In this document: positions 1-64,000 of the stretch, in pieces
How positions within the stretch are numbered: the stretch's first letter is position 1
How the letters are laid out: each line of letters opens with the position of its first letter
Source of the DNA: Allacma fusca
Taxonomy: Eukaryota > Arthropoda > Collembola > Symphypleona > Sminthuridae
Length of the DNA stretch: 64,000 nucleotides
Direction: 5' to 3'
Assembly: GCA_947179485.1 (NCBI GenBank)
Contig: OX359249.1
Location: forward strand, 53,579,402 to 53,643,401
Notes under the pieces: model-generated
What the model was told of the DNA's origin: nothing
The model's database searches: none
What the model saw: the letters and a program-made list of their open reading frames with translations, nothing else
Position numbers and translations under genes: made by a program

Positions 1-399
1 ATCAAAATAATTATTGTTGTTTACAATTTGTAACTGAAAATTTCACGGAATTTAAAAAAAAATAAATGAAATTTAACACGTAAATATGGAACAGTTTCTA
101 TTTGTTTGCAATTGGGTGTCCGTGTATCACTATCAAAAATACATTTAGATCATTTATCTTTTTCGTAAATGTTATAATGGCTTGTATAGGACAGTTGTGA
201 TATTCTAAAAGGTGCTTCACATCCGTCTGCAGTGTACATGTACGTAGTGCAGTAACTTTACAAAAAAGTCTAAGGTCACCGAAATATATTTTGATGCGTA
301 TAATTAGCTGAATATAGTATTTATTTTTTTAACACGTTTGGCTATTATGCACATGATGACGCAAATTTGTAAAACAAATCAGTACAAATGTTTAGGATT
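1..399. other. no gene recognised
   Basis: AT-rich sequence with no ORF, repeat or RNA that I can recognise. Confidence 0.5.
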
Positions 400-407
400 G
401 CATGAAA

Positions 408-554
408 CAGGGGTGGATTAATAAAATAACTTTTACCCTGGCCATAACCCTCAAAATAGATTTACACATGCAATCTGAGGGCCTTAGTCGACATTTTTTA
501 ATAATTTTTTACACTGGCATGGCCAGGGTGGGCCACCTCGTAAATCCACCTCTG
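408..554. mobile_element. 147-bp hAT-type MITE
   Basis: The element begins CAGGGGTGGATTA and ends TAAATCCACCTCTG, which are imperfect terminal inverted repeats of the CAGRGGTGGATT type seen in hAT elements. It is flanked by gcatgaaa (400-407) and acatgaaa (555-562), an 8-bp target duplication with one mismatch. The interior carries a second inverted pair around CCTGGCCA/TGGCCAGG. There is no coding capacity, so it must have been mobilised by a transposase encoded elsewhere. Confidence 0.8.
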
Positions 555-645
555 ACATGAAACGATTTTGTATTTGAGAAACTTACATCTAATTGTAAGA
601 GATGGCAGTAAATTGTAAAAGTGACCAGAATTTTCAATAACAGAT

Positions 646-820
646 AATAACGTTATTGTGATTCGGTGTATGTTATTTTCTGTCCAGAGGTTTCGGTTTA
701 CGTTAAGTTTTTGTTAATCAAGTGCAATATGTTAACCGTTATTTCTCATTAACCATTACTAGGATTTTATCGATAATAACGTTATTCATTAACGTCAATC
801 AACAACGTTACCCATCACTG
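646..820. repeat. AACGTTA word array, hAT-like right end
   Basis: The words TAACGTTA, CGTTATT and GTTAAC recur irregularly on both strands. The stretch ends in CCCATCACTG, whose reverse complement CAGTGATGGG resembles a hAT terminus. I could not find a matching left end or a target duplication, so this is probably a degraded non-autonomous hAT element. Confidence 0.45.
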
Positions 821-859
821 ATTGAAAGTCAAGACGTCCGACAATACAAGTAATAAACA

Positions 860-1480
860 CGCTAAGGTATGCCTACAAGTAGGCAAAATTGTAGGATATG
901 CTCAAATTTTCACATATATTGTAGGCATTTGTATGTAGGCTGTATATTTCGAGGGAAAAATATATGCCATTTATATATGCTGGGAATAATCAGTACGTAC
1001 CTACATAAAAAAAGGTAGGTACTTAAGCATCAAAATGTATGTTTGTTTGTTTGAACCTTTCGTATTCCAACGCGCTGAATAAAAGCCCCATCTACACTTT
1101 GGTTCACATATTTACATACGTTATGTTACTTTTGTTTACGTGCTGGAGTAAAAACGATTTTAATTCGTTTTCAGCAATTACAATGAATGATTGCATAATT
1201 TAATTTTAGTCATGCAGGTATGAATCAATTACGACAAAGAGGTATGTTGGTTGTAGGTAGGGACAATTCTCGGGAGTAATGTATGCAGGTTGTAGGTAGG
1301 GTCAACTCTCGGGAGTAATGTATGTAGGTTGTAGGTAGGGTCAACTCTCTGGAGGGATGTATGTAGGTTGTAGGTAGGGTCAACTCTCGGGTGGGGTTTA
1401 TGTAGGCTAAAATGTAGGTTGTACGTGAGAACCTAAAAATATGTAGGCTTTAAGGTATGCGAATACTTTGCCCATCTTTG
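860..1480. repeat. TGTAGG/GTATGCCTAC word array, hAT-like right end
   Basis: Dense irregular recurrences of TGTAGG, GTAGGTA and their complements. The right border reads TTTGCCCATCTTTG, whose complement CAAAGATGGGCAAA looks like a hAT terminal repeat. It contains the 39-bp tandem repeat listed separately. No ORF of interest. Confidence 0.45.
1249..1410. repeat. 39-bp tandem repeat, about 4 copies
   Basis: Units begin with GGTTGTAGGTAGGG at 1249, 1288, 1327 and 1366, with a degenerate fifth start at 1405, giving an exact 39-bp period with a few substitutions per unit. Confidence 0.85.
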
Positions 1481-1507
1481 CTATAAAGACGATTCTGTGC
1501 CAGACCT

Positions 1508-1735
1508 GCATTCGAATACGAACATTTTTCGAATACAAATAACTGCTATAAAAAGAATAAATTATCAGACCGAATTCAAACCAAAACTACATAATAGCTT
1601 GAATTTCAAATCGAATACGAAACAAACCGAATATGTAATGTATTTTGAAATTCAAATAAAATTCAAATTCGAATACTAATATTATTTGATTCGTATTCGA
1701 ATTGGTTTCGAAGTTGGTTTCTCGAATTATATATT
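1508..1735. repeat. GAATAC/TTCGAAT word array
   Basis: Low-complexity stretch in which CGAATAC, GAATTCAAA and their complements recur irregularly on both strands. Of the same style as the other word arrays here. The short open frame across it is a by-product of the repeat. Confidence 0.5.
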
Positions 1736-1884
1736 TGCATAATAGTAACTGCTTAAATAATGATTAATGCTAAGAAAATGAGCTTCTATATCTAAAGCTG
1801 CCAGGTCATAACAAGCGAAATAGTAGGCTCCCAATGTACATTGCAAGATTTATTCATGCATGTAAAAAAACCTAATCTAACTAC

Positions 1885-2130
1885 ATAATATATTAAATAA
1901 GGGTAGAAGTTCACTTTTTAACACAAGGCTTATATTTTATTCGCAGCAACGTTTCGAGCTTTTCAATAATTTCAATTTTTCAATTTTTATTGATTGTAGT
2001 ATGCATTATATTGAATGTTACTACTAGTATATCATTTGCCTGACGAAGAGTAAAAGCTCGAAACGTTGCTGCGAATAAAATATAAGCCTTGTGTTAAAAA
2101 GTGAACTTCTACCCTTATTTAATATATTAT
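1885..2130. mobile_element. foldback element with 78-bp perfect inverted arms
   Basis: The left arm 1885-1962 and right arm 2053-2130 are perfect reverse complements, separated by a 90-bp spacer. The flanking sequence ctaatctaactacataat is present as an 18-bp direct repeat at 1872-1889 and 2165-2182, as expected of a target duplication around an insertion of roughly 275 bp. The right arm opens with a hammerhead-like core. Long TSDs and such motifs fit a Penelope-related non-autonomous element, but this is inference. Confidence 0.7.
2040..2064 (+). ncRNA. hammerhead-like core (incomplete)
   Basis: CTGACGA (2040-2046) is followed by an extra A, a 4-bp hairpin GAGT/GCTC closed by AAAA (2048-2059), then GAAA (2060-2063). 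This is the CUGANGA-stem II-GAAA order of a hammerhead ribozyme. I cannot find a convincing stem III, cleavage-site UH or closing stem I, so it is at most a decayed or partial motif. Confidence 0.3.
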
Positions 2131-2182
2131 ATATATTTCACTTCGCGTCTTTAACTAATTAAAACTAATCTAACTACATAAT

Positions 2183-3119
2183 TGGCAGTTCCAAAGAGAT
2201 TTAATAGCAATTTCTTTGAAAATAACTAGACTGTTACGGTAGTTTGGGGTGATACAATAGCACGTCCTATGCTAGTGTTCGGTCTTCGGCGTATAGGTGC
2301 CAAGATACGCTTTACTCTCACTCTAGCCCTAACCCATTTAAGGGACAATGGTACGAATTTCCCTAATGAAATTTTTCGAACTTTTCCAAATTTGTTCATA
2401 TATCTACTCCAAATACTTCGGATATATAAGCAAAGTCAGGAATATTTGGAAAAGAAAACTTTGAAAGTTTTAAATTAGCTGCTTACATTTTAACATTTGT
2501 TTCCAAATATATGTTGTGACTGGGTTGTAGACAAATTTATGGGCCTTTTAGGAAATAAATTAATATATGTACCCAACTTGAGCATATTTGCATTACTTGA
2601 ATCGTAGAAACAGAAAGCAATGTTGGACTTGGGGACATATTGAAAATTTAAAGCAAGAACGGAACAATGCAAAAAGGTTTTACACCTTGAAACAATTTCA
2701 CATCTTTAATTCTGGAGACCGCAATTGTTGATTGTGGAAGATCGTATTAGGCTCAAAGGACTACTCATGAAATTTTGTAGAATTCTAACATTATGAAATA
2801 TTTTTATAACCAACAGGCATTCTATGAAAAGTTGACCAGATCAAAACATCATCAAACCAAATCATAACCAGATCATCAATTTCCGTCGTGTTTGCTTTTT
2901 TGAGTGGCAAGCTTGAACTCACGTACTTCTCCTTTTCTCAAAAAAAAATTCTAGTTTTTGTCCTCAACACTTTTAAAAACTATTGGTATTCGGTTCCCTA
3001 ATGTCCTCTCTGTCCCAATAAGTAGTCCAGTAACACTGGAGTCTGCTGTTCTTGCGGGCACCACAGGACTAGTCAGGCAATTAGGTTTGCATTTTATTTT
3101 TTTTGAATCCTAAGCAGGA
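2183..3119. other. no gene recognised
   Basis: AT-rich sequence with only short chance ORFs. Nothing identifiable. Confidence 0.4.
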
Positions 3120-3965
3120 GGCAGGTCTAGGGAATTTGTTTTGTTAAGGGAAGTTATTTTTGTTGATCTCAACCCGAGCATTTTACTAATTGCATGCCTT
3201 TCAAGGGGAAAAGCTGAAGATAGTTATTTAATTCCCTTAAATATTTTTGCTGGGCATGGGATGGTGCTCACTCACTCACTGACCAAAACATCTCCGGTAC
3301 CCTGGACACCCTCATCTAAACGGAAAGCGCCGGTAGAGACTGCAGAAACTACTGTCCATCTTACTCCATGCAAACTCAACAAACTAGAATTCACGTTCCC
3401 ATCATCACATACCAATAAGCCATACACACCTTTCATTCCCTCCTACCTAAACTATGGATCTTAACCAATTGGAGGACTTAATTAAGCAAAGTACAGTGGA
3501 ATTCAAAAAAAAATATTACCGATCTAAAGACGGAAATCTCGGGAATAAGAGGGGATATTGCCGGAATTAACAATGAAATTAAGGTAGTTGAAGCCAACCT
3601 ATCTGTACTTGTGGAAACTAAGATCCTAGGAGTGGTCTCGAAGTGCAATTTTGTTATAATTCAACTTGAACTCCCAGAGCTCGGCAATCTCGGATTTGCA
3701 GACAAAAATCTCACGTCAAGAGAAACTAATTACTGATCCTCAAGCCCAAACATTTCACATGAAGAACAACTCAAACTTACAGAACCAAAAGAGTCGCTCG
3801 CTGAACCTTATAGTTCGAGGTCATCCGCCTGCTTCGAACAGTGCTGAAGGATTCAAGGTAGTTAAAAATACTCTGATCAGGAAACCGTATCAAAATGGTT
3901 CCCTCAGAAACATCGTGTTTTATACAAACTCAAGTTCAAGAGTCTCAAAAATATGCAGTCTTTGA
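3120..3965 (+). pseudogene. decayed LINE, ORF1-like region
   Basis: Two open stretches, 3141-3464 (Pro/Thr/Lys-rich) and 3666-3965 (helical with Gln/Lys, then a run LNLIVRG), resemble the linker, coiled-coil and start of the nucleic-acid-binding domain of ORF1 proteins of jockey/CR1/I-type LINEs. Frames are broken between them. The assignment rests mainly on position: endonuclease and reverse-transcriptase remnants follow on the same strand. Function, if intact, would be RNA packaging of the LINE transcript. It is now non-coding. Confidence 0.45.
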
Positions 3966-4080
3966 AAACCAGGTGTGAATCCTTTTAAATCTCAAAACTT
4001 TCAATCGGGGATTTTTGGAATTGTAATGGAATCAATAACTTCTATAATTTAAATGTTCGTGATAACAACTAATTTTTGAA

Positions 4081-5700
4081 TGCTAACATTTTCTGTTTTG
4101 CGTAAAACCTGGCTTACCCAACCGGAATTTACGGCAAATATGAATTGCCGTGCAATTTTTCAAACATTTCTATTTTTACAAACCCAAGCACGAAATAATG
4201 CCAAGTGGAGGTCTCCTTATCTGTATTAATAAAACCTTTGAAATTCTAAAACATTTTAATAATTTGCAAAACTGAAAATGCCCTGGGTGTTATGCCTGCC
4301 CACCTAAAAATGCCATGAAAATGCCAATAACGCCCTGAAAATTCCCGGCATTTTGGGCAGGCATATATTGGCCTTTTGGCATTTTGTGCAAAAATAAACA
4401 TTACTATCATTATTGATAATCTAGCGGAAACATGGGAATTTTCGACAGATTCAAACCCATCCAGCCTGAAGGAAGTTTTAAGGTTGATTTTCTAAAACAA
4501 AATCCAAATGTCCTAATTCATTATTTATCATCGATTTAAAAAATCGATTAAGAAACAATTTCAAAAATCCTTGATGATTTTGCAATACTCACTTTCTTTT
4601 AAAAGTTGGAAACAACAAACTCCATTATAGAAGTCTTTACGGGGTTTTAAAATAATGATTTGACCAGTGTCTGTGAATGTTTCAAATTGTAATAATTGTA
4701 ACAAATACAACACAAAAAATTCTAAAAAAATTAAGATTCACTAGTAATGAATTTTTATGTATTATAACTATTACATAACTTGAGGTTATAAAATACTTCA
4801 AAACTTGGAGCTTGTATAGTCAATTTTTATTTCCCCAAGTAAAACACTAATTTTAGGAGTTCAAAATTTTGAAATTTCAAAAATTTGTGTTTTGCTGATG
4901 ACCCAGTGTTTAAACTATGAGATTATTGTCAGCTTTACATATTTTTGTGTTGCAAATTTAAAATAATTTTGCTCGTGAAGTCTTATAAGTATACATCATC
5001 AGGCAAGCGAACGAGATCTTACAATAATTTAAAATAAAAAATATTAAAATTAAATTGTCTATTTAAACATACTGTTTGGTGATTTAGTATGTAAAATTAT
5101 TACATATTTAAAGCTCAAATCGGAAAAAAATCGAGGCTGCCTAGGCTGAATATGTCCAAAGTGCCAAAAATGACATAATGAAAATGCCGAAAATGCCAGG
5201 ACATGTTGGGCAAGCATAATGCCGAAAATGCCCTGACATTTTCAATTTTGCAACCATGTTTGTGGTAAAACAAAAAGTCACACAGACGTATAATTGTTTT
5301 TTATTTATGCAAAACCAGGAAATGGCAATTTTTTGCCTTTTAACGAGATTGGAGGATGGAATTGAGGAGATATCCTTTGAAGTTCTAAGCAAAAACATGC
5401 CCATTATTGGGGAATTCAATGCAAGTTTTGGGAACTATTATTACTTCCCGGAGGCTAAATATCCAAGCCTGCTTCAAATTAGATTCAGATGACTCGAAAA
5501 TGAACTCCACGGGTAAACGTTTATTCTTCATACTTTCGGATCGCGATTTTACCCTTCTAAACAGCATGTGCAGGACAGCTACTCCAGCTAATTTTACTTT
5601 ATATTTCAAAGAATTGGTATAGTGTTATTAATTTGTGTTGCGGAAATTCCACTACTCTGGAATATATCCATGACCTTACCCCCTTAATATTACTCCTTCC
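4081..5700 (+). pseudogene. decayed LINE endonuclease, split by an insertion
   Basis: The N-terminal half (4081-4262) contains a PSGGLLICINK-type strand typical of apurinic/apyrimidinic-like LINE endonucleases. The second half (5253-5700) contains MPIIGEFNASFGN, matching the conserved GDFNA motif, with D replaced by E. The halves are separated by the hAT-like insertion at about 4270-5245. Several frameshifts and stops make it non-functional. The domain would nick target DNA for target-primed reverse transcription. Confidence 0.6.
4270..5245. mobile_element. hAT-like non-autonomous element, AAAATGCC word family
   Basis: Ends are inverted (CTGAAAATGCCC on the left, GACATTTTCAA on the right). 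Both ends are studded with AAAATGCC/GGCATTTT and GGCAGGCAT words. A near-perfect direct repeat atttgcaa/ttttgcaa flanks it (8 bp, one mismatch). It interrupts the LINE endonuclease, so it is younger than that LINE. The same word family forms the better-preserved element at 60265-61876. No transposase ORF is visible. Confidence 0.6.
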
Positions 5701-6199
5701 ACGCACTTATATGTCTGGAACTAATCAGCTTCTCTAATCCGCCTCCTCCTGAGACACATTTGGGGGATTGGTCTGTTTTGAAATGGGGTCGCCGATCTGA
5801 AGATCATGCGCTAATTCTTAATGACAGTTTGTTGTTAATTTCAGACACATTAGATGTTGATGGTTACAACAAGGAACTCACTAATGCTGTTAAATCAGCT
5901 GCTATTGGAAGCGGTATGGAACTTGTCGTGCCAATTAATGTCAGCCCCTCTAGGGACAAGCCCTGGTGCGAAGGACTGTAAAAACTCTCGGGCAGTAGTA
6001 ATTAAAAAACTTAAGACCGTAAGAAAGAATTACAGTATTCAGTCGTTTAGAGATGAGTATCATGAGGCGAGAACAAGTTACAATATCCTAATTAAGACGA
6101 AAAAGAGTAAGCACGTTGACTTTATAAAAGCCAATATGTGAAGCCCAAAAAACATAACTACGTTCTGGAAGACGGTTAATCCTTTTAAATAATAAGGGT

Positions 6200-7540
6200 C
6201 CAGTCTGATCCCCGTGGATGCTGGGGAATTTTTACTAAAACGTTATGCCAGTAAAACTTCAAACAATCCCATTATTGCAGCAAATCGAACACAGTGATAG
6301 TCTGCTCTACTACCCCGTTAGTTCCTTTAAACGGGAGGGCGCATTGAAATATATCTCCGGGTATTGATGGTCTTCCTAGCGAACTCTGGAAATACGCCTC
6401 CAATGATCTTTGCCTACACCAACTAGCCCTGTTTAACTATAATATCCTCGGGCATAACTCAAAAGAAGTGGTCAGAAATAGAGCTTTTCATGCTGTTTAA
6501 AAAGGGAGATCATCAGGGGGACTCATCAACACAATAACCAAGTTATTCACTAAGGTTCTGTATAACAGACTATATCCGTGTTGTGAATCAAGAAACATTC
6601 TTCCTGAATCGCAGTGTGTTTTTCGCACCCGGGGCTGCATTGATCAATATTTTACGCTCCTTGCCATTATACAATCTAAAATACATGGCACTGGTGGGAA
6701 AATTTGCGCTCTCTTCGTGGATTTAGCCCCCACTTGCGACACAATTAACTACGATCTTCTATGAAAAAAACTTGCCAGCTTTGGGATGAGCTTTAACATT
6801 ATCAGAATACTTAAGTCATTGTGTGACAATGTAACTGTCAAGTTTAGGGTAGGCAAAGATCATACCTATTGTTTTGAATTGTCACAATTGCGTATTGCAA
6901 GGAGACATCCTAAGACCTCTTCTGTTTGCCATATGCATTTTGGATCTGGACTCATTATTTGATTCCAAGGGGCTTCCTATTGGTCTTGGTGGTATCAATT
7001 CAGTCCACCACTTATTTTTGCCAGATTTTTGTCAAAAATTTCACTTTTGGATGAATATTGTGTTCAGAACTCCTCAAGTATCAATACGTCGAAGACCAAG
7101 AGAATTGTATTCCGGAAAGGGGGAAGGTTAATGGACTCTTGAGCTTGGTTTTAAAGGGGAAAAATAGAAATTGTGTCGGAATACACTTATTTGGGGGTCA
7201 AATTTAGCACATTCGTTTCATTCCGGGAGGCTGCTAAAGACAGAAAACGGAAAGTCCTAGCTACTATCTGGCCCATTATAAAAATTCTTAGTGCTACTAA
7301 AACGCACTCATGACAGTCAAGAATGAAACTTTTGAACTCGGGTTTTTATCCCAACTATGACTTATGAGAAATGGAAATGGGCCAAAATCAGTTTCTAAAG
7401 AAATTTTTGTGGCTCCCTCATGAAACCCCATCGTATGCGGTAAGATTTGAGACTGGTAGGATAAACGTTCTCTACCGCGTTGTCTCTTCGGTTTTAGTTC
7501 AAGATATTATTAATGTTCGAGAACATGCTTGTTAACTTAA
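6200..7540 (+). pseudogene. decayed LINE reverse transcriptase
   Basis: Reading across several frameshifts, the RT landmarks appear in order: a PGIDGLPSELWK strand, a degraded FVDL-like stretch, LQGDILRPLLFAICI (the G-D/S-x-L-x-PLLF motif), and a C-terminal block near 7370-7500 with FLKKFLWLP and RFETG, as in I/R1/jockey-type elements. The catalytic YxDD box is not preserved in any frame I read. Same element as the two preceding entries, oriented plus, about 4.4 kb in total. Confidence 0.6.
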
Positions 7541-7899
7541 GTTCTGTCAGGCTAAGACAAATTTGTCAAATGCCACATAACAGCCCAGTAAAGTCGTGGT
7601 CCAATTTTATTAGGGACACATTATATAAACATGGCTTTGCCTTAGTGTAGGAGTTCCAGTCCGCGGAATATCTTGCTGGTTTCTTTGAGCACATTATGGC
7701 AGTAATTTATGATTTTTTTATTGAAGCTGACCATGAAAGACTTATAGCATCCTCAAAATACGAATTTTTATCTCTACATAATTTCACAATTTCTGTTAGC
7801 CAGTTCCATTTTGTTCTTTTCCTTTTCTTAATTTCTCGTGAATGAGTTTTTCATTCTAAATGCAGACGTCAATGAAGTTTATACTAGCTCTGAATATTG

Positions 7900-8400
7900 A
7901 GCATTTTATGTTCTCCGCCTCTAGTTCTAACCTCAGAGTATAAGATGGAGAGCTATTGGATGTGCCGGTCAGTCTTCTTAGAAATTTCGGCTTCCTTAGT
8001 ATACTTCAATCTCCATACCGGAAATGTGTACAGGAGCGTTGACGTGACTTAGAGTTTCAAATGACTTCTGGTATCTTTTATTTTGCTTTATAGTATACCT
8101 TGAAGAGCTTCCCTTCTGCCCTCTTTACTTTTCCTATGAAAAGGTCTTTCGCCATTTCAAAAGATCCTGCAATTCACCGTACCATGTCATCAGCATATAA
8201 TAGGATGGTGATTATTGTCGTGTTCATTTTGATACCCTCGACATTTCTTTCTTCTAGTAATTTAACAATCTTGTCTATATATACTGAGAATAGCGTTGGC
8301 GATCATGTTTCTCCCTGCAAGACCCCTTTTAATATTTTAATGAAATTGCTCTTCCCTTCTTTCCCTCTAACTTGAGTTTTTGCAACGCTATGAGAGCTTC
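7900..8400 (-). pseudogene. LINE reverse transcriptase fragment (minus)
   Basis: On the minus strand the 8090-8400 part reads QGET-SPTLFSVYIDKI followed by ILLYADDMV, which are the conserved RT blocks containing the catalytic YADD aspartates. A stop and small lesions are present. Downstream (7900-8090) nothing clear remains. It faces the plus-strand LINE, so the two decayed elements abut tail to tail. Confidence 0.65.
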
Positions 8401-8865
8401 ATAAGCAGATTTACCTACCAAAATAGAATACAAACGAATAGGTATCACCTAACTGCAATCAATTTTGCAGGAATACAATTATTATTGCATATATTAATAT
8501 AGAATAATGTAGGTAAACTTGGTAAAGTTGACTTTAGAAGCGTTTTCAATAAAATAGTTGACAGTAAACATCAATTTTTTATAGTAGACTGTTGCTAGAA
8601 TAGTAGCTAGTCTACTAAAATGGCATCTTTATCTATGTCCTTATCTTGCAAAAATTGCGTGGGAGTTTTTAGGGGTGCCCGCAACGGATGATCCCGTTTA
8701 AAGGTTATTCTCAACTTGAACCGCTTTATTAATCTCAAAGTGGCTCGCGAAGCTTGAAGTTACAATTAAAGTGTGCATGTGCATAAAAGCGTGGCTAGGA
8801 GAATCGGTAAATGATCTGATAAGTGCATGCTCAGTGTTTTGAAGTCGTCTATATTTGTTTCATCT
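8401..8865. other. spacer inside the minus-strand LINE remnant
   Basis: AT-rich sequence separating the RT and endonuclease fragments of the minus-strand LINE. It carries repeats of TAGTAGACT/TAGTCTAC near 8580-8615. Probably a deletion scar plus a small insertion. Confidence 0.35.
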
Positions 8866-9140
8866 TCATTGACAAGACAGATCGATCAAGGATGCGCCTT
8901 TATACGTGTGGAAGGTAGCGGCACCTTTCGGGTCTCCTTTTGTTCTTCCGTTATTAAGAATTCTGTCTTCTGCTTCAAAGATTGACTGCAGCAACCTTCC
9001 TCTTCTGTTCAAGTTCTTGTCTGTAGTGTTGCGTGTTTGTGATATGTTTTTGTTGTAGTCATGTATCACCTTCTGGCACTTTTATCCAGGCATTGCATTA
9101 AGATCCCCAATAAAATTGCATTTTTGTTTCATGATATTAA
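8866..9140 (-). pseudogene. LINE endonuclease fragment (minus)
   Basis: The minus strand reads FIGDLNAMPG near 9090-9125 (the GDFNA motif) followed by LNNGRTKGDPKGAATF and YKGASLIDL, the classic C-terminal blocks of a LINE apurinic endonuclease. An in-frame stop separates the two parts. It precedes the RT fragment at 8090-8400 in the correct minus-strand order, so both belong to one decayed element. Confidence 0.7.
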
Positions 9141-9780
9141 GAAATCATGAACACTTCTTCGTCATATTCCTCAGCCAGTGGGAATTACGTGAAGTACATG
9201 TAAAGTTTATTCTCATCTTTGCTATTGCATTGTTTCAATGTAAAAATCGGATTTAAAATTTATATTCATATTGTTTTCAACTGACTTGTGAATTCCTAAA
9301 AGTAAGCCACCACTGGGTCTTCATCCATAAATGCTTCTTCTTGCTGGGATTGTGGTACAATTATAATTTGAGTATCTTTTCCTGGGGTACAGCGTGTTTG
9401 TCGTGAGTTGTGGGGATCGATATTATTGCAATGGGTTCTACAGTTGTTTGTTGATTCAGTAGTAAAATGCTCACTACAGGTTCACTTGCAAATGTTTTTG
9501 GTGTTTTTTTACGGATTCTGAGTGTTGGGGAAATTAAACATTTGTTTTTCTATGATAAATTACTTTCACATTTCACGTAAATGGTAAAGCTAGGTACGTG
9601 AAAAACGGGGGGGGGAATTTTAATTTACTTTAGCGGGTACACACAAACCCATGTATGTTGATATCAAGCTCACAAAAGAAGTTTTATTGCAAAAACTAAA
9701 TTCCAATAATTTTTGTGTACTTCAAATTAAGAAACTATCGAACCTTTGCACTAACTGTGAGATAGTTCTGGGAAACATTG
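9141..9780. other. no gene recognised
   Basis: AT-rich. A G9 run near 9607-9616 and short chance ORFs only. Confidence 0.4.
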
Positions 9781-9803
9781 TTTTTTTTTCTTTTTTTTTC
9801 TGC

Positions 9804-9824
9804 TTGCGCTGTACTGACGAGTCC
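9804..9824 (+). ncRNA. 5' half of a hammerhead ribozyme (truncated copy)
   Basis: TTGCGCTGTA CTGACGAGTCC repeats the first half of the complete motif 177 bp downstream, including the stem I strand, the CUGACGA core and the first stem II strand. The sequence then diverges, so there is no GAAA or cleavage site. Confidence 0.6.
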
Positions 9825-9984
9825 CTTGTTTTAAATGTTGTTTGTTCTTTTCCAAAAAACAAGCATTGAATTATTTCGAGCAGCAATTGAAGTTGAGAAA
9901 ATAATAATTTTATTTTCTACGTCAATCTTCATTCTGCCACTGACGGGTCACGAAGTCAGTCGCTAGTCATTTTTTTCTGTTTGC

Positions 9985-10031
9985 GCTGTACTGACGAGTC
10001 CTAAATAGGACGAAACACCGGTGTCTGCAGC
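9985..10031 (+). ncRNA. minimal type I hammerhead ribozyme
   Basis: All parts of a hammerhead are present in order. Stem I 5' strand GCTGTA is at 9985-9990 and the core CTGACGA at 9991-9997. Stem II GTCCT-AAAT-AGGAC is at 9998-10011, GAAA at 10012-10015, and a very short self-complementary stem III CACCGGTG at 10016-10023. U16.1-C17 follow at 10024-10025, with predicted cleavage after C10025. Stem I 3' strand TGCAGC is at 10026-10031 and pairs fully with 9985-9990, with one G-U. Hammerheads with such tiny stem III usually self-cleave as dimers and are known from Penelope-like elements and retrozymes. The host repeat here is not identified. Confidence 0.85.
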
Positions 10032-10849
10032 TAACAAGGTTTCTGGTCTTAAGTATCAACTGTTAGTGGTCGCCAGATATAAGCCTTTTGTGGAAACAGT
10101 TTGTTTCTATCATGTTATCACGTAATCCAGTTTTAAATTATTAAAATTACTTGTTTACTAGTATGTATGTTCGTTCCTTGATCTTTGGTCTCGTGTGGTA
10201 CATCGAATCGTTCCACAATCTTTGATAAAGAAACAAGTTCCGATAGTTTTCCATCCAACAGTTCAGACCATTTGAACAAAACATTTTTTGTTATAATGAA
10301 TTATTTGAAGCAAATTTTTAACCAACCAACGTACATTTTTGGTAAACAATGTCGTTAGCTCAAATTAATTCGTTGCAGTTTTTATACTAATTGTGTTCGC
10401 AAAAACAAATCAAATTATAAATTTGATGTGACCAAATTGTCCAGTTTACTCCTCATACAGGAACGGTCCTGATTTTCTGAACCGAATTTCGAAAGAGATT
10501 TATTGGTCCGGCATAAACTTGGAACAAAGCACTATAAGTGGCTCTAAGTTTCGTCCAGTTCAAAATTTTTGGTCCGACCAGAATAGTATCTTTGTGAGTT
10601 ATTATTATTGTAAGTTATTTGAAATGGGAAGGTCAAAATATCAGCCAAGTGTAGTACGAAACAATGTTCAAAATTGAACGTGCTCACAACTGCGGAGAGT
10701 AATGTACGGCGGCGTTTATTTCCTTTACCGGCCTAATTGAAAGTTACTATTTTACTTATCACGCAGTTATGCAATTTCAACTCTGCAGGTTTATAGTAAC
10801 TGACTGAAATAAAATTAAAGAAGAGGGTCTGATTTAAAAAATCTCTGTG
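10032..10849. other. no gene recognised
   Basis: AT-rich sequence without recognisable coding or repeat structure. Confidence 0.4.
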
Positions 10850-11075
10850 GAAACATGACCAACTGCATGAAAGAATGAATAGCTGCATTCTCTCTTCTAA
10901 ATTGAGCGAGTGGATAGTGATGGTAAGATTCAAATATTCGCGCGCTCTAGATGCATCGGCGACTATAGCACTGTGCAGCTAGCCGCTAGCTATTGCATGT
11001 AACTATTTACTGACATCCCAACTTACATTTGCCTTGCTTAGACAACAATAGTTGGCTGTGCAGTGCTAGTATGCA
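10850..11075 (+). repeat. single arm of a foldback repeat family
   Basis: Closely similar to the right arm of the foldback element at 61990-63350, sharing CTCTCTTCTAA, GGATAGTGA, CGCGCTCTAGATGCATCG, GCTAGCTATTGCATGTA and GTTGGCTGTGCAGTGCTAGTA in the same order. No inverted partner is present here, so it is a solo arm or truncated copy. Confidence 0.7.
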
Positions 11076-11329
11076 TATATTTAAACCACTTGGCGATTTC
11101 GCTACTTTCTACTTTCAGTATTTAATTATAGAGAATTAGGTCGAGACTTTTTCGTCACCCGTTTTTTTGCTGCTTACTTGAAAGGACGTTACCCTTACTA
11201 TGTACTGCAATAATTTTCGGTTATTCATAAAATATAGTCATGAGATACATTTCCTGTGAAGATTTGTAATTTTGAAGCAATCTTCATTTTTATTTTTAAA
11301 ACAATTGTTTGTTTTCTAAAATCCCAACC

Positions 11330-11690
11330 TCACAGGCTGGAATTTTGTAAATTTCCTTGCTATCCTATGTTCCTACAGGGAGGACCTATACGATTTCAGA
11401 AATCCCCGCTGAAAAAAGTTCAAGGATTTTCAAAATCCCTGTTGGCAAAAATAAGTTCCCTACAAGACGTCAAATACCTGTCAGATAAGTCCAACCAATT
11501 TAAAAATCCCTGTTTGCATATCCTGAAACACGTCAACAAATTTAAAAATCCCTACCAATAAAAAGGTCAATAAATCTAAAAATCCCTGTTCGCAAAAATG
11601 AATCCATTCCCTTTGAGATCTTCCCTGCCAGAAATATTTGTTTCTTGGGAAGAATCTTCCCACCTTCCCACAAAAATCTGACCTCTGAAC
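11330..11690. repeat. AAATCCCTG word array
   Basis: AAAATCCCTG, AAAAATCCCT, TTCCCTGCC and relatives recur irregularly. A weaker copy of the same theme lies at about 44500-44700. Probably a remnant of a non-autonomous hAT element, though termini are not defined. Confidence 0.4.
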
Positions 11691-13614
11691 AACGTTTGCA
11701 AAAACTTGAGGGTTTCAATCGTTCAAAAGTTTCTTATCAACACAATTTTCAATAAGTAACCCAGATCAACCATCTACAACATCAGTACAGTTTAATGGTC
11801 TGAAACTCTTGGTAACGCATGTGAATGTAACAGAATGGCTGATATGATTTTTGTCCTCTTTTCAGTAACCAATAAATAACCGACTCGACGACGGAAAGTC
11901 TGTCGTTAACACATGTAAGATTTAACGCATAAGTTAAAAAGTTAATAAATTTCCCAGATTATTTTTAAAGTCTTAAATACATATTGACTATAAAATAAAT
12001 CCCAAATAAGTTATTTATTGTATACACAGGCAGTAGTCAGTAACTTCCAGTCAAACCCACATTGTGCATGTATTTGAATCGTATTGGCTGATATGTTTAG
12101 CCCTCATTTAACTACTAACAAATAGTTCTTGAGCAAGCGGAAAACAACATAAGTCGGGTCACTGGAAACAGAGTGTGCATCTAATAATATTTGCATTTAA
12201 TAATCAACGTTTTGGCTGGTATGATTAGCTCTAATTTAACCATTAACAAATAGTCCGCTATAGTATAAAGAAATATTATATGTAAATATATACCACCACA
12301 TATTACACGCTACACTCTAAAAGCCTGTCGACGTCATATCATGCATAGATTGAAATTTTACTGATGGCTGAAATGAGCTGCCCATTTGTTGGCCAGAAAA
12401 GCGTGATGTAATATTCAAGTAATTTTTTTATTGCACTTAGTTTGTTTTCAATTTTGGTTTTTATAAAGTTTCCATCAAAGTACTAAAATGAATATAATCA
12501 AGAGAAAGTAAAATTTCAATTCTAAAGTTTTTTGAAACAAATTACAACAAGATGGTAAGACCACAAGCGGCATTATCCCCTGCTCTGCTGTACTGCCAAT
12601 TTCAATACAGATAAAAAACTAGAATGTTCTGAGAAAATTTTAATTACGTGGTATTAGTATATTATAGACGGAAAAGTACAGATTGAACTTAACTTAAAGG
12701 ACCCAACTATATCGATTTGCGATAATACAATCAAAAACTTTACATTATTAAGACTGATTGAAACCCGACATTCCCATGGCTTTGGCGGGTGACTTGATTG
12801 CTAGTATTTATTTTTTCATGAGTAACTCCATACAAAGTGGTACGAGGACTTGCAAGTATGTGGTAATATTTTGTTCCTACGTTATATGTACACGCATACA
12901 TTGGGGTACTCTAAACTAAAGAAGTGCACGTTCATTTGACGAAGCGCTAACATACTTTTTCATATAGAAATAAAATATAGGTTTAACATTTGACATTTTC
13001 GGCTTACCTGCATGTTGTGAGAAATTTATATTTGTGAGGTATTTGAGGCTAAAATTGATTATATTTCAAGCTCTGCAAAAGTGTATAGACAGATCTTTGT
13101 CAAATGAACATGCATTAATTGAGTCTAGTGTTAAATAACCTATGTGTATGCAACAGGATTTAAATATGACCTCACTTAGTAGGTGGTAGTCCAGGTACCA
13201 TTTCGATGGATCTGCACTCAAAAATGTCATTAAAAAGATCAAATAAATTACATTTTGCTTATGCAACTGTTTTTCTGGACCACGACTTTTCAAAAATTAG
13301 AGAATTCTAGAAAAACTGCAAATAAAAAAATTCCTGGAAACTCTGTTCTTCGAAATGTATTTTATCATCAAATGGTTTAGGATAATTTGGATGGCTAATT
13401 TTAAAACAATTATTTGATTTGGCAGCAGTTTTATATTATACCGCTGCTGTTACCTTTATTAAAAACTTGCATTTTTATTTTCACCTTTGGTATTTCCGTA
13501 TTTTTTGACAATCACAATGAAAAACAGCTAAAAGCCTACTATCCTGAAAACTCCATATGATGAAAGTCCTATCTTAAAAATATATTATGAGTTGATTTAG
13601 AATTTGTCGATGGC
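11691..13614. other. 3' side of the Six4/5 gene, no exon recognised
   Basis: AT-rich sequence. It would hold the 3' UTR and any further exons of the minus-strand homeobox gene. I searched the minus frames and found nothing resembling the long C-terminal region of Six4/5 proteins. Confidence 0.4.
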
Positions 13615-13954
13615 TTACGATATATTTAAGTGCTGTTGTTGAGGTGTCCGATCGCGCTGCCTCTTGTTTTTAAACCAGTTGCTTACTTGCGTCATTGTTA
13701 ATCCCGTCATTTTTGCCAACGAGCGTTTTTCATCCGGTGTGGGGTAGCGATTCCTTCGATAGCATTCTTTCAGAGCATTTCGAGATTTTTCCTTAAAGCA
13801 GTAAACTGTTTCTTCGCCATCCCAAATAGTTTTAGGAAGTGGGTATTTCTTCCTCAATCTATATTTGTCAACTGCGCCCAGAGGTCGACCTCGTATCTTT
13901 TCTGCCTCTTTGTAGTGCGCCCTATACCACAGCTGCTGCAATTCAGCGTGATTT
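13615..13954 (-). CDS. Six4/5: Six4/5 exon 3 (end of SIX domain and homeodomain)
   Basis: Acceptor CTTACAG|A at 13955/13954. The codon split with exon 2 restores Arg in [12 protein letters not shown]. It contains the rest of the SIX domain and the whole homeodomain, then [10 protein letters not shown] and TAA. The TAA lies inside ATC|GTAAGC, so the exon could instead be spliced onward at 13619. Confidence 0.9.
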
Positions 13955-16900
13955 CTGTAAGTAGTATTTGATTATGTTTTTCTGTTATTAGTAATTGAAT
14001 TAATTTATTTAGTTTCCCGGTAGTTCGCAATTCCAACAATTTCCCTTTACCAACACTCAAATACTGTATGTACATTTGAACAATTTGGGCAAATATGCAT
14101 TAAAAGTTAGGAGTTCTTATCTAACTTGATTTTATCTTACCTAGCTGAAAATTCATTATTTTCCAATATTTTGTAGAACTCTTGAAATGATGAGCAGTGA
14201 AAAGCAACACTAGCTTGAGCTCGTAAGACTGCTTCCGATCCAATGAGTAGTTCAGGTGGCAGGGTGCATAAAAAGTTTCGCAAACACCTCACGTCTCCTG
14301 CTTGCTGTAATGCCTCACATAAACAGACAACCTGAGGAAAACCAAAAACATGTAACAAGAAATCCTTCAGTTTAAATTAAATCCAATCCGTCGAAAATTG
14401 TGAGAAGGTTGCCAGAAACCAGATTTGGAAACTGAACCATTTCGAACTTCCCTTCCAAGATTACTCATTGCATTGACCTCAAGTGACCATAATTTTTGTT
14501 TTACATTATATTCTGAAAATTAAACAATGATTTATCCATACAGAAATGTGTTTATGTACATATCGATGGCTGAAACGAACAACCATACTGTTGAAGTGCA
14601 AACTTGCAAAATGCAACCATAATGTTTAATATATGCGTTCTACTACGTGAGTGGAGCAGCATGGCGGACTACATATTGCTGATAAAAATTGACTCTTCAA
14701 CAAATCATCTGAGATCCTTCCTCCCACATTGGCCATTAATTGTCCTTTGATGAAGATTTTAAATTCAAATTTTTTTTTCACGAATAGGGTTCAAAATAAA
14801 ATTCTGTACTTGAGAACTACCTTGATTGCCAAAAAAGTACAATTACTTTCAACTAAAATCATTAGTTGAGAGCTCGTTTGAAAGAAATGGGTCTACAAGC
14901 CAAACAATTTTAAAATCCCAGTCAAAGTTTTTCCAATTGTATACATATCTACACATGAGGTTTTACCAAAATATTTACAGCCTTTAGTCCTAATTGTGAG
15001 GCCCACCACAACGAAAGATAGCAATTTGAATCACTTTGTCAAACCAACACGTTCTTGTGGTTAGTTCATCTAAAGTTCAGCGCCTAGGAATTTGTAGGTC
15101 TAAGTTACACCAATTCACGTTAATGCAATTAATTTGCCCTTAGATTTATGTGTCTAACTCTTTCAGTTCCAAAGTCTTGCGTGACAAAAATAAATCGGGG
15201 TAAATAAATACTTCAACAAAAATGCTTCACTTTAAAAAATATTTTGCCGTAAAGTTCTATTTTAATGATTGTAAGCAAGGATATTTGGAGATAATTCCAA
15301 CTGTAATAAATATAACATCTCATTATCTTTCATTTAATCATAAACGCAATGCTGAAACAGTTAAATAAAAGAATACATATAAATATGCTTCAGGGAAATG
15401 AATTGGAATATATGAACGTGTAAGAAATAATTATAAGGCATTCTTAAAGTGTTGCCACTACTACTGCAGAACTAGTGAGTGACTATTTGCCATAATGTGT
15501 AAACATACATACATTTTATTACTCAATATTTACAAAGTAACGCATATTTGGAATTGGAAGCGATAAAGGATACGATTGTGTGATGATAAAACCATAAGAT
15601 AATACGGATGTTTTCCCAAGCTTAAGCAATGATTCTGTACTGAAGTTAGGGTCGAAAAGGATTAAAGGAAATGTCAACACAACTAACCATAAGCAATAAG
15701 CTACCATGAGCAACGTTGAAAACTCTATAAAGCTGGTCACTAGAAGTAGTGCCTGCATCTAATAATATTCGCTATTAAAAATTAACATCCCAATTTAGAT
15801 TTTAGCGTATAATCTAAAACATCAGCGGGTAACATGATATCTAGTAAGCTCGTTCTCTCCAACTAGTCAAGCAGAGGTGAAATCCGTTTTGAACTTATTG
15901 TTTTTAGTCAAATCTTATATGCATATGCTTCTCCCTGGTACAATACCCTCGGTAGGATTGCGCTCTTACCCATGATTGAAACTAATGTAACTGTTCCACA
16001 CACAAATATAGAATATCATGTTACAATCTAGCCCAGGATCCAATTGTCCTGTCGTAAAATGAGGGGAGGGGTAAACCTTTGCTGCAGGAAACTAATAACT
16101 GACATTTGACTTAATTTCTAAAAACAGTGCGTTGCCAATGCAAGCGTTACGAATACCAAAGTGTATCAAGCTGATTTTTTATATAAGCGTTTGATTATTT
16201 CATTGGATTAATGTGGGGACACCGGATGAAAATGGCGTGTTCAAATGATAAAATACATTTATTTAGCCTAAATTTTACAAACTATATAGTAATAGCTTAA
16301 TTGCCGAATAAACAAAAGGTTGTTTGAATAAAGGTAAACATTCAGAATAAAATTTCCAAAACAGGTTCGTATTGACATCATTAAGATAGTCCACAATAAA
16401 GTATTCACAAAGATAACGATAGCGCTTACCATTTAACCACTTACTGGATTCAAATTGAATATCTTTAATGTTACTATTCGAGTTTATTGTCCTTGGAATT
16501 GGATTCCTTAATTTGGCATCCACGTAATGGAAAAGAAAGACTATAAATGTATGGTTTGACCAAGTTATGCTAAAGGTAATATGTGCTACATTCCTGTGTA
16601 ACTTTTGTCGTCATTGGGGAAGAATCTGGGGTGATTGTTATTTGTACTTTAATTGTGCAACTAGTTTGTAGCAGGAAATTACTTGTATCTTGCAAACTTA
16701 AACCGTATGCATAATCACTTAAGAATTATCAGCTAGAATAACACAGTTCAGACGTAATTTAAAGATTACTCCATTCACAATGGTATGGAATACTAATTTT
16801 ATATATGAAGCTCGGATCGTGAACCTAATTTGATTTCACTTCAACTGCAATGAAGATGTGGAAAGGGAATACAGTCGTTGACAAAATGATCCTGATTTTG

Positions 16901-17253
16901 ATTTCATTCACTTTAAAAGAACATAATTTGAGTACCTGTTCTTGATTGAATATAAATTTCCGTGATGAGGAACTTCCCGTATAACTATGACCATCACCCG
17001 AAAGATACGGCCAGTTTTCACTTATAGGTTGGAATTTATTTTTTTTTTCATTGTTACTACTCTCCTGTTCATATTTGACAAAATGGTGATTTGTAGTGTT
17101 GCTTTGCTGACTCTGAGTACGACAATCGTTGAAGGGATCAGCAGAAGAAATCACACCTTTGCAGTAACTACTACTCGTCTCCCTGCTTAATGAAGGAGAT
17201 GGATTGTTAGCATGATACAAGTGATATTCTCGATTTGAAACGACGGATTCCAT
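13615..17253 (-). CDS. Six4/5: Six4/5-class SIX homeobox transcription factor (three coding exons)
   Basis: Exons 17253-16936, 14331-14141 and 13954-13615 join in frame to 282 codons. Residues 1-98 are a Ser/Asn-rich leader. About 99-211 form the SIX domain ([28 protein letters not shown]). About 212-272 are the homeodomain, with [10 protein letters not shown] in helix 3 and the recognition Asn at residue 266. [16 protein letters not shown] and [16 protein letters not shown] are typical of Six4/5 rather than Six1/2 or Six3/6. In animals these nuclear DNA-binding factors act with Eya/Dach partners in muscle, gonad and sense-organ development. The protein ends ten residues after the homeodomain, far shorter than usual. 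The stop overlaps a good splice donor, so further exons may be missing. Introns are about 2.6 kb and 186 bp. Confidence 0.92.
14141..14331 (-). CDS. Six4/5: Six4/5 exon 2 (SIX domain)
   Basis: Acceptor TTTTCCTCAG|G at 14332/14331 and donor CTAG|GTAAG at 14141/14140 (phase 2). The 191 bp encode [13 protein letters not shown] through ILENNEFSA, the middle of the SIX protein-interaction domain. The splice reconstructs the conserved [12 protein letters not shown] run exactly. Confidence 0.9.
14332..16935 (-). other. Six4/5 intron 1
   Basis: A 2,604-bp AT-rich intron. A 79-codon hydrophobic minus-strand ORF (15758-15519) and an 82-codon non-ATG ORF (16523-16275) lie inside, but neither resembles a known protein or has exon signals I trust. 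Confidence 0.75.
16936..17253 (-). CDS. Six4/5: Six4/5 exon 1
   Basis: Starts at ATG 17253, preceded in frame by a TAA at 17262-17260, which supports this start. It encodes 106 codons ending FIFNQEQ at a CAG|GTACT donor (phase 0). The first 98 residues are Ser/Asn-rich with no known domain. The last residues begin the SIX domain. Confidence 0.88.
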
Positions 17254-18544
17254 ATCTATTTATGTGCTGACACTGGAGACTGACAAAGACTTGTTCTCAC
17301 TGTCATGGACGCAAATTAACTGTACTTTTCCAGTGCTTTACTCTTTTTGCTTCAATTCATTCCACCCTTTGTCAATTTAGATAGAAAGCACATCATATCA
17401 AGGTTTCGACAACGGGAGGCAGTCACACCCTTATAAAATCCCGAAAATTCTTGTCTAGGGCTCACAAAATCTAACTTCACAAAATCTCAACAAGCTGCGC
17501 ATCTTATTGGTCTATCCTGAACCAACGAGGATCGTCATCCGTGCAGAATTTGCGTCAATTCCATTGATCTTGCTCAGCCGGGAGGAGCTACAAAGGGCTC
17601 ATGATGAGATGACAAACCCAACCTTTCTTCCGAGCAAACTACCTTGGATACATACCATTTTCAGCTTTTCTCTCTTGAATGTGATTGGGCGTAAAATTTT
17701 CGTTTCTTTTAAGTATTCATTTGACATTACTGCGCAACCTTCCAGAACTTGAGAAGCTTCATAAGCCTCTATCTCCTTGAATGTTCGTAATACCCTTTAA
17801 GCGAAATATGAGTATGCAAACAGTAAATTACACACATTACATACATAATAATGACTATTAGCATCGACGGATATAAGCTGTATGAGTTAGTATGTATGCA
17901 GTGATAAAAATCATTTTATTGTATTTTTATTGAGCACTTACTAAAACATTCATCCTTGGTGATAAACGACGTTTACAAATAAATCTGGTAGTGAGTTGGT
18001 AGCATATGCACTGCACTATTTATCTTATCGCAGTACACGCACAAAATAGTTGTCTAACAAATTGCTACAAATTCGTACTGCTCTCTGATATAAATACGAA
18101 ATCAGTAAAGCTTCATATTGCTTCTGCAACAATATTCAACAGAATTTGTACATTCCATTCGACCAAAATCATATTTCAAATATTCAATTACAACTATTTT
18201 TCAGTTCGTTTTTGGGCATAGTAGAATAAAATGTATTTATTGTAATACTACTATTATATTTGAAATGAGATACAAGCAAACGCGCGTAAGACATTATTTG
18301 CTTACATAATAATTTATTATAGGACTACTCAGCCAGCGAGATTGCTGGTTTAACAATATGAATTACAAAGGCCGCAAATGGTTCTATGCATGGTATTATA
18401 AGTTTGCTAGTTCACAATAAATGAAATCCAAAAGTGCTGACAAAGTTCGTGCTGCTGCGTCCATGCTTAGTTATTTAGTTAAAAGATAACTAAGATAGTA
18501 TCAATTATTTAAGCTTTATGAATCACAATATTTCCGGGCAGAAC
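17254..18544. promoter_or_regulatory. upstream region of Six4/5, no defined element
   Basis: Immediately 5' of the homeobox gene, so it should include its promoter. I see no clear minus-strand TATA box. The only TATAAAA-like string (near 17431) is on the plus strand. Otherwise unremarkable AT-rich sequence. Confidence 0.3.
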
Positions 18545-18845
18545 CAATTGACTTAGTGCCCCTCATGGGTACAAAAATCCTGTACCTGGACCTGTTCCTG
18601 GACCCACATAACGGGTACTGTAAAAGTACCTTTACCCTTACCTGTACCCACATTAACAGGTCCAAAATTTGTGTACCAGTACCTGATCTCGATTTAAATG
18701 ATTGTACCTGTACCTGAAATGTACCTGTACCGAAAAGCAAATACCCCCAAATACTGTACCCATGGGTACAGGCATCTGGCTGTACCTGGACCTGTACTCT
18801 TCTTTTAAGATCCTCAGAATTTGTGGTAACTAATATTCCACACTG
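18545..18845. repeat. GTACCTG/GGGTAC word array
   Basis: About a dozen copies of GTACCTG plus GGGTAC, GTACCC and AGGTCC lie on both strands within 250 bp. The right border ATTCCACACTG (complement CAGTGTGGAAT) is hAT-like. No left terminus or TSD was found. Related in theme to the GGGTAC hAT element at 42540-44245. Confidence 0.5.
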
Positions 18846-20170
18846 TAAGAAAATTAATCGTTGCAATCAAACTTCACGACTTACATGATATTTCACGGAA
18901 ATAGTAAATCCTATATTACATTATGCTGCAAAAATAGTTGAGACCATGTTTAATTACTGGGTGTTTTAATTTAACTACTGCTTTGGTTTCAATGAAAAAT
19001 CGTTCAAAAATGGTACGAAAAGGTTCATGAGGCTGACAAAATATTTATGAAAAGGCAGTTTTTTAGAATACGGGATGCCAAAAGTCATAATTTAATGCAT
19101 TCCACAAATACTGCCAGCTGTTTTAATCAGCTTTTCTGTATGCACTCTTTTATGTTCAACGGTCAAGAATTGTAGTACTGTTCAATTATTCCTACACAAT
19201 TATTATATTAAAATCATCAAACTAGTTACCATTACTACAACCATTTTATTTGTAAATGATATATTTTACATATTTTATATAGCAAAAATGCAAGCTTATT
19301 TTATTTTGATTAGGTTGGATTTGCAAGGGAGTGAAATCCTAAATTAAATTGTATTTGGAGTCTTTTTTGTTGACCAATACTGGGTGGTTATTAATCTGTG
19401 CAATGTGTAGGGTAGTAACGCTTGCTGTCTCATTAGTCCATACAAATGCGTTAATGAATTTAACTAGTTTTGGAGCAAATTCTTATCCAGTTTTTATACT
19501 ATAATATTTGCGATACTACATTATACTAGTGATTTTTGACATTTTCACATTTCCGATACTATTTCATCCTAAACAAAGTTACTTTGTATTCGTGATCTAC
19601 TCAATATCCCCTTTCCATCAAATTTCATTAAAAACGTGGAATGCCTGTCAACAAAATTTGTTCAAATTCCTGTAAAACGAAAGCATAAACATATCAAAGA
19701 GAATGAAAAGTCAACGATCCATGGGGCATTATGAAATAAAAGAAGGCTAAGCACATGAAAAAATTCAAATGGGGTTCATGAAATTATAAATTTGTGTTGT
19801 GTTCAACACAGCACGTGTTGTAGTGTAGAGCAAGTTGCTTTCTTGATTTTACGTTTTCATAAAAGTACGCAACTATTTTAGGTACTTCGATCTCCGTTTT
19901 TGTCCACGAATACTTCAACATTTTCTTGGGAAATGGCTCTCAAGAGTGCAACATGAGTAAAAACAAGTTTTGTAACCAAATGCCTATTTTCATAAAACTT
20001 TGATTCTGTAACTTGTTTAAGGTGACGAAGAAGCTTACCTTGACAGGAAATTGTCTCCGTTGTAAAACAAAATGGCAGTATCTTTCATTTCACGTTAGCG
20101 TAACTCGGGGAATAAACACTAAACTTTGCAACCTCTACCTGTTAAAACCTTAGCAAATATAAGATTCTGC
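18846..20170. other. no gene recognised
   Basis: AT-rich, with only short chance ORFs. A small palindrome GTGTTGTGTTCAACAC lies near 19795-19811. Confidence 0.4.
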
Positions 20171-20428
20171 TTAAGTTCCGTTACAATTATCTGTGCCATT
20201 ACAAAGACATCTTTCAATGTTTAAATTTATAATTGTAAGTAGCATAATAATTTCTCCAATCTTAAATTTCCACAAATGAGCATGTATTCCATTCGTATTT
20301 ATAGAATTTACATACTCGACAAGATAACTTTGAACATCACTTTCATTTGCACTATCAGCAGTATCTGCATTTGAGTAAAGCTTCTCTTCGCCGGGCAATA
20401 AACCTAGAACTTGATCAATGATTTTGGA
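20171..20428 (-). pseudogene. unidentified ORF or last exon, interrupted by a hAT insertion
   Basis: On the minus strand, 86 codons run from the hAT target site (SKIIDQVLGLLPGEE) to a TAA at 20171-20173. On the far side of the transposon, removing one TSD copy continues this frame upstream for about 20 more codons, to a possible acceptor ACAAG near 21561. The protein is Asn/Ser-rich, then hydrophobic, ending NIERCLCNGTDNCNGT. I do not recognise it. It may be a host exon disrupted by the transposon or a chance ORF. Confidence 0.3.
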
Positions 20429-21509
20429 CAGGCGCGTAGCCAGGAATTGGCCAAGGGGGGGGGCAACATTAATTCGAACGTACATATGTAATCCGACACA
20501 TTCTATGGGAAATCCAATTCACGAATGTAAAACGCATCAAATTTTGCAAACTGAATTTCTGATTTTAAAATTCTCCACGTTTTACGATTCCATCAAATTT
20601 GAATAATTTTGGACCAGATTTTTAATTGGGCTTGATCAGATTTCGGAGAATTTCGAGACCTGGGTTCGCTTCTATCGTTTCAGCTGGTGCTTAACCTACT
20701 GTTCCTGTGACACACGTCTTTGCTTCGAAAAGAAACTGCGGATATCAGGCGTGCTTGACCTTTTCATAATGAAGAATTAAATACAATTCACTAATTTAAT
20801 AATTCTATCCAGCTTAAAAATTCCCTCGAAGCGATGCGTGTAAGTTACAGAAGCTAAAAGCTTTTAATATGAAAATATTTAAAGCCGCTGTTACGATACT
20901 TTTGTTGCCGTTGAAGGTTGAAGTCAAATCGACGAGGCAAAGGTCAAAGTGAAATCGGGATTTCGCAATGCATTCAAATCACCCGCTAAGCAAGGATGAA
21001 CACAATAAAAATATACTCTAGAATCACCCAAAACGTCTCTTTATTGAATGGTTTATTACCCACGGCTTCTTCCCGTCAAAAGTTGACCCATCCATACTCG
21101 CGAAAATCGTATCGAAATGCTTTTCCATAGAAATTTATTGATCTAGAAATCCTTTGCTCTCGCAATGGACAAACATTGCGATACGATTTTCGCGCGTATG
21201 GATGGGTCAATTAATGACGGGAGGAGCCGTGGGTAATAAATCATTCACACGAAACATGCAAATTGCATGGGTGATTCTAGAGTTATGCTGTTTATACACA
21301 GATATTTACATGGAATACTGCATATGTTGAGTTTCGAAGTGATTTTTTTTTTACAAATAAAAAAAATGTACTGTCAAATCGCTAAAAATGTTTGCATGTC
21401 TCGGTATGGACTGATTTATTTTTAACTTTTTGAGTGATTTGAGAGTATTTTATTTCGAATGGGGGGGGGCAATTGCCCCCCTTGCCCCCCCCCCTTGGCT
21501 ACGCGCCTG
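20429..21509. mobile_element. non-autonomous hAT element, 1,081 bp
   Basis: Perfect terminal inverted repeats CAGGCGCGTAGCCA/TGGCTACGCGCCTG are flanked by an exact 8-bp target duplication ATTTTGGA (20421-20428 and 21510-21517). Subterminal G-runs (AAGGGGGGGG and the mirror CCCCCCCCCTT) are inverted. No transposase is encoded. A palindromic element at 21015-21283 is nested inside. Confidence 0.92.
21015..21283. mobile_element. palindromic foldback MITE nested in the hAT element
   Basis: Ends ACTCTAGAATCACCC/GGGTGATTCTAGAGT. Long inverted arms share TTTATTACCCACGGC, GACCCATCCATAC and CGCGAAAATCGTATCG with their complements across a short centre at about 21125-21170. No clear target duplication and no ORF. 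Confidence 0.8.
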
Positions 21510-21936
21510 ATTTTGGATGAATACACATTCAGAGGACTCGAATTTTGATAATGGCTTGTAAAGTATAGAAAATTTTACACTTTCATTAGATATATAAGAT
21601 GTATAAGTTATATTATATGCCAAAACTTGGAGCTTCCGTAGCAAACTTTGTGTCGCCTTTGAAAATTGTGTTCAGTCAACCCTAGTAAACCAGTGTAATT
21701 ATTCCAGGAGTCCAAAATGTAACAATAAATACATTAAGATGATGACGAGTTTTTAAACTCACAAACAAATTTATTTTTAATCTTTTTGTGTTGCATCTTT
21801 GCCCGAAAATGTTTGCGCATAATTTAATAAATATATAACCAGTTATTCTACAGACATTATTCCATGGATTTGTAAAATACCTCATTTTTGTATAAAAAAT
21901 ACCAAACACTTTCTATTTTTTTCGTAACATAAAATA

Positions 21937-22200
21937 CTAAATAAGATACCAGCAACTAGTTTTTGTAAAATGCCTAAGTAAAATACAAATCAAAAACTGC
22001 TTCAAAAATATTAAAGTAGAAAATACTTTCTGTAATACTTCAAAATGAGGAAATACATGAAATTGTTGTTTTGGAAATCGAGTACAGAATTTCAAAAATA
22101 CAATCTTTCTGAATTTTTCATCCGACAATCTAGATCTACGCGCACTAAAAATCAGTCCTGTAATGCTAAACAATCGTTCCGCAGGAGCTGAAGATGGCAA
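21937..22200 (-). pseudogene. hAT transposase C-terminal (hATC) fragment
   Basis: The minus strand encodes [22 protein letters not shown] and [16 protein letters not shown], the hAT dimerisation-domain signature (SAPSER-FS-AG-I-S-RRS-L-PE). The rest of the 87-codon frame is not conserved and there is no RNase H-like catalytic core upstream. It is a dead fragment of the autonomous family. Confidence 0.8.
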
Positions 22201-22304
22201 TGGTGTATTTAAAAGTAGTATTCGAAACTACCAATTTCTTATAATTTTGAAAGCATGCTAACGAGAAGAATCATGCTCTCTGATGTTACTTCCATAAAAA
22301 TAAA

Positions 22305-22475
22305 TCCTGTGCGTTTTCTACGAGTTCGGAAAGGAACCGGAACCGGTTAGGGAACCATTTCCCGGACTCGAACATATCGGTTCCGGTTTCGGGAATATAA
22401 ATGGGATTTTTTTCGGTTCGGGAAAACGATTCGGTTCGAGTCCGTGTTTTGGTACCGTTCAGAAACACTAATGCC
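22305..22475. repeat. GAACCGG/CGGTTCGGG word array
   Basis: GGAACCGG, CCGGTTCC, TTCGGG and their complements recur in about 170 bp. The right border (GTTCAGAAACACTA, complement TAGTGTTTCTGAAC) is hAT-like. No left partner was found. Confidence 0.5.
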
Positions 22476-22699
22476 GTTTAATATTTCCAGCTGATACGAC
22501 GTTTGTTAATCCATAAAAAACGTTCCTATAATAGATGTTACGGGTCACAAATAGCTTTCAACAAGCACGACTGCGGCAATTTCAAAAGTTTGAGTACTTG
22601 AATATTTTGATCAAGTATTTTATTTCAAGTAGTTACATTACTACTAGTAATCAAGCCATCCGCCGAGGAGGATGGGATGTCTGAATTTTAATGTTGATA

Positions 22700-23116
22700 A
22701 TAATTTAAATGCAACAATAATGTTTTATATACAAATACCCTAGAAGTTATATTTTTTACAGTAATTACACAGAATTAATTTAAAAAAGATTTGTGCTATC
22801 TGTAGCCTATTTACGAAATTACCTAATATTAAATTAATAATTAATTTCGTAAATAGCTATATGTATCTGTAGCAACTTCATTGCTGGAGTGACTTTATCT
22901 GTTGTTACAATAAGCAATAATCGTATGGATACGGGCATGGAGGCTTATAGCCCATCGACAACAATAATAAGCTCATCCCATTTAAGCTAGCATCATTAGC
23001 TCATTTGTGGGTTAATATCGGATCTGCTGTTTTTAAATTAAGTTAGGATGCATGTAGGATAGTAGACAAAAAAATGTAAACATTGTTTTTAAGTTAATCT
23101 GACGTTGCGATGTTTT
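22700..23116. other. no gene recognised
   Basis: AT-rich. A small inverted pair ATTTACGAAATTA/TAATTTCGTAAAT sits at about 22808-22856. Confidence 0.4.
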
Positions 23117-23465
23117 TCAAAATAATTAAATGTTGTGATAAATAAAGGTTATACATGGTACGTTTAAAAATGTGCTATTTTAGCTGAACAAATGTTTGTC
23201 AGCTAGCTTTGCTTTGAAATTTTCCAGTTCATATGCATTATGCTGTACAACTTTACTAAAATTATTAGAACAGGTAACAAAATTTTTGAATGAACGCTTT
23301 GACTGTAGGAAAAAACGTTTCAACATTTTGTGGCAGGTATTTTTGCAACAAATGCTGTAACTATTTTTGGCCTTTCAATGTAATTTCAATATATCGTCGA
23401 CTAAAATTGATAACCAGCCATTTAAAATACTTACAAAGAGGAACGTCTCGCTCAAAACTCAAATG

Positions 23466-23556
23466 TAAAAACCGGCCATAATTACCCGCTTCCCCTACGC
23501 TCCGCGGTGCGGATTGTAGGCTCTAGTGCAAAGAATAATTATGACCGGTTTTCACT
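23466..23556. mobile_element. short inverted-repeat element
   Basis: TAAAAACCGGCCATAATTA at the left and TAATTATGACCGGTTTT at the right form roughly 17-bp imperfect inverted ends around a short GC-richer core. MITE-sized. No TSD established. Confidence 0.5.
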
Positions 23557-23613
23557 GCAGGGGGTATAGATGGTTTTTAAAATAATTAAATGATATGATA
23601 AATAAATGCTATT

Positions 23614-23719
23614 TATCGTTGGATAAATTTTTAAAGGTACCATTTTCATTTCGTAACGTATGCCTTTTAAATGGGGACTCCAATAAAAACGGTACTTTTT
23701 AGAACTTATCCAACGATAT
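23614..23719. mobile_element. MITE, ATATCGTTGG family, copy 1
   Basis: Long inverted arms contain TATCGTTGGATAAAT and GGTACCATTTT/AACGGTACTTTTTA. A second, closely related copy lies at 61226-61332. It interrupts one copy of the local tandem duplication, so it inserted afterwards. Confidence 0.7.
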
Positions 23720-24168
23720 GGTGCTTTTAAAATGGTAAATGAAACTATTTAAGCCGACCAAATGTTTGTCAGCCCGCCGTGTTTTGAAATTCTCTTAGTT
23801 AATATGCATCATGGTGTACAACTTTACTAAAATCCTTAGACCTGGTCACAAAATGTTTGAATGAACGCTTTGATTCCAGTAAAAGACGCGTTTCTAGTAC
23901 AGTTTACAGTTAGTACAGTTTACAGTTAGTACAGTTTCTAGTTTTGTTGAAAGGCTGAAGCTATTTTCAGTCTTCCAGTGTAATAATTTCAATATATTCA
24001 TACCAGCGACTGTCGCTAAAGTCGAGCACCAGTGGCGAATTATTTTTAAAATAAAGTGGGCTAATTATTAATATGGTTAAATGCTCGAACCCAATTATAA
24101 TAAGCTATCTATATCATATGTATCTGGACATCAGTGTTATAATTACAAAAAACCTCAAGAAAAAACTG

Positions 24169-24336
24169 AAAAGGATACTGAAAAGGATACTGAAAAGGAT
24201 ACTGAAAAGGATACTGAAAAGGATACTGAAAAGGATACTGAAAAGGATACTGAAAAGGATACTGAAAAGGATACTGAAAAGGATACTGAAAAGGATACTG
24301 AAAAGGATACTGAAAAGGATACTGAAAAGGATACTA
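24169..24336. repeat. 12-bp minisatellite (AAAAGGATACTG), 14 units
   Basis: Fourteen perfect or near-perfect units of AAAAGGATACTG. Since 12 is a multiple of three, two frames stay open through it (EKDT repeats in one, KRIL repeats in another). The surrounding sequence gives no sign of a gene. Confidence 0.95.
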
Positions 24337-24339
24337 AAA

Positions 24340-25200
24340 AGGAGAAAATTTTTGTGACAACTTGAATATCAAATAATTATAGTAATCGCAAATTATTGTA
24401 AAATTATAAGTGTACTTTTCTGTATGAGCAGACTCAGAAACACAATAAACAACATACATACATACATACAATATCAAGTCAACAATATGAACGAAAGTGT
24501 AGGCTATTTGTTGGAAATTGCGTTCACGGGGACGTGAAACATTCAAACATGGCTTACAAAAATTAATTATTTACAACAAATGTAATAAGCATACTGAGGT
24601 TCTTGATTATTACGACATTTGATTTTTGCCCACGAACGGGTAAAAAGTCTGCAATAAATGCGTGAAGGCTACATCATTTTAATTCATTTAAAGTCTAATA
24701 TGTATTGGTGGACGATTTACCCAAAGTTAGAATTTAACGGTGCTGGTTGAAAGATGATGACTGTTCATATAAGGCACTCTGAACTAAATATTTAAAGGCA
24801 GACATAATAAGGAAGTGGTAGTTTATTCTAATTAACCATACAAATTCCAAGATGAGATATAAGCATGTTGGTAACTTGTTTAGCATTGCGGTATATCTGT
24901 TCTCTCTTTTTAAAGTTATTTTTACATTTTTGTATTCTGAAATGACATTTTTTGTTGACTTGGTCAGAATTAAGCTGAAAACCTGGTTATTTTACCTAAA
25001 GCCTGCGCAAGTCAACAAAAAAGAAATGTTAAAAATAAAAAATGCTTTGATTTGTATTTTAAAGCATTTTTTCCATAAATAAAAGAAAAAATGAACCGCC
25101 ATGCTTTAAAACGGCATGTACACAAGGACGACAACCATCACTACTACCACTATTACTACTACTACGATGAAGCTTTTAGTAAGAAGGATTAACGGCTGCA
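24340..25200. other. no gene recognised
   Basis: AT-rich sequence with a short CATA run near 24451-24468 and an ACT/CTA-rich patch at about 25138-25165. Confidence 0.4.
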
Positions 25201-25300
25201 AATAAAATTTTAAATACTTGTCAGCATCGTAATTTATTAAATACTAAGATACAAAATACTACGACGACCACAGTAGGTTCAAAATACAAGATACGCATTT
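25201..25300. repeat. AAATAC word array (left part of a hAT-like element)
   Basis: TAAATACTT, AAATACTAAGATAC, AAAATAC and similar words match the theme at 33040-33090 and 62851-63010. The Penelope-like element sits between this stretch and its continuation at 33029. Confidence 0.5.
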
Positions 25301-25310
25301 TTTTATTAGA

Positions 25311-25540
25311 TGTTGCATGGAAGTCATTAATTTAGAAAATTCTAACTGCTAATTTTAAAAAAATAGCAATCGTCAAAAGTTATTTTTAAAAAAAATTGTA
25401 TATTTTTTCCATTGTGTGAATTTATCTGTCACTTGCTTTTTAGTGCCTGAGGATGACAGTCTGTTAGATCTCGAAAGCTTGCATATAATTTAGCTTGTTT
25501 GATAAAGATTAACCACGTAAACCAAAGATACGGATACGAT
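25311..25540 (+). repeat. Penelope-like element, left pseudo-LTR
   Basis: Direct repeat of 32814-33028, from TGTTGCATGGAAG to GGATACGAT, with scattered substitutions and small indels. It contains GAGGATGACAGTCTGTTAGA and CGAAAGCTTG, a motif block shared with the minus-strand Penelope-like copies at about 37010 and 41432. Confidence 0.85.
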
Positions 25541-27896
25541 CTTGGATGGAGATTTATTAAAAACTATATAAAAATGCATTTTGGTGTGCAATTTATGGTG
25601 TATATATATAAACTACAACGTGAAATAAGAAAATTAGCACAACAGAAGAATGATATACATTTTTTACATCAATGTAAAAAGCTTAAAATAATTCCTGATT
25701 TTATTAGAGTTCCACATTTCAAAATCATAAACAAAAAGTTGATTCAACTAAAACAAACTTTTGAAACAAAATTGATGAAAGAACATTTAAAGTGCAAATA
25801 CAAAGACATTAAAGTGACAAGGAAATCAATCCATGATCTGGATCAACATATGACCAATTTACCAAAAGAAATGTACAACACTTTGCAACATTTTTTACAA
25901 AATGACTTTAATGCACAATTTGAGAAGATCAAGTTAAAGCAAATGAAGAAATTCAATAAAATTAAAGTTTACAATTTACAAATTAGAGAATCTAACGTTC
26001 ACATCAATGCAAAAGAGAACCTGAATGCTAAAAGAACAGTGATTAATCTGAGCTCATATATTCCTACAACAGACGAGATGGAGATACTTCAATTGGGATT
26101 AAATTTGGGCCAACTGGAAATGAAGTTAATGATTTAAAACTGAAACTCATTGCAAGCATTGAATCCAATTTCAAGACGTTCAATATTCCACCTAATGAAC
26201 AATCTGATGTACGACATAATATTACTACTATTCTTCAAAAAGGAAATATAGATACCAACAATGGAAGAGTTCAGAAGATAATACGAAATTTAACTAAACA
26301 GAAAGACATTTATATTCTATCCGCCGATAAAGGCAATGCAACAGTCATTATGGACAAAAATGAATACGAAACGAAGATGAATGCTTTAATCGCATCAGGA
26401 CCTTACGACATGTTATCTTCTGATCCAACAAATGAATGTTTCAAATCTTTGAAACTTATTTGTGATAAACTCCTTCGTGAAAATAAGATCACAGAAGAAA
26501 CGCATGCTTATTTGTTACCGACATATCCCAGAATGTCAAAATTTTTCGGTTTACCTAAAATTCACAAAGATGGAAATCCAATGAGACCTATTAATGATTT
26601 CGAATTCTCCATATTCTATAATACAGCAAAGTTTTTGAACAATATCATATCTAAATCCAATGTAGGATTCTGGTCCTCTGTCAAGAATTTCTCTGAACTT
26701 ATGAATAGAATTCGTCATTTACAAATACCTAAAAATGCTATTGTTGGGTTCTAAATTATTTTATATTGTTGAAGACTATTTATTTTAGGTTACCATGCTT
26801 TACAACTATAACTGACGTTTGTTTGTCATAATTCTGTTTTAGTATTGCAACTTATCATACTTTTAGAAATAATCACAATTCCATAAATCTGAAAAGGCAT
26901 TACTAACAATAGAAAATGGTAGCGTCATCTTTGATTAACACTAATTCTACTAATAACTGAGAGTCTGTCCAGAGCCACCTATGAAACAACACGCATAATA
27001 AATTGCTATTCTTTTTCTTGTTTTCTATTTATAGTAATTCCCGTGTCTTTGGGTCAATTCCTTATTTTTACTTGTATCTATCAAAATCCTCAATTCCTTC
27101 ACTCACAATTTAAGAACCGTTACATTTACTTTGAGAGCTACCAAATAAATTGCCATTTGGGAATTCAACAGCTATATTTGTTTCATTTGATGTAAAATCA
27201 CTTTTTACCAGTCTTCTCATGTCTGAAACACTACAAGCAACCAAGGAACTACTTACCACCGATATCAAATGGAAAGCAAATTTACCAAACAATATTGATT
27301 TCGAGGATATCATGAAGTTAATGCAAACCTGCACAGCCGATACATTTTTCTCCTTTCGAAATAACATTTACAGACAGATAGATGGAATTCCGATGGGGAG
27401 CCCCATTTAATCTACTCTAGCTGATATATATTTACGATCCGTTGAAGAAAAACTTATCAAGAATCATCCACAAATACACTTTTGGGTAAGATATGTAGAC
27501 GGTGTTCTGGCCATTGTAAATAAAAATGAAGTGGAAAACATTTTATGCAACATCAATCAATTCCATCCAAACATCCAGTTTACAGTCGAAGTGGAAAGTA
27601 ATGAACAAATACCTTTCTTAGATGTTTCAATACACAGGCAACAAGATGGCACAATTAAGACCAAAGTGTACAGAAAGAAGACTCATACAGACCGATATTC
27701 ACACTATCAATCATATCATCATCAGTCAAATAAGATCTCCGTTATTGACATTTTACTATTCAGAGCTTTTCCCGTATGTCATAAAGATTACTTACAAGAT
27801 GAAATCCTGCATGTTAAAACAATCTTACAGCGAAATGGATACCCATCTAGTCTAATTTCAAAACGAGTAAATAGAATGCGTATAAAATTTAAATAA
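25499..27896 (+). pseudogene. Penelope-like reverse transcriptase (broken)
   Basis: The N-terminal part spans 25499-26137. A frameshift lies near 26105, and the RT continues in another frame with LSADKGNATVIM (about 26319) and FFGLPKIHKDG-PMRPI. The solo LTR interrupts at 26742-27170. The RT resumes as FVSFDVKSLFTS and GIPMGSPI, followed by an in-frame TAA near 27408, then a catalytic box reading YVDG instead of YVDD near 27500. ESNEQIPFLDVSI and KVYRKKTHTDRY are the Penelope-type thumb motifs. Telomerase-like RTs of this group prime on broken DNA ends. This copy cannot be active. Confidence 0.85.
26742..27170. mobile_element. solo LTR, 429 bp
   Basis: It starts TGTTGGGTTC and ends GAATTCAACA. 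It is flanked by the exact 5-bp duplication GCTAT (26737-26741 and 27171-27175). Removing it and one TSD restores the Penelope RT frame (KNAI-FVSFDVKS). The TGTTG...CAACA ends and 5-bp TSD fit a Copia- or BEL-type LTR left by LTR-LTR recombination. Confidence 0.85.
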
Positions 27897-28206
27897 TTTA
27901 GCCAACAAAATATGTCCAACATGATAAATCAGAAAAATTTATCCACAAGAAATGAACAGCCGCCTATCATTACCGACTCTCAACTTGATATTCGGATAGA
28001 AAGAATCACTTCCACTCTGACTGCAGAGCATAGCGGTCATACTGTTAGCTGCTCAGCAGCATTGGTGACCTGACTACTAATACAAAAACGTCACGAAAAA
28101 CTGCTAGTTTTTCCAACTGTATAGGAGCTGGGTTTTGTGACTCCCTTGGAAAAGTTACGGTCATCCCTTCAAGCCGTCCTGGACATTAACTTTTAGGTCT
28201 CTCAAA

Positions 28207-28425
28207 ATGGGGACGAATACCTGTAGCTGCTCTCTCTGTGATAAGAAGATCCAAAAAAATGTGCTTTATCTGTGTTGCTTTTTGTGCAAGGAAACGTTCC
28301 ATAGAAAATGCCTTGATATTGGCTTAGCTCTATATCGTAGCATAGATCATGATCTTTGGTCTTGTAAAACGTGTGTATGTGTTGGTTCGGATTTAAATAC
28401 GAGTTACAGTGAATTTCCTATATAG
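28207..28425 (+). pseudogene. LINE PHD-like zinc finger ORF, 5' part
   Basis: Starts MGTNTCSCSLCDKKI. A Cys/His pattern (CSLC, CCFLC, FHRKCLDI, WSCKTC) spaced like a PHD finger covers residues 6-57. Such fingers occur in ORF1 or the leader of CR1-group LINEs. The frame is cut off by the Tigger insertion at 28407. A paralogous finger, minus strand, is at 34675-34500 and again at 39097-38922. Confidence 0.7.
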
Positions 28426-29275
28426 TGGTTTCCAAGGGAGTGGCAAATTCCTGCCACTATATAGAGATGCCACTATATGGTATTAATGGCTAACTCTATA
28501 CTATTAATGCTTATAACTAATAACTGGCTAATATATTTATAAAATAATTTATTTGTACAGAATGGGTAAAACTATGAGGTATGCAAAGGTCAGTAAGTTT
28601 AAAATATTCAGTAAATATAAATACCCTCACACTGGTAATATTGTAAGTAGTAGCAAACTTTTCAACTGCAAGGTCACCATTCCAGACCGATTGGTCGGAG
28701 CTACTTGTGAAGAAATCTACATTTTTATGGCATGTACACTTTCCAAAACATCATCAAAATAATACAGCGTCCTTCCAGAAACCGAATTTTGGCTTCAGAT
28801 TATGGAAAACGTTTAAATTACGTTAAAAAATAAATAACAAATTGAAACTTATTAGAAGTGGGCCAAGGTAAAATACCAATGCTTTGTTGTGTAACTGTTC
28901 GTTTTACCTTTTAAGTCAAAGACTAACTTCAGCTAATCATACTAGAGCTTCAGTATACCACAATAAGAATTTCATGGTATGCAGTAACATTTAGAATTAA
29001 AATTGAACCAATCGACACAAACATTATTTACCTCCCGCACGTTTTATAGCACCGTGTTATACCATTAACTAGCTAATTTTATGCCAACTGCCATTATAAT
29101 TTTGCATGGCCGAGCCACCGTAACACATAATGGTGCCATTATAGAGGGAATACCATTATAGCGGGTGCCACTATATAGTAGACCTTTAACATTGCAAACC
29201 TCTAGGGAGGGTTTTTTGATGCCACTAAAGAGGAAATGCCATCTAAGAGGAAACCACTGTATGGGAAATTCACTG
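28407..29275. mobile_element. Tigger/pogo-like non-autonomous element, 869 bp
   Basis: Ends CAGTGAATTTCC and GGGAAATTCACTG, flanked by TA on both sides (28405-28406 and 29276-29277). Subterminal words such as CACTATATAG and CCATTATAG are inverted between the ends. No transposase ORF. It separates the LINE zinc finger from the endonuclease. Confidence 0.85.
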
Positions 29276-29278
29276 TAA

Positions 29279-32182
29279 TTGAATATTGATTGCGAAGTTT
29301 CTGCTGTGATCCCTGAACCTATTACGCTAAATGCTCATACGCTTCCACGTAAAGTTGCTAAATTTTTGTATTTGAATATCAATAATTTTTCATTACATAA
29401 GTTTGAGGAATTGAAATACTTTATTCTTGACAAAACTATTGATGTAGTCGCCCTCGTTGAAACATTTTTTGACACAAAGACAAACATTTTCCTATATGAC
29501 ATACCTGGGAACAACCTACTGACACATATTAGACAGACAAACAAAAAAGGTGGTGGATTGCTTCTATGCCTTCACAAACGTATACGATACAAGTTTCTTG
29601 ACTTCCCCATTGAAACTCATAATTCAAATGTTGAATACTCAGCGTAAAAGATTGGATTATCTGAGTATCAGTCTGTTATAATTATTCTAATTTATCGACC
29701 TCCGTCCAGCTCAATAGAAAAATTCCTACTTTTAATGGACAGTCTGTTCAAATATCTAGCCACACTCTCTACACACTGAATGATATTTGGTGATATCAAT
29801 ATTGACCTCTCTAAACCTAACCTGAAAACAATTAAGCTGGTCTCCTGTCTCAATATGTATAACTATAAGCAGATAATTGATATACAGACTCGTAGTGTGT
29901 TAGGTAAAAGGCCTGCCAGCTCACTAATTGACCATCTCTATATTCCGACACATAAACACATACAATTGAAAACTTCTACAACTGGACTCTCTGACCATGA
30001 CATGATCATGGTCATCATCTTATTTGAGTATTCATTTAAAAATATTACTTCTAATAACACTACAGTGCATCAGTTTAGGGACTTCTCGAACTGTGACTGG
30101 AATATTTTAAATACTGCGATATGCAAAATTAATTGGAACTTTCTTTGTAATGACAACTACTCCATTGACTTTATCTACAATATTATAAGTACGACCTTAA
30201 GGGTTTTACTAGATGAGGTTTTACCAATGAAAAGTATGAGGGTAAAAGCAAGTTCCAAAACTTTGGTTACTAAGTACATACGTGAATGTATAAAGAATAG
30301 GGATGCAAGTAAACAGAACGCAACTATGTCCATCGACCCCTCCAAATGGGATGAGTAACGTTGTTTGCGAGCAAAAGTAAAGCATGGAATATACAATGCT
30401 AAGCGTAATTTTTTCCAAACAGAGTTGACTAAAAATGAACATCATCCTAAACGGTTGTGGAGTGTAATAGATTTGGTTCTTGGGAGACAGCGTAAATCCC
30501 CTTTAAATATTCAAAAACTCTATATTGACTCTAGTAATAAGTCTAGTGTATGTAATACTACTGATATCTGTGATGTACTAGTTGAATCGTTTACTGTCCC
30601 ATGCTCTTATGTTGATAATGACTTACTTTTGTTTAAGCAATCATTGCCTGTAGATACTATATGTGAGGAAATTAACGCTAAGGAGATATGGAGTGCTTTC
30701 AGTGGATTGAAACCTAAAGGCACTGCACACGGTACAATGAACTATAAAGTATTTGGTAAGGCTTCCATTGTCACACCTGTGCTGATACTCTTCAACCTAA
30801 TACTTATGCATGGTTCTTTTCCATCTTATTTTAAAGCTGCTATTGTCACCCCTGTATACAAAGGAAAGGGAAGCGTAAACAGTGCGGATTCATATCGCCC
30901 TATTCATTCGTTACCTTTTCTAAACAAGTTATTTGAAAAGATAATCTACAAAAGGCTAATAAGGCAGTGTAATAGTCTCACTGATGAAAATCAGCACGGG
31001 TTTCGACGTGGAAGGTCTTGCTTTACAGCAGTATTTGTGTTTATACATAAATTATGTACATTCCTTGGAAACCCATTAGTTAAAGTCCTTGCCGTGTTTA
31101 TAGACCTTCGTAAAGCATTTAACTCTGTATCTCGCATGCTATTACTTCAGAAAATTCAGAAAAACTTTAAATGTGATGTAAATATACTAAGGTTGTTAGC
31201 TGACTGTCTACATGACAGGAAATTTAAAATTGTTGTAAATAACACTACCTCTAAGTTATCCATTGACGTCAATGGTGTCCCACACGGATCTATACTTGAT
31301 CCTTTACTATTCATTTTGTTTTTCTCTGATATAAGCACTTGCTTAACATTGGATTATGTTGCGTATGCTGATGATTTGGTTTTATTTGTGTACGACACTT
31401 GTCTAGATAAACTATTCTGTGGGATGCAGCATTGGTTAAATAAGTTATGTACATGGATGAGTGAAAATTTACTCACTATCAACGTTGACAAAACTATGTA
31501 TGTTATTAACCATAAGTCTAGGTCCATACCTGAAACCGAACATCGTCTCTTTATTCACAACACCGAGATAAGTCGTGTATGGAGTTTTAAATATTTGGGA
31601 GTTCATATTGACGATAAACTCAACTTCAATGAGCATTTTAGCTATGTCATCAATAAGGTTTCCAAGTCTATGGGTGCTATTTTGAGAGCAAAACGTAGTC
31701 TATGAGAAAAGTCTTTGCGTCAAGTTATCAATTCGTTTGTCTTTTCTCATATAGATTACTGCATTATTGTATGGTGCAGCGTATGTCAATCTAAATTGAG
31801 CTTACTCCAAAACAAAATTGACAAGTTCCTTATTTTACTGTATTCTCCGAAATCGAAACTAAAGTGTATCTGTCCATTATCGTACATTTATGAGACATTC
31901 AACATTCTTATTGTCTCCGAAAGGGTTATGTACTATGGCTGCAAACTTGTTTTCAGTATATCTCATCTTGGTCACCCCATTAATTACATAAATGGTGTCT
32001 TCTTGTTCAAGTTTACCCCGACTCGTCTTCGCTGCTCCACTAATATAATACTTTTTCATCCCTTGTTCAAAACAAGTGTAACTACAAAGAATATTTTATA
32101 TTTTTGTGTAAATTTTTTTATGAATTGCCCTCTGCTCTGCGGCTTCGTGAATCTGTTTTCGGAGTGTTTGAGAAAATGCTGA
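29279..32182 (+). pseudogene. LINE ORF2: endonuclease plus reverse transcriptase, broken only by stops
   Basis: One continuous frame of 968 codons interrupted by just four stops (29645-29647 TAA, 29777-29779 TGA, 30356-30358 TAA, 31703-31705 TGA). The endonuclease has YLNINNFSLHKFEEL, VALVETF, KGGGLLLCLHK, YRPPSSS, IFGDINIDL and LSDHDM. The RT has YRPIHSLPFLNKLFEKII, QHGFRRGRSC, FIDLRKAFNSV, GVPHGSILDPLLFILFFSDI and the catalytic YADDLVLFV. FKYLGVHID marks the thumb. It would carry out target-primed reverse transcription. The intact frame length points to decay by substitution only. Confidence 0.88.
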
Positions 32183-32365
32183 TTAAGCATATTCTTGTTA
32201 GACGTAATGACTCTTTAATTTCAAACTGATTTATGTTGTATGATCATGTATGTATTTATTGATTTGTCTTTGTCCCTGACTTTGAACCATCGGTGTCCTG
32301 AGTGAAAACCAACATTCATGTTGACTTCTTTGACACGTTAATAAAGTTAATAATAATAATAAGAA

Positions 32366-32830
32366 CCCGAAGAAGATACCAAGTGGGTTCCCATTCCATT
32401 TCTGAGTAATTTATCCAATAGAATTAGTGGACTACTAAGAAGAAAATTTCAATGGAAAATAACATTCCTGCCTGGTAAGAAAATCAAAAGTATGCTAAAC
32501 CGAATCAAGTACAAAGAAGAAAATGAAAATCACGTCATATATAAGATTCCATGTAATTCATGTGACAAAATTTATTGCGGTGAAACTTATCGTCCATTAC
32601 ACATACGACTGAAAGAACATATGAACCAAGAACCGTGAGAAATCAGCAGTTTCTCGACATATTTACAACAATAGAAGTCATTCCATCGATTGGGATAACG
32701 CCGTCAATTATAAGAGAACTAAATCAATTTTTGAGGAAAATTAAGGAGGGTCTAATAATCCAACAATCCGACAGAAAATTGATGAACGTCAATGATGGTT
32801 TTTTGTTGCATGGAAGCCATTAATTCAGAA
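32366..32830 (+). pseudogene. Penelope-like GIY-YIG endonuclease (broken)
   Basis: The frame resumes after the LINE with WVPIPFLSNLSNRISGLLRR, then IYKIPCNSCDKIYCGETYRP and LHIRLKEHM, the conserved start of the GIY-YIG nuclease and its Cys pair. A frameshift or stop near 32636 and more later disrupt it. In this family the nuclease makes the nick used for integration. Confidence 0.8.
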
Positions 32831-33028
32831 AATTCGAACTGCTAATTTTAAAAAATAGCAATCGTCAAAAATTATTTTTGAAAAACTGTATATTTTTTCC
32901 ATTGTGTGAATTTATGTCACTTGCTTTTTAGCGTTTGAGGATGACAGTCTGTTAGATCTAGAAAGCTTGCATATAATTTAGCTTGTTCAATAAAGATTAA
33001 CCACGTAAACCAAAGATATGGATACGAT
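32814..33028 (+). repeat. Penelope-like element, right pseudo-LTR
   Basis: Direct repeat of 25311-25540, about 215 bp. The final bases run straight into the target duplication. Confidence 0.85.
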
Positions 33029-33090
33029 TACGCATTTTTTATTTTAAATAGTATTTTGTACTTAAGTATTTCATGAACAACACATCTCTG
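33029..33090. repeat. AAATAC word array with hAT-like right end
   Basis: AAATAGTATTTTGTACTTAAG-type words followed by AACACATCTCTG (complement CAGAGATGTGTT), which resembles the left end of the array at 62851 (CAGGGATGTGGAA). This is the right side of the hAT-like element into which the Penelope-like element inserted. Confidence 0.5.
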
Positions 33091-33244
33091 CATTTTTCTC
33101 ATGACAAAGTCTATATGTTTTACAGGGTTCATCTTCGGATGTTTTTAATATTATTTCAATAACCATATATGAAAAATTTACTCGTAAAAAATCAAAAAGG
33201 CGTAAACTTCTATCTATTCGAATGGTCGGCCAATAATGGTATTA

Positions 33245-34400
33245 GTAGTAGTAATCTTTATTTGTGTCAAAAGGAGTCAATACAAGTATCGGTTTTCATC
33301 CTGGACACACATAGTCAAGATAAATTCATATTCCAATCAAAAAACATCAAAGGGAGTCTCAACATAGTAGGGAGGGCATTCCAATATTTTATACAGTTGT
33401 ATAAGATGTTACGTTCCCCAACTTTGCACTTCACTAGATAATGATATAAGTAAATAGATTTAGCCGAGTGTAGTCTACTCAATCCACACTTGAAAAGTAG
33501 TGACACATTTATGTAGGGAACAGTATTACCAAATACCGCTAATGTATACATGAATTTACAACTATAGTAATGAATCCACTCTGGAACAGTCAAAAATTAA
33601 AGGTCTCGTATACATGGGATATAGACATGTATCATAGCATTCGTGTTATTACAAAAAAGTAGAAGAAACCTGTCTATTTTACTTTGTAGTAAATCAACTT
33701 TGGTTTGAAATACACAGCTCCAAACTAATATACAGTAATCAACATGTGACAGAACATGCGCATTTAAAAGAACACATTTTACTTACAATAGTTAAATACC
33801 TTCTAATTCTTAACAAAGCTCCCATTGCCTTTGTTACCTTGTTTAATACCATCGTTGCATGTTCGTTGAAATGAAAATTTTCTTCCAAAATTACGCCAAG
33901 ATACCTGAAAGTCCAAACCCTCTCAATTTCTTCATTGTCTACACAAAGTGTCTCCTTCACATCACAACTAGGGGATTTATGAAAAATCGTGTACTTGTTA
34001 CAATTTATATTTAAAACATTTGAATTCATCCAGCAGGCTGCATCTGCATATCAATAATAGCGTGCAGAAGTTTAAACATAGTTGGGATAAAAGTACCGTC
34101 AATATAAATAACAAGGTCGTCAGCATAAACAACAAAGCCAGCAGATATAGCAGTACCAATGTCGGAGAAACACAATATGAATAGTAAAGGACCCAAGATT
34201 GATCCTTGAGTAACCCCATTAATATCTGAAAAACACTGAAATTTGACCATTCATGTAAATCTGAAAATCACGGTTAGAAAGATTCTCAGCTAGCACATGC
34301 AAGGTACAAGTGTCGCACTTAAATCTAGATCTAAGTTTTTTCAAGAGAAGTAAAGGGGATACAGAATTAAACGCATTCCGTAAATCAATATAAACAGCAG
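33245..34400 (-). pseudogene. LINE RT and 3' end (minus strand)
   Basis: On the minus strand the RT core appears at about 34400-34060 with YIDLRNAFNSV, a frameshifted GVTQGSILGPLLFILCFSDIG and YADDLVIYI. VWTFRYLGVILEENFHFNEH follows at about 33915-33850, and a C-terminal CGLSRLHSAKSIYLYHYL and ALPTMLR block at 33500-33345. The 3' tail of ACTACTACTAA-type repeats ends near 33245. Related to, but clearly diverged from, the plus-strand LINE. The catalytic YADD is intact, though frames are broken. Confidence 0.8.
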
Positions 34401-34960
34401 AACTTTAACGTTGGGTATACATAGATAGTTGAATATTGCATGAAATATAGCAGTAATACAGTATCTACCTTTACGAACCCTATAAAAGCCGCTTCAATAG
34501 AAGACATATTAACAGTACTAAAAGATGCGTTATTGATAAGCGGAGGGTTCACCTTTGTCACACAATACATGCATACCACTAAATCACTATCTATAGCCCT
34601 ATAGACTGCAAGGCTTATATCCAGACATTTACGATGATATACACACTGACACTTTATACAAACTAGGAAAAGCACATTTTTTGCAATTTTCTTTTTACAA
34701 GTTAGTGATTAGCAAAACAAAGATGCCATAACAAAATTTTATATACAAGGAAGCACATGTAAGCTAGCACAGATTCACAACTACAGCACGAATCCAGCCA
34801 GGGCAGACATACGATAACTTTTCCGAGGGAAACACAACCCAGCAGCGGTACAGATGGAATGTACTGCCTATTAGTACATTCGTGATTAATGTTCACGGAA
34901 ACCTGCTACAGAGCAGCTCACTTAACAACTGTCCAGCACAGCAGTCTGGACAGAAAAAGG
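34401..34960 (-). pseudogene. LINE 5' region with PHD-like finger, internally deleted
   Basis: The finger (CIKCQCVYHRKCLDISLAVYR, then VVCMYC) lies at 34675-34550 and the leader upstream to about 34960. It is fused near 34401-34470 directly to RT sequence, so the endonuclease and the start of the RT have been deleted. Part of this region (from 34321) belongs to the tandem duplication. Confidence 0.7.
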
Positions 34961-35876
34961 TACAGCTTCATCAAAATATATAGCTAGAGTCCCGTGATTC
35001 AACGTAACGATTGTTGAACGAATGATTTCTTTTCATTTGAATGGTATATGTAATGAAGTACCTTGATTTGAAATTTTTGAATAATAATTGTGTTCTGATA
35101 TTGCAGCAAAATTTGTTGAATACCGTTATATTAACCGTGTAACCGATTTCAGCTTGACTGAAACCCGTTCTCGTTTAATACGTAATGAAAACGTTTTCTT
35201 TCGAGTATAAAAACGCTGCTGCTAGTTGCTTTAAAATAAGCATATTATAGTTTTAAAAAAAATCATCCCAACGAGATACAGTAATTTGAGGCTTCGAGTA
35301 TGATGGCGTCAGCTACCGCCGTCAAAAGTAAAATGAATTTTGAGTTTTTTTTCGCAATTTCAGATTTTTTTTCGAAAAAACTATCTGGCCGATTTCAACC
35401 ACATAGGCAATAACCATTAATATTTACATAAGCCATATTCACAAATAAATTCACTGAAATACGTTCAGTAATTTTAGAGATAACTGTCATTTGACTTGAA
35501 GTCCAAAATTTCAAGAATGTTTTTCTACAAAACTGTCTGGCCGAATTTAACCAAATACGAACTTTTGACACAAGTAATGCCACAAAAATTCAATTGAAGT
35601 CAAAATAGTAGTTTTTGAGTTATCGTGCAAAGGACACTAGGACGTACGGACACACGGACGTACGGACAACGCTATTTTACCAGGGGGCTAAAACGAAATT
35701 ATTTTAACTCTTCCTCCAAGTTTAAATCCAAAGCAACGGTCATTAAAAATGCAATTTAAGGTGGAATCTTTGTATTTAATCAGAACTGCTCATCGATTTA
35801 AATTTAGTAGATAATTTCAGCTTTTAACTTGTGGTAGTTTACAGCAGTTTAATCAAAGTAATCAAGTGATAGCAAA
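34961..35876. other. promoter-like and unassigned sequence (copy 1)
   Basis: Contains a TATAAAA at 35205-35211 on the plus strand, and a CGTACGGACACACGGACG repeat at about 35643-35667. No ORF of note. The same stretch recurs at 39383-40298. Confidence 0.35.
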
Positions 35877-35900
35877 ATGGCTGAAGTTTGGAAAGCGAAG
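35877..35900 (+). CDS. possible first coding exon, MAEVWKAK (copy 1)
   Basis: ATG in good context (GCAAAATGG) opens eight codons, MAEVWKAK, ending exactly at AAG|GTAAGA, a strong donor. A TATA box lies about 670 bp upstream. No downstream exon was identified, so this is only a candidate. The duplicate copy is at 40299-40322. Confidence 0.25.
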
Positions 35901-36249
35901 GTAAGATTCAATAATATTGAATACTTTTTATGTATGGCATTGACCCTAAATGGTACTAACCCAAGTTCAATTTTGCTTAATGTTGAATTTCTTTAAATAA
36001 ATGCATATTCATGATGTTTGGGTAATCATTGTAAGCATTTATTTTATGCGATAGCTTTTCAATTAAAGTTTTTGTACAGGGGTAAAGTGAGATTTTAGGG
36101 TGAATCTAACGCTAACGTTATCAATACCAATCATGACCCTATGTATATCGTTAACATTTGTTAGCTTCTGCGAAATTGACGACCCACGGTTATGATAACG
36201 TTATATGTGTACAGCTCCTTATGGGTACTTTGAATTAAGTTGAACTTAC

Positions 36250-36470
36250 GAAAATTCATCGGGTGGATGAATGTTTTCACCAATCTGGAACGTGCCATTT
36301 TCTAATCGATGCGACCTTGCCCCACAACTCGAGTATTTGCTGCATCTTTACGAAGTTACACACACGATGACCTTATTTCTCTCAAATAAGTACCCTTCAA
36401 TTTCTAAGAGATCATGTTTACGATTTCCTTTAATGAGTTTGAAAGCAACTTGTGTTTTCTGGGAATCCAT
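36250..36470 (-). pseudogene. FLYWCH-type zinc finger fragment (copy 1)
   Basis: From ATG 36470 the minus strand reads MDSQKTQVAFKLIKGN, then LLEIEGYLFERNK, a stop at codon 41, then RCSKYSSCGARSH and NIHPPDEFS up to a C|GTAAGT donor at 36250. The layout L-x-GY-F...W-RC-KY..C-AR...HPPD is the FLYWCH finger, found in animal Mutator-like transposases and host proteins. The invariant Trp position is TAA, and the expected HNH is NIH, so the finger is dead. Confidence 0.6.
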
Positions 36471-36639
36471 TTCAATAAATAGTGCAAGACAAGTGATGTG
36501 CCTATTGAGTTTCGCCCGACTGATTTGCAAACTAAAAACTAGTAGTTTTTCCTGTGTCAATAAAAGTTGTTTAATTGGTGAAACAATTTTAGATGCAGGT
36601 GAGCAGAAGATGCAAAGCACAAGTAACTGATTGTGAATC

Positions 36640-36955
36640 TCGTAACCCGTACATGTGCATGCTGGGCTTGCAAAGCCTTCTTCATTTACTCTATGGATAT
36701 TTAAAATTTTGCGCGATACTGCTGCTGCCGGGAATAATAATTCAAGCGGGATAATAGTGGTGTGATAATTGCAGCGGGAATATTGTGGCGGGAGTATGAC
36801 TATTCCGGCGTTAATATTTACCGCGAAGTTATTGCGTGCGGGATTTCTGTAGGCGGGATTAGGATGGTTGGATTATTTCTGAGCTCCAATTTAAGACCGT
36901 ATGTAAATCAAAACAACTCATTCTGAACAAAACAATAATTATTATAATAGATTCC
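36640..36955. other. GCGGGAATAAT-type word stretch (copy 1)
   Basis: GCGGGATAAT, GCGGGAATATT, GGCGGGA and similar words recur at about 36728-36865. A further, weak word array of the kind seen around hAT elements. No gene. The second copy is at 41062-41377. Confidence 0.35.
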
Positions 36956-36959
36956 ATCC

Positions 36960-38117
36960 TTTACTTACGTGGTTAACTTTATTAAAACAAGCTAAATTAT
37001 ATACAAGCTTTCGACGTCTAACAGACTGTCAGGCACTAACAAGCGAGTGAGAAATAATTTTCACAATTGAGAAAAAATACAATTTTTTAAAAAATTAAAT
37101 TTTCGAGTAATGGTTATTTCCTTAAAAAGATATATAGTTATAAATTATAATTTTTGGAATCAAAGGCTTCCATGCAACGTCTAATAAAACCCCATCATTG
37201 ACGTTCATCAGACTCTTGTCGGATTTTTGGATTATTAAACCTTCCTTAATTTTCCTTAATAAATGATTTGGTTCTTTCATAACTGACTTGGCGCTATCCC
37301 AGTCGATGGAATGCTTTCTGTTGTTATAAATTAGGGTGCCCACAAATCCTGATTTGACCCAGGGTCACTGACCTGATGAGCTTGAATTTAGTCCTGATTC
37401 CACAGTTGGAGACAAAAATAACAATATGTTGCATTTCGGGGCAAAGTGACTTAAATTTGTCGTTACTTACGTAAGTCACTGTGCTCCAATAGTACTATAG
37501 TAACAAATAGTAAACATATACATGAAATTAAAGGTTGCCTTGCAAGTAAAATGCTTTTATTAGTTACATTTTGAAATTACAGATATGTAGGGTGGCGTCA
37601 AACCTCTAGTTAAATATCCTTGTCGGTACGCCCGAGTGTCCTTCCCCACGATATCGCAAGAACTTTTTCAAGGACTAATTTCAATGAAATACGCCTGAAT
37701 TCTTATTTGGTTGACTTTTTTGCTTTACTGCATTTGACAGGGTAGATTTGAGAAAACAATTCTTGAAATTCATGCCACGTGACAGTTACCACCAAAACTA
37801 TTGAATCGATTTCAAAGATTTTTTAAATATTGCTTATTTAGTTGAATTTGCCCCGATAGATTTTTTGAAAAAGAATCTGCGAAAAAATCTCGAAATTCAT
37901 CCTACTTTGACGGCGGCAATTGACGGCCTCAAACTATCATCTAGCGACGATTTTTATTTCGTAATCATCTAAACTGGAATATAGTATAACTTGGAATATC
38001 TTGGAATAATGGAATTATCTGGGCACCCTATTACAAATATGTCGAGCAACTGCTGATTTTTCACGGTTTTTCAATCGAACATGGTCCATGTGTTCTTTCA
38101 GTCGTGTGTGTAAAGGA
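36960..38117 (-). pseudogene. Penelope-like element 3' part (minus, copy 1), split by a hAT element
   Basis: The minus strand carries GIY-YIG C-terminal sequence (LHTRLKEHMDHVRLKNREK, ARHICN, then NNRKHSIDWDSAK after the insertion) and a pseudo-LTR end (about 36963-37060) containing the CAGTCTGTTAGACGTCGAAA motif. The hAT element 37332-38030 interrupts it. The upstream part continues only in copy 2, because the duplication breakpoint lies in the next hAT element. Confidence 0.75.
37332..38030. mobile_element. non-autonomous hAT element, TAGGGTGCCCA ends (copy 1)
   Basis: TAGGGTGCCCA/TGGGCACCCTA terminal repeats, 699 bp, with flanking ttataaat/ttacaaat (8 bp, one mismatch). Inserted in the Penelope-like GIY-YIG region. 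CTTGGAATA and CCTGA words recur near the ends. The second copy is at 41754-42452. Confidence 0.85.
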
Positions 38118-38738
38118 CAGTGCTCGGACTGGGTACGGGTAATACTCGGGTAAATGGGTACGGGTACAGGTATGGGTACTACCCGGGTACAGAAGTTGCG
38201 TACTCGCAAGTACGCGGGTACTACCCGGGTACTCTTGATTTTAGACAATAAAGTTGGTACAGGTACGGGTACGGGTATGGGTACTCACTCAGTGGAAATC
38301 GGGTAGTACCCAATGGGTACGGGTATCACTATGTAAAATTCCTGTACCCGTGGGTGCTGTACCCGAGTATTTTTGGGTACTTCAAGGATTCCTGATGGGA
38401 TGGATTACTATGGCTAACAATAAGACCTACCAACCGTGGAGTTGCTTATTTCGTAGTATACAGATACTTGCGTTAGTGACAGAGCCAAGTGGCTTCGTCT
38501 CATTTATGATTACGTGGTAGTTGCAATCTAACGCTTCTAATAATTCATCCAAGGAATCTAATAAAGAAATAGAGTCAGTGAAGTCATCTGTTTATCGACT
38601 TAAATAGTGAAGCTCATCAACAAAGAATTTCAAGAGGGAGGTTCTTGGGATTCAATTTAATTAGCTTCATTGGGAACGTAACATTACAATTATTTGAAGA
38701 CGTATTACGAGATAAGATCGGAATAAATATAATTACAT
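38118..38738. mobile_element. GGGTAC-family hAT element, left part only (copy 1)
   Basis: Begins CAGTGCTCGGACTGGGTAC, preceded by GTAAAGGA. It is identical to the left 621 bp of the complete element at 42540-44245 (apart from one substitution noticed), then cut at the duplication junction. Confidence 0.85.
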
Positions 38739-38742
38739 CTAC

Positions 38743-39382
38743 AAATCTAGATCTAAGTTTTTTCAAGAGAAGTAAAGGGGATACAGAATTAAACGCATTC
38801 CGTAAATCAATATAAACAGCAGAACTTTAACGTTGGGTATACATAGATAGTTGAATATTGCATGAAATATAGCAGTAATACAGTATCTACCTTTACGAAC
38901 CCTATAAAAGCCGCTTCAATAGAAGACATATTAACAGTACTAAAAGATACGTTATTGATAAGCGGAGGGTTCACCTTTGTCACACAATACATGCATACCA
39001 CTAAATCACTATCTATAGCCCTATAGACTGCAAGGCTTATATCCAGACATTTACGATGATATACACACTGACACTTTATACAAACTAGGAAAAGCACATT
39101 TTTTGCAATTTTCTTTTTACAAGTTAGTGATTAGCAAAACAAAGATGCCATAACAAAATTTTATATACAAGGAAGCACATGTAAGCTAGCACAGATTCAC
39201 AACTACAGCACGAATCCAGCCAGGGCAGACATACGATAACTTTTCCGAGGGAAACACAACCCAGCAGCGGTACAGATGGAATGTACTGCCTATTAGTACA
39301 TTCGTGATTAATGTTCACGGAAACCTGCTACAGAGCAGCTCACTTAACAACTGTCCAGCACAGCAGTCTGGACAGAAAAAGG
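38743..39382 (-). pseudogene. LINE 5' region with PHD-like finger (copy 2)
   Basis: Duplicate of 34321-34960, including the PHD-like finger. One substitution changes Ala to Val within the frame. Confidence 0.7.
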
Positions 39383-40671
39383 TACAGCTTCATCAAAATA
39401 TATAGCTAGAGTCCCGTGATTCAACGTAACGATTGTTGAACGAATGATTTCTTTTCATTTGAATGGTATATGTAATGAAGTACCTTGATTTGAAATTTTT
39501 GAATAATAATTGTGTTCTGATATTGCAGCAAAATTTGTTGAATACCGTTATATTAACCGTGTAACCGATTTCAGCTTGACTGAAACCCGTTCTCGTTTAA
39601 TACGTAATGAAAACGTTTTCTTTCGAGTATAAAAACGCTGCTGCTAGTTGCTTTAAAATAAGCATATTATAGTTTTAAAAAAAATCATCCCAACGAGATA
39701 CAGTAATTTGAGGCTTCGAGTATGATGGCGTCAGCTACCGCCGTCAAAAGTAAAATGAATTTTGAGTTTTTTTTCGCAATTTCAGATTTTTTTTCGAAAA
39801 AACTATCTGGCCGATTTCAACCACATAGGCAATAACCATTAATATTTACATAAGCCATATTCACAAATAAATTCACTGAAATACGTTCAGTAATTTTAGA
39901 GATAACTGTCATTTGACTTGAAGTCCAAAATTTCAAGAATGTTTTTCTACAAAACTGTCTGGCCGAATTTAACCAAATACGAACTTTTGACACAAGTAAT
40001 GCCACAAAAATTCAATTGAAGTCAAAATAGTAGTTTTTGAGTTATCGTGCAAAGGACACTAGGACGTACGGACACACGGACGTACGGACAACGCTATTTT
40101 ACCAGGGGGCTAAAACGAAATTATTTTAACTCTTCCTCCAAGTTTAAATCCAAAGCAACGGTCATTAAAAATGCAATTTAAGGTGGAATCTTTGTATTTA
40201 ATCAGAACTGCTCATCGATTTAAATTTAGTAGATAATTTCAGCTTTTAACTTGTGGTAGTTTACAGCAGTTTAATCAAAGTAATCAAGTGATAGCAAAAT
40301 GGCTGAAGTTTGGAAAGCGAAGGTAAGATTCAATAATATTGAATACTTTTTATGTATGGCATTGACCCTAAATGGTACTAACCCAAGTTCAATTTTGCTT
40401 AATGTTGAATTTCTTTAAATAAATGCATATTCATGATGTTTGGGTAATCATTGTAAGCATTTATTTTATGCGATAGCTTTTCAATTAAAGTTTTTGTACA
40501 GGGGTAAAGTGAGATTTTAGGGTGAATCTAACGCTAACGTTATCAATACCAATCATGACCCTATGTATATCGTTAACATTTGTTAGCTTCTGCGAAATTG
40601 ACGACCCACGGTTATGATAACGTTATATGTGTACAGCTCCTTATGGGTACTTTGAATTAAGTTGAACTTAC

Positions 40672-40892
40672 GAAAATTCATCGGGTGGATGAATGTTTTC
40701 ACCAATCTGGAACGTGCCATTTTCTAATCGATGCGACCTTGCCCCACAACTCGAGTATTTGCTGCATCTTTACGAAGTTACACACACGATGACCTTATTT
40801 CTCTCAAATAAGTACCCTTCAATTTCTAAGAGATCATGTTTACGATTTCCTTTAATGAGTTTGAAAGCAACTTGTGTTTTCTGGGAATCCAT
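40672..40892 (-). pseudogene. FLYWCH-type zinc finger fragment (copy 2)
   Basis: Identical to 36250-36470 as far as I can see, including the stop at the invariant Trp position, so the lesion predates the duplication. Confidence 0.6.
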
Positions 40893-41753
40893 TTCAATAA
40901 ATAGTGCAAGACAAGTGATGTGCCTATTGAGTTTCGCCCGACTGATTTGCAAACTAAAAACTAGTAGTTTTTCCTGTGTCAATAAAAGTTGTTTAATTGG
41001 TGAAACAATTTTAGATGCAGGTGAGCAGAAGATGCAAAGCACAAGTAACTGATTGTGAATCTCGTAACCCGTACATGTGCATGCTGGGCTTGCAAAGCCT
41101 TCTTCATTTACTCTATGGATATTTAAAATTTTGCGCGATACTGCTGCTGCCGGGAATAATAATTCAAGCGGGATAATAGTGGTGTGATAATTGCAGCGGG
41201 AATATTGTGGCGGGAGTATGACTATTCCGGCGTTAATATTTACCGCGAAGTTATTGCGTGCGGGATTTCTGTAGGCGGGATTAGGATGGTTGGATTATTT
41301 CTGAGCTCCAATTTAAGACCGTATGTAAATCAAAACAACTCATTCTGAACAAAACAATAATTATTATAATAGATTCCATCCTTTACTTACGTGGTTAACT
41401 TTATTAAAACAAGCTAAATTATATACAAGCTTTCGACGTCTAACAGACTGTCAGGCACTAACAAGCGAGTGAGAAATAATTTTCACAATTGAGAAAAAAT
41501 ACAATTTTTTAAAAAATTAAATTTTCGAGTAATGGTTATTTCCTTAAAAATATATATAGTTATAAATTATAATTTTTGGAATCAAAGGCTTCCATGCAAC
41601 GTCTAATAAAACCCCATCATTGACGTTCATCAGACTCTTGTCGGATTTTTGGATTATTAAACCTTCCTTAATTTTCCTTAATAAATGATTTGGTTCTTTC
41701 ATAACTGACTTGGCGCTATCCCAGTCGATGGAATGCTTTCTGTTGTTATAAAT

Positions 41754-42452
41754 TAGGGTGCCCACAAATCCTGATTTGACCCAGGGTCACTGACCTGATG
41801 AGCTTGAATTTAGTCCTGATTCCACAGTTGGAGACAAAAATAACAATATGTTGCATTTCGGGGCAAAGTGACTTAAATTTGTCGTTACTTACGTAAGTCA
41901 CTGTGCTCCAATAGTACTATAGTAACAAATAGTAAACATATACATGAAATTAAAGGTTGCCTTGCAAGTAAAATGCTTTTATTAGTTACATTTTGAAATT
42001 ACAGATATGTAGGGTGGCGTCAAACCTCTAGTTAAATATCCTTGTCGGTACGCCCGAGTGTCCTTCCCCACGATATCGCAAGAACTTTTTCAAGGACTAA
42101 TTTCAATGAAATACGCCTGAATTCTTATTTGGTTGACTTTTTTGCTTTACTGCATTTGACAGGGTAGATTTGAGAAAACAATTCTTGAAATTCATGCCAC
42201 GTGACAGTTACCACCAAAACTATTGAATCGATTTCAAAGATTTTTTAAATATTGCTTATTTAGTTGAATTTGCCCCGATAGATTTTTTGAAAAAGAATCT
42301 GCGAAAAAATCTCGAAATTCATCCTACTTTGACGGCGGCAATTGACGGCCTCAAACTATCATCTAGCGACGATTTTTATTTCGTAATCATCTAAACTGGA
42401 ATATAGTATAACTTGGAATATCTTGGAATAATGGAATTATCTGGGCACCCTA
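41754..42452. mobile_element. non-autonomous hAT element, TAGGGTGCCCA ends (copy 2)
   Basis: Duplicate of 37332-38030 with the same ends and flanks. Confidence 0.85.
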
Positions 42453-42539
42453 TTACAAATATGTCGAGCAACTGCTGATTTTTCACGGTTTTTCAATCGA
42501 ACATGGTCCATGTGTTCTTTCAGTCGTGTGTGTAAAGGA

Positions 42540-44245
42540 CAGTGCTCGGACTGGGTACGGGTAATACTCGGGTAAATGGGTACGGGTACAGGTATGGGTA
42601 CTACCCGGGTACAGAAGTTGCGTACTCGCAAGTACGCGGGTACTACCCGGGTACTCTTGATTTTAGACAATAAAGTTGGTACAGGTACGGGTACGGGTAT
42701 GGGTACTCACTCAGTGGAAATCGGGTAGTACCCAATGGGTACGGGTATCACTATGTAAAATTCCTGTACCCGTGGGTGCTGTACCCGAGTATTTTTGGGT
42801 ACTTCAAGGATTCCTGATGGGATGGATTACTATGGCTAACAATAAGACCTACCAACCGTGGAGTTGCTTATTTCGTAGTATACAGATACTTGCGTTAGTG
42901 ACAGAGCCAAGTGGCTTCGTCTCATTTATGATTACGTGGTAGTTGCAATCTAACGCTTCTAATAATTCATCCAAGGAATCTAATAAAGAAATAGAGTTAG
43001 TGAAGTCATCTGTTTATCGACTTAAATAGTGAAGCTCATCAACAAAGAATTTCAAGAGGGAGGTTCTTGGGATTCAATTTAATTAGCTTCATTGGGAACG
43101 TAACATTACAATTATTTGAAGACGTATTACGAGATAAGATCGGAATAAATATAATTACATTTATTAGCAGATCCATTTCTTAACGTTACAAGTACCCAGG
43201 GTCACCCATTTGAAAACGCCAAGGCATTTTATGCAGGCAATTTGATCATTTTCAATTCTGGGTATTTATGACATTTTGAGTATTTATTGAGGTGAATATT
43301 TATAACATTTTAGAATTAAAAATAGCATTCCTTGCACGCAATATTTGTATTTAAGTCCCTTCGATTAATCTTGATAATTTTGATGTTAAAAGAACTTGAC
43401 AGACATCTGAACTTGGCGTTCAAAACTTCCATGGGGTTGCATTTTAGTCCTATTTTGCCTGCATCTTTCGAAAATCGTCTCGGGCTTCATAAATGTGAGA
43501 GACAGTTAATGTTTGTTTTATTAAGCTGTAATATAAAAGGAATATTCAATATTGCCTCCCACATTTATTTCCTGAAACCGCAATATTTGACTTGGAAAAA
43601 TTATGATCAACTCAATTTTTCCGTAACATTTTCTATACACAGAGTTCGATTAGCCGGAAAAAATTGTTTCTTGTTCTCCAAGTTGAAAAGCAAGTTATGG
43701 AGAGTTAATTATTGAAGATTCCGTCCCAATTCCAATTAGCGAGAACACATTTCATTTCATTCAGCAAGTTATTATTTTGGGGTAGTAGGATTTGAATTTC
43801 GTCAGTGTTTATTAAAAAAATCCCAAAATGCCTTAAATATTTTTTTTTTAAATTCAAATAGGATGTCTTTAACGCCTAGGGAAAATTCCCAAAATCCCGG
43901 ACACTTTTAATGGAGATAAAAAAATTGACAAATTAAAATTTTTCAGCTGGGCAGGCTAATGCCGTCGGGGATTTTAAATCGCCGTAACATCCAGTACCCG
44001 AGTAATACCCGGGTACACACAATAGATACTCGGGTACGGGTACAGGTTTTGGGTACATGACGGGTACGGGTAAATTGTGGGTACAGGTACTACATTGTAT
44101 TTTCAGGTACGGGTACGGGTACTGAAATAATTTACCCGGGTACTCGGGTATGGGTACGGGTATAGGTACAGCATTTTGTAGTACCCGATATTCGGGTACG
44201 GGTATGGGTACGGGTACACGGTTTCTGTACCCAGTCCGAGCACTG
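42540..44245. mobile_element. complete GGGTAC-family hAT element, 1,706 bp
   Basis: CAGTGCTCGGACTGGGTAC at the left and the mirror CAGTCCGAGCACTG at the right, with an exact 8-bp duplication GTAAAGGA (42532-42539 and 44246-44253). About 250 bp inside each end is packed with GGGTAC/GTACCC words on both strands (42540-42807 and 43990-44245). The interior encodes no transposase; an AAAATGCC-like word patch lies at about 43210-43330. Confidence 0.93.
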
Positions 44246-44253
44246 GTAAAGGA

Positions 44254-44712
44254 CGATAAGTCTCACCGTAATATATTTTGTCACATGAATTGCATGGAAT
44301 CCTATATATGTATGACATAATATTATATATATAATATATTATATATAATAATTATTATCTTTTTAGATTACACCAACCACATAATGAGATGGCAATACAC
44401 AATACTTTTATCAAAAGTAATTACTAATTAGTACATAGGCAAGATACATAATCTAGGCACGAGTAGGAATTTTTTAAATCTCTCTGGAAGACAATTTAAT
44501 TTATTTCCCCTACTAAATCATTACTTCTTGCATGTAAGACAAATCCCTCCTGGCAGCAAAAATACTAATAAACTTAACAATCCCTGTTGAAAAAGAACAA
44601 CTCATGAAAGAAGTCAACAATGATTTAAAAATCATTACTGAAAAACAAACTTGAAATTATCTGCATGTTATTATTTTCCTTGGGAAGAATTTTCTTGTCA
44701 TCATTAAAGCTT
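44254..44712. other. AT tract and weak AATCCCTG array
   Basis: A TATA/ATAT simple repeat at about 44320-44352, then scattered AATCCCTG-type words like those at 11330-11690. No gene. Confidence 0.5.
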
Positions 44713-44720
44713 CGTCCGTA

Positions 44721-45551
44721 ATAAAGGCGTGGCCCGCAGGAGATTTCCCAACCCAACCCGAGTCTTACCCACAAATACGTAACCCGAACCCGCCCGACCC
44801 GAAAGTCAACCTCTGAAACGTCGACCCGCCCCGACCCGACAGTATTTTTTTAGGCCCGCGCCAGACCGCAGCCCGCTGAGTTTCAGGTGACACAGCCCGA
44901 CCCAGCTTGCGGGCCCCCGCGGGGCCCGCAATTGTTTAAGAACTTAGTAAAACGCTGTCAGATTCGCTTCCCATCACAATGTTTAAACAAAAGTAGAAAC
45001 CGAAGAATAAATATTATTTAAGTTTTAAAAAATTTTCAATATCTGTAGCTGGTTCGATTTTTAATTTGTGTTTGAAAATCCCTTCGCAGGAAACGTTAAC
45101 TAATGGTAAGAATACTGCTCTAACAAATTTTACATGCTTTTGATTTCAGAGCAGCAACTTCAAAACGTTACAAGTCACAGTCACACAATGATAAGCGAAG
45201 AACACGATGAATAGTAACAACCAACACTTACAAAGGCAGAAACGTGAGCAATCACAAACGGACGCAAACCATATAATTCTGAAAAAATCCTAAACGTCGG
45301 TGATTGAAATTTAAACGTTTTGCGGGCTGCTTGCGGGCCCAAGGTATATTTAAATCCTGCCCGAACCCGCCCGCAGCCCGCACTATGTGCATAAATTTCA
45401 ACCCGACCTGCCCCGTTGAAATACAATAAAAACCCAACCCGATCCGCAACTTGCAACACGACAAAGCATTAAACCCGAACCCGCCCATAACCCGCACGGG
45501 CGGGTCGGGCCGAGGCCCGACCCGAATTTTTACCCGCGGGCCACGCCTTTA
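44721..45551. mobile_element. non-autonomous hAT element, CCCGACCCG word family
   Basis: Ends TAAAGGCGTGGCCCGC/GCGGGCCACGCCTTTA, with the exact 8-bp duplication CGTCCGTA (44713-44720 and 45552-45559). About 200 bp at each end is GC-rich with AACCCG, CCCGACCCG and GCCCGC words in both orientations, in an otherwise AT-rich interior. No transposase. Confidence 0.92.
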
Positions 45552-45559
45552 CGTCCGTA

Positions 45560-46030
45560 CCAGGCATGTGTAACATCGTGTAGGTTTCCCATAAGCGACG
45601 TCCCGTGATGAGGACAAAAGTGTCCCCTCGGGCTATTTCTGAAATACTGTGTTTAAGGCCAAATTGACGACGCAAATGTGTTCAAAACCATACCAGGACC
45701 TTAAATAAATTTTTTGGGGCCATTCGGGTAACGGGATGCCCGGGTTAGGTTAGCATGGTTAGATCACGAATACTGCCGTTTGTGTTGACCAATTTGGACC
45801 GGACAAAATGGAAATCCAGTTATGGCTTCTAGCCAGTTGCTCTACTGCGAACACAAACACCCGGCGGGTATGGAAACCGGGTAATACAATACCTTTTACA
45901 TGTGCCAGGTGTTATAAAACCCGGGTGTAATTCCCGAATGTCATTGGCACGAAAATAGTCTAACCCCCAACAACCATTTAAACATATTTCGCGAATTTCT
46001 GAATATTTATGAATACCGGGTAGAATTTAC
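45560..46030. repeat. ACCCGG/CCCGGGT word stretch
   Basis: GCCCGGGTTAGG, AACCGGGTAA, AACCCGGGTG and ATACCGGGTAG recur between about 45725 and 46025. Likely another degraded word-array element. Termini not defined. Confidence 0.4.
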
Positions 46031-47095
46031 ATTAATTTAGTAAAAATTCGAGCGAAAGTCAATAGTATCAAATTCCTTTTTAAAAAAGTAAGCATCGTTC
46101 AAAACGAAATGCATTGAGAGTTTCGAAATTTGGGACAAAATTAACAGAGTATTCAGAATGCACCCAGCAGTTTGGTGCAGCATCAGCAAAATTTTACTAG
46201 ATACACATTTTTCTATACATTTTCGTATGAACAAAAGTAAGTTTTGCAAAAGAATCCAAATCTTGTTGATATTTGTAGCTGATTGCTAACCACAATAACC
46301 TCGACATTTTTTTTTATTACGATAGTTAGGTTAGGTGAACATTTTTGAAGCCCACTCGTCGATTTAAGGGCTGAGGATTACATTTAGGTTAAGTTTTTTA
46401 TGACCTATAAAAAATGTAGCAATTACATACATAATAAAGAGACTGTCTGAAGTCATTTTCACTTTTGCTCTTCAAGAAATTAAGAGAATGTGTAGGATTA
46501 GTAATTATTTCAGAATATGGAATGTATTAGAACACATGAAATATAATATTTATTTTATAATAATTTAAATGACTTTAATGATTAATGAAACCAGTATTCA
46601 AGATGAGATTGAACCAATCTAAACAACCACAAAAATGCATTCTTAGGAATCAAGTATACGAAGCTGAAACACTTAATCGGCACTCGGGCAGTACATATAC
46701 CCGCACCGAGTACTGCTGTAAATTATGGATAATGTCATATGCTAATCAAGGGCCAATTTTTTGGTTCTACATATAATATGGAATAGTACACACATGCGAC
46801 ATTAATAAGAATTTCATTCTAATCTGCTCATGTCCTGAGCAGTCACATACTAGATAATAGACCTGGTTTCGACTACATATCTTGCATAGTTTCACCACCG
46901 AATATCTTGTTCATCAAATTTTAATTTTATCAAAATTGATTTTTTTAACATTTGATTCAACATTACTTTGCATTTCAGAAAGTGTGTTTCAGCAACATTG
47001 TGATTAAATCAATTGTGTGCAGTGACAAGTAGCACTTTTGGTCCCGATAACAATCGTGCCGTTGTCACTAAATTGATTTTGGCATCTTTCAGTAC
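46031..47095. other. no gene recognised
   Basis: AT-rich sequence with chance ORFs only. A GGCACTCGGGCAGTAC inverted motif is at about 46679-46712. Confidence 0.4.
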
Positions 47096-47099
47096 AAGA

Positions 47100-47330
47100 C
47101 ACCAAAGGTGGGCCCCTATCCCAGGTCTAGGATAGAATATAGGCCCAGATCTGGGGTGCAAAATAAAAATGAGAAATATAGGCACGGATATAGGCTAGGG
47201 CTCAAAATAAATATAGGCTAGGATGAAAATCTAGGTAGGGTCTCCAGATTGCTTCTCGGGGTTAGGGAATATAGGCTAGGCTTCCTGAAACTACCCACAC
47301 CTAGAACGCATATAGGTAAGCCGGTGTGTA
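47100..47330. repeat. ATAGGC/CTAGG word array
   Basis: AATATAGGC, GGCTAGG, TCTAGG and CCTATCC words recur. Candidate hAT-type ends are AAAGGTGGGCCCC (47103) and CTACCCACACC (about 47301). No TSD established. Similar words continue weakly to 47590. Confidence 0.45.
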
Positions 47331-47573
47331 AATATGTTCCGCTCGTAATAGTTATGTATCATGTGTACTTTGTTACTACACGGGTAGTAAATATACACAT
47401 TGGAAAGTATTAATAATGTATATATCCAGGGGTTTAGGAGAAAGTAATGTGTCTAGGGCAATTTCTAGGCAGGCGGTCCCTTATGCTAATAGCCTATATA
47501 TGATTATAGGCAGGCACTTGTCGCCACCAGCCTTGAGGGATAGAGGCATAAATCGTAAATTGAAATTCTGGAC

Positions 47574-48180
47574 CTATAAGGGGGCCACAGAAGATTTTAA
47601 TATTGTAGGCCCGGCATAATCCACACCAACGCGGAGAAAGGGCTTTGCAGGATTGACTGTAGCAATCAGTAAATTTCCAGTAAAATTCGGAGCCGAATTC
47701 ATTTGATACACCTGATAGTAACCTTTCTTACACCATCCCGCATCCTCATAATCCATTAGCTTGATATGAGGTACGGCATCACGGATTGAGGAACGGGTGA
47801 GCTTGAGTTGAGGGTGAAGTTGGTAACTTGATAGGTTTGCTCGTTTCAGTCTTTCTCCGACACGCAAAACTTTTCCCTCAAGAAATAGAGCTAAAATCCT
47901 TTTAATGTTGCTCGTTGGTAAGGGGGATCCTTTGCGTAGGGATTCCATTTCATCTGAATACGTGAAACTGCACTAACTTGACAGCCTTATGAGTACGCTC
48001 TAATTCCTCCGCTTGAAAGAATTTATGGTTAATAGGAACTGGGTGTTGCTGTCGAATTTTAACTTTCCTCTTACAACTGCACATGAAACGAAATGTGTAG
48101 GAGTCACATACTATAGAATCGCTAGGAATTAACATCTTTCCAATAATTAAAATCGGCGGTGAAAGTCCGGATGGTAGAGT
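47574..48180 (-). pseudogene. BEL/Pao retrotransposon pol fragment (integrase N-terminal region)
   Basis: The minus strand, reading from about 48135 to 47590 across one frameshift near 47945, has QAEELERTHKAVKLVQ, FLEGKVLRVGERLKRANL, then NPAKPFLRVGVDYAGP. These are the region before the integrase, the R-V-G-G-R-L-x-N-A motif and the P-x-R-P-F-x-x-x-G-V-D-Y-A-G-P start of the BEL/Pao integrase core. The His/Cys zinc site between them is degraded. No LTRs are seen. A dead fragment, unrelated to the neighbouring Gypsy element. Confidence 0.75.
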
Positions 48181-48515
48181 GCTTTTCTCATCTTCGAGAG
48201 CTCGTGCAAGTTTTCAGGTCGTGAGTAGGTAGATGGTGGAGCTTTCATCAAAAGCAACGGGCCAATTTACGATAGATGACTTACTCACCAAAGTTGTATT
48301 CAATATAACTTAGCAAGGTATTCAGATCCAATCACTAGATTCGATTGCGTGAAACCAAACAACGCTTTTGACAACCACACTAATATACTGCTTGTAAGAT
48401 CAATTTTTCAGAAAGGGGCAAATGTGAAATTTGCAGCTAGTAAATAGGATAGTAGTCCTTGTGGCAACAAGCAAAAGTGGCAGTAGTCCCTGCAGCATTC
48501 TGAATTTGGCAGTAG

Positions 48516-48947
48516 TGAGACGGGTTGTTTTGGTGCACTATGGTGTATGTTCGTATATGATAATGTTACCTAAGTACAATATCGTAAGTGTTCGCTTAGC
48601 GGTTAATGGCACCAAGGAGTTGCCTCACAAACTCCGGATTATGATTATATGAGGGGACTGTCAATCCGACACGGGTATTCTAGTTTGGTGAAGGGTAAAT
48701 GATACTTCGTATAATGAGTGTAATGAGTCGAGGGATATGGGATACTTTGTACTTATCAATGTACTTAAGAATCGTACTTTTATTCTGAGTATCACTTGTT
48801 CTCTCTTCAAGCTCTCTACCTCGACTCCTGAGTTCTGGAGTCTCTCTTGACATTCTCTCATGACATTATTCATACATTTCCTTAGTGTATATTATCTTTA
48901 GGTAAATAAGGTTCAGGAGACGTTCACATGAATCTTACAATGTGACA
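48516..48947 (-). repeat. Gypsy 3' LTR
   Basis: 432 bp, TG...CA ends. On the minus strand it begins TGTCACATTG and ends CCCGTCTCA. No difference from the other LTR was seen. Confidence 0.93.
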
Positions 48948-48962
48948 CGCCCCTTCCCTGAG
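48948..48962 (-). other. polypurine tract
   Basis: The minus strand reads CAGGGAAGGGGCG directly before the 3' LTR, the position of the plus-strand primer. Confidence 0.75.
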
Positions 48963-49242
48963 AAAATAACGACCTCGTTATTCATTTCTAATTAAAAAAA
49001 AAATTTGATAACATTTTCGAGAAAAAAAAATTACTTTTGATTTCATATAATTACATTGGGGTTCAAAAAAAATAATTAACTCTTTCTAATACAATAATAA
49101 TTAAAGTTTCACTTAAATTATTACATTAATTCATTTAACTTATTACATCAATTTAATTCCTTATTAATTCAATCTAATTAATACCATTATTTCATTTAGT
49201 ACGATTCCTTTTCTCTTTTACATCAAATTTACATACATTCAT

Positions 49243-50136
49243 TCAATAATGTTCGAACATTTCACGTATTGGACACTTCATATAAATGTGTCCTGGCATC
49301 AAACATGCTTTACAAAGATCTCCAAAATTCATGCAATGAAACATGATATGTCCGGTCTTCCGGCAATGTGAACACAACCTTGCTATAATTGTAACCTCTG
49401 CTGGGTTCATTTGAAGAATCCTAGGATAGTCCAATGGATATGGAGTTGGCTTCATCTCAGGAAGGTATGTTTCCTTATGGTTCCAAGCCTTGACCTCGAA
49501 CATTTTGATCCAGATTCTGGTCTGAGCTTCATAAAGCTGTCTTGGAGTACCTTGAAGATGAATCAACCTCTCTCTTCTGTCCACTTGCCATAAGTCGATA
49601 TCAAAGCTGAAACAGTCTCCTTGAATGACATCTTTGATTGCTCCTCTGCTTCCTAGTAACGCTCCACAGATTTCTCTCGGGACCAGGATCGAAGTGTTGT
49701 AAAATGTTGATCCTCCATCTTTGACTGGTAAATCGTGGTATATGGTGTCCTTTGGGAACCTCAGCATCGGAAAGTCCTTATTCTTCGTTTGCATATGTAG
49801 CTTCATGTGAACTGTGAGTGCTTCAAGATACGGAAGTTTCACCTTGCAATGTTCACATATACATTGTTCGCTCGGAGTGTGAATGCTGAGGACCATTTCA
49901 GTGGGATCTACTATCTCCTCATCTGAAACGGCCCCAGATTCGGTCTTCACAATAGTCTTGATCTTGATGTCTTGATTGATGGCCTTGGGGAAGAAATATT
50001 GTCTGTATGCTTGACAACAGTGGATAGCTCTGTCTAGCTGTATAAGAGATTCTTCACCCCTTTCGAATTCATTCGTGATGGCTGATAACGCTGCGAGCGT
50101 TTCTGACCTGACAATTTCTTTCAATGGGTTTGACAT
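49243..50136 (-). CDS. Gypsy accessory protein: C2H2 finger, KH-like domain and two CCHC knuckles
   Basis: 297 codons from ATG 50136. Residues 94-114 form a classical C2H2 finger (C94, C97, H110, H114). Residues about 146-212 look like a KH RNA-binding domain, with ILVPREICGALLGSRGAIK containing the GxxG loop (G162-SR-G165) and a following G-x-x-x-Q-x-x-x-A helix. C255-C258-H263-C268 and C275-C278-H283-C288 are two CCHC knuckles. A KH domain followed by two knuckles recalls splicing factor SF1/BBP. It occupies the position of env but has no signal peptide or membrane segment. A TTATAG|ACAATG acceptor four bases upstream of the ATG suggests a spliced subgenomic mRNA. Likely RNA-binding; actual role unknown. 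Confidence 0.75.
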   Translation of the reverse strand: MSNPLKEIVRSETLAALSAITNEFERGEESLIQLDRAIHCCQAYRQYFFPKAINQDIKIKTIVKTESGAVSDEEIVDPTEMVLSIHTPSEQCICEHCKVKLPYLEALTVHMKLHMQTKNKDFPMLRFPKDTIYHDLPVKDGGSTFYNTSILVPREICGALLGSRGAIKDVIQGDCFSFDIDLWQVDRRERLIHLQGTPRQLYEAQTRIWIKMFEVKAWNHKETYLPEMKPTPYPLDYPRILQMNPAEVTIIARLCSHCRKTGHIMFHCMNFGDLCKACLMPGHIYMKCPIREMFEHY

Positions 50137-50880
50137 TGTCTATAATATACATATATTTTAAAGTCGAAAAAAAATTAAATCATGTGATTTGATTTCCAAA
50201 ATATTTTCCTTAGATTTACGATAAATGTTAAGTTAAATTGAAATATTTACAAATAAAGAATTAAAATTATTCTAAAATTCTGTATATAATTTGATTAAAA
50301 ATATGTGCGTGCTGAATACAATACCTTAGTACCAAGACCTCAGGACTTTGAGAAAAATAACCAAAATCGCTTAATGATTTCCTCCTTAGAATCTCCTTTG
50401 GATTCACTGCGGGTTCACTGTTCTGGTAAAAACACAAAAGAACATATTAATCTCAGGTAAGTACTTATTGGTAATGGTATTTCCCTTGTTTCCTGTGATT
50501 TAAAACAAATAACTGAAATTATCACAATAATACACAGCACTATAAGCACAATAATAAAATAAAAGCGTATTTTAAAATTGTAATAACTATGTACACTTTA
50601 AAACTTGCGTAAGCTTAAAAACTATTAAAATGTTGTATTTACAACTTAAAAATATACTATAAAAATAAATATTTTTGTATTTTTCCTTTAGTTAAGAGAA
50701 TAAAAAATAAGATAAATAAAATAGTATGTGTATATAAAAAAAATAGAGTTAATTGATAATATTATTAAAATCTTACTTCTAAGTTGGGATAAAATAATGA
50801 GATTTACACAACACAACTGTTAACATAAGTTAACTTCTACACTTGAACTGACTGAGGGAAGAGAAATTCCTCTCCCACTC
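50137..50880 (-). other. Gypsy internal non-coding region between accessory ORFs
   Basis: 744 bp, very AT-rich, without ORFs. Its 3' end is the candidate splice acceptor (AG at 50141-50140) for the KH ORF. It may hold a leader exon or promoter for that transcript; I see no certain donor. Confidence 0.5.
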
Positions 50881-53340
50881 TCATTCCTTATAATACTCTA
50901 ATGGCTTTTGAGCGGCTTTTCGTTTTGGACGTTGCCATACTTCCTCAGATGTAAAACGTGCTGCCTGCTGGAAGAGCATTCTCGACTCTCCGCTGGCCGA
51001 CAGACGCCTCTTTTTTACTTTGGGATTCGGTGGCGAATTTGGCAACACCGACTCAAATACCTCTTTTACAAGCTTAACGGGCTGGGCTTGATCTACATGA
51101 GTATTTGCTACTTCTACATTTGTACTACACTCTGTACTGACAGGTATACTTAAAATTCTTTTTCTACGATTTACATTCCTTAAATTAGTTCCTTCACTAG
51201 TGTTATCACTTCTAGGCTTATCATTACTTAAAGTTTCTAAAGTGTGTATATTTACCTTAGCCTTATTTTTGGCTTTTTGTACTTCAGGATTTAAATTAAT
51301 TTTTACCTTTCTAGGTATTCCTTTGAATAAATATACAGGACTAGGAATAGGTAAACTACCTTTGGTGTGAATGACTTTAGGAGTAAGTAATTTGGATTTG
51401 GCTTTGGTAATTCTGCCTGATTTAACTATCTTGGTTTTGGGAGTTTTCAACTTTTTACCTTTAGAAATATAGGATTGCGATGTTTGTGTATCTACTATAG
51501 GTATAGTGGGGTGGAAAATCTGTGTAGTTATAGGATTTGTTACAGAATCTGCAACTGTAAGGATTTGCTCCGGTATGAGCTCACCAGGTAAGTTTACACT
51601 TGTTATTTTCCTCTCCTTCCTCACTATTTTTGAAAACTTATTTTCCCATTTAGGATAATTCACTAAGATATTTAAATGTTCATATTCTTGTAAATATTCA
51701 CTTTCCAAATTATTTTCCCTAAGTGTAATGTTTTGTGTCTTTTTCTGTAGACGCTTATCATAACTGTCACTAATCAAATTCGGAAAAGCTTCAAAAATTA
51801 TGTAAGAGCGATGTAAATTGTACATTGGTTTGGGATCGATAGGTAAGTTATTCACTTCCATAGGTATATTGTCTACATTTTCGGGTTCAGTACTATTCTC
51901 GAATAAATTACTAATTTCTTGTTCTAAGTAATTTTGATTTTCGTGTAATAGAATTTCCTCGTTCTGGTTTATATTTTCACCATTATTGTCATTACTTAGA
52001 TTTAAATCAGATAATGCTAATAATTCATTATGTTCACTTTTCGTAGAAATTGTATTCACACTTTCGTTATTACGACTGGAACAAATTGTAGAAATTAATG
52101 ATAACCTTGATGTATGGCTATTATTAAAATATTCATTCATAGCATTTGTAATTGAAGATTCACCTATGTCTATATCTTCCTCTAGATCGAATTTCGCAGA
52201 ATCTGGATTCCGCGTGGAAACTATATCACTAATAATTGAAGAGTTCACACTATCCTCTGATGAGTCCTCTGAGGAAACTTGTGCTCTTTGTCTGTAATTA
52301 TTGAAGAATTCTGTTGCAGGTATGAATTGTTCTTCTTCTCTAATTTGTGGAGTAATTATTTGAAAATTTCCAAACATATCAAATTGCGCAAATGAGTTTT
52401 CAGTCTGTTCTGCTGCTGTTGAGCTTTGAACTGTTTCAATCCCTTCGCTTCTTTCATCGATTTCCTCAAATGAGATTAAATCTTCTGCTATCTCTTCCTC
52501 ATTCATTTCTTCTGATCTTGTAATTATTTCTGACTCTTCTTCTACTTCTTCTATGACAATTCTTTCTGTAGATGATGCATTATTCTCTAAATTATCTGGT
52601 TCCCTGAGTTCATTGTTCTCAGGAATTATATGATTGTTGATTACTGTTTGTGAATTTGAAGTGCAATTGAATTCAATGTTCACGGGTTCATGCGACAACA
52701 TATTTCCATTTAAGTTTCGATTTCTATTTTCATCGTTACTAAAGTTATTATGTATAAACTCGTCGTTAGAATTAATATTAAATTCATTTAGAATTTGTGA
52801 GTTAGGATTTATATTGATGTTAAAGTTCAGTACCGGTTGTTGAACACTAACACCATTATCTTGATCTGATGCAAATAATTGAGAAGGTGCAATTTCATTT
52901 ACATTAATTCTTCTCTTTGCTCTTGTTGTAGGTGGCAAACTTACTAAGTCTCTCACAGGACCATGGCTGCGAGTATTTCTGTAAGGACCTGAATTTTCCC
53001 TAAGTTCAATGACACTTTCATCTTGGTTTACATTTTCATTCACTGTCCTGGAACAACAAGGATCTGCAGTTTCCCTGAAATTCCCAAGTGCGTTGACGTT
53101 GCTTCTGGGTGTAACCAATCTTGCTGTCGATTCATATGTAGATATACTGGTGTTGATTCTACTTTGCCTCTGGTTTTGACTTGCTGTATGTGTGCTTGTG
53201 CTGGCGCTAACATTAGTCGAATAATAGCTAGTAGAGTTCCTATCTGCGTAATTTACATTCCTCGAAACGTCTCCCGTAGAAACTAAATTATTTGCATTGT
53301 TTTCCCTTCTAGATGCTGATGAGTTCGAATTACGGTTCAT
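50881..53340 (-). CDS. Gypsy third ORF: acidic Asn/Ser-rich protein of 819 residues
   Basis: Starts ATG 53340, only 31 bp after the pol stop and in the same frame as pol. The N-terminal third is Ser/Asn/Thr-rich. Residues about 260-300 are strongly acidic (EEVEEESEII, EEMNEEEIAED). The C-terminal third is basic, with PKVKKRRLSASG, a possible nuclear localisation signal, and ends RPKRKAAQKPLEYYKE, the sort of tail found at the C-terminus of some retroelement integrases. I recognise no folded domain, signal peptide or transmembrane helix, so it is not an obvious envelope. It may be made as a readthrough extension of pol or from its own mRNA. Confidence 0.75.
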   Translation of the reverse strand: MNRNSNSSASRRENNANNLVSTGDVSRNVNYADRNSTSYYSTNVSASTSTHTASQNQRQSRINTSISTYESTARLVTPRSNVNALGNFRETADPCCSRTVNENVNQDESVIELRENSGPYRNTRSHGPVRDLVSLPPTTRAKRRINVNEIAPSQLFASDQDNGVSVQQPVLNFNININPNSQILNEFNINSNDEFIHNNFSNDENRNRNLNGNMLSHEPVNIEFNCTSNSQTVINNHIIPENNELREPDNLENNASSTERIVIEEVEEESEIITRSEEMNEEEIAEDLISFEEIDERSEGIETVQSSTAAEQTENSFAQFDMFGNFQIITPQIREEEQFIPATEFFNNYRQRAQVSSEDSSEDSVNSSIISDIVSTRNPDSAKFDLEEDIDIGESSITNAMNEYFNNSHTSRLSLISTICSSRNNESVNTISTKSEHNELLALSDLNLSNDNNGENINQNEEILLHENQNYLEQEISNLFENSTEPENVDNIPMEVNNLPIDPKPMYNLHRSYIIFEAFPNLISDSYDKRLQKKTQNITLRENNLESEYLQEYEHLNILVNYPKWENKFSKIVRKERKITSVNLPGELIPEQILTVADSVTNPITTQIFHPTIPIVDTQTSQSYISKGKKLKTPKTKIVKSGRITKAKSKLLTPKVIHTKGSLPIPSPVYLFKGIPRKVKINLNPEVQKAKNKAKVNIHTLETLSNDKPRSDNTSEGTNLRNVNRRKRILSIPVSTECSTNVEVANTHVDQAQPVKLVKEVFESVLPNSPPNPKVKKRRLSASGESRMLFQQAARFTSEEVWQRPKRKAAQKPLEYYKE

Positions 53341-53370
53341 GACGCCGACATTCTCCCTTCTATCATCTTG

Positions 53371-53373
53371 CTA
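53371..53373 (-). promoter_or_regulatory. in-frame UAG between pol and ORF3 (possible readthrough site)
   Basis: TCC TAG CAA GAT: a single amber codon separates pol from the 819-codon ORF in the same frame, with ten sense codons before the first ATG. UAG followed by CAA resembles known leaky contexts. Readthrough is inferred, not shown. Confidence 0.45.
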
Positions 53374-56268
53374 GGATTCTTCACTTGCTGTTGTACTGGA
53401 ACTATTTGTTGCTTCTCTCTGCTGGTTATTAGCTACCTCACGCTGTGGATATGTCCGATGATCATACCGAGGAAAAACCTCTGCAGGTCTCATTTGTGTG
53501 CCTAATGATGGGCTCATGCTAAAATGATCTGCGTTAAAAATTCCTCCAGGTATAACTAATGGATAATCTGCACACCAAGTATCCGGACGTATGTACGGAG
53601 CTATGTTATGCACATGTACATTCCTAAGTCTATTTCCCATTGTCGTTAAAATTGGCTTCACTTGGAAAGACTGATTTGAATAAACCTTGACGATTTCATA
53701 GGGTCCTAACCATTTCGGACCTAATTGATGGGGTTGCTGGTCTTTGAGTTTTACCAGGTCACCTACTCTGTAAGTGTGAACCTTTTTATTTGCATTAAAT
53801 AAATTATCTCGTTTTTCTTGGGCTTGTGTTGTCATTTTCACAGCTTCTTCTGTGGCTTTCGCAACTGCCTCTGCATTTTCCTCAGGTGACTGGTTAGCAT
53901 CTGATACGAGGACTGGGGTGACTAGATCCAATCTAGTAAGCGGTTCTCTGCCGTGGAATAAGAAGTATGGGGAATAGTTGGTTCCTTCATTTACATGGAA
54001 GTTGTGGGAACGGATGGCTAAAGGTAACAGAGTATCCCATTTTGCATAATCTTTCTCGATGAACTTTTTAATGAAAGTCTTTGTGGTTTTGTTCTGTCTT
54101 TCAACTATGCCCATGCTTTGCGGGCTGTTAGGCATTACAATAATATGTTTAATTCCTTTAGTAGCTAACCACTGTGGAAATTCACCGTGTGCAAAATGTG
54201 GACCTCCGTCCGTCACTATCTCCCTAGGAAAATGATGCTCATTTATGACAATGTTCTCAAGTAACCTTTGTGAGTCTTTAGATGTGTGAGTCTTTGAAGT
54301 ACCAGCAAAAACATATCTGGTTGTACAGTCAATCATTACTAATGCGTATTGGTGTCCTTTCTCTGACCGTGGCAATGGACCTATCCAATCCAAAGCTAAT
54401 CTATATAAGGCTTTTGCAGGTGGTGGCAATGACTTTCTGTGACCTATTAAAGCTGTATTCCTAGGATTGTGAAGTTGACACACTTCACAGGACTGAAGAA
54501 ACTTCTGAACATCTTGGAACATGTTTACCCAGAAATACCTTGTATATAATGCAGAGAAGGTTTTGTAAATTCCTGCATGTCCTCCTTCAGGATCTGTGTG
54601 GAAAATTCTAATGATTTCAGCTCTCAATGCTTTCGGTATGCAAAGTCTCCAAGGGTTTGCTGTAAGTCCTTTATCAATTCTATATAAGAGTCCATGAATT
54701 AATGCATAGTTATCTCCAAAGATATGCGGTGGGTCACTCTCATGATCACCTTTCTTTATGAGTTTCAGAATGATGTCAGCTAACTTCTCGTCTTCAGCTT
54801 GTTTTTCCCTGAATAAATCTCCGTTACCTCCTACGGTGACTTGAATAGCTCTGTCTTCCTGAGCGACTTCCACTTGAGTTGCATCAACTAGGGTCGTATT
54901 CAAGCGGCGAATAACCTCTCGGGAAAGGCAATCTACATGTGCCATCTTTTTCCCTGGGACATGTTCGATGGTCATGGGCTGTTTCGCAAGCATCATGGTC
55001 CATCTGGCTATCCTGTTATGTGGGTCTTTCATGGTCATTACATGCTGAAGGCTATGGTGATCTGTTCTGATGTGAACCATTTTACCATAAACATATTGCC
55101 TGAACTTTTGTAATCCCCAGACAATGGCAAGGCATTCCCTCTCTCTAGCGTCCCATTTTCTCTCGGTTTCAGTGAGTGATCGAGATGCATAATGAATTGG
55201 ATGCAAATTTTTCCCATCTGTACCTTGGTGTAGGATTGCCCCAATTCCATAGGCGCTGGCGTCTGTGTAAAGATAGAGATCTGCTAAAGGGTTATAAAAT
55301 TGTAATACAGGTGCTGTCATTAATGCTGATTTCAATTTCCTAGCTGCTTCATCACATTCCGGAGTCCAATCGAATTTGGCTCCAACTCTCTTGAGTTCAT
55401 TCAATGGCTTTGCGATGTTGGCATACCCTTCTATGAACTGCCGATACCATTCTGTCATTCCCAAGAAACTTCTGAGGGATTTAATTCCTGTGGAAGGATC
55501 CATGTTCATGATTGGTTCCATCTTGGTATCGATGGGTTGTTTCCCATCTCCGCTGATTAATAATCCTAAGAAATCTATTTGCTGAAAACCAAATTTGCAT
55601 TTCTTCAGCTTGAACATCAAGCCAAAAATTTGAGCTCTTTGTAGGACTTGCTCGAATCTGATTAACAGGTCTTCAAATGTACTTGCAAAAATTAACACAT
55701 CATCTATGTATACCAGTACTATTGTATACCTAAGTGCTCCGAGGATGTCATCCATCATTTGCTGGAATTCCCCCGGTGAGTTTCTGTAACCGAAGGGTAG
55801 ACGGTTCATACAGAACTTCCCGTCTGGTGTTGTAAAGGCCATTTTTAGCCTGGACTTGGCATCCAACATTCTCTGTAGAAATCCCTGAATCGCATCAAGT
55901 GATATAAACCACTTGGCTCCATGTAATCTATCGAACTGATCTTGAGGGATAGGTAAAGGATATGTGTTCTTGACTACATTCTTGTTGAATCTCCTAAGGT
56001 CTAAAACGTACCTAAAAGTTCCATCAGCTTTCTTTACTAAGAGTACTGGATTGTTCCATGGTGAGTCGCATGGGGAAACTATACCCTGATCAATGTGTTG
56101 ATTTACTAATTTCCTAAGTTCTTCTTGTTCAGTAAAAGAAAGTCTGTATTGAGGAGTATATACTGGTTTGGCATCTCCAGTATCAATGGTGACATATTTA
56201 TAGTTGACGCATCCGAATTCGGAGTCATCTTTGGCAAAACAATTTCTGTATTTATTAATGATTCCCAT
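53371..56268 (-). CDS. pol: Gypsy pol: reverse transcriptase, RNase H and integrase
   Basis: 965 codons from ATG 56268, although the frame is open from just after the UGA at 56311. RT (about residues 45-225) has SLDAIQGFLQ and the catalytic VYIDDVLIF. RNase H (about 330-450) has YLYTDASAYGIGAILHQ, ERECLAIVWGLQKFR and IRTDHHSLQHV. Integrase has a zinc site (HTDPEGGHAG...CEVC, about 556-598), the catalytic Asp in ALDWIGPLP, the second Asp in VTDGG and the Glu in GIVERQNKT, then a GPY/F module (GPKWLGPYEIVKV, about 850). All catalytic residues are present, with no frameshift or internal stop. It copies the RNA into cDNA and inserts it into the genome. Confidence 0.93.
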   Translation of the reverse strand: MGIINKYRNCFAKDDSEFGCVNYKYVTIDTGDAKPVYTPQYRLSFTEQEELRKLVNQHIDQGIVSPCDSPWNNPVLLVKKADGTFRYVLDLRRFNKNVVKNTYPLPIPQDQFDRLHGAKWFISLDAIQGFLQRMLDAKSRLKMAFTTPDGKFCMNRLPFGYRNSPGEFQQMMDDILGALRYTIVLVYIDDVLIFASTFEDLLIRFEQVLQRAQIFGLMFKLKKCKFGFQQIDFLGLLISGDGKQPIDTKMEPIMNMDPSTGIKSLRSFLGMTEWYRQFIEGYANIAKPLNELKRVGAKFDWTPECDEAARKLKSALMTAPVLQFYNPLADLYLYTDASAYGIGAILHQGTDGKNLHPIHYASRSLTETERKWDARERECLAIVWGLQKFRQYVYGKMVHIRTDHHSLQHVMTMKDPHNRIARWTMMLAKQPMTIEHVPGKKMAHVDCLSREVIRRLNTTLVDATQVEVAQEDRAIQVTVGGNGDLFREKQAEDEKLADIILKLIKKGDHESDPPHIFGDNYALIHGLLYRIDKGLTANPWRLCIPKALRAEIIRIFHTDPEGGHAGIYKTFSALYTRYFWVNMFQDVQKFLQSCEVCQLHNPRNTALIGHRKSLPPPAKALYRLALDWIGPLPRSEKGHQYALVMIDCTTRYVFAGTSKTHTSKDSQRLLENIVINEHHFPREIVTDGGPHFAHGEFPQWLATKGIKHIIVMPNSPQSMGIVERQNKTTKTFIKKFIEKDYAKWDTLLPLAIRSHNFHVNEGTNYSPYFLFHGREPLTRLDLVTPVLVSDANQSPEENAEAVAKATEEAVKMTTQAQEKRDNLFNANKKVHTYRVGDLVKLKDQQPHQLGPKWLGPYEIVKVYSNQSFQVKPILTTMGNRLRNVHVHNIAPYIRPDTWCADYPLVIPGGIFNADHFSMSPSLGTQMRPAEVFPRYDHRTYPQREVANNQQREATNSSSTTASEES

Positions 56269-56310
56269 AAGTTGTTGTTGTTGAGATCCATTTATTGTTG
56301 GACCAAACTT

Positions 56311-56313
56311 TCA
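56311..56313 (-). promoter_or_regulatory. in-frame UGA between protease and RT
   Basis: GAA TGA AAG: one opal codon divides a single continuous frame. The codons after it (KFGPTINGSQQQQL) lead directly into the RT N-terminus. Either stop-codon readthrough or a single inactivating mutation. Confidence 0.5.
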
Positions 56314-57411
56314 TTCTGTAGGTAAAAGCGGTTTAAGGGTTTTGATGTTTTCCCTAGCTGCAGCAATTTCTTCTTTTTCGCAATTAATCTCTACTCCATT
56401 AAAATGGTCGAAATTTGCAAATCGTCTGAGTGGTTGTAGTACTGTAGAATGTCTTGATGGGTTCCATACTAAGGTGTATGACTTGCCATTTTCCATGGGA
56501 CATATGATGTCTCCAAAGAATAAGTCACGACGATGCTTTCTGATGGGGGAAATCAAGACGTTTCCCGTGTAATTGTCATCAGCTGAAAGATCCACTCTTG
56601 TCCATGAACGTGGTGGCATCTCATAAGGTCGGGTTGATCTCACGCACAAACTTCTCCTTACCCTCGGTAACTCTCCTGAATACTCAGAAGAAAGGCACAA
56701 AGACCTCAAATCGGTAACCGTGCCCTCAACAATCCTTTCTTCGTTTAATGTCACCGAGTTGGGGTTGAGTTTAATGTTTGCATGATGTTTATGTAGAAAA
56801 TCCCTCCCTAAGAGTATAACTGAGTTAGACTTGGGAATTACTGCGAAATTATGCGAATTTAATTGGTTCTTGACGTGGTAATGTACTTTTGCTGTCTTAT
56901 TGTACACGATTGTGGAATCTGTAAGTAGTTGTTGAATTGCTTTGGGATTGTGAAGATGTACTTTAATTGCTTCAGGGTTGCTTAGCCTAATAGCGTGGAC
57001 ACAGGATGGGGAAATTGTAGAAATTCCTCCTCCTTGGTCTATGATGGCTGGGATGAATAATTTGTTGTTGCCATAAATTCTCAAATTATGTATTAATTCG
57101 GTAGAATTATCTTGCGTTTCCAAAATTTGTTCAAAATCTTCCCTAAGCTCTGATGAAGTATCTGACAAAGGGATTTGATCTGAAGAAATATCTGATATAT
57201 CTGATGCATGTGATCTAGGGATGCATTTCTTCATTTTAGGAATGGGTTCTTTGTTGTATTGAGAATCTTGTATTTTGCTAAGTAGCTGTGTAGTGTTGTT
57301 ATGTGTTGGTTGTGTAATATTAGGTTTAGGGTGTGTAAGGGGTAAATTAAAACTATGACTATTTACAGGTAATTGCTGAGTCAGTTCCTCCCGTTGAAAC
57401 CGACTTAACAA
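56311..57411 (-). CDS. pro: Gypsy aspartic protease region
   Basis: Open from the frameshift site to a TGA at 56313-56311. There is no good ATG, so it must be made as a Gag-Pro fusion. The active-site loop reads AIIDQGGGIS (about residues 122-131) and the flap-distal strand VILLGRDFLHKH (about 198-209), the I-L-G-x-D-F-L motif. The usual DTG/DSG is DQG here. About 120 residues of Ser/Pro/Thr-rich linker precede the domain, and about 150 residues follow before RT. It cleaves the polyprotein during maturation if active. Confidence 0.82.
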   Translation of the reverse strand: MLSRFQREELTQQLPVNSHSFNLPLTHPKPNITQPTHNNTTQLLSKIQDSQYNKEPIPKMKKCIPRSHASDISDISSDQIPLSDTSSELREDFEQILETQDNSTELIHNLRIYGNNKLFIPAIIDQGGGISTISPSCVHAIRLSNPEAIKVHLHNPKAIQQLLTDSTIVYNKTAKVHYHVKNQLNSHNFAVIPKSNSVILLGRDFLHKHHANIKLNPNSVTLNEERIVEGTVTDLRSLCLSSEYSGELPRVRRSLCVRSTRPYEMPPRSWTRVDLSADDNYTGNVLISPIRKHRRDLFFGDIICPMENGKSYTLVWNPSRHSTVLQPLRRFANFDHFNGVEINCEKEEIAAARENIKTLKPLLPTE

Positions 57412-57417
57412 TTTAAA
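57379..57417 (-). promoter_or_regulatory. -1 programmed ribosomal frameshift signal, gag to protease
   Basis: The slippery heptamer T TTA AAT (57417-57411) is in the gag frame, two codons before the gag stop. A 5-nt spacer TGTTA follows (57410-57406). Then comes an 8-bp stem AGTCGGTT/AACTGACT (57405-57398 with 57386-57379, one G-U), closed by an 11-nt loop. A shift of -1 enters the protease frame exactly. Confidence 0.85.
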
Positions 57418-58904
57418 GAATGATTGTTTGCAGTTTCCTGAGAAGTCTGCTGTTGTTGGCTGGTATTACCAACAAGACGTAATACTGATGTTAAAATTTG
57501 TCTATCGTTACTCTCATTTTGACGACTATTGTTGCCGTATTGGTGACTAGCGTTGTTATTTGAATAACCATTGGCATTATTGCTGTTGTTAAAATGACCT
57601 CTAAAATTTCCTCTAGAATTTCCTCTCCCTCGAGAAAATCCTCTGTTTTGTTGTCCGTGATAGTTGCTGTTGAAATAAGTGCGGCTATTGCTATCTTGTT
57701 GTTGTGCATTACGGCTATTGTTGAATGAGCCTCTGCCTTGGAAACCTCTTCCGCGGCCTCTAAAATTCGAGTTTCCTCTATTGTTGTTAGATGTATATCT
57801 GTGATGGCAAGCTGTTGCAGTATGCCCTGGTTTTGAACAAATCTGACATGTCTCCTTGAAACTTCTAACTTTTTCAGCTTCAGCTGAGTCCTTATCCTTA
57901 CTCTTCTTTTCGGATTTAATTTCTTCCTTAGGTAAGGCTGGATTGGGGAAAGATGAGACAATGGGTTTTGCTGTAGATTTTGTCATAAGCTTTCTTTCTC
58001 CTGCTACGACGCTTTCTAATCTTGCAGAAAAGGCTGATAAATTTGCCCTCTCGGGTTCTTGGATGAAACGGTTTAGTTCGTATGGGATTTTGCGAAACAT
58101 TCTGCCTACCTTAGCTTTCTCACTAAGGGTGCCATCTACTTGAGACAGGATCTCCAATGATTTAATGATGAATTCGCTAACTGGCTTTTCAATGTCGAAC
58201 TTGAATTCTTCCCATTTTGTCTGTGCTAATTCTGATCTATGCTCGTTCTTGAAGTGTAGTTCGAATTGCCCCATGAACTTACTCATAATCTTATTAGCTG
58301 AGAAACCTCTATTTCGCCATTCCGTAACGATATGTTCCATACCTTCATACCATGAAATGACTAATAGGGATTTAGATGATTTGAAGAATACGTTAAGCAT
58401 TGAGACTAGGAAAGCAGTGTCTATTTGCAAGTTGAAGCATTCGAAAGCAAAATTTCTACTCCATACTGAAGCATCTATCTTAGTCTCATAAGGAAGTATA
58501 CGATCTCTTAGTACCTTTAGAAGCTTTTTATTCTTCTCCAATTCCTTAAGGTTGCTACCTTCCGGTTGACCAAATCGTCTTCCTTCATTGTCGGAATCGC
58601 TGTCATCCTTCTGGAAATCATCGTACCATTCCGACTCTCTGTGTGACCAATTTCCGTCTTCGTTCAGGTATTCTCGGTTTCTTCTGCCTGTGAATCGGGT
58701 TTTCTTCCTTCGAACTGGTTCCTCATCTTCTTCCTCAGTTTCGGAGAACATGATTAAGGGTTTCTTTTGTGATTTTGTTACTTTCGCTAAAAGTTCACTA
58801 AACTGTCGTGTGATTGTCTGTTCAATAGTACTTCGTAGTGTGGAAACAGATTGATCAGTTTCCTTAAAGTCACTGTTGTTACTGTTCTCACCATTAGTAG
58901 ACAT
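57405..58904 (-). CDS. gag: Gypsy Gag with zinc knuckle and RGG-rich tail
   Basis: 499 codons from ATG 58904 (context GCAACCATGT). An upstream in-frame extension has no ATG. An acidic N-terminal region (EEEDEEPVRRKKTR) precedes a helical capsid-like domain at about residues 145-305 (FAFECFNLQIDTAFL, WEEFKFDIEKPVSEF). A CCHC knuckle CQICSKPGHTATAC lies at about 353-366. The tail is RGG/FRGRG- and Asn-rich to the end. It forms the particle and packages the element RNA. The frame is intact. The last codons hold the frameshift site. Confidence 0.9.
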   Translation of the reverse strand: MSTNGENSNNSDFKETDQSVSTLRSTIEQTITRQFSELLAKVTKSQKKPLIMFSETEEEDEEPVRRKKTRFTGRRNREYLNEDGNWSHRESEWYDDFQKDDSDSDNEGRRFGQPEGSNLKELEKNKKLLKVLRDRILPYETKIDASVWSRNFAFECFNLQIDTAFLVSMLNVFFKSSKSLLVISWYEGMEHIVTEWRNRGFSANKIMSKFMGQFELHFKNEHRSELAQTKWEEFKFDIEKPVSEFIIKSLEILSQVDGTLSEKAKVGRMFRKIPYELNRFIQEPERANLSAFSARLESVVAGERKLMTKSTAKPIVSSFPNPALPKEEIKSEKKSKDKDSAEAEKVRSFKETCQICSKPGHTATACHHRYTSNNNRGNSNFRGRGRGFQGRGSFNNSRNAQQQDSNSRTYFNSNYHGQQNRGFSRGRGNSRGNFRGHFNNSNNANGYSNNNASHQYGNNSRQNESNDRQILTSVLRLVGNTSQQQQTSQETANNHSLNC

Positions 58905-58922
58905 GGTTGCACTTTGCCCCAA

Positions 58923-59302
58923 ACAATGTTCCTAAATGAAGTTCACTGTTCGCTGGCTACCGCACGAATGGTGCACACTTGTGGCTCAGGAAAGAAATTT
59001 CCTATGATTTGCCATGTTAAAATTTCCTCCTCTCCTCTCAGTACCTTTCCTATAGTTTTGCACTGGAGAACTTTTGAGGATTCTTTATTCAAATTGTAAC
59101 TTTTAGTTTGCAGGTCAAAAGAATATTCTATGTTGGCTTATCAGGAAATGTCCTCTGATAACCTTCAAAAAGTTTCTACTGACGCTAACTTTGGCGTGGC
59201 TAAAATGGCTGCCATGAGAGTTTGGATTTTGATTTTTAAAAATTACTATTAAAAATTAAAAATAAAATTTCACCACTAGAAAGAAAAATTACCCGGGGAT
59301 CG
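58923..59302 (-). other. Gypsy 5' leader
   Basis: Untranslated leader between the primer-binding site and gag, expected to carry the packaging signal. No splice donor stands out clearly. Confidence 0.6.
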
Positions 59303-59320
59303 AACGGCGCACTCCACCAG
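59303..59320 (-). other. primer-binding site
   Basis: One base after the 5' LTR the minus strand reads TGGTGGAGTGCGCCGTT. The TGG start is complementary to a tRNA CCA end. I could not assign the tRNA. Confidence 0.65.
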
Positions 59321-59752
59321 TGAGACGGGTTGTTTTGGTGCACTATGGTGTATGTTCGTATATGATAATGTTACCTAAGTACAATATCGTAAGTGTTCGC
59401 TTAGCGGTTAATGGCACCAAGGAGTTGCCTCACAAACTCCGGATTATGATTATATGAGGGGACTGTCAATCCGACACGGGTATTCTAGTTTGGTGAAGGG
59501 TAAATGATACTTCGTATAATGAGTGTAATGAGTCGAGGGATATGGGATACTTTGTACTTATCAATGTACTTAAGAATCGTACTTTTATTCTGAGTATCAC
59601 TTGTTCTCTCTTCAAGCTCTCTACCTCGACTCCTGAGTTCTGGAGTCTCTCTTGACATTCTCTCATGACATTATTCATACATTTCCTTAGTGTATATTAT
59701 CTTTAGGTAAATAAGGTTCAGGAGACGTTCACATGAATCTTACAATGTGACA
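59321..59752 (-). repeat. Gypsy 5' LTR
   Basis: 432 bp, TG...CA ends, seemingly identical to 48516-48947. It should contain the promoter; a TATA box is not obvious. Confidence 0.93.
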
Positions 59753-59756
59753 GTAG

Positions 59757-60256
59757 TACTACGAACATACGAAGATCCTTACCAACTATGTATGGATATT
59801 AATGAGCTGAACTACTTACGAAAAATCGCAAAGAAAGTTGTACCCATAGTAAACATCAAGAATTTCTAATTCCTAGTGTTTGTTGCGTGAAGCAATTAAA
59901 CTATGAAAGAAAACGCAGAGCCCTCTGTTTCTAACTCTTTTTAAACTGTTATACCCAGTCATGAAATTGGTAAGGTACATATGAGATGGAATAGAACAAC
60001 GACTATCTTAATACCGTAAGTTATACAGCTTGTGGTACAAATGTGAGATTGTATACATATGTATATTTGTGCTTTCTTATTATTACGACTCAAATATTAT
60101 TCTTATTAGCGTTATTCATTCTGTATAATATGTTCTCGTTCTCATATATGTTTGTCTCTAAATATTACTCATCCTTGTCTGGGTTGTCTGGCTGTCTATA
60201 CCTAGAGTTTGACTCATGCGTTACACTAGGGTTGGTACCCCTTTGCTTAGAATTGT
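59757..60256. other. no gene recognised
   Basis: Right flank of the Gypsy element. A 72-codon hydrophobic plus-strand ORF (60043-60261) has no recognisable identity. Confidence 0.4.
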
Positions 60257-60884
60257 ATTAGCAGTAGGGTATGTCGATTTGAAAATGCCCGGGCATTTTC
60301 ATTTCAGGGCGAGGGCGGCACAGTAGGGCATTTTGGGCGTTTTCATTCGAGGACAATTGGGCATTATTTGCAGAATAGTGGAATAAAATCTTACAATTGG
60401 TACAATTTGGCAGTCGATTTGAAAATGTCTTTGCAATTTTGACGGAAAAGCGTCCGAAAATGTCTTGCCAGGTATTTTTATTGTTGTGGTTTTGGCTTAT
60501 GTAACGACGTAAAATGAACTTCCTCCATCCTGGATATATGCATATATACCCTTATACATGTATTTATATTGATGATGGGCGAAACATGTTTTCTGTTCAA
60601 ATTAGAACCCGTACAGTAATTTTTTGTCTACACCGATAAACTAAACAAACAATATTTGGGGACCTGTGTGGAGGATGCACATACCTACATTGGTTTTTAC
60701 TCGAGCCATTTTTCCAGTAATTAGGGCCGAATATATTTTTATTCTGCACATCAATCATGCTATGATTTAAATTGATTTTCAAAGGAGAGACAAATTATAT
60801 CACCCCAAGTGATTGAAATTAAATCGATTTGTCAATGTTTCTGCAATTATTAGAATTAACGAACAAGCGAATAACTAGACATTA

Positions 60885-61740
60885 GAGGTGGAATTCGGGC
60901 TTGACTTCAGTCCCGAACCCGGAAGAAAGCCGAACAAATACTCTACTAGTCCAATTTTTCAATTCACCGTTGTAATCACCTATTGAAGGGGCTAACGCCC
61001 ACATCAATAAAATCATACTACTACTCTATTAGCCCGACCCGGCCCGCCAACGGACTAAATATTTTATATTCAACCCGGCCCGTTTTATGCACCTTAAATT
61101 TTGTGAAGCCCGAACCCGTTAAAAACCCGATCTTTAAATGGTTTTAAAACTCGATGAAAACCCGGCTTTTCAGTAACAATTGAATCCGATGTGAAACCTT
61201 CGTTTACATATTCTTTTATATTTACATATCGTCGGCTAAATTCTAAAAGGTACCATTTTCATTTGCGAACCCGTTTAAAAAGCATAGGTTGTGAAATGAA
61301 AATGGTACTTTTTCGAATTTAGCCAACGATATACTATCAATCCCTACTCATCACATTCAATAAGCGTGCACTATAGGAGCAAAACTTCTTTTTTGGTTCT
61401 GAAATTTTTTGAACATAAACTATCAAGTGGAAGGGATCGTTTCAAAATGCTTAAGGATGTGTACGTTATAAATACAATGAACTATTATTTATCATGATTA
61501 TACATACGTCAAAGCAATGATTGAACTCTACGCAACGTCAAATATGTATGCCACCTATCTGTACTAAATTCTATTCTAGTAGGATTATCAGGTCATTTGT
61601 AATTTCTGGCCCGCCCGAAACCCGAACTGAAAAATAAATACAGGCCCAAGCCCGATCTTAACCCGGTTTCATTGTTTTAGTGCAGCCCGAACCCCGTCGG
61701 AGCCCGACGTAAGTTCGTATTTACAGCCCGAACCCGGCCA
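60885..61740. repeat. GCCCGAACCCG word array, probably a nested hAT-like element
   Basis: Two GC-rich flanks (60890-61190 and 61605-61740) of GCCCGAACCCG, AACCCGG and CGGGCTT words surround an AT-rich core. The left border ATTAGAGGTGGAATTCGGGC resembles a hAT end. The right terminus is unclear. Confidence 0.55.
61226..61332. mobile_element. MITE, ATATCGTTGG family, copy 2
   Basis: Inverted arms ATATCGTCGGCTAAATTC and the complement of GAATTTAGCCAACGATAT, each continuing into GGTACCATTTTCATTT-type sequence. Same family as 23614-23719. No ORF. Confidence 0.8.
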
Positions 61741-62317
61741 AAAATTGAAAATGCCCAAAATCAGGGCATTTTCAAAAGCTGCACACGTGCCCAATTTTGG
61801 GCATGTGGGCAGGCATTTTGGGCATTTTCAACTGGGCGGGCAAATACTGCAGGGCATTTTCAATCAACATACCCTAATTAGCAGAATGACCCAGAATGAG
61901 TTTTGTCAGTTATATTCACAGAATGTTTAAAACGCTTACATAATACATGTACGTATTATGCAATAATATGAATGATCTAAATTATAGTTAACGAGCACTG
62001 CACAGCCAGCATTTGCTGGCTCAGCAAGCCAAATGTAATTTGTGATGGCAGTAAAATAGTTACATGTAATAGCTAGCTGCGCAGCGGTATGGTCGACGAT
62101 GCGTCTAGAGCGCGCGAATATTTGATTCATACCATCACTTTCACTATCAACTCTCTCAAATTAGTAGAGAGGATAGGGAGTTTGTACAACAATTGCCGCG
62201 CAAATACTTATGGAACTTATGGCATCAAAATGACGTCCATTTCGTTGGTCGCGTGACAGCTACGTCACTTTGGCTCACGTATCCTCTCTTCTAAGTTGAA
62301 AGAATGGATAGTGAAAG

Positions 62318-63166
62318 CATACCTGGGCGTTTCGTTTGCACTCGCACTCACCTCGCACTCAATTACAATGGTGGATCTTTAAACTCCCCTCGCGCTCGCA
62401 CTCATGAGTTGTGCCCCGCTGCACTCAAACTCCTGCCTCAAAGTACTCTCCCAAAATTTTTGCACTCGCACTCATAGCTTGAGTGCCCTCATAGCCCTCT
62501 CGCACCATCGAGTGGGTGTTATAATTAATGGCTGGATTGAATACCCGGATCTCCTTTACCAACAACGTTTTTTTCGAAAACAACGTCTCACAATTAGTTT
62601 TGTGGTTACTTGTGATAGATCTCACCCCTCTCAATGAACTTGGTGTTTCATCATGTTCCCCCGTTTTAGCTAATACAAGATAATACTAAATATGTATTTA
62701 TACTTCATTTTGTGGAAATTTTTTAATATTTCTCAAATGATTCCTTGACAAATTAGTCAAAGCAGCTGTATTTGATGGGGCTCAATTTTTTCCTCAAATT
62801 ACAATTTAGAAGTCGGGACGCTGATACCTCTGAAAAAATTAACTAAAGTCCAGGGATGTGGAATATTTTGAGATGTTGTATTTGAAATAGTACTTGAAAT
62901 GCATTCCGTATTTTGTGTTTAGTATTTTTCAAGTCGTAAATTTTTTTAAGGTATTTTGCATTTGACATTTTGTAAGTACTATACTTTCTAGTGTATTTTC
63001 TATTTCGTATACCCTAGTTGTGAGTGCAAAACACTGCACTCAGCCTCTGCCTCTTGAGTGCACATAATTTGAATGATCACTCTACCTCATTACTGTGAGC
63101 GCAGAAATTTCAAATCGGAACTCGCACTCGCACTCAATTTGAGTGCGTTGAGTGCGCCCAGGTATG
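62318..63166. mobile_element. non-autonomous hAT element, GCACTC word family, 849 bp
   Basis: Perfect 12-bp ends CATACCTGGGCG/CGCCCAGGTATG with the exact 8-bp duplication AGTGAAAG (62310-62317 and 63167-63174). CGCACTCGCACTCA and GAGTGC words fill roughly 170 bp inside the left end and 140 bp inside the right. No transposase. Confidence 0.93.
62851..63017. repeat. AAATAC/GTATTT word array nested in the GCACTC element
   Basis: CAGGGATGTGGAA at the left, ATACCCTAG at the right, with GTATTT, AAGTACT and AAATAC words between. A third patch of the AAATAC family. Both ends are hAT-like but no TSD is clear. Confidence 0.5.
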
Positions 63167-63346
63167 AGTGAAAGTGACCGTGATGGTTAGAATCAAATAT
63201 TCTCGCGCTCTAGATGCATCGACGATCATACCCCTGCCCTGCGCAGCTAGCTATTGCATGTAGCTATTTCCTATCATCGTAAGTTACGATTCGTAACTTA
63301 CATTTGCCCTGCTTAGCCAACAATAGTTGGCTGTGCAGTGCTAGTA

Positions 63347-63520
63347 CAACTTATAAGCTTGCTCTATAAGTTCCAGAAATTTCGTGCGGAGTGAGTCCCT
63401 CCAACGTTTAACGTTTGCCTGGACTTATATTTGGCGCTAACTCTTACACGCATCTAGTAGAACTTATGAAGTTAAACTTATAAATGTGTGTATAAGTTTT
63501 ATAAGTTTGGAGCGCAGAAG
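63347..63520. repeat. ACTTATAAG word array
   Basis: AACTTATAAG, CTATAAGTT, AACTTATGAAG, AACTTATAAATG and ATAAGTTTTATAAG recur on both strands in about 170 bp. Termini not defined. Confidence 0.5.
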
Positions 63521-64000
63521 TTTGTACAAACTCCCTAATGACTCATGTTGGAACCAAAAAATCATTTTATTTGGTTAAGCCCACACCAGATGGAAACATT
63601 GAAAAGACAAATGGGAATAATAAGCGAATATTTGTCATTGTCCGTGTTTTACTACTGAAAGAAGAGTGAGGAGGAGGATGTAAGAAGTGAGAAGACAGGA
63701 GAGGAGTAGAGGAGAGGAAAAAGAACGTAATGAGTACTGTGACGCATACATGGGCATCCTCACGGGGGAATGAGGGATGCCTCGCAATCTCCCTCGTCCT
63801 GGCCCTCACAAACTGCGAGGGTGACGGCGAGTACACGTTGATTTTAGGAGCCCTCGTGAACATGAGGGAGAGGACCCATGAAGAGGATATGAACAGGGTG
63901 CCCAGATTATCTGATTCCTAAGTCAGGACTTTGAACTGAATTTTAAAAAATCAAAAACCAAATACGTTTTAACCAATTTAACTTTTGTATTTGGCTTGCA
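63521..64000. other. CCCTCG-containing stretch, no gene recognised
   Basis: GAGGGA/TCCCTC and CCCTCG/CGAGGG words recur at about 63660-63880, possibly another word array cut by the window end. No supported ORF. Confidence 0.35.

Follow-up and report, generated by a model that had tools for sequence, protein, structure and literature searches.

A Ty3/Gypsy element of the springtail Allacma fusca carries an uninterrupted reading frame of 297 codons between pol and the 3′ LTR, in the env position, which raises the question of what the encoded protein is and what it could do for the element. The frame (49243..50136; all element features below lie on the minus strand) is part of a 64,000-nucleotide stretch of genomic DNA, analysed here at its full length and referred to as the window. 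Its host element reads, from 5′ to 3′, gag, a pol with protease, RT, RNase H and integrase, a frame of about 820 codons, the accessory ORF, a polypurine tract (GGGAAGGGG, 48950..48958) and the 3′ LTR. The terminal repeats were identical at 434 of 434 positions by blastn, and with TG..CA limits the 5′ LTR (59321..59752) and the 3′ LTR (48516..48947) each span 432 bp, their limits and identity having been checked. Identical LTRs and a 4-bp target site duplication (GTAG, left copy 48512..48515, right copy 59753..59756) mark the insertion as recent. The order of RT, RNase H and integrase together with the TG..CA LTRs and the short duplication identifies a Ty3/Gypsy element; the lineage of PMC12440569, with 3-bp duplications and CG..CG ends, is a different one.

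Downstream of the 5′ LTR lies a primer-binding-site-like stretch (TGGTGGAGTGCGCCGT, 59304..59319), which is kept in two sister copies; its TGG.. start directly after the LTR is conserved in three copies, making it a candidate tRNA primer binding site. The gag ORF (57405..58904, starting MSTNGENSNN) had no Pfam match and contains a single CCHC knuckle, CQICSKPGHTATAC, as had been predicted. The protease part of pol (56311..57465) is in a different frame from gag, shows a weak RVP_2 match below cut-off and terminates at an in-frame stop, and the following part (53371..56310) matches RVT_1, RT_RNaseH, Integrase_H2C2 and rve, with RVT_1 at residues 78-236, RNase H at 301-428 and integrase at 544-716. 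Two in-frame stops interrupt pol (56311-56313 and 53371-53373) and are absent from the sister copies compared. The stop at the protease-RT junction has no counterpart at that position in any other locus displayed in frame, and locus L010 has one elsewhere nearby. With these two stops, the window copy has a broken pol between identical LTRs. The usual active-site triplet of these proteases is DT/SGA; the window copy reads DQGG, sister families mostly read DNGG or DDGA, and locus L017 lacks the D. Between integrase and the accessory ORF, the fast-evolving frame of about 820 codons (50881..53340) is in the pol frame. Since the stop ahead of it is missing in all three sister copies compared, where pol runs on into it, we treat it as a pol extension. 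It had no Pfam match, has a conserved basic end, RPKRxAxxP, and occurs in copies with and without the KH gene.

The accessory protein, defined by its intact ORF, alignment, Pfam matches and dN/dS, carries a C2H2 finger (residues 94-114, 49795..49857; ligands C94, C97, H110 and H114), a KH domain (Pfam limits 148-208, 49513..49695, supported by Pfam and a structural model) with the loop G162-S-R-G165 (49642-49653), and two CX2CX4HX4C knuckles, CSHCRKTGHIMFHC (residues 255-268, 49333..49374) and CKACLMPGHIYMKC (residues 275-288, 49273..49314). In an alignment of nine copies, namely the window copy and eight others that are 36-92% identical to it, the C2H2 ligands, both loop glycines and seven of the eight knuckle ligands were invariant; H263 of the first knuckle was missing in one copy, and the second knuckle retained its ligands in all nine. 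As this invariance holds across nine copies down to 36% identity, the domain pattern goes beyond chance, and the clean finger, intact GxxG loop and knuckle pair of the original prediction were all borne out. All nine members matched Pfam KH_1 at E<=1 (best 1.6e-4), with the window copy scoring 20.3 bits, slightly below the curated cut-off of 21.5, and member L025 scoring 21.8, above it. The Pfam search returned no envelope family. A protein search of a large database matched only three unnamed A. fusca proteins, 30 pattern matches among viral contigs included no relative, and a viral fold library gave 515 matches at E<=10 and none at E<=0.001.

Modelled alone, the KH piece adopted the elements E8-18, H19-25, a loop, H34-37, E42-51, E54-61 and H63-84 (pLDDT 74), and all 50 PDB entries listed in a structure search with this model were KH entries. 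The predicted topology, beta-alpha-(GxxG)-alpha-beta-beta-alpha with an intact GxxG, is that of type I KH domains, in agreement with the KH fold proposed from the sequence. A full-length AlphaFold model based on a four-row alignment was discarded (pLDDT 33.9), and modelling succeeded for the KH part alone. The nearest KH domain was that of IGF2BP2 by profile (8.1e-6) and KH3 of hnRNP K by fold (3.5e-4), and profile matches in the PDB comprised IGF2BP, PCBP, hnRNP K, Nova, FUBP1, KHSRP, MEX3C and one RING-KH protein. While hnRNP K, PCBP and IGF2BP share the type I KH and are closest by both profile and fold, identity in the fold search was 17-29%, and these host proteins have multiple KH domains and are not known to carry C2H2 or CCHC modules.

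Comparison of copies indicated that the full-length gene is under purifying selection. Between the window and L010, the accessory ORF differed by 64 synonymous and 27 nonsynonymous substitutions (dN/dS 0.08, which is also the value for pol in this pair), and dN/dS was 0.08-0.24 in the ten usable pairs of 18, the other eight having been set aside for too few or saturated changes. The comparison with locus L009 (three nonsynonymous, no synonymous changes) offered too few changes to weigh, and the pol-extension value for window versus L010 was left out owing to a stop in the L010 frame. Synonymous divergence between window and L010 was higher in the KH ORF (0.48) than in pol (0.19). Between the window (48948-50880) and L009, identity was 86-90% in the spacer, 99-100% in the KH ORF, 94% in the 3′ UTR and 99% in the LTR, with pol nearly identical. 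From this mismatch and this patchiness the elements look mosaic, and recombination between copies probably moves the accessory region.

A genome search with the window protein, proposed originally as a check on whether the gene is lineage-wide, gave 50 matches, 17 of them near full length without a stop, and relatives down to 36% identity; the accessory gene spans several families and is not universal. Among the 47 pol copies scored, the nearest of 3,060 pol candidates, a KH match lay downstream in 20 (some damaged), the N-terminus only (residues 1-89 or 2-89) in four and neither in 23. This count drew on all 47 pol rows, 10 N-terminal rows and 47 of 50 KH rows, the remaining three being second pieces of loci already listed. 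Seven of the 23 were read as DNA (L029-L035), of which six had no KH match and one had a 30-residue remnant; the other 16 were scored by protein search alone. The KH-less copies read as DNA kept the pol extension, complete or fragmented, and some KH-less copies have long uninterrupted pol frames. In L030 and L029 the ORF region is replaced by about 200 nt and 660 nt, respectively, without a long frame, and in L031-L034 the polypurine tract follows the pol extension after only some 410-520 nt. Ten loci match the N-terminal 89 residues only, and in the nine of these that gave an ORF it ends early, without finger, KH or knuckles. Pooled pN/pS over all pairs of these nine copies, which are non-independent, was 0.77, suggesting that the remnants evolve almost neutrally. 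Copies lacking the ORF or carrying it relaxed, named in the original prediction as evidence against the idea, therefore occur in part: the gene is absent or reduced to apparently relaxed remnants in the copies just described, whereas full-length copies are constrained. A tree of the pol extension (17 of 29 rows, two long-branch joins flagged) interspersed KH-bearing and KH-less rows, and KH labels clustered no tighter than when shuffled, 325 of 500 shuffles being as low; the changes of KH state on this tree, at least five, may reflect gain, loss or recombination. A local array within 31 kb (G000:C5:33830700-33861074) consists of four pol copies that have the same score and no KH match, the first being L029.

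How the protein could be expressed is suggested by splice-like signals. All 16 copies examined have an acceptor-like UAG or CAG 2-8 nt ahead of the conserved start, in a survey that took the best AG within 60 nt and covered mutually related copies. In the window, the putative site beside the KH-ORF start (TATAG|ACA ATG, AG at 50140..50141) is weak (top 9%), and a further candidate AG (TTTTTACCAG|AACAG, 50423..50424) is kept in the four copies aligned. A 5′ splice-site candidate at 58891, beside the gag start, ranked fourth by score and would place the KH start in another frame. The site ahead of the start in all 16 copies suggests a spliced message, from which the accessory protein would be translated. 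The KH-less copies L029 and L030 retain a TTTCAG acceptor-like site, which counts against the simple view that gene loss was accompanied by intron loss. The motif TTCGAWTTCGAA, with 0-1 mismatches, directly precedes the start of the accessory ORF or its acceptor-like site in L009 (7161), L019 (6866), L029 (3070) and others, spread over four window-subfamily relatives, two other families and two KH-less copies; the search did not recover it from the window or from two families, and it was not used as evidence.

The reading we favour, if somewhat short of an even chance, is that this env-position protein is an RNA-binding regulator, made from a spliced mRNA, that acts in trans on the element's own unspliced RNA and aids its escape or export. 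Any element that splices its RNA also has to get the unspliced genome out of the nucleus. A subgenomic mRNA spliced 2-8 nt before the start codon would yield the protein, whose KH domain and knuckles would bind unspliced RNA of the element; the bound RNA would escape splicing and nuclear retention and so bring Gag-Pol RNA to the cytoplasm. Gene-less copies have spread, which speaks for action in trans or independence from the gene: they could borrow the protein from other copies, or could have lost the intron signals too and need none. Against such a role, the gene is dispensable in many copies, which would also fit a minor one.

The closest precedent is CERV from Cer1, a Gypsy element of C. 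elegans; this protein is made from a spliced mRNA including an env-position ORF and is required for export of the unspliced genome, for which its cysteine loop is needed (PMC10309623). As described there, CERV is likewise element-encoded between pol and the 3′ LTR, not Env-like, partly cysteine-rich and lineage-specific; its spliced mRNA is reported, whereas ours is suggested by the acceptor-like sites. In contrast, the published domain description gives CERV a helix-hairpin, an M domain that forms a ring and a G domain resembling G proteins, with no KH or CCHC pair described, and the authors' database recognised no RNA-binding motif in it (PMC10309623). With nucleic-acid-binding modules at the position of CERV, the accessory protein makes by analogy a good candidate for a CERV-like role carried out by another structure.

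The C2H2 module also occurs behind a more distant Gypsy pol in the same genome (42% identical over residues 166-928). There, L049 (G000:C1:53981900-53984400), L051 and L056 carry a two-ORF accessory system, whose first ORF has 416 codons, a BTB match slightly below cut-off, one CCHC motif read by eye and a C2H2 segment at its end; in a profile comparison the shared module covered 36 columns (probability 96%, E 3.4e-9). The second ORF has a Cys/His motif and a tail that looks KH-like; a KH assignment for this tail in L056 was rejected, as there was no Pfam hit, hhalign gave a probability of 0.4% and a PDB search of the first 325-residue piece returned one irrelevant hit. From its presence in the distant family, the C2H2 module probably predates the KH protein as it now stands, and the accessory proteins of the A. 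fusca genome look modular. A wider picture, possible but doubtful, would make the protein a Rev/CERV-like regulator assembled from a C2H2 finger, a PCBP-type KH and a knuckle pair and serving as a public good in trans, with selected 'producers' and with 'cheaters' that drop the gene while keeping long open pol frames, and with the deeper Gypsy family reusing the C2H2 in its two-ORF system with a BTB-like domain.

It is unlikely that the protein serves as an extra nucleocapsid or packaging factor, in which the KH domain and double knuckle would coat or chaperone genomic RNA in particles and add to the one knuckle of Gag. The knuckle pair with its 6-residue linker resembles retroviral nucleocapsid, and over the knuckles the PDB matches were Gag or nucleocapsid chains (2ec7, 2bl6, 6t61, 2l4l), none of them significant (E 0.22-9.9). 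However, gene-less copies have multiplied, so that packaging can do without the protein in cis, and its KH is of the kind seen in host mRNA regulators. We consider it rather improbable that the protein counters host defence by binding element-derived small RNAs or their precursors and dampening silencing. Arms-race genes are often dispensable, fast-evolving and patchily absent, and the accessory gene is dispensable, missing from scattered branches and faster than pol between families (36-43% versus 66-79% identity to the window), but dN/dS in the usable pairs gave no sign of positive selection and no silencing-suppressor fold was found in the KH part, the part that was modelled.

A captured host KH gene riding as a passenger, without a role for the element, has a low probability. 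KH and C2H2 are host-type domains, and LTR elements in rotifers are described as having captured foreign ORF3s (PMC5408684); yet purifying selection and fixed ligands persist across families differing at >60% of residues, genome matches of the protein do not coincide with KH_1 matches outside the element family, and the database search led to A. fusca proteins alone. Separately, twin 182-codon frames with a KH_1 match (G000:C10:17726926 and C10:20876256) perhaps represent another repeated KH gene. The KH-then-two-knuckles order, which is that of yeast BBP, had suggested SF1/BBP, but an SF1/BBP derivative steering splicing through branch-point recognition is very improbable, since none of the nine element proteins matched PF22675 (KHDC4/BBP) at E<=1 while the human SF1 KH-QUA2 control matched it at 1.4e-22, along with SF1, BBP and STAR-family structures, a PDB profile search yielded 35 hits at E<=10 with no SF1 among them, and BLASTP against SF1 KH-QUA2 gave a 29-residue match at E 0.57. 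Both proteins place zinc knuckles after a KH, but the KH subfamily differs and the element protein has an extra C2H2 finger in front; the region after its KH has no confident model. SF1/STAR entries were also absent among the 50 rows listed by VIA-align, which excludes nothing. Of the proposed control over splicing, export or packaging of the element's own RNA, the RNA-binding domains and selection stand and the SF1-type splicing factor falls.

Extra ORFs at the env position are already known from rotifers, plants and Cer1, and the present domain set is a new variant. Bdelloid rotifer LTR elements have non-envelope ORF3s coding for esterase or exonuclease besides envelope-like ones, similarly varied, family-specific and lost in some branches, but not KH/zinc proteins (PMC5408684). 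In line with the earlier statement that no such lineage had been described, a literature search, with subscription papers outside its scope, found no Gypsy element with a KH protein. Orchid Ty3/Gypsy elements have reportedly acquired an m6A demethylase domain (PMC9289625), likewise a Gypsy lineage taking up an RNA-directed function, but with an enzyme domain and in plants.

How retroelements export unspliced RNA from the nucleus is an old question, and CERV was the only dedicated protein for LTR retrotransposons found in the literature search. If the A. fusca protein aids export as we propose, it would add a second candidate, unlike CERV in structure, whose RNA-binding architecture can be recognised. 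The gene occurs in several families, and sister copies with and without it share a single genome, which offers a natural comparison and bears on transposon accessory genes as shared goods that non-producer copies may exploit.
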